A DNA stretch of 64,000 nt. Source: Gautieria morchelliformis (taxonomy: Eukaryota > Basidiomycota > Agaricomycetes > Gomphales > Gomphaceae). A program made the translations under genes and the position numbers. Positions within the stretch are counted from its first letter, which is position 1. Every line of letters starts with the position of its first letter. Below, in pieces: positions 1-64,000 of the stretch. The notes below the pieces were generated by a model. It had not been told where the DNA came from and did not search any database. It worked only from the letters and a program-made list of their open reading frames with translations. The DNA lies in assembly GCA_015179125.1 (NCBI GenBank), contig WHVA01000163.1, positions 149,813 to 213,812 of the forward strand, in the 5' to 3' direction.

Positions 1-1542
1 GATGAAGTTGGACGGCAGATTCTTTGCACGATGATATTGGATGTATATCGTTGGTGCTACAAGAAAACAGCGGCGTGAGTATTTGCTGACAACGCGTATC
101 TGCTGAACGTACGGCAGCGAGAGAAACAATATGTTGCGGGGACGTCTTCTTGTTCAAAAAGGTCCAGCATCGCGTGTACCCAGCCGGGTATTGGTCGTGC
201 AGGAACCAGGTGGGACATGAATGACCTGAGGTCTGCGACGCACCCTATTCGCCCATGGAAGTCCCACCCACCACAGGTTATAACAACTTTACTCATGCCC
301 GTTAGAGGATGGGAAGACAAACCGCGCGTAAAGTCACCCACAGGTATTTTTTTCCTGTCGCTGCATCATCATATGGTTTCTCTCCACTTTCGAGTTAGGA
401 AGGTATATGTAAACGTATGCTGCCGTTTCATAATCCATAGGAAATCCGTGTCCTTTGAGGGGCTCGATGAGGGTTGAGGGAACATCAAATATACAAGTCA
501 TGTAGGCCATCTTGGGATCATACGCAATCTTGAGATCCTCCAGAGGCAACGATTTCCGAGGTGTAATGTCACACGGCCTACAGGCAACCGGTGGCAAGTC
601 CTTTAACCAACGATATCCACCGTGCGCAGGCCCAGTGCAATCTGTGGAGGCTGATCAGCTTTGTCACGACCATCAGGGCAATAGCAGCCTAACGATACAG
701 ACCGACGACCAGCAATGCCGAAATGTGTTGTTCCTCGCCTACGACAGTTCTTAATTTGACCCCAGCAAGCCGATTTGTCGGTGATTCGCTGCGAACGAGG
801 CCTATAACACTTCCGGCATGGTACGAAACGTTTGGGCAGGTCGTTAGCACCATCCGCCTTAGGGTCGTCTCGAAAGCTGCTCTTGACGCCAATATGACCC
901 TTGGCAGCGAGCCTCTAGGGTAACGGCTATAGGCTGGAAGATATGGTACGCCCGACAGGTGTTTTGCGGTCTCTAGGGGCACGATGCTAAGCCTCATTTG
1001 AGCCTCACAATAGAGTGCCGCTACACCTATTGGAGAGAACGCACCGTGCACCCTCCCGTCCAAGTTCATGTTCTACCTGCGGGAAAAGCCGTCGCAATAT
1101 GACTGTCATTATTGCGTGGTAGGCATGAAAAGCACCGTATTGCGCAATGCGGGATCGCTTGGGTGGGGGATTTTCTGACTTCTGGCCGCCCTCATCTTTC
1201 ACACCGCTGCCCACAGCTGTAACCCACTCCTCTGGTTCGATCATTACGACTTTTTCGAAGTGATTCGAGCACACTCGCGCCGTGATTAAGCCAGCTACGC
1301 TATGGTACCCCGGCTGTCAGAATAGTGTCAGGTGGTTTCGACTCAGAACCTAACCTTCCACCGCAAATCACTGCCGTTCCGGGTATCTTGGTTTTTCTGG
1401 TATCTGACAGTAACGGAAGGTCGTCCAGCGCAGTTAGACGCGCTCTGAGTCTCTTTACGAGGACCTGCGAGCCTGCTTTGTAGACAACTGGCAGGAGAAG
1501 TACCAGTGAGAGCAAGAAAGCGTGGAACGTCGCGACCATCAT
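1..1542 (-). CDS. FAD-dependent oxidoreductase (FAD/NAD(P)-binding fold), partial at the left edge
   Basis: Multi-exon minus-strand gene starting at the ATG at 1540-1542. The N-terminus has a hydrophobic membrane segment (about residues 6-22). Then comes a Rossmann-type glycine-rich turn, ICGG, which joins SVAGLITARV across an intron of about 60 nt and is followed by VVMIEPEEWV, typical of FAD binding. Further conserved blocks read in separate exons: FETTLRRMVLTTCPNV near 840-880, LPPVACRPCD near 560-600, and a C-terminal block with PIPGWVHAMLDLFEQED near 130-190. The order fits fungal FAD-dependent monooxygenase or halogenase-like oxidoreductases often found with secondary metabolism; substrate unknown. 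The 3' end lies outside the window. It is divergent from the agmatinase gene. Exon joins after 1000 are not all resolved, so minor lesions cannot be excluded. Confidence 0.75.
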
Positions 1543-1583
1543 CGGGAATAAATGAAGAGAACCACGTCTCGAATTTGAAACAA

Positions 1584-1594
1584 GCTTTTATACC
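1584..1594 (-). promoter_or_regulatory. TATA box of the FAD oxidoreductase gene
   Basis: On the minus strand this reads GGTATAAAAGC, about 45 bp upstream of the ATG at 1542. It sits in the loop of a short inverted repeat (AACAAGCTT at about 1579 and 1608). Confidence 0.45.
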
Positions 1595-1599
1595 TTTGC

Positions 1600-2700
1600 T
1601 TCCCGATAAGCTTGTTCGAGCATAGTTTAGACGGTGCTCCTATTGGCCTCTTGGCACACTCCCCATCTTAATTACTACTACCAGTAACAGCTGGTGCTCC
1701 CTGATTATATAAGTGCACATTCTTGGTTGTGGCACTGACAATCGACAACCTACCCACTACTGCATACATGGCTGTTCCATTCTAATAGGGTTGAAGAGGA
1801 CTTGACTTTTTTACGGAAGACCGATAATGCCCCGAAAGCCGCTTTTAACCGTGATGAGTCTGTTTCGAAGGTTGGGTCTGTGAGGGTCTGAGAACCCTGG
1901 CGCGCGAGCGCGAGCGAGCCACCCTGTCAGCCGAAGGTGGTCCTGCTCCTTCTCTGGCACTATAATGTATCCTGGGCTTGCATGGATGGCACAACTGGTT
2001 GGAGGATTTCCTCAAGGCCTGTAGTGGTGGTATGGAATCACTTCAGCAAGTACTTCAGAAGATGAACAGACGGACTCATTTGAACTCCGGGTTACTGTCT
2101 GTAGGCACAATTTACATAAAAGGAGATTCCCGAGGGAGTGGCTTTACGGCACCAAGGCGCCGGATTCTAAATATAAATCGCGCGCAAATCCCATGATTTG
2201 AGGATTTGGGCATATTTGACCTCCAAATCCACTTCTCAAATCCTGGGAAAATCCCTTCCAAATCCTCTACTGTGATTAACCTGGACCCTATTGCTCGTTG
2301 GGAACTGAGCAACCTTGGAAATCCGATACCTTTTGCCGATAGTTTTCCGCGTATTGACAATTGTGGGCCAAGCAACTTGAGGGTCTGCCGACACCGCGGC
2401 CATCATCTCAAGTCGCTCAAACTACTTACAATAAGTAATGCTTATGGTACACATGTTGCCCATTTCAAATTCCGAAAACTTAGGCATGACTGCGGCCAAC
2501 TGTGTCCTACGGCGGCCCATAAACATGACGCTTGATCCTCACGGCCTTTCCGGGACAACTAATTGGCCACGTGAGTCCTGCTTATCTCTCGCCAGTCTAT
2601 TTATGGGATTGACGAAGCCAGCGGCTCTACGGCTTAAAGACTGGGATTGGAGATAGACAGTTGCAGACCTCTCCGAGTCTCGACAGACCCTACACTTCCC
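1600..2700. other. Intergenic region between two divergent host genes
   Basis: No ORF here resembles a known family. It should hold the promoter of the agmatinase gene. Around 2185-2270 the word AAATCC recurs several times in both orientations, perhaps a decayed repeat. A second TATA-like word (TTATATAAG) lies near 1705. Confidence 0.4.
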
Positions 2701-4632
2701 ATGCTCCGACCACACTTGCTTGGCATTGCCTCCACCATTGTATTCGTGGGACAATCCGTGGGACAGCCACAATCCCCACTCGGCCTGGATCATTACTTGC
2801 CATCCGAGGACGCTGTGAACCTCCCGGAGTCGTGGCTGTCAACGCCTCTGTCCATGTCCGATCCATACTCGTGGAATGGCCTCACCACCTTTGCTACGGC
2901 CGCTCCTTTAAGATGCCTCGGTGTGGATGCAGCCCAGAAATATGACGTGGCAATTCTAGGCATGGTTAACACACCGCAATCGACACGGATTCGCTGTTAA
3001 TGAAGATATTGCGCAGGTGCACCCTTTGACACCGCTACCAGCTATCGTCCAGGGTGTGTACTGGTAAGGTTCCGCGATTCGTTTACAGAGTTGTGTATAG
3101 GACTCGGTTTGGGCCCAATGGTATCCGCCAGGGATCCAGACGCCTTAATGTCAACCGAATCAACGTTCCGATGCGTGTGCGACCGACTGATTATATCGAT
3201 GTGGTAGATTGTGGAGACGTCCGTCAGTATACTCACCTAGTTTCATTTATGGTTTAATTACCGGCTTAGATGTGAACTATTCCATCTAGCCATGGTCTAT
3301 GTTGATAACACAGTGGCGCTTCGACAACTGGAAATTGCTCATAAAGAAATCTTGTCGAAGGAATCGGCACATACCTTCAAGGGAAAGAGCCTGGCAAAAG
3401 ATGGGAAGTTCCATCCACGGGTCCTAACGCTTGTACAAACATCCAGTCTCTCGATTTGATCTCACTACTAAATCATTGGTTGTTCAATTGTATTTAGGGT
3501 GGCGACCACACGATTACGCTGCCCTTGCTTCGTGGTGTGGCCGAAACGTACGGTCCTGTCAGGCATGTAGCTCCGTATTGTCTTAAATTGGAGATCCTCC
3601 TCACATTTGTTCCAGTGTGGTACATTTTGACAGTCATCTAGGTGGGCCGTGAAGCCTGAGGTTCTGGGGTTTATGAAGCTAATTTTCGGCATGCTAGACA
3701 CTTGGAAACCGAAAAGACTGGTCAGATAGTTTGTGTTCGACTTTATATACTACTTATGATTTTCAGGAGGGCGGACCCTGGCTTCCCGACGAAGAGATTC
3801 CAGTAACGCACGGGTCTTACTTCTGGTACGCGCATCAGGAGGGACTCATGACCAACGACTCTAACATTGTGAGAGACTTGTCGCTGATAGCGTTTTTTGC
3901 TCATTCGCTCCTAATAGCATATTGGCATCCGCGCACCCATTGGATCCTGGCAGGACTACAAAGATGACCGGGACATGGGTTTTACCATTTCGCACGCGGA
4001 TGAAATTGAAGATATTGGGTACGAAGGTATTGTTAAGAAGATCAGAGACACTGTTGGGAGAAATCCTGTCTACCGTAAGTCATTTGATCCTCGTGATTTG
4101 TAGACTGATGTATGTCCTTCAGTCTCGTTCGATATTGATGTCATAGATCCTAGCATGGCCCCCGCGTTAGTCTCCTATCCCAAACTATCGTACATCAGCA
4201 CTAATTTAACCGTTTAGCACGGGAACGTAAGAACTTTTGCTTGGCTGCTGTGTCCCTAACCACAAGCACGCTTAGGCCTGAAATTGGAGGCTTTACGACA
4301 AGGGTGATATATCATTCATCGGAGCCGAGAGTTGTCTTACAATTGGTTACATATAGGAGATAAAGAAAATCCTTGAAGGTTTAGATGGTCTCAAGATTGT
4401 CGGAGCCGATATCGTCGAAGTTGCACCAGGTCTGTATGACATTTCAAGTTCTTGTCACGTGGCTCTTATAAGTATCCCCACCAGCTTATGATAATCAAGG
4501 TTTGAAACCCTATGGGAAATTTAATTGTTGACTGAGATTGATTGCTTCGCAGACGAGATAACACAGATCGCTGCGGCAAACATTGGTTGGTACTTTTTGT
4601 CGCTGATGGCCAAAAATCCAGCAGTCTTTTAA
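2701..4632 (+). CDS. Agmatinase-like ureohydrolase, secreted type, 15 exons
   Basis: Proposed exons: 2701-2959, 3017-3053, 3101-3222, 3290-3432, 3498-3562, 3616-3641, 3698-3720, 3767-3868, 3918-4074, 4123-4165, 4218-4226, 4276-4303, 4357-4429, 4485-4499, 4553-4632. They sum to 1182 nt, in phase throughout, giving 393 aa with no internal stop. The N-terminus looks like a signal peptide (MLRPHLLGIASTIVFVGQ). Ureohydrolase signatures follow in order: GAPFDTATSYRPG, GPNGIRQGSRR, GGDH, HFDSHLDTW, THGSYFWYAHQEG and SFDIDVIDP. All manganese ligands (His of GGDH, Asp-His-Asp of FDSHLD, Asp-Asp of FDIDV) are present. Members hydrolyse agmatine or a related guanidino compound to urea and an amine. Two introns (after 2959 and after 3562) use GC donors, and exon 11 is only 9 nt. 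The assignment to the family is firm; the exact substrate is not. Confidence 0.88.
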
Positions 4633-5704
4633 GAATCTATCTTCATGTCCTTACATGCTACTTATATATATCATCTCTGACACTGGGATACTGATTGTTT
4701 GACAATGGTGGGTAGGTAATCTGATATTTGTCACATTCCCTTAGGTTTTATGTCTCCACCTACCAAGGTGAAATAGTGGTAGGGCAGAGAAAATGCCACC
4801 GAATATATTCGTGGACCTGCTATGGAACCAAGGTTAACTTACCCTAGTGCCTTTCTTAATAAGCGTCAGCATACTTCGTCGACATTTCAAATCCAGAAAG
4901 ACGACAAACACTTAGGCTTGTCTGCGTCCCCACCGCAGGGTCCTTGTGCCGGTGCGCCATGCCCACCACACGAGGGCTTTGTCAGTACTAGCCGGGACGA
5001 GGTATTTTTACGAAAGCACGACGGCGCGGACGCCATACAGGTGAGGTACGTAGGAGAACAGGTGGACACGGCTGAGAGGCAAGCGTGTGAATGACGGTGT
5101 GCAATCTGGGGCGATGCGTACCCAACGTTGTGAATACCGACCACGAATACCTCTGCAACACAAGATACATCCGGGGTAACGACTTAAGACGGAAAGCTCT
5201 GACCTTCCTCACTCAAAAAGTCAATGCAGCTGTTGGGTTTCTTGACATGGATGCATTTCTTCTCGTCACCCGTGGTGATATAGCTTACGCTGCTTTTATG
5301 CGAGCTTCCAGCTGGAAGCTCGCATAAACGCAGCGTAAGCTCTGATGGACCATGGTGATGCCCGTAAAGACAGCGCGGTCTTGCAGGATCATAGCGGGAC
5401 ACGCTGTCACAAAACCTATACCACTTACGGGCGAATTGGTACTGGATGATTCGGGAGTGGATGGCCGTGGACAATCTTGAGGCTTGACAGGATTTGGAGG
5501 AGTCTCTGGGGTAGACCCACGGCGGGGTAAGGGAAGGGAGATCGCGGGATAGAAAGAGATGCGACGCATGCCGTGGCGTACCTCGTGGGTGCAATCCCGG
5601 TCCCTTCCTTGCGCTGATGCACAGGTTGTGGGCGCGACTATGTACGGCTGGAGGTGCCTGACGAATTTTGGACTGTGCACGGAGCTCAATTTTTGCAAGG
5701 CGTG
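4633..5704. other. Region without a recognised gene
   Basis: Small overlapping ORFs on both strands resemble no family I know. The only clear structure is the palindrome at 5282-5341. The 3' UTR and terminator of the agmatinase gene should lie just after 4632. Confidence 0.4.
5282..5341. repeat. 60-bp near-perfect palindrome
   Basis: Two 30-nt arms, 5282-5311 and 5312-5341, are reverse complements with a single mismatch and no spacer. The centre reads TTCCAGCTGGAA. Confidence 0.9.
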
Positions 5705-5961
5705 ACATCAGTGCATCACAGCCGCGGTGAGTCGTAGATATGGAGCTGCGCTACGAAGACGACTGTTGATGGGTTATGCGCAGTAGACTAAGTACGATGG
5801 GCTCAGTGAACGATAGCTTCACTGAGGTGCGACTGCTCGTACGTCTGAACTATATACTAGCTTCGGTCATGCAGGACCGAAGCTACGAGTATCCTCACTA
5901 CGTTGATGCCGGGCACGGCCCTGCTGCGTTCCACGCTTACCAACGGTGTCGTATCCCAATA
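5705..5961 (-). repeat. Probable 3' LTR (start) of Copia-A
   Basis: Directly after the polypurine tract the minus strand reads TATTGGGATACG, a plausible decayed TG... LTR start. Within it are two perfect stem-loops: 5858-5868 with 5875-5885 (TAGCTTCGGTC) and 5802-5810 with 5818-5826 (CTCAGTGAA). The outer limit near 5705 is a guess, because no second LTR copy is present for comparison. Confidence 0.35.
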
Positions 5962-5970
5962 CTCCCCCTT
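5962..5970 (-). promoter_or_regulatory. Polypurine tract of Copia-A
   Basis: Minus strand AAGGGGGAG lies directly between the end of the RNase H coding region and the LTR start, the expected position of the plus-strand primer. Confidence 0.6.
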
Positions 5971-8207
5971 AAGCCGAACGCAGCCCAACGAGCGCGTTCA
6001 GATGCAGGACTTTGTGCCGCGGAAGAGCCTTGGTGAACATGTCCGCGGCCATATCTGCTGTCGGGACGTAGTCGACCTGGATTAGCCCCTCCTGAACGGC
6101 GTGGCGTATGAAGTGATAACGGATATCGATGTGCTTCGTGCGCGGATGATATTCGTTGTTCTTCGTGATAGAGATGGCGGAGATATTGTCGAGGTGGATG
6201 GTGAGTGGCTTTTCAAGCGGGCGTGCGATGTCGGCTAGGAACATGCGCAGCCATAGCGCTTCCTTCGCGGCGTGCGTGGCTGCGATATACTCGGCCTCTG
6301 TCGTGGAGAGCGTGACGATCCCTTGCTTCTTCGAGCTCCAGGAGATCGCGCCGCTGTCTATCGTGAAGACGTATCCTGAGATCGAGTGCCGGTGCTCTTG
6401 CGACGCCCAGTCCGCGTCTGAGAATCCTTTGAGACCTCTGTGAGCGCCGCCAATGACGAGGCACTCTGACTTAGTTCCTTTTAGATATCAGAATACCCTC
6501 TTCACGGCCTCCCAGTGCGGCCTACCGGGATTTTGCATGAACTGCGCCAGGAAGGAGATGGTGAAGGAAATGTCTGGGCGCATGCCCAGGGCAGCGTACA
6601 TGAGCGAGCCAATGGCCTCGCGATAAGGTACGTTGCGCATGTCGTTGAACTGGCGCGGGGTCGTGGGGCATTGCGATAGACTCAATTTATCGTGGGGATT
6701 GAGCGGCGTGCTTAGCGGGTTGGGGTCCTGCAGGTTGAAACGCTCGAGTATTTTATCGATGTACGCACGTTGTGAGAATGATATTGTGCGTCGTTTGCGG
6801 TCTCGTGCCACTTCTATCCCAAGTAGCCAATGCAGGTCGCCGAGATCCTTGAGCTTGAGCACGGTGCGTAGCTCGTCTTTGAACTTCTGGATGACCTCCT
6901 TCGTATTTCCGGCCATCGTGAGGTCGTCTACGTCGACGGCGACGATGAGCGCCTCCTGGCCGATGTGCCTGTGGAACACGGCGTGTTCCACCTCGCAGCG
7001 AGTGAACCCGAACCTGAGTAGTACGCTGTAGAATAGTTCATACCATGCCCTTCCCAACTGTTTCAATCCGTAGATAGCACGGTTGAGGCGGCATACGTGG
7101 TGTTCCTTCCCAGGGGCCTCATATCCCTTTGCCTGACGCATGTAAATGGTTTCCGTGAGGTGAGCGTTGAGATACATGCCGTCTATGTCTGTTTGCTCTA
7201 GCTCCCAGTCGTTTCTGGCGGCGATGGCAGCGATGACGTGGATTGCAGATAGCTTAGCGGTGGGTGAGAAAGTTTCGCTGTAATCGATGCCTTCCGCTTG
7301 CGAGAACCCTTGCGCGACAAGCCTCGTCTTGCAGTTCACGATCTCGCCGCTGGCGTCGTGCTTGTACCGGAAGACCAACTTGCTTCCTACGATGTTTGCG
7401 CCAGGTGGGGGTTCCACTAGATCCCATGTCTTCACTCTCTCGTGTTGGTCCAGCTCCTGTCTTATAGACGTGTCCCAGAGCGGCCAATCCTCGCAGGAGC
7501 GTGCGTCGTCCAGACTAGTGGGGTCGATTCCCACATGCGCAGCCGTGGACATCGAAAGTTCGAGACGGCGACACGTCACCCCCTCCGTTTCCAGGTCCTC
7601 TCCCAGCTCCTCCAGGACCGCTAGGGCCACGTTCCCTGTGGGGATGGGCAGTCCCTTGGGGTACACAGGGGCGTTCGCGCGACCGGTGCTGCTGCCTGCA
7701 CCGTCGGCGATGTCCCTTATGTACGCGGATGGTTTCCACATCCGGTGTCCCCTGCCAGTGGCTGGTCTTCTGGGGGATCTGGCACCTCAAGGCCCTCAAG
7801 CGGATCGACACGCGGAGTAGCTGGGGGTGGTACGGGCGGCTGGTCGTGTCGAGCGGCTTTGACTGCCCTGGGTGGTTGACTCCCCCTCAGTCTGTGCGTT
7901 GCTTGGGGTGACCAGGACAGAGTTGTCGAAGGTAACGTTTCTTTCGACGCTCACGCAACGTTTCCCAGGCCAATAGATCCTATGGCCTTTGCTTTCATCG
8001 CTATATCCGACCCATCTGCCCTCGTCCGCTTTGGGCTCTAGTTTGCCGCGGTCTTCTCTGAGAGTGTACCCTCGCACCCCACTCAGGTAAGTCCGTCAGA
8101 TCGGGCTTTTCACGGTGCATGACCTCATATGGTGTTTTTCCGTCCAGTGCGCGGGTCGACGTTCGATTCTTCAACCATACGGCATGTTGTATTCGCCAAA
8201 TGACCAT
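5969..8207 (-). pseudogene. Copia-A pol, 3' part: integrase end, reverse transcriptase, RNase H
   Basis: Reading down the minus strand: integrase C-terminal block (WLKNRTSTRALDGKTPYE, then WVGYSDESKGHRIYW), then reverse transcriptase with TRLVAQGFSQ, YSETFSPTAKL, AIYGLKQLGRAWY and the catalytic block VDVDDLTMAG (VDD instead of the commoner YVDD), then DLHWLLGIEV and RNase H with DADWASQEHRH, STTEAEYIA and RTKHIDIRYHF. The frame is broken several times between 7741 and 8207. A single TGA at about 6488 replaces the arginine expected in RVFRYLKGT. RNase H ends at 5969. No function is expected from this copy. Confidence 0.85.
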
Positions 8208-9261
8208 TCGCTACTTGCATCATTTGCCAGTAGCCATGCCATCGAACACAATCGACCTCGACGACGTATCCCTCTTCCAATCCGTCCAGCATGGTCCGAA
8301 GCCATGAGCCTGAAGCAGATTCGACATGAGAATGTGAATGGTTTGACGAGCGATCCAAGTCAATGACACGCCATCGATGCATGTGTCTGTGATAAGGGCA
8401 GACAGTACTCTGTTGTGCTGCGGGTGCCGCCAAGATATTTCTCCATCAGATGACCATGTGTTCGATGCTGAATCGACTCATGTCGCTGTATATGAACATC
8501 CGGTCTGCATAACAAAGGATATTCAGAAGCATGCATAGTTAGAGCTGGCCAGACGAACTTGAGTGCTTCCAACGAAACACCTATGGGTATCACATCCCCG
8601 AGTCTTTCTAAGACCAATACTGAAAGAAAGGTCTTCTCGCTGCTATTGCGCACCGAGGCCGGACCGGCACGAGTTGATTTGATGATTTGGTCTCGTTGAT
8701 CTCGATGTTCTTGCCTTAACTTCTCCCTCTTCTCGCATTCCTCATTGCGCTTGAATAAAATTCCCCGGTCTGAGGTGGGTTCTCTTATCCCTAGATCATC
8801 TGGAGAGAGTAATCTGTCAATGCATGGGGGTTCCATGACTCGTCCGAGTCGTTGTTATCCTCATCTTGGCTGTCCTCGTCCCGGACGTCTACCTCCTCCT
8901 CATCGCAATCCGGATCAGACTCTGCCCAATCCAATACCTCGCTATTCGACTCGATTTCCGCAGTAAAGAACCTATAGCAGTGTGCGATGGCTACTCCCTG
9001 AATATCCTCCATCTCTTCGTAAAACCAGGCCTCACGAGCCATGTCGTCAGAACGGCGCCGAGCAGCGACTTTTATTACAAGGGATGAAAGAGCGTACTGA
9101 TTGTTGTCGTCAATCCTAAGCGGGTACACCAAACCCACTCTGCCATAGCCGAGTCATTCCGGTTCTAATGAAACATGGAGACTGAGGCTACCTGGAGGTG
9201 GGAGTTTGGAGGGTGGACGAACAGGTGGTAGACCGCCGGGATTGGCGAAGGTTTCTACCGT
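8208..9261 (-). pseudogene. Kinase-like gene fragment inside Copia-A
   Basis: This stretch splits the Copia-A integrase and has no retroelement motif. Minus-strand pieces read YGRVGLVYPLRID (like a glycine-rich loop), MAREAWFYEEMEDIQGVAIAHCY, an acidic stretch with DPDCDEEEVD, then LSPDDLGIREPTSDRGILF and RWRVIDLDRS. These match in order the pattern of agaricomycete kinase-like (FunK1 or related) proteins, from N-lobe through a C-terminal IDFDRS-type motif. At least one frameshift lies near 8433. The order and strand suggest a captured gene copy rather than chance. The mover is unknown: I found no clear target duplication at the junctions. Confidence 0.55.
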
Positions 9262-10630
9262 GGCCAGCCATCCAGAGGAACTTCGGTAGGTTTGCTGCTA
9301 GGTGCATCGCTTGTGCGTGTTCCAGCAGCGTGCGGTTCAGTCTTTCTGACACGCCGTTTTCCTCAGGTGTGTCGTGCACGGTTAAACTGCGGACTGTCCC
9401 TATAGATTTAAGGTGAGCGGTGAACTCCTCGGACAAGTATTCTCCCCCTCGATCCGTTTGCAGGCGCTTTAGCTTCGTGCCGTGCTGGGTCTCCACCCAC
9501 GCCTCGTACTGCTTGTAGCAGTCGAAGGCGTTGCTTTTCTTTGCCATGGGCACTAGGTAAGTCCATCTGCTATGATCATCGGTAAAGCTGACGAAGTAAT
9601 CTTTCCCATCGTAGCTTTGGGGGTTTGCGGGCCCCCATACGTCTGAGTGTACCTTCTTGCCGAAGCTTGCGGCTCGCAGTCCTTCCCACTTCTGTGGGAC
9701 AGGCTTGCGAGTCGGCTTTGCTTGTGCACATGCCATGCAGAAGCTGGGCTGGCTCGACGCGTCTACGTCGAGGCCGGTCACCGTGCCATCCTGTACAAGT
9801 TTCCAGGCGGCCTGTGGGGAGATGTGCCCCATGTGGCGGTGTAGCTCGTCCACCGGAAGTGACTTGGCCGTGATGTTCGCGACCGCTGCTGTAGCCTTAT
9901 GCTGTACTTTGTAGAGCCCGTTCGAGAGTGGGACCTGCCCAAGCAGCGTCCCCTTCGCGTCTTGTATTAGACATTTTCGGTCCTGCAAGAGGACTGAGTA
10001 ACCGGCTGCATCGCAGCGCGTCAGTGAGATTAGGGTGAACGCGAGGTCGGGGCAGTATAACATGTCTTTCAAGGTGACGTGCGTCATTGTCTTGCCGTTG
10101 GGGATGCCAATCCTCATATTTCCTATTCCTGTAGCTTGGAAGACCGTCTTATCCGCGGCGTTGATCGCACGCGGCGTGATTGCTTTGAAGGTAATGAAGC
10201 GATGCTTGTTCGGCAACATGTGACCTGATGCACCCGAGTCGTAGACGTCGATTTCCTGACCAGTCAACGGACTCGTTTCCAGCGCAAGTGTGGTCCCAGC
10301 AAAGGTAGTTGTGAACGCGAAATCCTCGCTTTCAGCTGCTGCATTTGCTGACCCGCCTCCCTTCTTCTCTTCCTTCTTCTTGGCTTTTGAACGGCAGTCC
10401 ACCTTCAAATGACCCTTCTTGCCGCACTTCCAGCATTCCACGTCGATCTTTGTGGTGCTGGAGGTGCTTGCGTGCGCTTGGGGCTTCCCGTGACCTTTGG
10501 CTGCCGCAAGGGCGTTCTCACTCGCCTTGAGCTGGCGCTCCTCGATGGTGAGTCTCTCGAACTCGTCAATGAGCATGCTAACTACTTGATCCGGTTCTAG
10601 CTTTGCCTTGGCATGCGCGGCAGACATTGT
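9262..10630 (-). pseudogene. Copia-A gag C-terminus, protease and integrase core
   Basis: The frame is open on the minus strand. In order it has a CCHC zinc knuckle (CWKCGKKGHLKVDC, near 10395-10438), the protease motif DSGASGHM, LYCPDLAFTLISL, the GAG-pre-integrase block HRHMGHISPQAAWKLV, and the integrase core with HSDVWGPA, FVSFTDDHSRW, LQTDRGGEYLSEEF and ENGVSERLNRTLLEHA. It ends at LPKFLW where the kinase-like fragment begins. The ORF can be read upstream to 10738, but those codons belong to the Helitron helicase in another frame and not to gag. The N-terminal two thirds of gag is missing. Confidence 0.85.
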
Positions 10631-12964
10631 GATATTCATATACAATATTTTTGGTTTGCACACCCTCCTCAAGCAAGACCTTAACCCTGTTCCAGTTGGT
10701 CCCCCTTGATACACCAACATACAATTGACCATGTCCAAACACTGGATATCTCAGGTCCAGCCCAACCGTACCCAAAGACTGTCCCTGAGACTTGTTGATA
10801 GTCATTGCAAATGCCAAACGCACTGGAAACTGCCTCCTTTGCAGCACAAATGGCAATTCTCCCTCTGATGGCTCAATGATTATCCTGGGGATGAAAGCAA
10901 TATTTCCTGCACGTGGGCCTGAGATGATCCTGACCTCCAACACTCTAATGTTCTGTTAGCAACTTGGGGTTATGGCAGGGAAGGTTCGGTAGAGTTCTGA
11001 GAAAGCTAGAATCAAATACACTCTCTCAGTGAATTTATTGTGACTATTATATTAATACAATACCTAGAATCAAATAAACTACATGATTTTTAGTCAACAT
11101 GCTATGTAAATATGAAAGATACTACTCACCTCTCTCAGTGAATTTATTGTCACTGGGAGAGGAGTACTACTCTGTCTCAGGATGCATATACGTGCACCCG
11201 GCCCTTTAGCGCCCAAGGGCTCGCGCGTCGAAGTCATTTCAAACTCCGCTGGGTGCAGCCGCTTGTGAAAATAGAAATAACAGAATGAAATGGAGAGGTA
11301 GAGAGTGACTGGAAAATTTCGAAAATAAGCAGAGAAGTGAATGCATGGTACAAGAACAATGTGAGAAAGAATTGGAAACCATACAACAAATCGAATATAT
11401 TATGCTTGATTTTGGTGCAGGAGCTTGTATGCACCCAACATGTTCATCCTCACCAACTGCAGCCTTGTCCCATTGCATAGTCCTTGCCTCTGATCCAAAT
11501 TGCGCAACAGCATCAGAGGCACTCCAGGCTTGACTTCCAAGCGAGCAGGAGGAAGACTGCCCATCTCTCTGGAATTCAGATACTCTGCAGGATACCTATC
11601 TGCATCATCGGATTCTGTAATGGAATTTGCACAGTGCAAGACCTGAGCATCACCTGGAAACTCCCTAAACACCATGGAATTGATCTCATTGACCTCAGTG
11701 TTTCCGGCACAGAGGATGGCCCGCTCCAAAAAGTAATCATCCCGGGCAGGGACTTGATTGCCAATGCCAGGGTATATTTCCTGGATCAGATCTTCAATTC
11801 CAGGGCCACAAACCATGTGTTGAGGGAGTGAGAGAGTATGATCCAGTGGGAGATCCTTTCCCTGGCCCACATTCTGCAGCCATTCTGCAAATCTGGCTCT
11901 GTCAGGGTCATTTCTCACCCGCATGTTCTATGTCAGATGGAGGACCTTGATCTTTGGCCACAGATATGACTTCTGAAGGGTAGCTCCCACGATATCCTCC
12001 TTGGAGCCTTTAGGGACAATTGGGAGAGTCTGCTGAAAGTCACCTGCAAATGCGCCTGTGATGCCACCAAAGGGTCGGTCAGGCTGGTCAAGGAAATCCC
12101 TCAGTGTCCGCCTTGTCAGAGTTCTTTCTGATGGAGGAGAGAGAGCGCTCATGGACAGGAATGGGAATTCCAAGCATGCTATGAGAGGTTGTACCCTTAG
12201 TGAGGATAAGTTCAGCCATTGCAGATGAGGCTACAGCAAGTACAGGAGTGGATTAGAGTGTTCCATGTGAATGATTTCCCAGCGCCCCCTGAGCCAGTGA
12301 CGAAAAACATTTGTCCGTCAGGTTTTCCCTGAGCATCTTTGGTCAGTGCCAACCGTAATATCTGATCATGCGCAGACCTTTGCCCCACATTCAGCTTGGG
12401 AACCTCCTCATAAGCCGTTTCCCTCTCTTCAACAGGGTCATAGTCCCTCTGCTCAGCTATGAACCTGTTTCCAATGAGGGCCTCCCACTCGCCTGCCACC
12501 CGAGGCATATCATCAAAGCTGCTCAAGGACATTCCACCCTGCTGGAGGATTTTATCCAAGAGAAAGAGGCTGAAATCATAAACCTTATCATCCTGTGGAT
12601 CCCGCATACGGTGTCTGCTTTGGAGCTGATGTCTGAGATCATCACATATGTGCTCCTTGAACCCGTCCCATAGTCTGCCAGGCTGCGATGGATTGCAATG
12701 GCCAAGGATGGTGGCAAAGAGATGTCTGAGCTGAGCACCTGTTTTCATGGCACTGGATTCCTGGAGACACAACCTCAGCTCCTGATCATCATCCAGAAGT
12801 CCCCTTGCACGACAGGCCTCCTTGTAAGTAGCATATTGTATGCCATCCACTGACCTATTGCCATGGCACATACTAAAAAATATCCATGGCTCCAAGGCCT
12901 GGACCGCCAATGACCACCTCAGCGGACTTCTTGGCCAACAAGCGGGCAGGTTCCAGGACTGCAT
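10630..12964 (-). pseudogene. Helitron PIF1-type helicase relic
   Basis: The minus strand encodes the C-terminal helicase half of a Helitron RepHel protein in broken frames. Blocks in order: SVDGIQYATYKEACRARG, SAMKTGAQLRHLFATILGHC, Walker A GSGGAGKSFTWNTL near 12230-12275, GAFAGDFQQTLPIVP near 12035-12075, ERAILCAGNTEVNEIN near 11690-11740, then after the solo LTR LEVRIISGPRAGN, AMTINKSQGQSL near 10775-10810 and GQLYVGVSRGTNW near 10700-10735. The Walker B segment between 12173 and 12212 is damaged. The Rep half is absent upstream. This copy cannot be functional; it is joined directly to Copia-A at about 10630. Confidence 0.85.
10954..11440 (-). mobile_element. Solo LTR of the Copia-C family in the helicase relic
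   Basis: It begins TGTTAGCAAC, ends CACCCAACA and is closely similar to both LTRs of Copia-C (21971-22458, 26721-27209). Five-bp target duplications TGTTC lie at 10949-10953 and 11441-11445. The flanking helicase frame resumes on either side. A solo LTR with intact duplication points to LTR-LTR recombination after insertion. Orientation follows the coding strand of Copia-C. Confidence 0.92.
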
Positions 12965-13302
12965 GTTGAGCGGAGGAGAGCTTCTTCATCGTGTCACAGT
13001 GGGATCGTGGGGGCAAGGATGTGAGAAGGGGTCCGAGGCGTCCATCATGGGCTTCTGATTTAAATGCCCTAGGACACCCAGGCTTGGTTGTATTAGTGTG
13101 CCCTGGGCGCACTAATATAAATCACAAGTGCCAAGTGCACTTACCCATGATTGACACTAGCGACATGTCTGATTGGCCAGACGCATCACTGGCTTAATTA
13201 GTGCGGCTGCGCTGGCCTATCATGCCCGTGTAGCATGGCCATGTAGGTTGGGAATAAGGCGAAGAGTCTGGTCAGACCCCTCGCCTCACTCACAACCTAC
13301 AT
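12965..13302. other. No recognised feature
   Basis: Sequence upstream of the helicase relic. Short ORFs only; the Rep domain expected upstream of a Helitron helicase is not visible. Confidence 0.35.
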
Positions 13303-13797
13303 GTGCATCTTGCGTCCCCACACGCACCTTCCCCGTGTGACCATCGTATCCAAACAATGGACATCGGGCACAACAGCGCCATCCAGCAGGTCATTGTGCA
13401 TCCTCCACCAGAGTCCGGAGAGCTCCTGCAGTTGCATGGCACATTGTCGAGCTCCCCCTCCCAGAGTGACCATGGGTACCAACCGTACGAACCGGCACAC
13501 ATCGAGGAGATCATGGTGCGGACTCCCGAGCGTGATCCGGTGCAAATCACTCGCAAATCCACTGTGAAAGTGGTTATCGACCACCCCGTTCATGCTGTTC
13601 TCGAATACCCTCAAACCAGCACTCACCTGGGAGATGCCATCGCACATCGGTTTTCCATTGACCGATCTTATTAATCCACCCAAAGGAAAACCTCCAATAC
13701 TCCCTGGGTGACGGGCATGGAAGCTACCGTGACATCCAGTGCCACCTCCTCACTGATGATGAGGGTGTTTGGCCCGTGGCTTGCTAACAAACAAAGA
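13303..13797 (+). pseudogene. Unidentified gene fragment, one frameshift
   Basis: The ORF at 13303-13674 continues after a one-base frameshift near 13668. From 13681 the frame reads PKENLQYSLGDGHGSYRDIQ and then HLLTDDEGVWPVAC before a stop at about 13786-13788. Composition looks like real protein (GYQPYEPAHIEEIMVRTPE, STVKVVIDHPVHAVLEYP) rather than random ORF. I do not recognise the family. It lies between a Helitron relic and Copia-B, so it may be a transposon-carried host gene piece. Confidence 0.4.
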
Positions 13798-13837
13798 CCA
13801 ACTGTGAGTTATGTAATAATTACTATATGAGATGTAC

Positions 13838-13976
13838 TCAGTGCTCACTCGTATTGCAAATGACTTGATTATTACCTATACGAGATGTACTACAAACGCA
13901 TAGATAAGTAAAAGAATGACTCGAGATATGTGGTATCCCTTACCTCAGTGTTCACTCATATTGCAAACAACTGAGG
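13838..13976. repeat. Short direct repeats in intergenic DNA
   Basis: A roughly 28-nt segment beginning CTCAGTGCTCACTC near 13838 recurs with a few changes near 13950 (CTCAGTGTTCACTC). Confidence 0.5.
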
Positions 13977-14013
13977 GAAGAGGGTGTACTAGCTAGCTAA
14001 TTTATAGTCTAGG

Positions 14014-14475
14014 TGTTATGATATGATCCTTCGTAAGGTTGACCGAGCTTGGGAGCGAAACCCGAGGTAAGGTCCAAGGCTATGGGGCAAGGTTCTGATA
14101 GGGAAGTCAGAGAGGGACTTGGCTTCAGCTTATGTGCTGCGCCGACCCTACGCACGAGTCCCAACTTCGGAGGCAAACGAATAAGAGGTGAGGTGAAGGC
14201 TTAAGAGGTGAAGGCTTAGAAACTAACTAAGGATCAAAGAGTACGATAGTTGATGTTGAAATCCAAGGACCGATTGACTCCTCACTAACACCCATTCTTT
14301 TACAACGACCGATCTTTCCTTTCTTAGTTACCTAGGGTAGATTATGTAACTACTGTACAGCGGCGCTACAGACCTTCTCTGACACCGCACAGGTAGTTAC
14401 AGCCAGTTATTAATGCTACAGACCTTCTCTGACGCCGCACAGGTCTGTGAACTGCCACTAGAAGTTGCATTCACA
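14014..14475 (+). repeat. 5' LTR of Copia-B
   Basis: It starts TGTTATGATATG, ends TTCACA and is followed within three bases by the primer-binding site. It contains an internal direct repeat (CTACAGACCTTCTCTGAC at about 14367 and 14416). The matching 3' LTR is not found. Confidence 0.7.
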
Positions 14476-14478
14476 ATA

Positions 14479-14493
14479 GGTTATGGGCCCCGC
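14479..14493 (+). promoter_or_regulatory. Primer-binding site of Copia-B
   Basis: GGTTATGGGCCCCGC is complementary to an anticodon-arm type sequence of initiator tRNA-Met (GGGCCCAUAACC), as in half-tRNA primed copia elements. Copia-C has the same word next to its 5' LTR. Confidence 0.6.
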
Positions 14494-14565
14494 TCCCTGA
14501 AAACTTAATTTAACCTAACCTTCGATGCAAAATGCACGAGAGTCCCACTACCCTACACCCATACC

Positions 14566-16035
14566 ATGGCCGACACAATGACCTCGAAACTCCTATCGAC
14601 TATCGAGAAGTTCGATGGAACGAACTGGGAAACGTGGTCCTTCTCACTGAAGGCCGCGCTGATGTTCATCGACGCACTGCGCATCGCTGAAGGGACTGAG
14701 ACAGCCCCTTCACAGAGCATAATTCCCACCAACGAAGAACGCAGATGACTCGACGACTGGGAGAAACGTTCTCGCCAAGGTCTCTCACTGCTACTCGTCT
14801 CCATCAAACCCTCAGTCCACCAGTCCCTCGACATGGCGAAAACCCTAGAGCAAAATTGGGGCAATCTCAAAACAACCTACGGGACGAGGACCGGTCTAAA
14901 CTTATGGGTAGACTACCGAAAGTACACTACCATGACATTCTCGCATGACACCCAGCTCACTCAGCAGATCGACGAGATGTCTGAGCTAAAAAATCGCATC
15001 GTCGCCTCTGGATTAGCAATCAGCGATCCCCTACACACCCTCAACATTCTCCAAGCCCTACCCCCATCGTACGAGATTGTACAACAGACGATCCTCGCTA
15101 CCATCACAGACTTCTCCAAGATCGATTGGGTGAGCACTCGAAGCCGCATTCTATCCGAAGAACTGCGACAGGGTTCACAACCGAACGTAAACGCGATCCG
15201 TACGAAGTCGAAGTCCAGCAAGGACAAGTGCAATTACTGTGGAGGTACCGGGCATTGGGAAAAGGACTGCAGGCGCAGGACGTGCGGCTTATCTCGTGAA
15301 GAGGCACAGTCAGAGAGAAAAAGGGGGACAGGCGACAGGAAGGGAAAGGCAAAGGGAAAAGAGAAGAGTGACGCGAAAGAAGCAACACCTACCGTGAGCG
15401 CCGCCATCACGGGAGACTCTACAAACACGCCCGATAGCACTAACGATGTAACATCTGGCACCCCAATTGACTCAATTTGCTTCTATATCGCGAGAACAAA
15501 TAAGTGGATGATCGACTCGGGATGCACTGACCACATAACGCATGACATCGCCGACTACTCCACGTATCAATTGCTAAAAACCCCTCGCACCGTGTTCCTA
15601 GCCGACAAAAAGAAAGCAGTGTCTTACATCGGTAGCGGTACAGTCACAACGAAAACATGGGTAAATGGAAGAGAGAAGAAAATAGAACTCCAAAACGTGC
15701 TCCGCTCACCAGACATTGGAGGCCGCTTCATCTCGATACTCAGAATCAGAGAAAAAGGCATCTCCGTCACTTTTGAAGGCCCTAGAGTGATATTCAGCAA
15801 AGACAGAGTGGAATACGCGGTAGGACAACTTGACGGACAACATTACTGGCTTGCACTAAGCTCAGCGTCACCCTCCATCCACTCGGCGCAAACAGGAATC
15901 CCCATCGATACTCTTCACGCTCGCCTTGGTCACCTATCGTGGTCATCCCTTAAACGGGTAAACGACCAAATAGATCCAACGTCGCGATGCGCACTATCAA
16001 CGTGCGAAGGATGTTTGCTAGGGAAATCCACATGA
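14566..16035 (+). pseudogene. Copia-B gag, protease, GAG-pre-integrase
   Basis: One frame from ATG 14566 to 16035 is interrupted only by a TGA at 14746-14748. It shows an N-terminal gag domain (FDGTNWETWSFSLKAAL), the gag helix region ILQALPPSYEIV, a CCHC zinc knuckle CNYCGGTGHWEKDC at about 15229-15270, the protease motif MIDSGCTDHIT at about 15508-15540, and the GAG-pre-integrase block LHARLGHLSWSSLKRV. A second TGA (16033-16035) follows GKST, where RRKF is expected. Just downstream an 8-nt duplication CGACCATT shifts the frame into integrase. Confidence 0.85.
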
Positions 16036-17506
16036 CGGAAGTTCAAATCATCCACCCATAGACGCACTCGACCATTCGACCATTTGACCTCGTTCACATG
16101 GATCTTGCGGGCCCAATGCGCATGCGATCCATCCAAGGGCACAGCTATCACTACGTACTTGTGGACGACTACACGCGATACAAATGGGTTTTCTTCCTGC
16201 AAGCAAAGAGCGATGCTTTCAACTGCTTCAAGAAATACCACGCACTCGTGTCCACACACTACAAAAGTACCCTACGAGCGATACGCTCGGATCGCGGGGG
16301 GGAATTCCTATCGATGGAGTTCAACCAATACATCGAGGAGCAGGGGATAAAACATGAGCTTACTGTGCCACACACACCGCAACAAAATGGCGTTGCTGAA
16401 AGGGCAAACCGCACGATTGCAGAAGCCGCACATGCCATGCTCCAGAGCGCAGGAATGTCTCATGGCTTCTGGGAAAGCACTGTAGCCACAGCCCCACATG
16501 TGCAAAACCACGCTCCATCGCGCGCAACTGACTACGTCTCCCCACACAAACGCCTCCACGGTCACCCACCTGACCTGAGCTACCTTAGGACATTCGGATG
16601 CTTAGCCTACGCGCACACAATGACCCAGAGAACAAAATTCGATCCGACATCGAAAAAGTTCGTCTTCATTGGATACGATGGGTCAACGAAGGGGTACAAA
16701 CTATGGGAACTGTCCTCACACAAGATAATAATATCCACCAACGTTGTTTTTGAGGAAAACGAATACCCTCTCCGCACCCCAACAGCCAAAATCGAACAAC
16801 CGAGCGCCATTCCACCACATCAGCTGCAGCCGCCACCTGAGTTAATCGACCTATCCCTGCCAGAAAGCGACAACGAAGACATAGGAACAAATCCATCACA
16901 ACCACCGCCACCTGGTCCACCTCCACCGCGTCCACAACCTCCTCCACGCAGATCGGCACAAATCATCAGCTGGTCCTTACGCCCTGACCCAATGAACGCC
17001 AGCCCAGACAGGGCAAACCAATGGGTCCCTGCGGTATGGACAAACACCATCTCAGTGTTCCTGGCAGCAACTGACATCACGCCGACAGGAGACCCGACGC
17101 CATACAAAATCACGATGTCCTCCCCAGAAGCTGAGATATGGCTGGGCACCATGAAGGAGGAGATAAGATGCCTGATAGAAAACAGCACCTGGGAGCTAGA
17201 AGACCTACCAGAGGGCAGGCACACGGTCAAATGCAAGTGGGTTTACCTGACAAAACGCGACACACAGGGAAACGTCACCCGATATCAAGCACGCCTAGTC
17301 GCCAAAGGGTTCCTACAGACGGCCGGCATCGATTACGATGAAACCTTTGCACCAGTCGCCAGACTAGACTCGTTGAGACTGCTGCTATCGCTTGCAGCGA
17401 GATTCGACCTGGAAGTACACCAAATCGACATCAAATCCGCATATCTCAACGGTAACCTGGATGAAGAGCTTTACATGGAACAGCTGGAGGGCTTCACAGT
17501 CCAAGG
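16036..17506 (+). pseudogene. Copia-B integrase and N-terminal reverse transcriptase
   Basis: From 16098 the frame is open. It shows integrase MDLAGPM, YVLVDDYTRYKWVFF, SDRGGEFLSMEF and QQNGVAERANRTIAE; the C-terminal block KFVFIGYDGSTKGYKLW; a proline-rich linker (PPPPGPPPPRPQPPP); then reverse transcriptase with KWVYLTKRDTQG, ARLVAKGF, DYDETFAPVARLDSLR and QIDIKSAYLNGNL. The copia frame ends at 17506, where the hAT-like element begins. Codons beyond it in the same ORF belong to that element. Confidence 0.88.
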
Positions 17507-18580
17507 CAGGGCTGTCCACCAGTCAACCTGCAGGTTACCTGGACTTGGACTCACAGGTTTGCCAGCTTCCAGAAGTGGAACCTGGACTGGACCTGAGTTT
17601 TTCTGCAGGTTGACTTGGACCCACAGGTTAAACCTGCGGGTGACTTGCAGTGACTTGCCAGATTATTCCGAGCTGACTCACCCCGTGCGAGTGCATGACG
17701 CGTCTCCTCCCGTGGGGATGGGGGTGAGCTATTTCACACATCCTTACATCCTATTTTGACCATGCTCCTCTAGCAACATCCACAGATGTCAAATATGTGT
17801 AGAGGACAGGAATTATAGGCAGTAGGAATGGACTTCTTGCTCAAAAGAATAGACTAGAAATTAATTCACTCTCTCAGTGAATTTAGTTGTCACTGAGAGA
17901 GGGGGAAACTGTTTCACTGCGCATGTACTACTACCCGGCCCTTTAGCGCCCAAGAGCTCGCGCGTCGAAGTCATTTCAGACTCCGCTGGGTGCAGCCGCT
18001 TGTGAAAGTAGGAATAACAAAATGAAATAGAGAGACAGGGAGTGAGTGGAAAATTTCGAAAATAACCAGAGAAATGGATGCATGATACAATAACAACATG
18101 AGAAGAAATTGAGAAAGCACACAACAAATTGGATATATTATGCTTGATTTTGGTGCAGGAGCATAAATGCACCCAACAATATGCATTCAGTCAGGGCCAA
18201 CTGACTGTATCACGGATGTGTCACTCTCTGAAGGAAGAGTTGACACGTGCCGGGACCATACTCAGCACATGGCTGTCATATGAAGGCCTTGTTCCTGAGG
18301 AATGTGTTGTAGAGTTGCTGCATGATAAGAGTAAGCATGTCAAGAAGGCTGTTGTGCAGAAGGAAGTAATAGTAGTTGAATGACATGTAAATGACATGAA
18401 TTCTTGGCTTTTAAGGCTTGCAGGTCTGCGATTCACCTGCGGAATTCCAAATGCCAAACCTGGACTTGGCAGGTTTTTAGGCGCCGGGTCACCTGGACTT
18501 GTGGGAGTTGGATCTGCAGGTTAAAATCACAGGTTGAACTGCGAGTCACCTGCAGGAACCTGGACTCATGGACAGCCCTG
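17507..18580. mobile_element. hAT-like non-autonomous element in Copia-B
   Basis: An 8-bp target duplication GTCCAAGG occurs at 17499-17506 and 18581-18588. Ends are inverted: the left end is CAGGGCTGTCCACC and the right end reads in reverse complement CAGGGCTGTCCATG. TIRs of the CAGGG type with 8-bp duplications are typical of hAT elements. No transposase is encoded. Short CCTGCAGG / AACCTGGACT words recur inside both ends. About 380 bp of the 1074 bp is a nested solo LTR. Confidence 0.88.
17798..18178 (-). mobile_element. Solo LTR (Copia-C related, diverged) inside the hAT-like element
   Basis: It begins TGTAGAGG, ends CACCCAACA and is flanked by 5-bp duplications ATATG at 17793-17797 and 18179-18183. 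The right two thirds is clearly homologous to the Copia-C LTR, including the CTCTCTCAGTGA stem-loop and the CCGGCCCTTTAGCGCCC block. The left end is shorter and different. Confidence 0.88.
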
Positions 18581-18588
18581 GTCCAAGG

Positions 18589-19108
18589 AAAGGAAGGAAA
18601 GGTGTACAAATTAACGAAAGCTATCTACGGCCTGAAACAGGCAGGACGACAATGGCACGCGCATCTACAAGACACGCTCAACACACTAGGATTCCAAAAG
18701 AATCTCGCCGGTGACGTGTCAATATTCATCAAACACGACGATGAGGGGGAGCACCCCACAATCGTGCTCGTATACGTAGACGATATTGCCATAATCGGCA
18801 TCCTTGCTGCAGTCAGCGACCTCAAAGCAAAGATCGGTACACACTACAAAATCACCGATCTGGGGGAGATAAACCATTTCCTAGGCATCCACATCACACG
18901 CGATCGCTCAAGAAGGACGATAACGATAGACCAGTCCCATTATATCGATCGCATGATGACTCACTACGAAATGACGCAATGCAGACCAGCGCACAAGCCC
19001 TTTCCACCAGGTACAAAGCTCACACAGAACATGGAAAAATTTTCCGATTCATCCATCATTTCCCAATACCAACAAATCGTTGGTTCGCTCATGTACGCCA
19101 TGCTCGGC
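18589..19108 (+). pseudogene. Copia-B reverse transcriptase, central part
   Basis: The copia frame resumes after the hAT-like element: AIYGLKQAGRQWHAHLQ, the catalytic block VYVDDIAIIG at about 18769-18798, DLGEINHFLGIHITRDRSRRT and QQIVGSLMYAML. It stops at the left TSD of the next insertion (19104-19108). Confidence 0.88.
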
Positions 19109-19500
19109 TGTAGGGGAACGGCTGTTCAACCAGCCAAGGAAGGCTGCTCAACCAGCCCTAGTCTTTTCCTTTTTGTCTTGACAATATGTAAAAACACATT
19201 TGAAGAATTAACAGTATCTGTGTGCTGTTAATATAACTGGGGAAAGGCTTTTCAAACATTCCTCTAGTTATCTTATATTTTTCCTTATTTTTCCAAAGTC
19301 TCCATGGCTCAAACTACCATTTTTCTGTCATTACAGAGCTGTGGGTCCTCTAGCACCCACAACTCTGTTCCGGGCGCTCTATTTCAAACTCCGCCGGGCA
19401 CCTCGGCGGTGACCGCTTTCGGACTTATGGTCACCCAAGCACCCACAAGTCCGGCAGGATGGCTCTCTCAGTACTACAAACGCTGCGCAGCAGCGTTCCA

Positions 19501-19512
19501 GGTCACGTGACC
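19501..19512. promoter_or_regulatory. GGTCACGTGACC palindrome in HelN-A
   Basis: Perfect 12-bp palindrome with a CACGTG E-box core, about 40 bp upstream of a TATA box (GGTATAAAGA at about 19542). The same motif is placed alike in HelN-B (36395-36404) and HelN-D (39432-39443, 39479-39490). Confidence 0.6.
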
Positions 19513-19704
19513 GGTTAGCGACCATAGCACGACCCTTTGCTTGGTATAAAGAGAGCGATGCTGCAGAACCGCACTCCCCACTGGTGTCCTCCTGTGTTCT
19601 GGCTGTGGTGGGCTTACTACTGCTTTGGCTGGGGTCTTGGTGTCTTTCTGTGTGTCTCTGGGTGTCTCTGGGCTTCTTTGGCTGTGAATTGACACCAGCT
19701 TCTG

Positions 19705-19960
19705 CTTCAATGTCCTGTATATTTTTTGATATTTTTTCGCAAATTGCTATCAATACACCTAACTTGCTAACCTTAATAATAGCCAACTTAAATACCCTGT
19801 ACATTTTTTTGATATTTTTTCGCAAATAGAAATCAATAAATCTAACTTCCTAACCTTAATAACAGCCAACTTAAATATCCTGTACATTTTTTTGATATTT
19901 TTTCGCAAATAGAGATCAATAACTTATTCTGACTTTGCTAAAGTTAATAACAACTTCTGT
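19705..19960 (+). repeat. AT-rich tandem repeats of HelN-A
   Basis: Units of about 85 bp contain CCTGTACATTTTTTTGATA and TTTTTTCGCAAATAGA, repeated with variation. Matching arrays lie in HelN-B (about 35770-36150) and HelN-D (about 38500-39110). Confidence 0.7.
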
Positions 19961-20114
19961 TTTAATGTAGCGTGTTTTTTTTTTATCTTTTTCTCAAAAA
20001 ATAAATGTAGATATCAATAAATTATCCTGACTTTGCTAAAATATTACAGCTGCTTAAATGTGGTTTCTTTTCCTATTTTATATATGTCACAAAATAGATA
20101 CTGATACATGTCCC

Positions 20115-20670
20115 TGATATATGTGAGGACACACTACCTGTGGGGACCTGTGGGGACACGTTACGTATGGGGACACGTTACATGTGAGGACACGTTACAT
20201 GTGAGGACACACTACCTGTGGGGACACGCTATCTGTGAGGACACATTACATGTGGGGACACATTATGTGTGGGGACATGCTACCTGTGAGGACACGTTGC
20301 GTGTGGCTTTCGTGTGAGGACACGCTACCTGTGAGGACACGTTACATGTGAGGACACATTACGTTTGGGGACATGCTACGTGTGAGGACACATTATGTGT
20401 GAGGACACGCTACCTGTGTGGACACATTACGTGTGAGGACATGCTACCTGTGAGGACACGTTATGTGTGGGGACAGGCTACCTGTGAGGACACGTTACGT
20501 GTGGGGACACGCTACCTCTGGGGACACGCTACCTGTGAGGACACCTTACGTATGGGGACACACTACCTGTGAGGACACGTTACGTGTGAGGACATGCTAC
20601 CTGTTGGGACACGTTACATGTGGAGACACGCTACCTGTGAGGACATGTTACATGTGAGGACATGCTATCC
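20115..20670 (+). repeat. Minisatellite of about 18 bp in HelN-A
   Basis: About 30 imperfect units alternate between GTGAGGACACGTTACAT-like and GTGGGGACACGCTACCT-like words. The array is open in several frames only because of its repeat composition. Confidence 0.9.
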
Positions 20671-20679
20671 AACTGCACT

Positions 20680-21060
20680 TTGGGTCTTCCCCCATTTCTG
20701 ATTTTGGTATTGTTTCTGATTCTGTGAGAGTGTCACCAGAGGATCAGCTGGCATATCGATATAACCACTCAAAATTCATGATCCCCAAGATCACTATTGG
20801 ATCTATTTCACAATGCACAAGCTTTGAAACCTGTGGATTATGACAATGGGCACAATCTTATAATCTCTAATGATTCAGTCAAGACCATTACCACTTTCAT
20901 GTCTAGAGTCGCTGGGAGGGCCATCCCAGAGGTCGAGAGAGAGCTCTGCATGTTTGGCTGTTCCATGGGTGCATACATGATTCATAATACTATATGAACA
21001 GGGATATATTTTGCATGATGCTATTTACCCCAATGCACTTGACCTTACTGATGCATTTGA
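20680..21060 (+). repeat. Conserved unique segment shared by HelN-A and HelN-B
   Basis: From TTTGGGTCTTCCCCC to the subterminal repeats, this segment matches HelN-B 34850-35205 in inverted orientation at high identity. The ORF 20797-20997 (starting MDLFHNAQALKPVDYDN) is partly shared by both copies, but a frameshift breaks it in HelN-B. I do not recognise the family; it may be a captured gene piece. Confidence 0.5.
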
Positions 21061-21853
21061 CCTTACCGAGGCGTTTGACCTGCACCCCCGCGCGAAGCGC
21101 AGGTACCCACCTAGTTCCATTAATAGATAGAAGGTTCTCCCTGCTTACTAAGCTCTTGTACATTACAATATAAAAGGAGGCCCTTTGCCTGCCCTTTGAG
21201 CAATCAATCTACCCATCTTCTATCCTACACAGCTTGTGTGACTTGCACATCTTACCTAAGTTCCTAACCCGAACTAGAATACTACTCTTGCTTAGAGTAA
21301 CTATTCTTAGTTAAGTAGTTGCTTTACTGCTTAGCCACTTAGCCTAACACGCTGGGTGAAACTCTACAGAGTGAGGTTGGCAATCGATTTTCTTGTCAGT
21401 TAGCACTCCAATACCTGAGACGAGCTGTTCAGTTGATTTTCCTGTTCAGTGACTTTCACAAGTCAAGTCAAGTTGTGCGTGAAAGCCACTTCACATTACT
21501 CTCTCGTTATTGCAGTGCATTGACGTTGGTTGACCCAATCCACTTTACAAACTCTCCTGTGGAGCCTATTCCCTCTTTATTAAAAGGAATACTCTTGGAC
21601 CCCGACAGTGTCCTTGAACCTACACACTCTTTTATTTTATTGTTCAGTGCAGCTAAGAAACGCATTGCCTTCCAGCTGTAATAACGTGGACTAGTTATTA
21701 CACAGATTGCAACCAAGGTACAAATATTAAATTATTTCTGGAGTTGTGCTGCTGCATTGAACTGGTATTCTACTAGTCGTGTAAACGACATGTTCTGATA
21801 GACAGAGGCGTTAGCAATAACACCAAAGTCTTGAAGTGTTCCAAAACATCGGC

Positions 21854-21970
21854 TCCAGACCAGACATATGTTTCGCCATGAACCGACCCTCACAATTCGG
21901 TTCAAATCCCATGACAGAACACCTCCTCACCGCGCAGCACGTCCTACGTTACTTATCCACAACACGTAGC
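21854..21970 (+). pseudogene. Copia-B fragment after the LTR insertion
   Basis: It resumes with RPDICFAMNRPSQFGSNP and ends at HVLRYLSTTRS, the connection between reverse transcriptase and RNase H, where Copia-C begins. The rest of RNase H and the 3' LTR of Copia-B are missing. Confidence 0.85.
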
Positions 21971-22458
21971 TGTTAGCAACTAGGGGCTATGGCAGGGAAG
22001 GTTCGGTAGAGTTCTTAGAAAGCTAGAATCAAATATACTCTCTCAGTGAATTTATTGTCACTGATGTATTAATACAATACCTAGAATCAAATATACTACA
22101 TGATTTTCAGTCAACATGCTATGTAAATATGAAAGATACTACTCGCCTCTCTCAGTGAATTTATTGTCACTGAGAGAGGAGTGTAATCCTGTCTCAGAAG
22201 GCATATACTTGCACCCGGCCCTTTAGCGCCCAAGGGCTCGCGCGTCGAAGTCATTTCAAACTCCGCTGGGTGCAGCCGCCTGTGAAAGTAGAAATAACAG
22301 AATGAAATGGAGAGATAGAGAGTGACTAGAAAATTTCGAAAATAAGCAGAGAAATGGATGCATGGTACAAGAACAGTATGAGAAAATATTGAAACACCAC
22401 ACAATAAATTGAATATATTATGCTTGATTTTGGTGCAGGAGCATAAATGCACCCAACA
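21971..22458 (-). repeat. 3' LTR of Copia-C
   Basis: It begins TGTTAGCAACTAGG and ends CACCCAACA in plus orientation. It contains a stem-loop, CCTCTCTCAGTGA (22146-22158) with TCACTGAGAGAGG (22167-22179). Confidence 0.9.
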
Positions 22459-22470
22459 CGCCCCCTCAAG
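22459..22470 (-). promoter_or_regulatory. Polypurine tract of Copia-C
   Basis: Minus strand TTGAGGGGGCG lies immediately before the 3' LTR and just after the RNase H stop. Confidence 0.6.
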
Positions 22471-22471
22471 C

Positions 22472-23137
22472 TTAATATATTCCGATTTTCTCGTTGAGGA
22501 TTCTCACTCTAGGACTAGGAAGTCCTTTAGTGAGAAGATCGGCTAGCATGTGTTCCGTTGGTAGGTACACAAGCTTAATTTCTTCATCTTCGACTATATC
22601 TCGGATGAAATATAATCTAATGTCGAAATGCTTGGTCCTCGTGTGTTGTTGAGTGCCATAGACGATGGCAATGGCTGATTGATTGTCTGAATAAAGTTTG
22701 ATGGGACAATTCAGCGGTTGGAATACTTCAGAAATAAAGTGGCGCATCCATAAGGCTTCTTTACTCGCATGAGTCAGGGCAACGAATTCGGCTTCAGTTG
22801 ATGATAGGGCTACTATGGATTGTTTTTGACAACTCCATGATACTGTCCCTCCATCAATCTGAAAAATATAAGCCGAGTATGAGTGCCTGTGCTCTTGAGA
22901 AGCCCAATCTGCATCTGAATACCCAATGAGGCCGTCTCGATTCTTCCCAAGTGTCAATTTGTAGTCCATCGTGCCTTTTAGATATTTAAAGACACGTTTG
23001 ACTGCATGCCAATGTGTTGGACCTGGGTTTTCGAGGAATTGAGAAAGTAATGACACTGCGAACGCAATGTCCGGTCGAGTGGCTACTGCTGCCCACATCA
23101 ATGATCCTATCGCTTGTCTGTATGGAATTCTTGACAT
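22472..23137 (-). pseudogene. Copia-C reverse transcriptase end and RNase H
   Basis: Open frame with IGSLMWAAVATRPDIAFAVS, FKYLKGTMDYKL, YSDADWASQEHRHSYS, LSSTEAEFVALTHASKEA, DNQSAIAI and TRTKHFDIRLYFIRD, the Ty1/copia RNase H. It is continuous except for a frameshift from the upstream reverse transcriptase near 23120-23200. Confidence 0.9.
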
Positions 23138-25235
23138 CTTCTGTTTGTCTTCATCTGTGGAAGGGCATTGGTCCCTGGATAATTTAACGGCTGGGTCGAG
23201 AGGTGTAGAAAATGTTTTGGCATCATCCAGATTAAATTTTTTGATGATTTTTGGATGTATGCGGCTTGTGATATTGCAATCGATTTGTTATTCCAATCTC
23301 TTTCGATTTTGAGGTTCAAAAGCCAATGAATCTCGCCTAGATCTTTCATACTGAAGATCTGGGCAAGATCATGCTTTACCCCATCGAGGATTGGTTGACT
23401 CTCAGCTGTGATAGTGAGGTCGTCTACCGCCGTTGCAATAATCGCATGCCCTCTCGGTCCACGTCTGCAAAATACAGCTCCATCCGAAGCTGATTTAGTG
23501 AATCCTAACTTGAGAAATTCACCACTCAGACGTTTGTACCATTCCCTTCCAGACTGTTTGAGGCCGTAAAGTGCTTTCTTCAGCAGGAGGACATCATCTT
23601 TGTCTCCGGTCTCATATCCATACGGCTGTCTCATGTAAATAGGTTCTGGCAGTGTAGCATTCAAATACGCACTGTCCACATCCATTTGGTGAATAGGCCA
23701 GTTGTTCCTGGCAGCAATGGCACATATAATCCGTAAGGAAGTCATCCGAGCAACAGGTGCATAGGTTTCATTGTAGTCGACTCCAAAACTTTGTGTAAAG
23801 CCTTGGGCGACCATCCTCGATCTAGGTGTGATGGGTTCACCTTCTGGATTGCGTTTCCAGAGGAATACCCATCTATTTCCGACAATATTTGCTCTAGGAG
23901 GTGGTTTAACCACTTCCCATACACTTTTGTCGAGTAGCACCTTATACTCTTTATCCATCGATGCTTTCCACATAGGATCATTTAAGGCTTCATCTGCATT
24001 GCTAGGCTCGGTCTGATTCAAATCCGGCAGCACATTATCTTTGTTTTGATCGGAGGTCGAAAGTGTACTGATGGCAAGGTTATAATCACTGATGCCGTCA
24101 GTGACAGAGGATAAATCTTGTTCAAATAATTTGTCTTGATGGTCCTCAATGTCCTCATAAGCTAGTGTAGTGATATCTGCACCAGCATGTCTCTTGGTTT
24201 GAGATCTTGTTACGGGACCACTTGGGGCCGGCTGTGCCTGCTGCTGACGGATTCTCTCGCTTCTCCTTGTTGGAGCAGCTTCTTTAGGTCTGGCATCAAC
24301 AGTCTGACTGGGTTGCAGCTCTTTCAGACGTTCCTCTGGTTCATCATCATCAATTTCCTCGATCTTTGCCTCTTCGCTGACTAAGCGGCTAGGCATAGGT
24401 GCTGGCGCCGAGATGGCCTGTACCATTTTTCTGGACGTAGGTAGCTGTGACTCTTCAATAGAAATGATTGGAGCTTTGCCCCCCTTCATCTCTGAGTCAA
24501 ATATAATATTCCGCTCGACAGAAACCTTCTGAGAGTCAGGCCAGTAGATGCAGTGACCATGGCTCTGTCCAGAGATTCCTATCCACCGAGCTCTTTTGGC
24601 ACGGGCTGCTAGTTTGTTTCCCTCTTTGACTTTAACGTAGACTTCAATTCCCCACACGTGTATGTCTTTCAGGTTCGGTTTCTCGTGATGGATCATTTCA
24701 AAAGGGGTTTTGTCTGGCAAAGCTCTTGTATGTGTCCGATTCCTAAGATAGTTGGCGTGCAAAATTGCATGCCCCCATAGAGTCTTAGGAAGACTTGATT
24801 CCAATAGCATGGCACGAGCTCTTTCAACTAGAGTTCGGTTTAAACGTTCAGCAACACCATTTGACTCTGGGGTGTCGTGCACGGTTAACCGATGCTTCGT
24901 GCCTTGCTTGGCCAAATGCTGTTCAAATTCTGAGCTTGTGTATTCGCCCCCTCTGTCGGAAACAAGTGCTTTGATGTGCATATTCCTCTGTCGAAGCATC
25001 AAGCCTCGTAGAGTTTGTATTTTGAAAATGCTTCCGATTTGTTTGCCATCAAATAGATAACCGATTCCTTGATAGTCGTCATGAAAGACACATAATAGGA
25101 TTTCTTGTCAATTGTGGAGTGTCTCGCTGGTCCCCAGACATCAGAATAAATTCTGTCACCGAATTTTGATGATCGGCTTCTGGGTTCCTGAGGAAGTGAT
25201 TTACGTGCAATCTTCGCTGAATGCACGCATCGCAA
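23107..25235 (-). pseudogene. Copia-C integrase and reverse transcriptase
   Basis: The longest open frame (23107-25002) has integrase SDRGGEYTSSEFEQHL, ESNGVAERLNRTLVERA and LRNRTHTRALPDKTPFEM; a variable linker; then reverse transcriptase WVFLWKRNPEGEP, SRMVAQGFTQSFG, YNETYAPVARMTSLR, ALYGLKQSGREWYKRL, the catalytic TAVDDLTI (VDD, as in Copia-A) and MKDLGEIHWLLNLKIE. The integrase start (YSDVWGPARHSTIDKKSYY) is in another frame (24999-25235), so a frameshift at about 25000 disrupts the catalytic core. Confidence 0.9.
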
Positions 25236-26720
25236 ACAACCTTGTCACCTTTTGAGCTCAATTCAATGCCTAATATCATGCCACGGTTGAGCAAATGCTG
25301 TAGGGACTTTTGTGAAATGTGCCCCATTTTCTGATGTATCTCCATGGCTGATGCGCATACATGCGCTTCGGCACTTGTGTGTTGTAAATCAAATCGATAT
25401 AAGCCATTCAGCTTCGGTGCTTGCATCAATATCCTGCCTTTACGATTGGATATTGTGCATTTCTGATCAGCTATTTGTGTGTTATAGCCTGCATCATCGC
25501 ACCGGCCGATCGAGATGAGGGTAACAGCCATTTTTGGCGCGTAGAACGTATCCTTCAATGTAATGTTCACAGTCTTATCTCCAACCTTGTTAGATAGCAC
25601 GAGTGAGCCTGAACCGAAGGCATCAAAAGTGCCTTTGTTGGCTGCACGAATTGTGCGCGGCTGTGAGAATGGACTGTAATCCCTCAATAAATTCTTGTGA
25701 GGGGTCATATGTGCGGTCGTTCCAGTGTCGAGGATAACAACAGTGTCCAGAGATAAACTACTCAAATTAGAGCAGTCGAAGTTGGCGAAAGCGGCTGGAC
25801 TGCCACTCTCATCCTCCTCAGAGGACACTTCTTCGGCGACATTCGCCTTGGCTTTGCCCTTCTTCTTTTTGGCTTTGGCTTTCTTCTTCTGACGTGGCCC
25901 CTGGCCTTCTTTACCACCTCCTTTAGCCCAGCAACTCTCTATAGCATGTCCAGGCTTGTGGCAATTAGTGCATGTATGCACCTTCGGGTCTTGCCGGCCC
26001 TTCTGCCCTTTCGTAGACGAACCAATAAATGCCTGCTCTTCTTGTGAATATTAAGGTCTTTCTCCTGTCGTATTGAGCCTTTAGTACTCTGATAATATCA
26101 TCAGGCACTAAGGGCATTCCACATTCTTCGAGCGACGTGGTGAGGGCATTCATAACTGCCTCATAGGAGGGTGGAAGTGACGCAAGGATGATGTCGGTGA
26201 ACTCTCCTTCAGAAATTCTGGCTCCCATCTCATTGAGACGAGCATAGAGGTCTTGGGCCTTGTCCAAGTGATCTCTCAAGTCTCCATCCTCAGGACACCT
26301 CATACTGCGAAGCTGTCTCTGTAGGTTGGTGAGGACCATCTTGGGCTTCTTGGTCATCTCATTGACCAATGCATCCCAGACTTCTTTTGCTGTATGTCTC
26401 TTCTGTAGCATCAGAGCTAGTGACTCTGACACTGAGACGATTATTTGGGTTTTTGCCTGTCCTTCTCTGGCAAAATACTTCTCCAGCTTCTCCTCAGCCT
26501 TCTCAATCTGAGTTTCCTCAGCTTCTGTAAGAATACGGCCTGGGGGCATGACTGGAGGATCAGGAGGTCGAATGGCTCTCCCTTCTATATGCCTGAGTAG
26601 ATTTTTGCACTCAAAATAACTTGTGAGAGTAGCTCGCCACAGAGGCCAATTACTTCCATCTGTTGCAAGCTTCTCCACACCCAAAAGCTTCTGTGAAGTG
26701 TCTGCGGGGCCCATAACCCT
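25079..26720 (-). pseudogene. Copia-C gag and protease
   Basis: The gag frame runs from near 26720 (LLGVEKLATDGSNWPLWRAT, ILASLPPSYEAVMNAL) to 25965. It is shifted into a second frame (25981-25079) with zinc knuckle CTNCHKPGHAIESC, lysine-rich linker, protease LDTGTTAHMTPH, FYAPKMAVTLISIG and GAG-pre-integrase HQKMGHISQKSLQHLL. Frameshifts lie near 25980 and 25150. Confidence 0.88.
26704..26720 (-). promoter_or_regulatory. Primer-binding site of Copia-C
   Basis: Minus strand AGGGTTATGGGCCCCGC directly abuts the 5' LTR and matches the Copia-B site. It is complementary to an initiator tRNA-Met anticodon-arm type sequence. Confidence 0.65.
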
Positions 26721-27209
26721 TGTTATCAACTAAGGGGCTATGGCAGGGAAGGTCCGGTAGAGTTCTTAGAAAGCTAGAATCAAATGTACTCTCTCAGTGA
26801 ATTTATTGTCACTAATATATTAATACAATACCTAGAATCAAATGTACTACATGATTTTCAGTCAACATGTTATGAAAATACAAAGAATACTACTCGCCTC
26901 TCTCAGTGAATTTATTGTCACTGAGAGAGGAGTACAATCCTGTCTCAGAGGGCATATACGTGCACCCGGCCCTTTGGCGCCCAAGGGCTCGCGCGTCGAA
27001 GTCATTTCAAACTCCGCTGGGTGCAGCCGCTTGTGAAAATAGGAATAACAGAATGAAGTGGAGAGATAAAGAGTGACTGGAAAATTTCGAAAATAAGCAG
27101 AGAAATGGATGCATGATACAAGAACAATGTGAGAAACAATTGGAACACCATACAGTAAATCGAACATATTATGCTTGATTTTGGTGCAGGAGCATAAATG
27201 CACCCAACA
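26721..27209 (-). repeat. 5' LTR of Copia-C
   Basis: It begins TGTTATCAACTAAGG and ends CACCCAACA in plus orientation. It has the same internal stem-loop as the 3' LTR. Its right edge cuts the ankyrin gene after LLLEKG. Confidence 0.9.
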
Positions 27210-28815
27210 CCCTTCTCTAGGAGCAACTGGACAATTGTATCATGACCCTGTGATGCTGCAGCCTGTAGCACATTCCCATAGTGTGCACCCTGAGCATTCA
27301 TGTCCGCGCCCCTCTCTAAGAGCAACAGGACAGTCGTATCATGACCCTCTGATGCCGCAGCCTGCAGTGCACTCCCATAGACTCCTCCTTGGGCCTTGAT
27401 ATTGGCCCCCTTCTCTAGTAGCAACAGGATAATCATATCATGACCCCGTGATGCCGCTGCATTCAGTGCACTCCCATAGCGTCCTCCATGAGTATTCACA
27501 TCCGCACCCTTCTCTAGGAGCAACCGGATAATCATACCATGTCCCCCATTTGCCGCTGCAATCAGTGCACTCTCATACTCTCCTCCCTGAGAATTCATGT
27601 CTGCGCCATGCTCTAGGAGCAACTGGACAATTGGTTCATGACCCTCTACCGCTGCCGCCTCCAGCGCACTCTCATAGTGTGCTCCCTGAGCATTCACATC
27701 TGCACCCTTCTCTAGGAGCAACCGGATAATCATATCATGACCCCGTGATGCTGCCACATTCAGTGCACTCCCATAGTATCCTCCCTGAGCATTCACATCC
27801 ACACCCTTCTCTAAGAGCAACCAGACAATCCTATCATGACCCCCATCTGCTGCCGCAATCAGTGCACTCCTATGGTTTGCTCTGTGAGAATTCATGTCTG
27901 CACCCTTCTCTAGAAGCAACTGGCCAATTGTAAGCTGCCTCCAGTGCACTCCTACCCCCTCTGTGTGTGTTCACATCTGCACCTTTCTCTAGGAGTAACC
28001 TGACAATCATATAATGACCCTTTAATGCTGCCACCTGCAGTGGCGTGCCATAGTATCCCCCTGATGCATTCACACCCAATCCCTTCTGCACCAGATGTTG
28101 GCATGCTCGTTCCAACCCAGTCTCAGCTGCAATGTAAAGCGGATTCGTCCTAGATATTGCCCATGGATCTCCCCCATGGTAAAGCCATATCCAGTTGATG
28201 TAAGCAGGACTAGTGGGTTCCAAGAGTATCATGACCAGCTCATGTAGATCATCCCAGTCACCAGCCAGATCCCACACAGCATGGTCCATCCATTTATATG
28301 TGGCATAGCGAGATAGTGGATAGGACCTGGCTGTATTTGAGTTTACACCATTATCATGGTCAAATTGCAGCAGGTACACCAGACATGTCTTCGCAATGAA
28401 TATATGTGCACTCTTTTCGTCAAAATAATAACACGAAAGTGTGGTCATGCTCCAGCGAAGATGTTCTGAGATCAGATATTCTCGCACAGAAAAGGTGCCA
28501 GTCTGATCTCTCCTGCTTCAGTGGAGAGAAGCCTGTCATCATGGTAGTTGGTATTGCCCTTATTGCTGCTGTCCTCGTGGAATGTAATGGTAACAAGACT
28601 GGAACATATGGTAAGGATGTCTCGTGGATCACGAAGCCGCCGGCTCAGGTCAAACAGAGGTTCATCTATTGCATCAGGATCTGTAGCGATCACATCCACA
28701 GCTTGATCCAGAGATAATGTGTTGAAAGAGAAAGCCAGCCATTTGAGCAGGCTCAGAGCACCCTGCTTGTCATCCTCATCAATAGCAACAAGAATTCGAT
28801 CATACGTCTCGTTAA
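27210..28815 (-). pseudogene. NACHT-type NLR with ankyrin repeats, truncated at both ends
   Basis: Minus-strand pieces read in order: ETYDRILVAIDEDD and ALSLLKWLAFSF (the winged-helix region after a NACHT domain), a linker ending SRRLRDPRDILTICSSLV, REYLISEHLRW and AHIFIAKTCLVYLLQFD (the usual segment before ankyrin repeats), then about nine 33-aa ankyrin repeats with the pattern G-ADVNAQGG-YGSALNAAAS-GHDMIIRLLLEK at a DNA period of 99 bp. Such proteins are signal-responsive STAND NTPases used in fungal heterokaryon incompatibility and defence. The NACHT core is lost on the right, the C-terminus is cut by the Copia-C LTR, and frameshifts lie near 28490 and 27930. The ORF end below 27210 is translated LTR. 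Confidence 0.85.
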
Positions 28816-28819
28816 GCGT

Positions 28820-29035
28820 CTGTCAGGGGACACCCTGTTTTCCATTTCCAGTTCCGACACCACACCCAGTTCCGACTCCATTTCCGACTCCGCTTCCGGT
28901 TCCGATTCCATCTCCGCCTCCGCTTTCGGAAATGATTCCGCTTCTGGGAGAACTTCCACCAGTTCTGTTCACTTTGCCAGTTCCACTCCAATTTCCGACT
29001 TCCACTCTCGGAACAGTGTTGGAAATCAAGCAACT
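28820..29035. repeat. Degenerate short tandem repeat
   Basis: Minus strand is built of GGAACY/GGAGTC-type hexamers (period 6 or 12). It abuts the point where the NLR homology stops. Confidence 0.7.
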
Positions 29036-29112
29036 CGCGTAATAGGTGGCATCAAGGGTCGATCAAGGGTCAGGGAGGTCAGGAGGATGCAGGGTTGATG
29101 GCAGGTGCCAAG

Positions 29113-29311
29113 TGTTGTCCCTGGCTGCGCAGCGTAGTATAATACGGGCTCACTGACATTGGGGGTCCTTAGACTTTTCTCTTTGGATTTCCCCTTGTCA
29201 GGTGAGAATCCCCTCTCTTTTATACTCTGTTGTTCATTTATACATACTTTGGATTTCCCCTTGTCAGTTGTGTGGTAGTGTGATCTCCACAACCAGCCAG
29301 GGTTGCCCTTA
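29113..29311. mobile_element. 200-bp repeat, copy 1, ending the Helitron Rep gene
   Basis: Closely similar to 50213-50413. Near its ends lie inverted CCCTGGCTG / CAGCCAGGG words. It adjoins the Rep gene exactly where helicase coding sequence (FTLNVKQRIAL) stops. No target duplication was seen. It may be a MITE or LTR remnant. Confidence 0.6.
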
Positions 29312-32300
29312 ATGCAATCCGCTGCTTAACATTCAACGTAAATTTCTCACAGATCTGTAAACACAAGTCAACGGTTGATCTAGGAGGATTGTTATTGTCA
29401 AAACCAGGTACTGTTGAGCGAGGTTGACGTGATGATGCAACACATACATATTTAATTTCTTCATGTGTGAGTGTTGTACTTACAATGGATGAGGCTTGCT
29501 GGTTATCAACATCCAACATGTTATGACGATTTTTCATAATCAATGCTTCTTGTTGTTTAATATCTGTCTTCCATCTTTTAATGAGAGCAGGTGATAAAAC
29601 GGGCAGAAGTGGGATATTATCTTCTGATGCAAGATGTGAATATTCACCATCAGTTATGAACCAATTAGATGATTGCAACAAGCCAAGTACTTTTGTAACA
29701 TTGGAATCTGTTACTTTCGAAAGGGAGGGGTTCAAATGCAAATCAACATCCACATCTTCATCTGAAGTTGCTAATGCAACACTCATTTCATTAGGTTTCT
29801 TAAACAACTGATTACGTTTACGTATATGTTCAGCATCCCATTCATCCTCACATTCATACATAGCCTCCCAATTACACATTACACGTAAACTAAATGCAGA
29901 AAATGCATAAGACTCATAGACATCTTCAAAAGACTCATTTTCTAAAATAAGAGGAATAGTTGGGCTGAAAGGTTTGAAGTGTGCTACCATAAACAACGCA
30001 TATTGACGATCATTACTTTTACGAGGAACTGGACAGCCAACAATTCTAGGCACTTGTAAGTTTGATGCTAACTCATACTTTTCAGGATCTGTATGTAAAA
30101 CCAACTCATGTGTCTGTGAAAGGCGATGGGGATATTTCAAGGAAAACCGTCGATAACTGGCACCATGGTTTTCATCAATGTTTTTTAATTTCTGAACTCG
30201 TACGCAGCGAACAAAGTCATAAAAATTCAACCCGCCCAAATCATCGTCACGGAACCAGTAATCAAACACCTGATTATTGTCAACTAAACAACCTTTATAA
30301 TCCACACTAAGCCGAATAGTAGGATTTTCACAATGTTCCTCAGTTATGTCCAACAACAATGAGTTACATTTCCTGTCTCCATAAAACTGATGGACATGCA
30401 TCAGTAACAGTCCTGACGACATCGCAATGGTTTTATGCGACATCCTAGTATCATCTAATCCTCGTAAATATCTTACAGCCTGTTGTCCATGGATTTGTTG
30501 TTGACGTGTGTATTGGGAAAGACAACGATGTAATAGAAGCTTTGCATGTTCAACATTGTTGGATGAAATTTGGTTGTCAATAGAAGATACTGCGGTAGAC
30601 ATTAAGGATAACATCTCATAGGTTTTAAGGTCTGCTTTAGTGATGTAATCTGTAATATAAAACATGGCAGCTTTTGCAGCATGGCCTGATAATATACACT
30701 TGATATCGTGATTGTGACGGCTCATTACAAGGATATATGGATTAAAAAAGTTAACAGTTGCATCCCGACACATAAGGAAAACAGAGTTTGTCTCTTTATC
30801 AAAAAACGAATGGTCTATAATCTCATGTGGGAACAAAAAACGACAAGTATTACTCTTACCATACTTATAACATACCTTGCGATGAGTATGTCTTTGCAAT
30901 GATTCACCACACGCTTTTATTTCATAAAGGAAATATTCATTCCAGTCTTGCCATTCAAATTCTGATGCATCCACAGTAGGAAGTAAACGTGGTCGTTCAA
31001 CACGAGGCTCGTAATTAGAAAGGGGCTCATAATCTACATTAGGCAAATCATGGCAACTAATAGATTCAAAATATGCAAAGAAACGTTGTTCAAAATCAGA
31101 ATCTATTCTAAGTCGGTGATGTATTTCACACGGGTTAAGACCACCCAACACCCAAATTAGAAAGTGTCCATGAAAATTTGCACATTCTGTCAATTCTACT
31201 GTTCCAGACCATGCTTGCAAATGACCAAGAATACCACCAATGTTACAACTACTATTGGTTTTATAATCCCAACCAAATAAATGTTCAAATATACACTGGA
31301 TAGAAAATGTGAAGAAATCTGATGCAGCCACTGGGTCTTTGGCTAATCTAAGTGCTCACTCTCCTATAGAAACCAAAGCAGGATACTGAGCTGTCAAATC
31401 GACATTGATGTCTCCATACATTAACTGAAACATAGGGCTATGAGCTGCACAAGGATTTAGGGTTAGATAAATAAGAGGCATCCCAAACAGTCCAAAATAG
31501 CTGCGGATACAATTATGCGCATACAGTTTTGAACTTTGAGAACCAGGAATATGGGCGGAAATCATATTTACACGACATAACAGATCCAAACCAACCCGAT
31601 CTTCTGCAGATAAACTTTGTAAACTCTTTTCATGTTCTAAATGAGTAGCTAATCTTTCTAGTTGATGGGATGTTAGATTACTAAACTTCTTTGCAATTTC
31701 TCCAAAGTCCTCACGCCGCACCGTAAAAGATGTGTGCAAGTGACTTAAGCGCCTTTGATATATATTCAACACCACAAACTTAAAAAATTTATGATATCAA
31801 AAGCAACGGTCATCAAGATCAAGATAATATTCAGCCTGAGGCCGAAACCCAACAGGCATAACACGTCCTTCATCTTCAAAACCACCTGTACCAAGTGGAT
31901 ACAAAGTAGGAAACATTCCCGGTAGCAATGCAGGATTATTATATTCATTTATAGCATCTCCATGGGCGATGACAAGGTCCGGCACAGTTGTATCCCGTGG
32001 AATCAAGTTACGCAATGCCGATGCTGCAAATGAGCGTGCAGGCATACGAGAATTCTCAGGATCTGATAAACCCATTGCTTCAAGCATGAAATCCATCTGA
32101 GAGTTTTCATTTGAACGATCAGCTGCAGGATGACAAGTAAAGCCCACGGTTTCTTCCTCGAACACTTCATCTGAATGACTGACACGATCATACACAACTC
32201 TATCTTCAATACCCGACAAAGTATCATTATCAGGATATTCATCCAATGCAGCAAGTGACAATGGGATATCAGAATACAGTTTGTTATTCTCCTTCAAAAA

Positions 32301-33869
32301 TAACAAAAAAGTGCAAAGTTTTTGTTTTCGGACCCGAAAAAACATGCCAAGTTTTTGAGGATTAAATTTGCGACGCCCAACGAAAACAATTGAGAGGACA
32401 CCATTTATATCAGCGACAGTATGAGGCAATGATTGAGCGGTAGAAATAACATTCATCTCATGTGCACACGTATTTCCATGATAGAGAAATGGATCTTTAT
32501 CATCGCTAGATTCATACAAACGAGTAACATGAGCGGTGGTTTGGTAAACAGCACAGCACATCTCTTCAATCCAAGTCAAGTCTTGAAGATCTACTGGCAA
32601 CCGACCACGATAAAAGTTGTCTGCCAATGCAAACCGCGGCATTTTTCCTCGTCCTAGAGCATTGTAACAATCTGCACACAAATTAATGACTGTACATTGA
32701 TCTTCATCGCGAAATACAACTGCTTCCTTCCAAAGCAGCAACCCATTCAGTACAGGTGTACAATAAGACACGTCAACATGATCTGTATGATTAAAATACT
32801 CTGCCAAGAATGGATCCAAGAAACGAAGGATAGCCAAGTTGTGAGGTAATTGCTCATAAGGATGCACGGTTATTGAATGAATGCGCAGCCCTGTGCGAGC
32901 ACGGGCACAGCAAGCACAAGACGACGGCAGTACATAACAAGTCTCATTTTTATATGTTCTCATGCAATTTTGAACGACCGTTGCAGAAATCATCTGTGGC
33001 CAACGACCTACAACGGCTAACCTTTCTTCAAAAACCTTCTCATCCATATCTTCACGAATACTCGCACGCTGCTCTTTTTGAATGATTCCGTGACGCAAAG
33101 TGCGACTGCTCTGTGTCATAACGCGTGTAACATCAATGCCATCTTCGTGACGTAGAATAGAAAGGATGAGCTCTTTTCGTTGCAACGCAAACTTTGTCTG
33201 AAAAGGTTCATAACACATGAACACCTGTACTAAAGAAGAATGGTCGTACTCTTGAAGAGCACGACATCGATTCCGAAAGACCGATATAAGGCCGTTAGCC
33301 AATGATGCAAAGTCTCGACCAATAGCCGGCCTTCTACAGACATGCAAACCTTGAAGACATGATTTAATTTTACATGTATTTAACACTTGACAAGAAAAGG
33401 AAAATGTTTCTGAAAACAATTCATTATACGGCAACTTAACTGGATCCACGGCAGTGTTCTGCTGTATGTGTGTGGGAGGCTGACGCAATAGCGAAAACAT
33501 TTGTGTGCCATATGTACGTTCAAAAACGCTGGCTAACAAATAAGATCGACGTGACCCGACATCGCATTTCACTTCAAGCGAGCGAAGGTGCGAAAGTAAC
33601 TCTCCATTAGAACAATTCCCGAAATATTGACAGTGATCATAATAGAAACCGACCAGAATAAGCACCAGGTGCTCCGTAGAACACCGCTCATACCGTGTAC
33701 GAGGACGAACTTTACGCAAAGAAGCAAGTAATTCCTTTTTAAGTGCGGATCTCAAAGACAGAATGCGATGTTCGTTATTGAAAATCATCCACGATGGATT
33801 ACCATCGCAACAACGTTCAATATCCAAATTATTTTTCAACTTTAAATCAATTGATATTGATAATTCCAT
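29312..33869 (-). pseudogene. Helitron Rep (HUH endonuclease) gene, helicase lost
   Basis: One frame of about 1500 codons from ATG 33869 runs to 29312 with only two stops, both TGA (31797-31799 and 31356-31358), each where arginine is expected. It has an N-terminal region with cysteine pairs (CACCARARTGLR, LCADCYNALGRGKMPRFALADN), then the Helitron-like N domain (MPLIYLTLNPCAAHSPMF), the HUH motif in CANFHGHFLIWVLGG, and the two catalytic tyrosines in FYITDYITK. It ends at the first helicase block, FTLNVKQRIAL, at the 200-bp repeat. Rep nicks and joins the transposon end during rolling-circle transposition. If the two TGAs were read through, Rep would look complete. This copy lacks the helicase and is presumably inactive. 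Confidence 0.9.
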
Positions 33870-34763
33870 TACATTAATCGAAATAGATAGATACTATCAG
33901 ACACCGATCTGTCAAATGAAGTTACGATGCACAAATCACATGCGGTGGAAAAGACATTCGCGACAGGGAGACAAGATGAACGTGTTCCAGCAGCAAGATG
34001 GGGGAGCAGAGGGAGGGAAGCGGGATAACGTATTCAAGCAGTGAGATGGGAGAGGACAGGGAGGGGGGCGGTGTTTTTTCCCACATCGTCCAGCCCGTCG
34101 TTATATATAACACCCTCCCCTATCACTGCAAAAGACTGAGGGTGGAATAGATCCCCTAAGGGGTGTGTCACCCGCCAAGCCTGACATAGCAAGGAAACGA
34201 CTCAACCAATAAACCTAATATGATCCCGTACCCGGCAACGCATAAAATCGTTGCATTCCTCACCCGTTCACCTCAATGGACGCCTGCACATGAGGAGCAC
34301 AGGCTGAAAGGCCCAAAATTGAATGCCGTCCATCTGCAAGGAGAGGCTGATACTACGCAGGGAATAAACAAACAGCTAAAAGCCCTCGTAAAGTAGCAGC
34401 GCAGCCGCGCAAGGACGGCGTGTAGCAGAAAACAGGGGTGGTCAGCGTCAATCTGAGTAAGCCAAGGCACGACAAAGATGGAAAGATACGGAAAGAGGGA
34501 CGGACGCTTAAGACGAGACACCACCAGGGACGAAAGACCAATAGGAAGACTCATCCAATAGAATTAATACAATTTCCTCCACAAAACCGCAAGCACGGTT
34601 ATTTGCGTTCATACAGCCCTCCCTCTCCTTCAGAGAGAGTCGGGGATCCCAGCCGCGCTCACTACAAATGTGCATGAAAGGTCAACCTACGGAACTCTAA
34701 AGGGCGTCAAACATTTTGAAGACCGTGGAACCACAAAGCTCGCGGCTTTCATCTTATGAAAGA
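33870..34763 (-). other. 5' non-coding region of the Rep Helitron
   Basis: No convincing ORF. On the minus strand the outermost bases at 34763 read TCTTTCATAAGATGAAAG, a TC start with a short palindrome, directly after the CTAG of HelN-B. I take 34763 as the likely 5' terminus of the Rep Helitron. Confidence 0.4.
34101..34110 (-). promoter_or_regulatory. TATA-like box upstream of Helitron Rep
   Basis: TTATATATAA is palindromic and lies 230 bp upstream of the Rep ATG. There is no better candidate nearby. Confidence 0.35.
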
Positions 34764-36551
34764 CTAGGTGGGTACCCGCGCTTCATGCGGGGGTGCAGGT
34801 CAAACACCTCAGTAAGGTCAAATGCATCAGTAAGGTCAAGTGCATTGGGGTAAATAGGATGATGCAAAATATATCCCTGTTCATATAGTATCATGAATCA
34901 TGTATGCACCCATGGAACAGCCAAACATGCAGAGCTCTCTCTCGACCTCTGGGATGGCCCTCCCAGCAACTCTAGACATGAAAGTGGTAATGGTCTTGAC
35001 TGAATCACAGAGATTATAAGATTGCGCCTATTGTCATAATCCACAGGTTTCAAAGCTTGTGCATTGTGAGATAGATCCAATAGTGATCTTGGGGATCCAG
35101 AATTTTGACAATGTGGTTATATCGATATGCCAGCTGATCCTCCGGTGACACTCTCACAGAACCAGAAACAATACCAAAATCAGAAATGGGGGAAGACCCA
35201 AAATGTAACGTGTCCTCACAGGTAGCGTGTCCCCACACGTACCGTGTCCTCACAGGTAGTGTGTCCCCATACGTAATGTGTCCTCACATGTAACATGTCC
35301 TCACAGGGAGCGTGTCCCCACACATAGCGTGTCCCCACACGTAACATGTCCCACACATAATGTGTCCTCACATGTAACGTGTCCCCACAGGTAGCATGTC
35401 CTCACACAAAAGGTGTCCCCACATGTAACGTGTCCTCACAGGTAGCGTGTCCCCAAACGTAACGTGTCCTCACAGGTAGCGTGTCCCCACACGTAACGTG
35501 TCCCACACATAAAGTGTCCTCACATGTAACGTGTCCCCACAGGTAGCGTGTCCTCACACAAAAGGTGTCCCCATACGTAATGTGTCCTCACAGGTAGCAT
35601 GTCCCCACACGTAACGTGTCCTCACAGGTAGCATGTCCCCAAACGTAACGTGTCCTCACACATATCAGGGACATGTATCAGTATCTATTTTGTGACATAT
35701 ATACAATAGAAAAAGAAACCACATTTAAGCAGCTGTTGTCATTAATTTTAGCAAAGTCAGGATAATTTATTGATATCTACCTTTTAAAAAAATGTCAAAA
35801 AAATGTACACTACATTTAAGCTGAAGCTGGTACTAAGTTTAGCAAAGTCAGGATAATTCATTGATATCTATATTTATTTTTCAAAAAAAGATAAAAAGAA
35901 AACACACTACATTAAAACAGAAGTTGTTATTAACTTTAGCCAAGTCAGAATAAGTTATTGATATCTACTTGCGAAAAAATATCAAAAAAATGTACAGGAT
36001 ATTTAAGTTGGCAGTGATTAAGGTTAGCAAGTTAGATTTATTGATGTCTATTTGCGAAAAAATATCAAAAAAATGTACAGGATAATTAAGTTGGCTATTA
36101 ATAAGTTAGGTTTATTAATATGTATTTGCGAAAAAATATCAAAAAATATACAGGACATTGAAGCAGAAGCTGGTGTCAATTCACAGCCAGAGAAGCCCAG
36201 AGACACCCAGAGACACCCAGAGACACACACAAAGACACCCAGAGCCCAGCCAAAGCAATAGTAAGCCCAGCAGTACAGCCAGAACACAGGAAGACACCAG
36301 TGGGGAGTGCGGTGCTGCAGCATCGCTCTCTTTATACTGAGCGAAGGGTCGTGCACGGACCACCCTCGCGTATGGTCGCGATGAACGCGAACCAGTCACG
36401 TGACCTGGGACGCTGCTGCACAGCGTCAATGGTCTGGCCTGGGCCTGGGCCTAGGGCTCGCGGCTGCGCCGCTCGCTCCGCTGACCTAATTTTTACGTAA
36501 CATTATTAGTCAGCGGCGCCCACAACCCACTGCCCCCGTTTCACTCTTAGA
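34764..36551 (-). mobile_element. HelN-B: complete non-autonomous Helitron
   Basis: On the minus strand the 5' end is TCTAAGAGTGAAACG (36551) and the 3' end is a hairpin (CCCGCATGAAGCGCGGG) followed by TACCCACCTAG at 34764. Modules match HelN-A in the same order. A 60-70 aa reading frame near the 5' end (GCELTPASASMSCIFFDIFSQ) is partly conserved in HelN-A but leads into AT-rich repeats; I do not regard it as a gene. Confidence 0.85.
35205..35668 (-). repeat. Minisatellite of about 18 bp in HelN-B
   Basis: Plus strand units such as ACGTGTCCTCACAGGTAGC and ACGTGTCCCCACACGTA are the inverted counterpart of the array at 20115-20670. Confidence 0.9.
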
Positions 36552-36750
36552 CTAGGTGGATACCCGCGCTTCGCGCGGGGGTGCAAGTCAAACGCCTCGG
36601 TAAGGTCAAACACATCAGCAAGGTCAAACACCTTGCGTAAATCAAACTTGGGATAAGTCAAACACATTCTGATAAGAAAATTTCTTTCAGATAAGTAAAA
36701 CACATTTTATTGATTGAAAGTAGCTCTAAGTAACACATCAAGGTAGGTAA
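36552..36750 (-). mobile_element. HelN-C: 3' end of a third Helitron
   Basis: The CTAG end (36552-36555 on plus) and perfect hairpin CCCGCGC-GAA-GCGCGGG abut the 5' TC of HelN-B. The next 190 bp (subterminal GGTCAAA repeats, then AAAGTAGCT) match HelN-D 37312-37480. Beyond 36750 the element is replaced by LTR-like sequence. Confidence 0.8.
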
Positions 36751-37311
36751 TGTTATGACCATGCTGCTTGACCAACTCTGGTACCTCCATGCCTCCTCTG
36801 GCTCTATTCTGCAATGTCCACACTTTGACCTTTTGATCCCCTTGTTCTTTACTATTCACATACTTCCCCTTTTGACTCTATTCACCAGCCTTCCCTACTT
36901 GACCCTTAGCATAGCAAGTCTGGAGCATCAGGAGATCCATTTGTTCCACTATCAATTAGACCCATATTCCCCTTGTTCTTTTGCCTATTGATTGTTCTTA
37001 GTTCTACCCGGCACCCCCTTGTAGTTCCTCTTGTTCCGTATTAGTTACTTACTCCATTTATCCTAGTTACTTTTGCTTGCACTGGAATTGCTTACCTCTA
37101 CCTTCTGGCACGTTGTCTCAGCTCTTTGTATAAAACCCAGTCATGTGTGCCTCTGTTTTGCAATCAGATAATTGACTTGAATATATCACTCCCTTTGCAC
37201 TGTTTCCTGTTCTTACCACAGCAAGTACTTGCAAGGCCTCTGTCTCTCTGACCTCTGCCTTCCACCTCGATTTCTGATATCCAACTTAACTCAATTCTTG
37301 AACCCTTACCT
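36751..37311 (+). repeat. LTR-like segment between HelN-C and HelN-D
   Basis: It begins TGTTATGACCATG and has a TATA box (GTATAAAACCC at about 37128) and typical LTR promoter-downstream sequence. No CA end is seen before HelN-D starts, so it is probably a truncated LTR. Confidence 0.45.
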
Positions 37312-37479
37312 CTAGGTGGATACCCATGCTTTGCATGGGGGTGTAGGTCAAACACCTCGGTAAGGTGAAATGCATCAGCAAGGTCAAATGCATTGGGTAA
37401 ATCAAACTTGGGATAAGTAAAACACATCTCATTGCCATTGAAAGTAGCTATAAGTAACACATCACGATAGGTAATGTCT

Positions 37480-38345
37480 CTACATATGTCTGCATGTGCC
37501 CAAGTATAGTGTGCATAGCATGTCCTCCATGCACAGTGTGTCCCTCAAATATAGCATGCTTATTGTGTGCCTGGTTTGTAACATGACCCCACACATAACA
37601 TGTCCCCAAGTATAGTGTGCGTAGCACGTCCTCCATGCATAGTCTGTCTCCACATGTAGCATGTCCCTGGTTTGTAGCATGTCCCCAAACGTAGCGTGCC
37701 CCTAAATTATAGCATGTGTGTCCCCCATGCATAGCATGTCCACATGTGTAGCATGTCCCTACATGTAGTGTGTGTAGCATCTGCCTCAAGTATAGTGTGC
37801 AAAGTGTGTCCCCCATGCATAACATGTCCCCCAAGTGTAGTGTGCATAGCATGCCCTTTGTTTGTGGTGTGTCCCCCTGGTATAGCATGTGTAGAATGTC
37901 CCGTCTTGTAGTGTGTTCCCCATGCATAGTGTGTGTAGTGTGTCCCCTGTTTGTACCGTGTCCCCCAAGCATAGTGTCTGTCCCCAAGCATAGTATGTCC
38001 CCAAGCATAGTATGTCCCCAAGCATAGTGTAATCCCACCATATAGTGTGCACATCCCCATGCATAGTGTGTGTGTGCCCATGCATAGCATGCTTGTCCCC
38101 ATGCATAACAGTGTGTCTCTACGCATAACATGCATGTCCCCAAGCATAGCATGCGTGTCCCCATGCACAACATGCATGTCTCCACGCCTAACGTGCATGT
38201 CTCCACACCTAACATGCATGTCTCCACGCATAACATGCATGTCTTCATGCCTAACATGCATGTCTCCATGCATAACATATGTGTCTCCATGCATAGTGTG
38301 CGTGTGCCCATGCATAGTGGGTGTAGCATGTCCCAATGGCATGTG
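37480..38345 (-). repeat. Minisatellite of about 18-20 bp in HelN-D
   Basis: Units like CATGTCCCCAAGTATAGTGTG and CATGTCTCCATGCATAACATG form a diverged version of the HelN-A and HelN-B arrays. Long frames through it (for example 37448-38377) are repeat artefacts. Confidence 0.85.
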
Positions 38346-39224
38346 TAGCATATCCCAAGGGCCTCAAAGTGAAGCAAGCAGAGGCTGTCTTTTCATTAAC
38401 TTCTAGCAAACTCAGGGACATGTATCAATATCTATTTTGTGACATACAGATATAAATAAAATAGTAAAGGAGGCCATATTTAAGCAGCTGCTGTCATTAA
38501 TTTTAGCAAAGTCAGGATTATCTATTTTTTGAAAAATGTCAAAACAAATGTCCAGTACATTTAAGCTGAAGTTATTATTAATTTTAGCAGAGTCAAGATT
38601 ATCTATTTTTCGAAAAATGTCAAAAAAATGCACTGTACATTTAAGCTGGAGCTGTTGTCAATTTTCACAAAGTCAGGATAATTTATTGACATCTATTTGT
38701 GAAAAAATGCCAAAAAAGTACAGTACATTGAAGCAGAAGCTGTTATTAATGCCCAGCCCAAGCCAGAGAAGCCCAGAGACTGACAGAGAAACCCAGAGGC
38801 CAGCCAAAGCCATAGTAACAGCCACCAGTATAGCCAGAGAAGGAGTGCCTGACAGCTTTACAGTAAATAAAACAACAAAAACCACATTTAAAAGTAGAAC
38901 CTTTTTTCATTAATTTTAGGGGAAACTGTCAATTTTCGAAAAAAACCTGAAAAATATATATATAAAAATACTTTTTTTCAGCAGTCTTGGGATTTTATTT
39001 AAATCTATTTTTCGAAAAAATTCACACAAATATAAAGTACATGTGACAATACAATATGATGAAAAAAAAAATGGAACCAATAAAATTACAAACACAAATA
39101 AAATAAAATACATGGGAATGCATTAAAAAAGAGATATTACTTACCAATAGAAAGCCAGCCAAGCCAATAGATAGCCAGCCAACCAAAGCCATTGACAGCC
39201 AGCCAGCTCAAGGAGGAGACACCA

Positions 39225-39340
39225 GAGAGCGCAGACACAGCAGACAGAGCAGAGAGCAGACAGCGCAGACAGCGCAGACACAGCAGACAGCAGACACAGC
39301 AGAGAGCACACAGCAGAGAGAGCACACAGCAGAGTGAGGA
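39225..39340. repeat. CAGA-rich tandem repeat in HelN-D
   Basis: Irregular GCAGACA / CAGAGAGCA units near the 5' end of HelN-D. Confidence 0.75.
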
Positions 39341-39659
39341 ATTGCCGGTCAGGCAGATTCCTGGCGTTCCATCCTACCGAACTGCCTTTATATACCGCGC
39401 ACGCGTGTCGTGCACGGACCACGCACGAACGGGTCACGTGACCGCGGACGCTGCTGCGCAGCTTCACGCCAGTCTGCCGGTCACGTGACCGCTGCGCAGC
39501 GTTGGTGCTCGCGGCTGCGCCGCTCGCCGCTGACCTAAGTTTTACGTAATGTTATTTGTAAGCACGCCCACAACCTCCCACCGTGCTACTTTCACCTATA
39601 GGAATGTTTCCAGGAAAGCATGTGCTAGAGAAATGCCATTCTTTGCCTATGTTCCGTAA

Positions 39660-39830
39660 TGCTTAATGTAACTCAGTGGTCTGAGCGTTAGTTCTGGTGT
39701 TTGTGGCCGTTGGTTCGGTTCTCATGGTTGTCTTTTGCTTCGCAGATTTTGATTAATAAAATTGCTGCTGCTTAATTCACTTTTCCATTGATTATATCAT
39801 GGAGCGGTTAAATTGACGAAGCACTCATAC
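39660..39830 (+). repeat. tRNA-derived SINE-like sequence
   Basis: An A-box-like TAACTCAGTGG (about 39669) and a B-box-like GGTTCGGTTCTC (about 39712) are spaced as in tRNA genes, with D-stem CTC...GAG, but T-stem and acceptor pairing fail. This suggests a SINE head or tRNA relic rather than a working tRNA. The 3' limit is a guess. Confidence 0.4.
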
Positions 39831-39988
39831 TATTTGGAATGCACGAACGAGGCTTTAGCGTGCCGACCTGAACCGACCCGGTTCGGGGGACCCCCCAAGC
39901 GCAGCGAGGGAGGGGAGGGTCGGTGAATGGTCGGTCCTCTTCGTGCGCCTGGCAGACGCAATAAAACCTCAACCCAAGTGAAAGTACC

Positions 39989-40095
39989 CTTTTTGTCTTA
40001 TTTTGGTTATGTCTTATTTTTGTTATGTCTTATTTTTGTTATGTGTTATGTGTTATGTGTTATGTGTTATGTGTTATGTTTTATGTGTTATATTT
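39989..40095 (+). repeat. Short tandem repeats (TTATGT-type)
   Basis: Three units of GTTATGTCTTATTTTT are followed by about six GTGTTAT units. Confidence 0.85.
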
Positions 40096-41149
40096 CATGT
40101 TTTGATTCTTACCCCACGCTATGCCACCCCAACTCCTATGGCCGAAGGACTTAGAGACACTCGTCGAAGCCCTAAAGGGGAATCCCCGAAGTATCCTGGC
40201 GCTAATTGCTATTTTTGGGTGTCACTCGAAAAGGAAATCGGTTGGGTGGGCTGTACATCCTGCAGAGGAGTACACACTGTGTAAATAACCTATGTATCTA
40301 CCTGTACACTAGTTATTACATAATCCCAGTGGGCCCCTTAGGGACCCACTGTATAGTTTATGACGGGCCATGCCATACACAAGACACGCGAAAAATCACG
40401 CCTCATGAGCACATACTGTACCCTACACATGCACTCCTTGCACGCACACGCCCTGGCTCAACCTCACGTGACGTATCTTCGAAACTACGTAATGCCCGAC
40501 ATGGCGTTCCAGCAGGGATCGTCAATACTTAGTCCCTCGCTATGCTTCTCTGCCTCCGCTCCTTCGACCATAGCGCTGATTCGTGGTGGCCACCACGTAG
40601 GCACGTGCACGTTGGCTGTGCGTCTATGAACGAATACCTTATACCTTATACCGCACAGCGAAACAGTGCACGAGAGGGGCGACGCTGTATCGGGGGGAAA
40701 AGGGTTTGGGAAGGGACGGGTGATGGTTGAACGCTGAGCGCTGCGCGAGGACTGGTGCCGCGACGGTGACGTTGAATTGCGGTGTTTGTGGCTAGGAAGT
40801 GTTATTTAGCTCAGCAACCAGCAATAGAACTAGAGTGCACACGGACAGGGTAGAAAGGGAGGGATATCTAGACAAGACGACCCACCCACTGCCATCAGGG
40901 TCAGTGTTGGACCACACGAGTGCACCGCACCACATGAGACACGCCTCACACACGACGTGCAGGCACGTACGGGCATCGTTGTTGCTGGGTCATGATATTG
41001 TAAGCGATATATGGCAGGACAGACCGAGGTGGACAATATAACACGACAGCCAAGCAGCACTGACGGTCACCATAGGACGCGACGTCACATGCGACACGAT
41101 ACCACAGTAGAACAGGTCAACGTAAAAATGTAGTGCTTAGATCCTGATG
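40096..41149. other. Region without a recognised gene
   Basis: Only short ORFs on both strands, none with a family I recognise. Confidence 0.4.
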
Positions 41150-42070
41150 TGCGCGCGCGCGGGGCGTGCCGTCCTTGTCGAACCACACCTCCGCGGGCTC
41201 GAGCAGCGCAAGGTCCACGATCTCGAGCATGCGCTTGTGGGAGCGGGCGACGCGCGCGTCGGCACCGGCGCCGACGACGGTGTTGTGGCGGATGTTGTGC
41301 GAGGTGATAGAGGGGGATGATCGTGCGGCGGGCGGAGCCAGTGTACGCGAAGGACGTGAAGGAGCCGGACGCCCCCGCGGAGGACGCCTAAAAGGCGGGG
41401 GGCTTGCGGCGGAGGGCGTGGTCAGAGTCTGAGGTGGAGGGGGAGACGCCGGGGGGAGGGGGGCGGTGTCATGGCCTTGCGCTAGATCTGTAGAGAACCG
41501 TGGATTGCCAAACGTGGCTGTTGACGAGGAGGCCGTGCCCGGGCGGTCGCGCGACGGGTGGGCGGGGACGAACTAGAGCTGGAGATTGAGCGGGTGGTTC
41601 GACTTTGCGGGTGCGGGCGGACGACGATGGAGGTCTACTCTGATACGGGAGATCGTCGAGTGAAAGCAAGCAGGAATAGACCTGCCTCGTTCGAAGAGAG
41701 CCTTTTTTTCTTGTGCTTCTTGTTCGAGTCTTCGGACACGGTTGGGGCCTCGGTTAGCCCCTGCTGGGTGGGCGCGTCGTGGGTGAGCTTGTCGAGTCTC
41801 TCGGCGAGTGCGGCGGGCAGGAAGGAGGAGAGTGTGGAGAGGATGTGGGTATAGCGGTGGGAAGAGAGAGGAGCATCGTGACCGGAAGCGGCGACGTCCC
41901 GCGGAACGGGGGCTCGGCGGGCATGGGCGTCGCCGCGGGAGACGGCGCCCAGGGTCTGCATTCCGCGCGTGCGCCCGGATGCAGCCCGCGCGCGAGATCA
42001 AGAGCACACGCGACCAGGATAGTTTCTGCGACATTAGACCCAGTGTCTTCAGGTGCCAGTGCCCACTCAT
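41150..42070 (-). other. GC-rich segment, possible remnant of a host gene
   Basis: The GC content and codon-like patterning differ sharply from the neighbours. Minus-strand stretches look protein-like, for example RVARSHKRMLEIVDLALLEP (41165-41290) and HILSTLSSFLPAALAERLDK (about 41760-41850) followed by KKHKKKRLSSNEAGLFLL. They lie in different frames, so it is either multi-exon or decayed. I do not recognise the family. Confidence 0.35.
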
Positions 42071-42086
42071 GAGGTGGTAGGCCGGT

Positions 42087-42515
42087 TATTCATTTGTTCG
42101 GTTGAAATTTGGCAGGTTCATGGTTTTAACATGCTCAACCATGATGATAGACTGGCCATGGAATAATGTTCGAGTGCCAGTTTCACTGTGACTGTGTCGT
42201 CGGTACTGACGAAGTATGATGAGATTAGTGTAACGACTCGAGGAAAATAATTCTCGTACGATGCACAGGGCTCGCTCATGCTTCCAAGCTGTTCTCCGAA
42301 GGAATACATCACTAGCAGCATAACTTTGAACGTTGTCCGCGCAACTCCGCATCTCAGAGTCTCGGATAGCCATTGCAGCGACCTGATCCTTGCAACCGTG
42401 ATACTTTCTATCTGGAAGATCCTACACTCTCCGAGCTCAGCAACCTCTCTCTAGAGTCTAGTCTGACATACCGATTGAGCTGTGAGTACGTGGTACTACT
42501 AGTACCTAGGTCTCA
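42087..42515 (+). repeat. Third, diverged copy of the outer-arm end
   Basis: It matches 63600-64000 in the same orientation and 45166-45600 inverted, with small indels. The pair 42087-42515 and 45166-45600 therefore forms an inverted repeat around the tubulin cofactor A gene. Confidence 0.8.
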
Positions 42516-42748
42516 AGACTCGCCGTTGGGGCAAGCGGGGTTACTGAACGGGAATTGAGTGGGGAGGGATCTGCGTCGATCGTATACGGAGTTAGCGGTG
42601 GAGATACCGCGCAGGGAGAGCATGTCGTGTAACATGTAATAAGTTTTCCATCTGTGCGCACTAGACACAATAACGAACCAGGGTCGACACGTTACCAGCG
42701 TTAGTCCCTGATCATTAGCCAATGTTCTACAGTTTGTAGGTGTGTCTC

Positions 42749-43487
42749 CTAGAGGCCAGGTGGAGAGTCAGTTACACCTAGTAGTTCCCTAGGGAAACTG
42801 GGAGGCCACGTCTTCTTCTTGAGGTGCAGGCTGGGATATTGGCTGCGCTTGAGGAGGTTATCTGCTTGGGGGTCACGCACGAACATCGACAATCGTAATA
42901 GGGACATCAAAATTGATGCTCCAGTAGTCGGATGGACATCGTTGGTTATCATGCATGTCGTCTTCCAACGCAAGTGTCTCAGATACCTGCCTCCTCCAGT
43001 GCTTCCTCTGCCTTCATAAGGTCCTCGTCTGTGGAGAGCGTCGGCCTGGCAGTGACTGATCTGGGCGTGCCAGGACACGAGTGGTTGGAATTGGCTAATA
43101 TCCAGTCCACTCACCACTAGTTCTCGCAACTCGGATACTGCAGTCCCAAGACGCTTCTGAGTTTCCGGGATCATCTTCTGCGACTCCACAAGCAGCTTTT
43201 GCTATCGCGACTTCAACATAAATGAATCAACCCCCAAGCGCAAAACGGCATACCTGGTTCTTGATATCCCACTCATCCGCGGCATCCGCAATGTATTTAT
43301 CTACTCTTCGCTGCTGGTCCTCCGCCTCTTGCTTGTACATGTTGTACTCCTTTAGTATTCTGCCAGGGCATTTGGTTGAGTGTGGTAGCATTCAGTCAAA
43401 AAGAGAGGCATAGGCCCTACACGTACTCACCGCTTGATGGATCCAGTTGATTTTCAGTTGTCTGCGGACAGCAGCAGGGTCACTCAT
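42749..43487 (-). CDS. Tubulin-folding cofactor A
   Basis: Five minus-strand exons are proposed: 43487-43423, 43359-43254, 43195-43111, 43028-42987 and 42861-42749. They are in phase (411 nt, 136 aa). The first four encode a helical protein typical of the family: MSDPAAVRRQLKI, LKEYNMYKQEAEDQQRRVD, WDIKNQ, then SQKMIPETQKRLGTAVSEL and EDLMKAEEALEEA. Cofactor A (Rbl2 in yeast) is a small three-helix chaperone that binds beta-tubulin in the folding pathway. Exon 5 adds a 37-aa tail that I do not recognise, so the real end may differ. The donors of exons 1 and 3 have alternatives (43431, 43115); I chose those that keep phase. No lesion was seen. It is a real host gene in a repeat-rich stretch. 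Confidence 0.8.
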
Positions 43488-43633
43488 AGTCGCAAGTGGT
43501 GGGGGAGGTCAGAAATGTAGATTATTGGCTAATGATCAGAGCCGAGGACGAACACTGGTAACGTGTGACTCGACATGGTTCGTTATTGTGTCCAGCGGAC
43601 ACAGATGCAAACCTTAGTACTTAGTACTTATTG

Positions 43634-44032
43634 CTAAACTTTTGGAATCATATATTCATGTCTGACTACATACGCGGGACGTATAAAAATTTTCTCAAAA
43701 CACGCGGCGTAATGTTTGTCGCGTTTTGTCGCTCCGAGTCCGTCTTGTCGCCGGGCGGCGTACCAGATTGGCGTCCTGCGCCGAAGGCATGGGGGATTCA
43801 GGCTGCCACAACCCACGGTCATGTGAGAACACTGGGGAGGAGAAGGAAGGAATTGACAGCGCACCTTTGAAATGCATTCTGGTGCTTCACACTTCTGATT
43901 TGTAGTGAGTAGCTCGGCGTGGTGTGAAAATTGCCGCATATCGATTGTCACCTCGACGAGCCGAGCATGAGCCTGCAATGCGAGGACGTCTTGGATGGGG
44001 GGTGAGTCTGACTGAGGGTATAATTTAAACAT
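43634..44032 (-). CDS. Unidentified ORF, 132 aa
   Basis: Open frame beginning MFKLYPQSDSPPIQDVLALQ on the minus strand. The first 70 residues look protein-like (ARLVEVTIDMRQFSHHAELL) and the rest less so. No family is recognised. It starts next to the hairpin element at 44059 and may be the first exon of a small gene or chance. Confidence 0.3.
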   Translation of the reverse strand: MFKLYPQSDSPPIQDVLALQAHARLVEVTIDMRQFSHHAELLTTNQKCEAPECISKVRCQFLPSPPQCSHMTVGCGSLNPPCLRRRTPIWYAARRQDGLGATKRDKHYAACFEKIFIRPAYVVRHEYMIPKV

Positions 44033-44058
44033 GGAGTATAATGGTGCGCTTTTTGGGG

Positions 44059-44346
44059 CTGGTGCGTTGTCAGACAGGACCTACGATGAGATGGTTTAAG
44101 AACATACCTGGGCGCGAAAGAACCGCGAAGCCCTTTGCGGCTGGTGCGCTGTCTGCTGGGCTGGTGCGTTGTCAGACAGGACCTACGTTGAGATGGTTTA
44201 AGAACGTACCTGGGCGCGAAAGAACGGCGAAGCCCTTTGGGGCTGGTGCCCCGAGCGACAGCGCACCAGACCCAAAGGGCTTCGCCGTTCTTTCGCGCCC
44301 AGGTATGTTCTTAAACCATCTCATCGTAGGTCTTGTCTGACAACGC
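44059..44346. repeat. Three-copy hairpin repeat (two direct, one inverted)
   Basis: A unit of about 90 bp (containing GTTGTCAGACAGGACCTACG and TGGGCGCGAAAGAAC) occurs at about 44059-44150 and 44161-44250. It recurs inverted at about 44267-44346, so the last two can fold into a long hairpin. Confidence 0.88.
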
Positions 44347-44526
44347 GTGGTTGTTGATGCAGGGTACGGGAGATCGCGCTTGACTGGCAAGAAGGGTAGG
44401 AGCGGAGACAGCGTGCGTGTAAATTTCGTGAACCTCTTGCGAACGTTGCTTGGGCTTAGGCAAGAAGGGACGTGCATGGTGGAAGTTGACAAGTTGGTTT
44501 AGGATGCGGACGTAGCAGGGGAGATG

Positions 44527-44584
44527 TTATACTGGAGGGTCAACCGACTCTGTCCGAGCCCGAGTCGGTTACCCTCCAGTATAA
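44527..44584. repeat. Stem-loop with 23-bp arms
   Basis: TTATACTGGAGGGT...CCGACTC (44527-44550) is the reverse complement of 44562-44584 except for one extra C. The loop is about 11 nt. Confidence 0.85.
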
Positions 44585-44589
44585 AATCA

Positions 44590-45165
44590 TTCTCGTACGA
44601 CTCGTACGGGAATGCACGGGTGCAACAGTTCCGCCAATGGGGATTATGTCTCGCACTTCCACGTAACTGTACTAGGAGAGAGCATCCGACACAACGTAGG
44701 AGTTTGAAAATACGCTCGCATCTCACCGTGGGCGAACGCCTCAGAATTGCCTCTTGTCAGCTTACTCGCTCATCATTTAGCAGCTTAGGTACAAACTGAT
44801 CCACTTTTCATGAAAATTGAGTAAGAGAGCTCTGCAGAATTTGATGTCAGAAATACTTAGTGGTTGAGTCTTGACCGGCCTACTTCTCTGCCACAAAAAC
44901 ACATGAATTTCTGGTTTTATAATCTTGTTAAAGGGCCTATAGCCTTCAATTCTAGGTACTGATATTGATTCAGGTGTACTGTCGCTACCAGGACTTGAAG
45001 GGGTTTCAAACTCCTGAGATGTTCAAACTCTTGTTGTCCGATAGTCACGCCGCCGGCCAGACGTGTCTTTAGTACCTACAGACTCTGGTCAATACCAACG
45101 ACAGATAATACCCAGTAGAAAAATACCAGGTCACGTACAGGTCCAGTATAGTCCCTGAGCTGTCT
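44590..45165. other. Region without a recognised gene
   Basis: No family-like ORF and no clear repeat inside the window. Confidence 0.35.
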
Positions 45166-45797
45166 TGAGACCTGCTAGTAGTACCACGTACTCACAGCTC
45201 AATCGGTATGTCAGACTAGACCCTAGAGAGAGGTTGCTCAGCCCGCAGAGTGTACAGTCTCTTCCAGATAGAAAGTATCACGGTTGCAAGGATCAGGTTG
45301 CTGCCCAATACTAGCTGAGATGCGGAGTTGCGCGGACAACACGCGGCGTTCAAAGTTATGCTGCTCTAGTGATGTATGACCACCCTTCTGATAACAGCTT
45401 GGAAGCATGAGCGAGCCCTGTGCATCGTACGAGAATAGTTTTTCCTCGCGTCGTTACACTAAATCTCATCATACTTCATCAGTACCGACGACACAGTCAC
45501 ACTGAAACTGGCACTCGCACATTATTCCATGGCCAGTCTATCAACATGGTTGAGCATGTTAAAACCATGAACCTGCCAAATTTCAACCGAACAAACGTTT
45601 TGTACTTGGACCTTGAAGCCTGAGCTATATATCCACGAAGTAGGAAAGCGATCTGTTAGGAAACGAGCGTCGAGTAGTTCGGCGTAGTCCGAAGCTTAAC
45701 TAGGAAATGGTTCGTGCTCGATTCTTGCTCATTCTGAGACACGCGTATAAGTTATACTCGCGCGGCCTGCGATAGGAAATGTGAGATCGTGACTGAC

Positions 45798-45966
45798 GTG
45801 CAGCGCACGGACCAACATACAATGATGCTATATAAGGCAAATGCCTCCGTGGCATCGGCCCGCGAGAAGCGCCGGGCTGACGTGGCGAGCAGAGATAAGA
45901 GCATATTCCTTATACAGCATGATCTTCCTTATACAGCATGATTGTATGGTGGTCCGTGCGCTGCAC
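45798..45966. mobile_element. MITE-like foldback element in the left arm
   Basis: Ends are inverted: GTGCAGCGCACGGACCA at the left and its complement at the right, extended imperfectly to about 40 bp. It is 169 bp long. The same element lies in the right arm at 63235-63403. A 19-bp CCTTATACAGCATGAT-type word is tandemly doubled near the right end. Confidence 0.8.
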
Positions 45967-46398
45967 ATTGCACCTCTATATAAGCAGGCCCCACAGGGCG
46001 GTTAAGGCTAGCTGATTTCGTGCGGGGCCCGTCGTACGCTCGTCTCTCGTCGCTGACGCCTTGCTCGCCGTATGCCCAGTCGCTCTCGCCATCATCCTCT
46101 AGCGAAGTCCCCTCTCACCCTTCAAAATGTGGGGATCGGCTTCGGTCGCAGATAGTTCCAATGTGCTGAGACGCTAGCCTCTGTCTGAGGCGAGGTCTTC
46201 GCTTGTAGGCAGCGCATCCCACCTTGGTAAGCCACCGCACTGCTACATGCCTTCTAGTCACTGATCGCCGCTCAGCTTTAAGGTGGCCTCAATTGGGTCT
46301 TTCACCCGTACGCATCCGGTGGACCATGGAGGCCTCTCCGGTACCCGTATCGCACATCTCCCCATGGTTGCGCCAATTGACGTTTGTCTAGCTCGCCT

Positions 46399-46908
46399 TC
46401 ACCAGTGTTCGTGTTGGCAGTAGGCGCCAGTCCCCGTGTTAGGCACCACTCCTTTATGGATACGTGCCTGTCGGACGACGCCATACTTCTGCAAGTATCT
46501 ATTGCAGTATATTACCATGACACGGCGCCGTACGTCTACAAGTAGGTCCCTCGCCGAGTGTCTTGTGCTTCCTCGTTGACTGCCGAACATCCCATTAGCA
46601 CGGCGCCAACCTCGGGCATCGATCGAGTTCGCCCGTAGAGTTCTACACGAGTCCGGCGACGACCCCGCATCCATGCGGGACGCTGCCGTGTTTCTGCAAC
46701 GACTGCTGCTTTCGTTCGTCGACTTCGGTCGACCCCCCTCGCCCCCGCGCATCGGCCGCGCACCTGGACAAATATATAAGTAGTCGCGGACCCTGCTGCA
46801 CACCCTGGTGGTCCTAAAAGCTATGAGGAGCATGCTGGCTGCGTTGAGCATGCTCAGCATGCTCAGAGCTTGGGGCAGCATGCTGATACCCTGCGAATGC
46901 TCGGCCAT
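46399..46908 (-). CDS. Unidentified 169-aa ORF, kept open in both arms
   Basis: Open from MAEHSQGISMLPQAL to the stop in this arm and in the other (62294-62803) with one or two substitutions. This may be coding or may just reflect the recent duplication. The N-terminal LSMLSMLNAASMLL comes from the AGCATGCT cluster. A TATA-like ATATATAAGT (about 46768) lies within it. No family is recognised. Confidence 0.25.
   Translation of the reverse strand: MAEHSQGISMLPQALSMLSMLNAASMLLIAFRTTRVCSRVRDYLYICPGARPMRGGEGGRPKSTNESSSRCRNTAASRMDAGSSPDSCRTLRANSIDARGWRRANGMFGSQRGSTRHSARDLLVDVRRRVMVIYCNRYLQKYGVVRQARIHKGVVPNTGTGAYCQHEHW
46829..46884. repeat. Cluster of four AGCATGCT palindromes
   Basis: At 46829-46836, 46847-46854, 46856-46863 and 46877-46884; repeated in the right arm near 62318-62373. 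Confidence 0.9.
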
Positions 46909-47319
46909 CCCGGCTGCCGAGTACGGTCATTTGCATGGGTTTCGACTATCTGCGTGCTGGAACTCGGCTATCCCTGCCGCCGAGTATACCAATGTGTCGG
47001 GGTGCAGCCCGGTCTTCGGCCAGCGCGATGAATTCTTCACATGGTACGTTCGCGGCACTTTAGCTCTTGCGACTCGTTCTGACCCTGACTTGCGCTGCGC
47101 TGCAGGGGGCCCATGGTGTGGAGATGATGGTCCTTGGGTTGGGGCGGCCACCAGGTCATGAGAAGGTGTACCCGCCCCAAGGGGTGGTGGGGAAATTTGG
47201 AGCGATTCTTGATTGGAATGGTCGTCTTCGGACGTAGTCAAAGTACATTAACCAGCGACGTTGCGTGGCAATGCATTCATGAACCGGGACTCTGTCCGTG
47301 TGAGTTAAGCATTGGCAAC

Positions 47320-47420
47320 GACTACAATTCGCAGATGACGTTTCAACAAGAAATCATCAAATAAGGTACACCTGTAGCCACGGCAGCCGAAACTTAACAC
47401 TTAGCGTCGGCCAGACTCTT
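47320..47420. other. Junction zone where arm identity drops
   Basis: Up to 47319 the two arms are nearly identical; beyond it they align only loosely until about 47420, then better again. Confidence 0.6.
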
Positions 47421-48745
47421 GGTGGCCTTGTTAATTTTCCTAACCCTAGATGTCAGCGCAGCTGCTAATACTGTCAATTTTCAATTCAGCTATAGAACTG
47501 CCAAGTCCTTTCCCCTTTGTTTCCCTTGGCGACGCCGTGGATTGCACTCACTCCAGGCCTTCCACCTACCGGGAAAATGTCTATGCACCTCGAACTAGAC
47601 CCACACCATACGCACCCACAATCCCCTGCTCGATTGCTAGTCGTGTCGACAAACCAAACCGCGCTGACCCTCTGAGCCTCCCTCATAAATGAATGACACC
47701 AAACATGAACCCGTCCAATTTTCCTATCTCGATCTCCCTCAAGGGGAGCGTTTCGTCTTTACATTGTACATCACCCACCCCATTCATTTCCGATTAATGG
47801 CATCATCACCTGCTCCTGCCAGACTCGCGAGCTCACATTGGGAAGTATGTTAGCATTTGCATGTACACCGTGACGTGGATGAGCATCTACCTATTCTTCA
47901 GTCGCGCGTCGGTACTCGGTATGCTAACCCCCATTCTCGCTCCCACTCTTTCTTCTCCTCGCTCTTTGGAATGCGTGGCCAGAGCGTTCTGGCTGGCCGA
48001 GCAGGACTCGACCTTTCGACTGTTTAATCTTACCGCGTGCTGGGCGCTTGCACCTGTCCGTAATTAAGTTTGAAACCCAGCTAGGTCATAATGGACAGAA
48101 ACGCGAAATTTCTAAACTCCTTATCAGCAATTATTAATCAAGTATTCGCCCTCACTGTCTCGACTCGTCGACGTGAGTAGTGAATTACAGTAATGTCGCC
48201 TTTATTTATTACACCCGAATACATGGTCTCACACTACGGCATCACAATATCAGGCTTTCAGTAACCTAAGCTCTTACCAAGATCAACGAGGCTTTGCTCG
48301 AGACTGATCCATCCCCCGAGGATCTCCGAAGACTCCGTAAATTCCAGCCTTTGCGCCCATGGTTCACATCCTTCGATGTCCTCTGGAACTTGTGCGTTAG
48401 GGAAATGCTTGCGATATATCCCGTATACCTGGTTCCAGTCAAATTGTTCGGCTACCACCAAGTATCGTTTCCCCCCCATGGAGGGCGTCGTGAGGGCCAA
48501 GAAAAGCAGCCGGCTGCAGTCGCGGACATCGACAAACCACTCTTCCACAAGGTAAGTGGTGCTATGCAGAGGAAGAGGGACCTGACTCACGGTTGGGGAG
48601 GGATTTGGCCCTGGCTGTGTCGTTTTTCAGGCCAGATGCCGCCGCGCCCGGTGTTAGAGATAGTGCGCCATGCAACATGGGTCCCATGGTCGTCCCTGGC
48701 AATGTGGTCACCAAATCAAACGAGGTCTGTAATGCATATGACAGT
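47420..48745. repeat. Left inner arm of the inverted duplication (diverged)
   Basis: It aligns in inverted orientation with 52957-54708, well in the reductase exons and patchily elsewhere (for example the TAATTAAGTTTGAAACCCAGC and GTCGACAAACCAAACC blocks). It lacks the Mutator-like and 511-bp insertions found in the right copy, so it is the empty-site version. Confidence 0.75.
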
Positions 48746-49381
48746 CAGTTACGGTGTAGTGGAAGGACGCCCACTAAAACAGACCTTCTTGACAAACTCC
48801 CAGGCTGCCCTCTCGGCCTTGATTTTCGCGACAGCGTAAGGGAAGAAGGGGGCGGCACTTTTCAACATCGGATCGTGGGCCACAGGCAGGTTGTGTTCGA
48901 ATATATTCAATACCGCGTCGTTCCAGTCCCTCACCGTAAGTACTCTGGAGCTGTGCATCGGAGGCATCCCTACGGTCCATATTGTGGATACGAAGATGAC
49001 CCTCTTGATGGACAAGAATTTCTTGGCAGCTTGAAGCAAAGCGCGTGTCGCTGAGACAGCATCAGGCACCAACTGCGGGTCAGATAAGTCGGCCAGAGAC
49101 AGCGCGGCATGGATGACACCATCGACGTGTTCAAATGCATTGGTCCATTGTTCTTCGGAACTTAGGTCGTCCACGACCACGAATTCGAGATTCTTATTCA
49201 GTTCATCAGCAGGGATGCCCTGCTTTTCGTATGCCGCCTTGAGGGACGCGGCGCGCGCCATGGATCTGACGGTCCCACACACGCGATGACCCGCGCGGAG
49301 GGCCCATAGGCCGGTGTAAGAGGCAATGTAGCCGCTTACTCCTGTAATGGCGATCAGTGAGTTTGGTAGGAGGGCGGGCAT
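48258..49381 (-). CDS. NAD(P)-dependent reductase, GRE2 / dihydroflavonol-4-reductase-like (extended SDR)
   Basis: Three exons, 49381-48785, 48726-48591 and 48541-48258, sum to 1017 nt in phase (338 aa), the usual size of the family. The N-terminal nucleotide-binding motif is ITGVSGYIASYTGLWAL. Conserved blocks follow: FVVVDDLSSEEQW, GVIHAALSL, VIFVSTIWTVG, the catalytic Tyr-x-x-x-Lys in PYAVAKIKAERAAW, then TLPGTTMGPMLHG and WFVDVRDCSRLL. Such enzymes reduce aldehydes or ketones with NADPH; substrate unknown. The last intron acceptor (GGAAG/AG) was chosen because it alone keeps phase. I use the second ATG (49381), close to the Rossmann motif; an upstream ATG at 49456 is possible. A copy lacking exon 1 lies at 52957-53420. 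Confidence 0.87.
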
Positions 49382-49456
49382 GGCGAATGTTATCTGGGGC
49401 TTAGCCGTCGCTTTACACCTTTCTTTGATAGGATCGGGGTTTGCACAAGGTAGCAT

Positions 49457-50107
49457 ATGTGAGCGTCGCTTTCATCATGTCTCTCACACGAATTTACGTA
49501 ACTACGGTGACATCCGACAGGTTCCAAATATGCTGGAACTTCCAATTTGGTCGAGCGCTATATGATATATGCCATAGTTGCCGGTCGACACGTTGGGGGA
49601 GTAGGAACGTCCAACATCGTCTTGCTGCATGGACACGAAAATATCTGTACCCGGATGGAAACTACCGGACGCAGTCCATGCTTTAGTCAGCTTGGAGCTA
49701 AGGAGTTTAGGACGAAGCTTCCGCCCTCTGACTAAACGCACCACCCAACAGTACACTTCCCGCTGGTGGGTCACGAGTGCCGTAGCGGCCTCTGTTCGGA
49801 TGGCGATAGGCACCGTTCACGCGCGCGGACCGTTCACTCCCACTAGTCAAGGCTCAGAAGCAGCGACTCCTAAACAGGTCTGGAAGGGCGAGTGGTCGGG
49901 GTAGCGGTAGCCCCCTGACGAGAGCTTTCATCGGCTCGAAACCGCTGCACACCCGTCTCCCCTAGCAACCCTCTTCCCTACCAGCGAAAGCCCAATCCTC
50001 GGAGACGGCTGTCTGCGGTAGGTGCAAAGGTTGTGGTCTGCCCAGTGGCGCTCTGTTGGACACAGCGACCCACGGCTTCGCTCGCAGGTAGCATAGCTAA
50101 ATGAAGC
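49457..50107. other. Upstream region of the reductase gene
   Basis: No recognised ORF. It must include the reductase promoter, but no clear TATA box was seen. Confidence 0.35.
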
Positions 50108-50178
50108 AGCAGCTTAGTCAGCGGCTGGAGTTGCCAAAGCAGGGACTGAATCGGCATGCAGCCGTTGACTAAGCTGCT
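50108..50178. repeat. Inverted repeat with 20-bp arms
   Basis: AGCAGCTTAGTCAGCGGCTG (50108-50127) and its complement with one mismatch (50159-50178), with a 31-nt loop. Just after it GCTTCAAATCC resembles a tRNA B box. Confidence 0.85.
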
Positions 50179-50212
50179 TGTCCGGGCTTCAAATCCCCTT
50201 GGGAGTAGCAAA

Positions 50213-50413
50213 TGTTTGTCCCTGGCTGCGCAGCGTAGTATAATACGGGCTCGCTGACATTGGGGGTCCCTTAGACTTTTCTCTTTGGATTTCCCCTTGT
50301 CAGGTGAGAATCCCCTCTCTTGTATGCTCTGCTGTTCATTTATACATACTTTGGATTTCCCCTTGTCAGTTGTGTGGTAGTGTGATCTCCACAACCAGCC
50401 AGGGTTGCCCTTA
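50213..50413. mobile_element. 200-bp repeat, copy 2, at the P450 5' end
   Basis: Very similar to 29113-29311. It ends TTGCCCTTA, directly followed by the first recognisable P450 codons. Confidence 0.6.
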
Positions 50414-52436
50414 CAGGGCCTCCGGGGAAGCCATTTACAGGAAACGTCTACGACGCCCCCACGGAGCATGAATGGAAGACATACACCGACTGGGCCAAAC
50501 AATACAGCATGATATCGCACATCAATGACTGGCGAATAAATTTTAACTTTCTGTTAGGCGACCTTGTCTACATCAAAGTCTTAAGACACCCCATAGTAAT
50601 TGTAAATTCTCTTGCCGTCGCGCACGACCTCTTCGAGAAAAGATCGTCGGTTTACTCTGACCGCTATGAGTTCCCTATGATGAGCGACTTGTACATTGTT
50701 GCCGCTTGTCTTTGCCATACTTGAGCCATTTATGGCTATTCTAATAGGATGGGGTTCGACTGGGCTTTCGGGGCGATGCGCTACGGAGACAAATGGCGGC
50801 GTCACAGCAAGATGTTTTATCAGAATTTCCACCTCGCTGCAGTAACAGCATATACCAGCATTCAGGAAAAACGGACAAAGTGTGTTTTTCTTAGTGCAAT
50901 TATGCATCATCGTTGTCTGCTAACTAACACGTGAGCAGAGAGCTTCTTTATCGACTTCACAAATCTCCAGATAATTTTCTCCAACATATTCAACACCTTG
51001 CAGGTGCTACAATCATGGAGGTGAGATGATATGCATCTAAACAAAACACTGAGTCGACTCCATCATGGCACCTTTAGATTATCTACGGCATTGACGTGCT
51101 TCCGGGTGGTGACCCCTACATACAACTTGCTGAACAGGCGACGGAGGCCATGTTGTCAGCGGTCATCCCGGGTGGCTTTCTCGTGGATACTCTCCCGATA
51201 TATGCGTATAGTGAATGTACAAGGTTCAGATGGTCTAACTCAGGTTAGTCTTCAGTGAAATACGTACCCGAGTGGATGCCAGGGGCAGGGTTCAAAATCA
51301 AAGCCCGCGTCTGGCGACAGGTCGCCACACAGATGCCTGTTGTTCCGTTTAATGCTTGCAAGAAGGCTTTGGTGGGTCAATTTTCCATCACTTTGTTCAG
51401 TCAATTGAGTCCAACCAAAGAGCGAAGGGAAAGCTACACCCTCTGTCACTGCTTGGCTCCTAGAAAGTATGGCTGATTTACCGGAGGTGGATGTGCCGCA
51501 ACAAGAAGAAACCATCCGAAACACTGGAGCTGTTGCGTATCTCGCAGGAGCTGACACTGTACAAACACTCTTTTCGTGACACTCAGGACACCATTCAGCT
51601 CACTGCTCTAGACCACCAGCGCTTTATCCTGGTTCATCCTCACCATGGGCCTTTATCCCAATGTGTATCGCTTGACGAAGTTATCGGTGCTAATCGGCTC
51701 CCTGCCTTTAAGGATCGCGAAAGCCTTCCGTATATGAATGCTGTTTGCAAGGAACTACAAAGGTGCCTTAAGCTGATACTCTGAAAGCCAGAAGTTCACA
51801 GATAAAATTTCTGTATTAGGTGGCGTCCGGTAGCGCCGCTGGGCGTTCCACACAGGTTGATGGAAGATGATGTATACGACAATAATTTTATCCCCCGAGG
51901 CAGTGTTGTGATCGGAAATGCGTGGTGGGGCCATCACCTTTGTGGACCTTAATAGCAGGTACTTAAATAACCATGCTTCAAAGGGCGATACTCCATGACG
52001 AGACCGTGTACGGCCCCGATACTGAACACTTTGAGCCTGAGCGTTTCCTTAGGCCAGGTGCCAGAGATCCGTCCGCTGCGTTTGGTTTTGGACGAAGGTG
52101 AGACTAATTAGGTGATAGTATATTCCCAAGTATCTCGCTAATATGCTATTTTATTGATAAGAATCTGCCCTGGCCATCATCTAGCCGATAACACAATATA
52201 CCTAGCGGCGAGCTCCATTCTCAAGGTCTTCAATATATCTCACATCAAAGATGCCAATGGAGCTGAGATACCTGTGCATTATTCCTTCTCTCCGGGTGCC
52301 ATTCCGTGCGTTCAACTTTTTCCTGTTGTTGCTTCTCAAAATGTATGAATATCATTCTAGTCTTCCCAAACCGTTCCAGGGTTCAATTAAACCACGAGCA
52401 ATGACTCCTGAGACCTTTTTGGCCGCAAGGGGCTAA
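50414..52436 (+). pseudogene. Cytochrome P450, 5'-truncated and frameshifted
   Basis: P450 landmarks appear in order across many introns: PPGKPFTGNVYDAP (after the missing membrane anchor), HDLFEKRSSVYSDR, MGFDWAFGAMRYGDKWRRH, IDVLPGGDPYIQLAEQATE, KYVPEWMPGAGFK, the I-helix AYLAGADT, ANRLPAFKDRESLPYMNAV (ExxR region), VAPLGVPHRLMED, HFEPERFLRPGARDP and the heme-binding FGFGRRICPGHHLA at about 52090-52190, ending FLAARG. The N-terminal anchor is absent, replaced by the 200-bp repeat. The first intron lacks a GT donor (reads ATGATA), and after YPNVYR several codons are deleted with a frameshift. So it is a pseudogene, although the heme region is intact. Its neighbour is a reductase, which could recall an old metabolic cluster. 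Confidence 0.85.
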
Positions 52437-52760
52437 ATTGAGACGACTTTGAGAGAAAACAATTTCTTGCTAGTTATAAGGCGTAAGTCTCATCTATAAT
52501 TGTGTATGTCTCCCGTGATATGGCCTGTGAATGAGAGGCTTCCATGGCTTCTTTATTGTTTTACTTTTACTGCGAACGTGAACGGTGTATCCCTCGGCTG
52601 GATCTCAAGTACCGTCAGGAGTAGCTCTCTCCCAGTCGTAGGCCGAGTGTGTATGCCCTGATGTGAGATGAGAACATGCTAGCTGCAGCGAGGCGCTGCC
52701 AGTGCAGTTTGCCGTCAAGTCGATCTACCATGATGCACCCACGGGAGAAGTTGACGTCAA
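52437..52760. other. Region downstream of the P450 pseudogene
   Basis: No recognised gene. Confidence 0.3.
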
Positions 52761-52956
52761 AGCCACCAGAAGAGACCATAAAGTCTGAACTGTATCAAAA
52801 TGAATGATACCAAGGGTGTTAGCGGCATAACTGAGGCCAGGTGTAGAAACAGAGATTTGAAACAATTCTTGAGCCCACCAAAGGCTTGCTGTTCATAATT
52901 GCCCCAGGAGCATTTCACATCCTTCTTCATGTGTTTGAATAAGGGTTGTGTAAAAC
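52760..52956 (-). pseudogene. Possible Ty3/gypsy polymerase remnant
   Basis: The minus-strand frame reads TQPLFKHMKKDVKCSWGNYE and QQAFGGLKNCF, like the gypsy RT to RNase H connection (KKDVKFxWxxExxQAFxxLK). It is very short and not continued on either side. Confidence 0.4.
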
Positions 52957-53420
52957 CACATTGCCGGGGAGGACCATGGGACCCATGTTGCATGGCGCAC
53001 TATCTCTAACACCGGGAGCGGTGGCATCTGGCCTGAAAAACGACACAGCCGGGGCCAAATCCCTCCCCAACAGTGAGTCAGGTCCCTCTTCCTCCGCATA
53101 GCACCACTTACCTTCTGGAAGAGTGGTTTGTCGATGTCCGCGACTGCAGCCGGGAGCTTTTCTTGGCCCTCACGACACCCTCCTTGGGGGGGAAACGCTA
53201 CTTGGTGGTAGCCGAACGATTTGACTGGAACCAGGTATACGGGATATATCGCAGGAATTTCCCGAAAGCGCAAGTTCCAGAGGACATCGAAGGAAGTGAA
53301 CCATGGGCGCAGAGGCTAGAATTTACCGAGTCTACGGAGATCCTCGGCGGATGGATCAGTCTCAAAGCCTCATTGACCTTGGTAAGAGCTTGGGTTACTG
53401 AAAGCCTGATATGGTGATGC
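52957..53420 (+). pseudogene. Partial copy of the reductase (exons 2 and 3 only)
   Basis: It encodes TLPGRTMGPMLHGALSL, then after the same intron WFVDVRDCSRELFLALTTPS through EILGGWISL, closely matching 48258-48720. Exon 1 with the nucleotide-binding motif is missing and the last codons are frameshifted, so it is not functional. Confidence 0.9.
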
Positions 53421-53641
53421 CGTAGTGTGAGAACATGTATTCGGGTGTAATAAATAAAGGCGACATTACTGTCATTCACTACTCACGTCGACGAGTCGAG
53501 GCAGTGAGGGCGAATACTTGATTAATAATTGCTGATAAGGATTTAGAAATTTCGCATTTCTGTCCATTATGTGTGGTCCCGACCTAGCTGGGTTTCAAAC
53601 TTATTACGGACAGGTGCAAGCGCCCAGCGCCCAGCACGCGG

Positions 53642-54152
53642 AGAGCAACCCGGCCGCAAGAAGAATGTCCACGGACTGGTCCATGGACCTGTCCGTGGAC
53701 CACCTAACCCTAATGTTAGACATACAGTAGGACCATTGTGGGTGTTGTTAGCTGCCAACGACGCTCACCACGACGACCTCAGGCCACGAGGGACCGTCGG
53801 ACGCTATCGTGCAGTGGCGTGCGGAGCCTGGCACGGATGGGTGGTGGTCGAGACATGCCACCAGGGCGACCCTGCTAGAGCTCTCTATCGATGCGTACCC
53901 TCTGTCATGCATTACATTATGGCCTTGCTCTTCAAGTCCCCGTTCACGCATCCGAGTCTGCAGTCATCATCTCTGTTCCTGCCGCCGCAGCCATGCAGGT
54001 CTTCATGCTATAGCTCTAGGTATAGCTCATGGTCTCGTGTCTCGTGTCACATATTTTATAGTCAGCACCATCGTTGAATCCTCTAACGCCCTCGTGGTCA
54101 ACACACCCGTCCGAGTCTTCCGACCCCTGCTTAGGCGGCAGGGTCTTTCTGA
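53642..54152. mobile_element. 511-bp non-autonomous DNA element
   Basis: Flanked by 8-bp duplications GCACGCGG (53634-53641 and 54153-54160) and absent from the paralogous left arm, which shows the empty site. Ends are weakly inverted (AGAGCAACCCGGCCGC and, in complement, TCAGAAAGACCCTGCCGCC). No convincing gene inside. Confidence 0.75.
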
Positions 54153-54708
54153 GCACGCGGTAAGATTAATAAAGTCAAAAGCAAGTCAAGTCGTGCTCCG
54201 CCAGCCAGAACGCTCCGGCCACGTGTTCCCAAGAGCGAGGCGAAGAAACGGCGGGAGCGAGAATGGGGGTTAGCGCACCGAGTAGCGACGCGCGACTGAA
54301 GAATAGGTAGATAGATGCCCATCCATGTGTACCATGTTAAATGCTAATCTACTTCCGAATGTGAGGCTGAACACCCTCGCGAGTCTGGCACCAGAAGCCT
54401 GGGTGATGTACGACGTGAAGACCAAACGCTCCCCGGCCTTGAAGGAGAGATCGAGATAGGAAAATTGAATTGGACGGTGTCAGAATACATGACGGTTTGG
54501 TTTGTCGACACGACTGGCAATCGAACAGCCTGAGGGCATCATGGGTGCATATGGTGTGGGTCTAGTCTATAGACCGAGGTGCATAGACATTTTCCGGATA
54601 GCTCGGAAGTCCTGGGGTGGAGTCCAATCGACGGCGTCGCCAGAGCGAAGCAAAGAGGGAAAGCACTTGGCAGTGATTTTAGAGGATTAGTAATTGCGCT
54701 GATATCTG

Positions 54709-54780
54709 GGCTGCGAAGCTCGAACAAGATTCTTGGTCAGCCGCGGATCACGCCGCAGCACTGGGTGACCCCATCGTCCG
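54709..54780. repeat. Left terminal inverted repeat of the MULE
   Basis: Matches the complement of about 61665-61738, with GAAGCTCGAACAAGATTCTT at the core and a few mismatches. Confidence 0.8.
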
Positions 54781-54824
54781 GAGCTGAGCGCCCCCCGCTC
54801 TAAGTATGCCTCTTCAAAGCCATT

Positions 54825-55371
54825 CTTTAATGCTCCATTTAGGCCTCTATTCAAGTAAGGGTCATTTTATCAACTGACTGATATACATACCATCCAGCGC
54901 TATGGTGTTTCACCGCTGCCATTTAGCCTCTATTCAGGTAAGCCGCGTTAATTTTTCAACTGACTGAACTGACTGATATACATACCATCCAGCGCGATTG
55001 TGTTTCATCGCTGCCATTTAGGCCTCTATTCAGGTAAAGGTCAAATTTTCAACTGACTGAACTGACTGTATACATGCCATCCAGCGCGATTGTGTTTCAT
55101 CGCTGCCATTTAGGCCTCTATTCACGTAAGGTCAAATTTTCAACTGACTGAATTTCATCACGGCCATTTAGGCCTCCATTTAGGTAAGGGTCAAATTTTC
55201 TGATAGCTTCGGGTTTTCGTGCTAGCTCTAGACTGATATACATACCATCTAGCGTGAGTGTGTTTCACCACTACCATTTAGGCCTCTATTCAGGTAAGGA
55301 TCATTTCTCAATTGACTGATTTTTCTAGATATACCATCCAGCCTGACCGCGCTTCATTGCTTCCAGATCCA
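54825..55371 (+). repeat. Tandem repeats (about six units of 60-110 bp) at the MULE left end
   Basis: Each unit has TTTAGGCCTCTATTCAGGTA, CAACTGACTGA and CATACCATCCAGCG. Every CAGGTAAG looks like a splice donor. The array runs up to the transposase start. Confidence 0.85.
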
Positions 55372-58300
55372 ATGGACCGCTCAAGCATGTCTCCCTCCTC
55401 TAATCTCAGCTCGTCATTGCTCAGCAAGACCGCATTTCCTGTCATAACTGTGAGTATTCTCACAATTGCCGTCTTGTATGAATCTCATTGCGAGTAGCGA
55501 AGCAATATCCCTGCAGTACCGACAAAGCCACTTTTGCAGGGTAGTGGTGAAATTAAAGTAAGTAATGCACTGTATTCATCTACGTATAGTATGCTCACAA
55601 AATCATAAGGTCAATACTCGCATGCTGCATCTCGATGCAGACCAGCTCACAAGCATTGACGATTATTACCATGCGAGTTCACACTATCATCGACTCTTTT
55701 CAGAGGGAGCAGACTCGCAAATTGACACAATCGGTCTTTTAAGAGATCAAGGGCTGGATGTGCGGGACCTAGGAGATCTGGGGAATGGCTGGAGTAAACG
55801 GTGGAGTACATTCAGTGGGTCGGGCTCGAAAAAATACAGCCGTGTCTTGGTTTAGTGGTGGGATAGATCCTTTTTTGTGTAAGAAGTTTTCTAAGGTAAT
55901 ACTTTTGCAATAAAAGCCAGTGTGGCTCAAGTACAAATGCTCGCAAAGCTAAAGATGATCAACAACGAGAGGCAAAGGGCTTGAAACCTCAAGGAAAAGA
56001 CTGGAAGCGCAAGGCCCCCTATGATTTTACAGGCTGTCTCGCACATATTGACCTAACGTTCCGGGAAGACACTTTCAACATCTTGCGCATAACAGGTGTA
56101 ATAACACATAATGAGGCCTGTCTCAAGCAGAATATGCAGCGGCTTCCCGCAGTCCCATTGCACGAGCATGTCTGGCAAGTTGCACTTCAGCAATTGAATG
56201 ATGGTGCAAGGTGAGTTTTGAAAATTGGTACTACTGTATCGTAGCAAAATATATCAACATTGACTTGAACTGCAGCATTGCAGCAATCCAGAGTCGCAAT
56301 GATGAATTACTTCGTGCAGGGTTATATAACGGACAGTCAGCGTACAATCCCCAGAAAGCCAATATTCGCTACAAAATCCTGCCATCCGATGCTTGCCGAC
56401 TTTACGGCAAATATTCCCAGATGCATGGTATTGATACAACAAAACAGCCGCAAGACAATGTTGATGCTTGGTTGGACCCTGAAGCGCAAGAATACAAGCC
56501 AGAACTTGCAGCGGCCATCTTCTATTATCAGGCAAGAGTCAGTAAAGAGGACCATCTACGCATCTGTATCCAGACTGCGGACATGAAAAAGGCTGCATGG
56601 AAGTACACACATCACAAGCAGTTGGTTCTCGATGGAACCTTCGGAATATGCGATAGTCAGATTCTACTCTTTATTGCTCTAGGTGTTGATGACACAGGCA
56701 AAGGTGTTCCACTGGCCTTCTTTCTTTTCTCCGCTCCAACAGGCAACAAAGCGACTCATGCTGGTTATGACACGTCTATACTTCACGAGCTTCTCAAAAT
56801 GTGGCGTGATTCTCTCGGTATGCAAAATGGAACCCCGTTCAAACCTTGGGTCACCATTATGGACCCAGATACAAAGGAACGGGGTGCCTTGGTTCTCGTA
56901 TGGCCAGATATAACACTGCTCCTATGCAAATTCCATATCCGCCAGTGCTGGACAAACCGACGGAAGAAGGAGATTTGTCTGGGTCAGATAAGAAACTTTC
57001 CGAAACAACAGGTGCAGGCAAGACTGCAAGCATTAGAGGAACAGTACGTCGGATTCATTTAGATATAATGAGCTTAATTAATTACAGTAACGGCAGACTT
57101 CTGCTCTCGGTGGACTATTGTGCAGCGCAAGAACTTATGGCACAAGAACGGTTGACATTAACCAACCTTAAGACACTACCAGAAATGATAGTAGCTGCAA
57201 ACTCTGGGCTGAAATATCTCGACTATCTTACTGAAACATGGATGCCTGTATCCCTCTGGCATGGATGGTCTCAAAAAGGTCGGCTTGATGCTTCAGTGAT
57301 CCTCCACATCCCCATTGAAGGTGTGATACCGACAACTAATCACCTGGAAGCCTTCAATGGTGTCCTTAAAAGGAAACACATTCACCGCTGGCAGCATGCA
57401 GGCAAACATCTTCGGTTTGACCTGCTCGTCTATCTCCTGGTCACTCAGATATTACCTGGAATATTTAACAACCGGAAATCGCAGGAAAACTACTACCTAT
57501 GGCTCTCAGAGCGTTTTCGCAGCCAAGCTGGTGGTCTTGACCTGGTTGAAGCCCGCAAAGGAATAGCTCTAGAAGCGGTGACTATTATACCAGTAGCATG
57601 GTGGTTCACTGAGACAGAGGCAGCCCACAGAGAGGAGGCTGATTACATTATATCACATGGCCGCTTGACAGATGTGCGCTGGGTTGACACATACACACTT
57701 TCAGCACAGTGTGCAAGCAGCACAGCTGATATTCGAGCCATTGGACACAAGCACTATACTGTTCGGCTCTGTGTGTATGGGTGGGGATGCTGTGCATGTC
57801 CCTATTTCAACTCAAATAAGGGAGCCTGCAAGCATCTCTGGGCATTGAGGATAGGAAGTTCAAGTCTCATCAATGCTAAGAAGCTGTCCCCCTCATTATA
57901 TTTATTCCAGTTTCCCATGACAGAAGTTGAGGCACGAGAGATCTACAATTCTTGCTTCCCAATAACCTCTACCCCTGCAATCCCGAAGGCGACTACCATA
58001 GCAATTCCTAATGCAGGCTCGAACATACAAATGCTGTCAGTGAATCAAACGGAGCTGTCTCAGGTGAGTCGAGATGCATATTTACCTGTCACTCATTTGA
58101 CAAATTCCACAGCCTCGTATAACCTCCCATCTCTCGGACCAAGCAAACACGTGGCTTCTCAGCACTGTTGAGGATACTGACTTGGAAATTGGCTGTCCCG
58201 ACGAATATGACTCTGAATTAGATGAGGACTCGGAAGTGATAACAGAGGGTCCTACCGTGCGTTAGCACATACATTGTGAACTGACTTGACAGTTGATACG

Positions 58301-58641
58301 TACCACAGACGAACTACAACGCGGAAGGTGTCCAGCAACAGCTACATGATAAAATTTGTCATTTGGCCCAAACAGTGCTACCACAACTTCATGGCCTCGT
58401 CAATCTGTTAAATGATATGCCTCATCAGCAATTCGAAACGTTGCGTCACAATGATAACATCACCGAAATTCAAGAAGTCTCCACAAAGCTGCAGGAAGTC
58501 CTAAGTCAAGTTACTGGTTCTTACATCGCACCCGGAGGGCAACTCCAGGTGGTCACCCAGTCTTCAGTAAGCATAAACTTTAGTTCAGCAGAGTCTATTA
58601 ACGTTGAATTACTTGCAAGAAACCTTCTAGCACACGGCTAG
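55372..58641 (+). CDS. MULE transposase, eight exons, apparently intact
   Basis: Exons: 55372-55449, 55498-55557, 55610-55849, 55921-56210, 56276-57043, 57088-58063, 58113-58256, 58309-58641. Total 2889 nt, in phase, 962 aa, no internal stop. An N-terminal region with CGSSTNARKAKDD and YDFTGCLAHIDLTF precedes the MULE domain: LVLDGTFGI (first Asp), IMDPDTKERGALVLVWPD (second Asp), LLCKFHIRQCW, and NHLEAFNGVLKRKH (Glu). A SWIM zinc finger follows (CCACPYFNSNKGACKHLWAL), then a Gln-rich tail. DDE transposases of this class cut and paste the element by its TIRs. The first exons are the least certain: the ATG at 55372 was taken, but an upstream ATG at 55312 exists. With intact TIRs and TSD it may be active. 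Confidence 0.88.
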
Positions 58642-58779
58642 CTAAAGTAACATCAAGCGGACATACCAAACGGTTACTACCACCATCCCCTGAGCAGCGG
58701 CAGCGACGAAAAACATCGCATAGCGACCGTTGAATTTTGAGCAGGCTGGTTAAATCCTAGTCAGTGCAGTCGGCAGCCA

Positions 58780-59160
58780 AACATACAGCAGTAGTCAAGA
58801 GGTTTTGGCTCAGGTAGTATCTTTGGCAATCCTAGTCAGCGACGGAGCAGTCAGCAGCCTAACACGCAGCAGCCTTCAACAGGATTTGGTGCAGGAAGTA
58901 GCGTTGTAGCACCTTTTGCAACCTGGTCTGCAGCAGAACCAACAGCAGCCGTCAACAGGGTTTGGTACGGGAGGTAGCATCTTCGGAAGCCCTGGAGGTC
59001 AGCAGCAGCAGCAGCGATCAGACAGGGTGGTGGCTTGTGAGGTGGTACCATGGCTCCAAATGTTGGCCAGTCAACGCTTGGCCAGCCCTCCTCGTGAGTC
59101 AACACCTCCGTATCCCCAACGGTGCCACCCGCGGCCCCATCGTGGATACGGACCAGTTCG
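58780..59160 (+). other. Nucleoporin-like Gln / Gly-Phe segment
   Basis: Repeated codon blocks read QQPSTGFGAGSS, QQPSTGFGTGGSIFG and SPGGQQQQQ, like FG repeats of Nup98-type nucleoporins. It lies between the two convergent MULE genes and has frameshifts, so it looks like a captured, decayed fragment of a host gene. Confidence 0.45.
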
Positions 59161-59499
59161 GTGACCCCGCTGCGGCTGCAGGGTGACGTGGAGGACACGG
59201 ACGCATCACGGCCATGTACCATAGCTTGGACGGCATGCTGCAGCGCAAGACGCAAACCCGATATTGGGCATGATGCTCATGAGCGAGTCGAGCGATGCTC
59301 CAGACAGCACGCACCACGCGTAGATGTACCTCGTGCTCGCACGTGCGGAGGCTGCAAAATGACCGCAACGATGAGGCTCGGTCTGGATGGATAAGTTGGT
59401 TCCATCGCATGCGCGCTTACAGCATAATTCCAAGAAAATTACTATTAATTATTATGAAGCGGTAAACTACGGTAGGTGCTTTGGGGAGAGAGATTTAAT

Positions 59500-61263
59500 G
59501 ATTATGGTGCTGGGCGATCAGGAATATCTACGTAAGGCCAAAGAGGGCACTGCGGTCCATGCAAATAGTGCAGTGTCTCTTTTGTGAAGTAGAGCCCGCA
59601 GTTGCATTGATCCAATGCTTGCCAGAAGGTTTCTGATGAGAGACCAATACCGGAGCTAAGGCAGTCGAATGCTCGAGTCAATGAGTTGTCACAAAGTGCT
59701 GGAACATGTCGGTTGTAAACATAGACTTGGTTTGCTTCAGGCGGTTCCCAGAGACATGCCGTGTCTCCGACCCGCCGGTCTCCTGGCGACACATGTAGTA
59801 AGTTAACTATCCAGCGTAGCAGAGGTTGCAATGTCTCACCTGGCATAACGGTGACAGCCTCATATAGTTGTAGGTTCTGTTGTGATCTAGGCGTGGTTTG
59901 AATATCAAAAGAGTTGTCATAACAAGCTGGTGCATGATGAGTACAGAGTACAGCGGTAGAGTTGACGTATTTAACATACTAGATGTTTGTGAATCCGAGG
60001 GTGTTTGCAATTCCAATTGGTTCGAAGGCGGCATTTCTGATTTGGGTGGTGTAGGCCCAATTGTCGTTGGTGCTGTAGATGTCGTCGACGGAAGGGGAAG
60101 GTGCGGTAGGGTGGACAGCGACTCAGAGCTCGTGCATGTCACTCTGGAAGGTGAACGTGAAGTGCCCACTGAAGGAATAGGAAGCTGTGAGAGGGTTAAC
60201 TGGGAACTTGCGATACTTGAAGGAGAACATGGTTCTGGAGTGACAACAAATAGGTCGTCATTACTTGCTGGATGAAGTGTTGCATGTTTCTTAATTCCGG
60301 ACTTGGAGGCTGACGATCCTGTTACTTTTGTGACTGAAAGCAATGACCAGTAGGTTTCAAAGCACGAGATATTCCCTGGTCTGTACTTACTGCCGCCAAA
60401 CCCTCGTCGGTTATTTCTTGCAGAGCGGTATGGTGGTGGTGGTGTCACATCACCATGCATATTAGTGCTTTTACTTGTGTAACGGCGATTTTTTCCATTA
60501 GAGTTCCTTGTTAGAAGGCTGCACCGATCGAAGTTTGGAAGACCTAGTAGACATCTCAGCGACGTAAACGAGGAGGGATGAATAGACGTACCAGGACCGA
60601 GCTGATCATCTGGTCTCCTAGCATAGTGCTGCGATGGCAAGCTGGGATTCACGCAGATGAGGTCTGTCAAGCATACTGAATAAAATACATTATTAGAAGT
60701 TTGATTTGGAGGAGGCGAGTGTATTCTCACTCCACGCATTACAGCCCTGCTGTTTTTGTGCGCATCCAGCTGCTACTTTACCTTGATATGGTCCTGACTG
60801 GACAACCCAAATGTGGTAGTAGTGAGTCGTCGCCGGATTGGTCTCTTGCGTCGCACATGGGCATTGAGGGAGCTCAATATATGATTTTTCGAAAGCCTCT
60901 GGGAGTTCATAATCGGTGTATAAACGGCCGTCAGCATGAGTAGGCCTATGCGCTACTGGTAAGTACGTGATGCAAGAAACAATCATAAAATTTCAAATAT
61001 CACCAATTGAATACCTGCTCGCCGAGTCTGGTCCATGTCAACATCACTCTCGCAGTCCGGATACGTTCTCTGAAAGGGGAGAACGTTTTGAGTCGCAGCG
61101 AGACCTCCTGATCTAAAAAAACTGGTGAGGACACAGGCGAAGGACAAGAGAAGTTGAATGGAGTGCTTGGAACTCGACATGGACTCGGAGATGGGGTAGA
61201 ATTATCGGCGAATGGTAGTGAAGCCTGATACTGCGATGGCAGCGGCGGTGGGCCAGGTGGCAT
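59500..61263 (-). CDS. Second MULE gene, unknown function, multi-exon, convergent to the transposase
   Basis: ATG at 61263 (MPPGPPPLPSQYQASLPF). Exons joined by eye: DQE at about 61110 to RTYPDCESDVDMDQTRRA (61023-61077), then RPTHADGRLYTDYELPE, a Cys-rich module (QCPCATQETNPATTHYYHIW, GCAQKQQGCNAW at about 60735-60885), LICVNPSLPSQHYARRPDDQ, NRRYTSKSTNMHGDVTPPPP, a Ser/Thr/Pro-rich stretch (60275-59950) and a C-terminal block MPGETLQPLLRWIVNLLHV (59846) to GPQCPLWPYVD (about 59530). Phases hold at the first joins; the last is less sure. The Cys pattern recalls GRF-type zinc fingers, but I cannot assign it. The position mirrors mudrB of MuDR, an analogy and not evidence of homology. Confidence 0.6.
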
Positions 61264-61577
61264 GGTGCACAGAATATTGCGTTCAGCTGGTATGCAAACC
61301 AGACTTTTATACTGATTCACCCGAAGAAAAAAAATCCTTTTAGTTCAATTCAATGAATAAAAAACAATCCATACATGAATAAATGCACATTTAGAGTAAA
61401 TAAGAAAAGCGGCGGTGGGCCAGGTGGCATGGCGCACAGAATACTGCGTTCAGCTGGCAAGCCAGACTTTTTTATACTGATTCACTCGAAGAAAAAATTC
61501 CTTTTAGTTCAATTCATTGAATAGAAAAACAATTCATACACGAATAAATGCATAAATGTAGTAAATAAGAATACTCG
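61244..61577. repeat. Tandem duplication (about 167 bp, two copies) at the second gene's 5' end
   Basis: 61244-61410 and 61411-61577 are close copies (GGCGGTGGGCCAGGTGGCAT... to ...AAATAAGAA). Each includes the ATG region MPPGPPP and the upstream AT-rich sequence, so the gene has a duplicated promoter and start. Confidence 0.85.
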
Positions 61578-61659
61578 CTTGCTTTTGAAGAGTTATAAAG
61601 CCTCCACCATCGGTCGGATGTACTGGAGGCGAGGCGATGTCAGCCGAGATGGGTTAAGT

Positions 61660-61738
61660 TCGTGACCAAGCTGATGGGTCACCCGATGCTGCGGCGTAAT
61701 CCGCAGCTGACCAAGAATCTTGTTCGAGCTTCATCATC
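61660..61738. repeat. Right terminal inverted repeat of the MULE
   Basis: Complement of 54709-54780. The outermost six bases differ between ends (GATGAT against GGCTGC). Confidence 0.78.
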
Positions 61739-61747
61739 TGATATCTG

Positions 61748-61882
61748 TGGGCAAAGGTAATAACGTCAGCAAGCTTCAGCGGCGGCTGCCCGAGTACATT
61801 GTTCATTCATTCTACCCCTACCTTGCGCCTTGTTAGTGTGCCCAGTCGCTTCTTAGTTATGCACTGTGGCCACGCCATTGTA
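61748..61882. other. Continuation of the duplication past the MULE
   Basis: It aligns loosely, inverted, with 47320-47440, linking the MULE flank to the near-identical outer arm. Confidence 0.45.
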
Positions 61883-64000
61883 GTTGCCAATGCTTAACTC
61901 ACACGGACAGAGTCCCGGTTCATGAATGCATTGCCACGCAACGTCGCTGGTTAATGTACTTTGACTACGTCCGAAGACGACCATTCCAATCAAGAATCGC
62001 TCCAAATTTCCCCACCACCCCTTGGGGCGGGTACACCTTCTCATGACCTGGTGGCCGCCCCAACCCAAGGACCATCATCTCCACACCATGGGCCCCCTGC
62101 AGCGCAGCGCAAGTCAGGGTCAGAACGAGTCGCAAGAGCTAAAGTGCCGCGAACGTACCATGTGAAGAATTCATCGCGCTGGCCGAAGACCGGGCTGCAC
62201 CCCGACACATTGGTATACTCGGCGGCAGGGATAGCCGAGTTCCAGCACGCAGATAGTCGAAACCCATGCAAATGACCGTACTCGGCAGCCGGGATGGCCG
62301 AGCATTCGCAGGGTATCAGCATGCTGCCCCAAGCTCTGAGCATGCTGAGCATGCTCAACGCAGCCAGCATGCTCCTCATAGCTTTTAGGACCACCAGGGT
62401 GTGCAGCAGGGTCCGCGACTACTTATATATTTGTCCAGGTGCGCGGCCGATGCGCGGGGGCGAGGGGGGTCGACCGAAGTCGACGAACGAGAGCAGCAGT
62501 CGTTGCAGAAACACGGCAGCGTCCCACATGGATGCGGGGTCGTCGCCGGACTCGTGTAGAACTCTACGGGCGAACTCGATCGATGCCCGAGGTTGGCGCC
62601 GTGCTAATGGGATGTTCGGCAGTCAACGAGGAAGCACAAGACACTCGGCGAGGGACCTACTTGTAGACGTACGGCGCCGTGTCATGGTAATATACTGCAA
62701 TAGATACTTGCAGAAGTATGGCGTCGTCCGACAGGCACGTATCCATAAAGGAGTGGTGCCTAACACGGGGACTGGCGCCTACTGCCAACACGAACACTGG
62801 TGAAGGCGAGCTAGACAAACGTCAATTGGCGCAACCATGGGGAGATGTGCGATACGGGTACCGGAGAGGCCTCCATGGTCCACCGGATGCGTACGGGTGA
62901 AAGACCCAATTGAGGCCACCTTGGGCTGAGCGGCGATCAGTGACTAGAAGGCATGTAGCAGTGCGGTGGCTTACCAAGGTGGGATGCGCTGCCTACAAGC
63001 GAAGACCTCGCCTCAGACAGAGGCTAGCGTCTCAGCACATTGGAACTATCTGCGACCGAAGCCGATCCCCACATTTTGAAGGGTGAGAGGGGACTTCGCT
63101 AGAGGATGATGGCGAGAGCGACTGGGCATACGGCGAGCAAGGCGTCAGCGACGAGAGACGAGCGTACGACGGGCCCCGCACGAAATCAGCTAGCCTTAAC
63201 CGCCCTGTGGGGCCTGCTTATATAGAGGTGCAATGTGCAGCGCACGGACCACCATACAATCATGCTGTATAAGGAAGATCATGCTGTATAAGGAATATGC
63301 TCTTATCTCTGCTCGCCACGTCAGCCCGGCGCTTCTCGCGGGCCGATGCCACGGAGGCATTTGCCTTATATAGCATCATTGTATGTTGGTCCGTGCGCTG
63401 CACGTCAGTCACGATCTCACATTTCCTATCGCAGGCCGCGCGAGTATAACTTATACGCGTGTCTCAGAATGAGCAAGAATCGAGCACGAACCATTTCCTA
63501 GTTAAGCTTCGGACTACGCCGAACTACTCGACGCTCGTTTCCTAACAGATCGCTTTCCTACTTCGTGGATATATAGCTCAGGCTTCAAGGTCCAAGTACA
63601 AAACGTTTGTTCGGTTGAAATTTGGCAGGTTCATGGTTTTAACATGCTCAACCATGTTGATAGACTGGCCATGGAATAATGTGCGAGTGCCAGTTTCACT
63701 GTGACTGTGTCGTCGGTACTGATGAAGTATGATGAGATTTAGTGTAACGACGCGAGGAAAAACTATTCTCGTACGATGCACAGGGCTCGCTCATGCTTCC
63801 AAGCTGTTATCAGAAGGGTGGTCATACATCACTAGAGCAGCATAACTTTGAACGCCGCGTGTTGTCCGCGCAACTCCGCATCTCAGCTAGTATTGGGCAG
63901 CAACCTGATCCTTGCAACCGTGATACTTTCTATCTGGAAGAGACTGTACACTCTGCGGGCTGAGCAACCTCTCTCTAGGGTCTAGTCTGACATACCGATT
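61883..64000 (-). repeat. Right outer arm of the large inverted repeat
   Basis: Reverse complement of 45201-47319. It includes the same foldback element, the AGCATGCT cluster and the 169-aa ORF (62294-62803). It is cut by the window edge. Confidence 0.95.
63235..63403. mobile_element. MITE-like foldback element, right-arm copy
   Basis: The inverted counterpart of 45798-45966, with identical ends (GTGCAGCGCACGGACCA). Confidence 0.8.

Follow-up and report, generated by a model that had tools for sequence, protein, structure and literature searches.

The reason for a second gene beside that of the transposase in some Mutator elements is an old question, and it is raised anew by a locus in Gautieria morchelliformis. 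The window, that is, the whole stretch of 64,000 nucleotides that was analysed, had been described in a first-pass annotation as holding a Mutator-like element (MULE) with a pair of convergent genes, of which the second could not be placed in any family. Here, we examine whether this second gene, referred to below as the helper gene, is an integral part of the element and what its protein is likely to do.

Boundaries and genes of the element

The features of the element in the window, and of a related element on C383, are as follows.

54709..61738, plus strand: whole two-gene MULE, 7030 bp
54700..54708, no strand: left target-site duplication (TSD) TGATATCTG, 9-mer, single copy at the empty sites L081 and L082
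61739..61747, no strand: right TSD TGATATCTG, 9-mer, 9/9 identical to the left
54709..54771, plus strand: left terminal inverted repeat (TIR), arm 54715-54771, left terminus common to five other copies
61676..61738, minus strand: right TIR, arm 61676-61732
54732..54746, plus strand: TIR motif CTTGGTCAGCYGCGG, left, common to families
61701..61715, minus strand: TIR motif CTTGGTCAGCYGCGG, right end
54872..55152, no strand: array of three tandem 92-bp units in front of the transposase gene
55372..58733, plus strand: gene for the MULE transposase, approximately nine exons, TAG in frame ahead of intron 3
Transposase exons, plus strand: 55372-55449; exons 2-3 uncertain, to 55857; 55917-56210; 56276-57043; 57088-58063; 58113-58256; 58309-58566; 58620-58733
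58753..59116, plus strand: intergenic stretch with similarity to an FG-repeat gene of the host (C815, L050)
59502..61263, minus strand: helper gene, 477 aa, seven exons
Helper exons, minus strand: 61263-61004, 60945-60731, 60675-60592, 60543-60391, 60333-59980, 59926-59840, 59782-59502
60732..60953, minus strand: helper Cys-rich module (C-x-C...H...C...C-x-x-W), stretch used as search query
59502..59782, minus strand: helper C-terminal module (CLWEPP...CNC...HGP.CP.W)
61241..61571, no strand: 165-bp direct duplication over the helper start and its upstream region
C383:18751-25057: C383 element, 6307 bp

The TIRs claimed in the first-pass annotation were recovered as imperfect inverted arms of 57 nt (54715-54771 and 61676-61732, 93% identity), located six bases inward of the ends, and their termini recur in other copies. 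Pairing is poor over the six terminal bases, and such unequal ends were seen again in other copies. The left ends of five further copies start with GGCTGCG, as in the window element, and the right end is common to C162 and C538, as well as to C1046, which is the identical locus, while C1103 deviates. The 9-bp direct repeats were likewise confirmed, with TGATATCTG on both sides of 54709-61738 and uninterrupted target sites elsewhere in the genome; their length falls in the 8-11 bp range of the Mutator superfamily. A query composed of both flanks and one 9-mer was matched without interruption by two places on C599 (97%) and by one on C737 (84% over 384 of 400 bases). One of the C599 places and the C737 place were inspected, and each is a related empty site with a single TGATATCTG. 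Since these sites are unbroken and contain only one TGATATCTG, the element was inserted into a repeat and its boundaries are correct. In the C162 copy, 8/9 bases of the TSD agree (by eye), and none was seen at C1103. The ends, the TSD and the empty sites show that the element has been mobile in the past.

The plus-strand gene encodes a MULE transposase, as had been proposed: the open reading frame at 56202-57062 scored 37.3 bits against the MULE domain PF10551 (cut-off 27.6), and the spliced transposase piece scored 35.4 bits. For the SWIM finger that had also been assigned to it, a C-x-C...C-x-H pattern is visible by eye, but the Pfam SWIM score of 13.2 bits is below the cut-off of 19.6 (E 0.065; spliced piece E 0.12). 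The description of the gene as intact and with eight exons was not confirmed. About nine exons were obtained in a model that tolerated a single stop, with splice sites ordered by a simple score; where the last exon ends was established by counting along its translation. When the splice pattern of C383 was applied by eye to the window transposase, a TAG was located at the end of exon 3, before the donor, at a position that is occupied by a sense codon in 5/5 other aligned copies (C113a, C113b, C162, C245, C1103). The label "intact" is therefore doubtful. Translation of the window transposase may end at this TAG, unless a weaker splice recognized by eye (GTTTAG...GCCAG) is used, which would bypass it. 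A tblastn search with the N-terminal exons gave no matches.

The second multi-exon gene was found where it had been reported, on the minus strand facing the transposase, with seven exons between 61263 and 59502. All six introns are GT-AG and 48-58 nt long. As judged by eye, the position of intron 1 agrees with that in seven relatives, and introns 2 and 3 agree with the three relatives compared (C396, C1015 and C383); the third intron of the C383 helper gene would start with GC, and C396 and C1015 apparently have one extra intron after it. An earlier splice model, in which a wrong acceptor led to a stop after 83 aa, was superseded on comparison among families.

Gene pairs, selection and co-divergence across the genome

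The gene content of the genome, with 26 hydrophobin matches and 91 KDZ transposase matches (counted in separate pieces), is indicative of a fungus and, given the distribution of these families, of an agaricomycete. A DNA search identified close copies on C1103, C162, C538, C245 and C1046, divergent copies on C187 and C409, and two further copies on C113. The C1046 copy was rejected as an independent insertion, being the window locus again (99.88% over 5048 bp, including flank), and was nonetheless counted among the 71 helper loci below. That the two copies on C113 represent an assembly palindrome was also rejected, as their outer flanks are identical at chance level only (0.25). A second family with both genes is represented by the C383 element, which is 65% identical in nucleotide sequence to the window element over the matching part. 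It has TIRs of about 150 nt, with arms of 160 nt (96%) that overrun its ends by a few bases, and at its ends a direct repeat (C)TAGTTACAG of 9-10 bp, the placement of which is ambiguous by one base. A near copy on C445 begins its match at the identical left base.

The motif CTTGGTCAGCYGCGG is present in the TIRs of both the window and the C383 element, and it gave 42 matches in the genome as compared to 0 for the reversed control. In total, 22 of these matches can be arranged as 11 pairs that face each other at a distance of up to 12 kb, and both genes were found in all 11 stretches; other copies with both genes and TIRs, as sought in the first-pass annotation, are thus present. Genes located within 10 kb of the 20 unpaired motifs were, among the matches listed, both in 8 cases, the transposase only in 3, the helper only in 2 and neither in 7.

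Searches of the genome by protein and by family yielded at least 61 matches to the Cys module, 64 to the C-terminal module, 80 to the long transposase exon, 67 to the MULE exon and 42 to PF10551, all of which are lower bounds based on the best-scoring candidates. Merged by position and with fragments included, they correspond to at least 71 helper loci and at least 79 transposase loci (helper matches merged by a 5-kb rule; pairing distance 15 kb). Among the matches listed, a transposase is located within 15 kb at 43 of the 71 helper loci, and in 42 of these 43 the helper converges on the nearest transposase. The last paired locus, on C666, consists of two tandem elements that were merged by the 5-kb rule, each of them convergent. 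No transposase was found within 15 kb at the other 28 helper loci, again among the matches listed; four of them (C1046, C1103:2987, C338:253, C457) lie at a contig start, with the side of the transposase truncated. The helper on C597 has a convergent transposase about 21.5 kb away. Yet another unpaired helper locus, on C593, belongs to the deep clade of the same family, with a module cysteine lost (by eye). With at least 71 loci, and with even this unpaired locus in the deep clade of the family, the helper is probably not an ordinary single-copy host gene, which the first-pass annotation had considered as an alternative; no host gene was recognized among the loci inspected.

Copies lacking the second gene had been another concern, and here too the outcome favours the first-pass reading as far as the loci were followed: none of the 11 TIR-bounded stretches lacks it, but at 17 of the 65 family transposase loci a helper is missing within 15 kb, among the matches listed. 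Several of these 17 are short fragments, and C276 starts at a contig end. The stretch C445:6925-9835 was considered as a helper-less element and rejected as no good case, its core exon being split by about 1.3 kb. Near the transposases of other MULE groups, recognized by PF10551 only, a helper was found within 15 kb in 0 of 14 cases among the matches listed.

We compared the substitution rates of the two genes with NG86 counts on codon alignments, in which pN and pS are uncorrected proportions between copies. For the helper of the window and of C383, pN and pS were 0.195 and 0.90 in the Cys module and 0.27 and 0.78 in the C-terminal module, as compared to 0.215 and 0.744, and 0.296 and 0.785, in two transposase exons. 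Synonymous sites are thus near saturation (pS 0.74-0.90) at a pN of 0.20-0.30, in helper and transposase alike. In all pairs of copies with at least 15 differences, pN was below pS, namely in 65/65 pairs for the N-terminal stretch, 472/472 for the Cys module and 65/65 for the C-terminal module, with the pairs not being independent owing to shared ancestry. Opposite ratios were obtained with decayed copies (1.15 for the Cys module of the window versus C409, 1.66 for the C-terminal module versus C187). The ratio was 1.08 for the short N-terminal stretch of the window versus C538, with four differences, and the Cys modules of C383 and C445 differ by four non-synonymous and zero synonymous changes. 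Stops were present in 3 of 34 Cys modules (C615, C310, C337) and in 1 of 14 C-terminal modules (C1103). The outcome of the substitution-rate check that had been proposed for the second gene is that, by these codon counts, the core exons of the helper are under purifying selection and as constrained as the transposase.

The percent identity of the helper to its counterpart in the window also correlates with that of the transposase (Spearman 0.59 for 39 loci, and 0.48 for 36 loci with near-identical copies excluded; with the other exon, 0.69 for 31 and 0.62 for 29 loci). As judged from these alignments and gene positions, the convergent pair is present across families, and helper and transposase have diverged together.

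Features and possible roles of the second protein

The helper protein has two modules joined by Pro/Ser-rich linkers that vary. In nine aligned sequences from both clades, the invariant residues of the Cys module include C31, C33, H44, C64, C71, W49 and W74, while the C-terminal module retains CNC...HG..CP.W, with C337 and C187 each deviating at one residue there. These two conserved Cys/His modules are probably zinc-binding. Within the otherwise variable linker, PPPPY followed by Arg/Gly-rich residues was seen at 8/8 main-clade helper loci inspected. Inspection of two deep-clade loci, C2 and C189, revealed no such motif, which is therefore not universal.

Searches of the helper against Pfam gave no family up to E 10, and thus no match to the plant mobile domain (PMD) of plant MULEs; no match was found in PDB with the profile of the Cys module (E up to 10) or the whole helper (E up to 1). 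GRF-type zinc fingers were considered as a match for the Cys module, but this resemblance is not claimed here, since neither the Pfam nor the PDB profile search returned anything. The structure prediction suggested for the Cys-rich module produced a model, but a poor one, with a pLDDT of 51 and a pTM of 0.32 (AlphaFold2, window module as a single sequence).

Since the second protein faces the transposase in dozens of copies and is kept by selection, it is probably a working partner and not a passenger. The reading towards which we lean, with some reserve, is that it serves as an obligate cofactor of the transposase in a two-gene MULE lineage. The plus-strand transposase would bind the inverted ends, cut and join, and move the element by cut-and-paste, leaving 9-bp duplications; by analogy with its family, binding to the ends, which share a motif among families, is very likely. 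Each gene begins near one end of the element, with the two converging in the middle, and the minus-strand gene would give rise to the partner protein of 477 aa with its two Cys/His modules. This protein would act in the nucleus, either as a part of the transposition complex or during integration, much as is reported for mudrB of MuDR. Its nuclear action, its contact with the transposase and the need for it in transposition are what we infer from the sequence data.

The main rival to the cofactor is an anti-silencing factor like VANC, which would bind non-coding DNA of the element and remove silencing marks, and which we regard as possible but not likely. The VANDALs, which belong to the MULEs, carry an additional gene with such a function, and the targets of VANC are described as often being tandem repeats (PMC5735166). 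The window element has the 92-bp array upstream of the transposase and the 165-bp duplication at the helper, also found in the C113 copy, and the Cys/His modules could bind DNA. However, Tandem Repeats Finder returned 0 rows for the C383 element, the helper stretch of C1015 and the left half of C162, and no VANC domain was identified in the helper by Pfam. Moreover, the VANDAL transposase is reported in the same description to be far more conserved than VANC (PMC5735166), whereas the helper core equals the transposase here. Because the helper occurs in all bounded stretches and is under transposase-like constraint, a part of the moving machinery fits better than a fast-changing anti-silencer.

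The passenger reading, in which a host gene was captured or came by chance to lie inside the element, is highly improbable. MULEs do capture host sequence, and the stretch that resembles a host FG-repeat gene sits between the two genes of the element, but at least 71 loci, convergent pairs and purifying selection across families largely contradict this explanation, and no single-copy host gene was seen among the helper loci inspected. PPxY motifs bind WW domains of Nedd4-type ligases, and the conservation of PPPPY in 8/8 main-clade loci inside a variable linker would fit a protein that controls how much transposase is present or how active it is, for instance through a host ubiquitin ligase, or else represses copy number. 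We consider such a regulator unlikely, less so than a passenger but more so than an anti-silencing factor: PPPPY was not seen at the deep-clade loci C2 and C189, and in our judgement a repressor would not be expected to persist in every TIR-bounded copy. Slightly more doubtful still is the bolder proposal that the helper founds a new family of partner proteins, co-evolved with one fungal MULE lineage, required in the complex and in most cases linked by PPPPY to the ubiquitin system.

Comparison with known Mutator elements

In MuDR of maize, the genes mudrA and mudrB are convergent. The function of mudrB is described as unknown, with the gene apparently required for integration (PMC6446971). 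The MuDR-like arrangement proposed in the first-pass annotation was found in that the second gene faces the transposase inside the TIRs; the likeness consists of two convergent genes within Mutator ends, and is one of architecture only. The host is a fungus here, and the helper is distinguished by its 477 aa, seven exons and two Cys/His modules.

Pfam includes DUF1985 and DUF287, and the helper has neither (0 Pfam families up to E 10). These domains are reported for VANC of the VANDAL element Hiun in Arabidopsis, which carries VANA, VANB and VANC (PMC5735166). The VANDALs resemble the window element, as far as that description goes, as MULEs with extra genes and with tandem repeats in non-coding DNA, and they differ in that VANC is far less conserved than its transposase, which the helper core is not.

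Among fungal elements, Hop from Fusarium oxysporum is described with a 9-bp duplication, 99-bp TIRs and a transposase of 836 aa (PMC5014426). It is similar to the window element as a fungal MULE with a 9-bp duplication; one protein is mentioned in that description, as compared to two genes here. In a survey by subgroup, the Hop subgroup (including Basidiomycota) is assigned one ORF, Mutyl two, and a further subgroup from ascomycetes one or two (PMC6446971). In the open-licence PMC literature, with Repbase and subscription journals set aside, no basidiomycete MULE with such a gene pair was found.

The second gene is present in several diverged families with a strongly conserved core. This singles out conserved residues for testing, and the element would offer a tractable system if an active copy exists in a host that can be cultured. 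A fungal element close to it by description is Mutyl from Yarrowia lipolytica, for which MudrA, MutB/MudrB, 9-bp duplications and a MudrB of 1380 bp are reported (PMC5014426). Its second ORF is listed as antisense in a table, yet stated to be in the same orientation in the introduction of the same paper (PMC6446971). Both are fungal two-gene MULEs, and the 1380 bp of MudrB are close to the 477 codons here. Mutyl resides in an ascomycete yeast and has TIRs of 22 bp according to its description, as compared to 57 nt in the window element and arms of 160 nt in C383. The locus is best read as a member of a lineage of two-gene MULEs with the architecture of MuDR and Mutyl.

A divergent clade of the helper gene

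The helper, the second gene of the element, also occurs in a deep clade that comprises the loci on C2, C189, C347, C915, C666:22102-23282 and C593, where the C-terminal module matches at 43-51% and the Cys module at 34-37% (five loci measured). The two deep-clade linkers that were read (C2, C189) carry a basic GGFGAGKTKRRK stretch, and the main-clade linker motif PPPPY was not found in them.

Rearranged copies and possible non-autonomous derivatives

Several copies carry an in-place inversion that affects a portion of the transposase exon. Since the breaks in C868, C222 and C204 fall within about the same region of this exon, these three may represent one derivative lineage.

Copies with an inverted portion of the transposase exon
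C1103:120841-121371 (L039)
C868:15196-15826
C222:87960-88525
C204:65980-66596

Two element copies were recovered tail to tail at C113:440442-453912 (L047, L048), the first of which is without its final 127 bp. The outer flanks of the pair are unrelated, and an assembly palindrome was therefore rejected.

A short stretch at C249:340277-340666 (L049) consists solely of sequence that matches the two end regions of the element (75-86%), and is possibly a small non-autonomous derivative. Neither gene was found within 10 kb of the TIR motif, the 15-nt motif of the inverted ends, at seven places in the genome, which are perhaps solo ends or non-autonomous derivatives.

TIR motifs with neither transposase nor helper within 10 kb
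C18
C160
C215:115981
C577
C615:301205
C686
C738

Other sequences in the window and between the two genes

Window positions 6488-33893 contain pieces of Copia-type retrotransposons (RVT_2, rve, gag) and a fragment of a PIF1-like helicase. A DUF6570 match and a weak match of Helitron type also lie there; judged by such matches, mobile elements are abundant in the window.

Between the transposase and helper genes, window positions 58753-59116 are about 82% similar to a host gene at C815 (L050, 2046-2806) with FG repeats of the type STGFG.GSIFGNPSQQQ. The Pfam Nucleoporin_FG match (E-value 0.026) did not reach the cut-off. This stretch looks like a captured nucleoporin-type fragment, and overlapping matches in the copies on C1103, C162, C538, C245 and C113 suggest that it contains more repeat units there.
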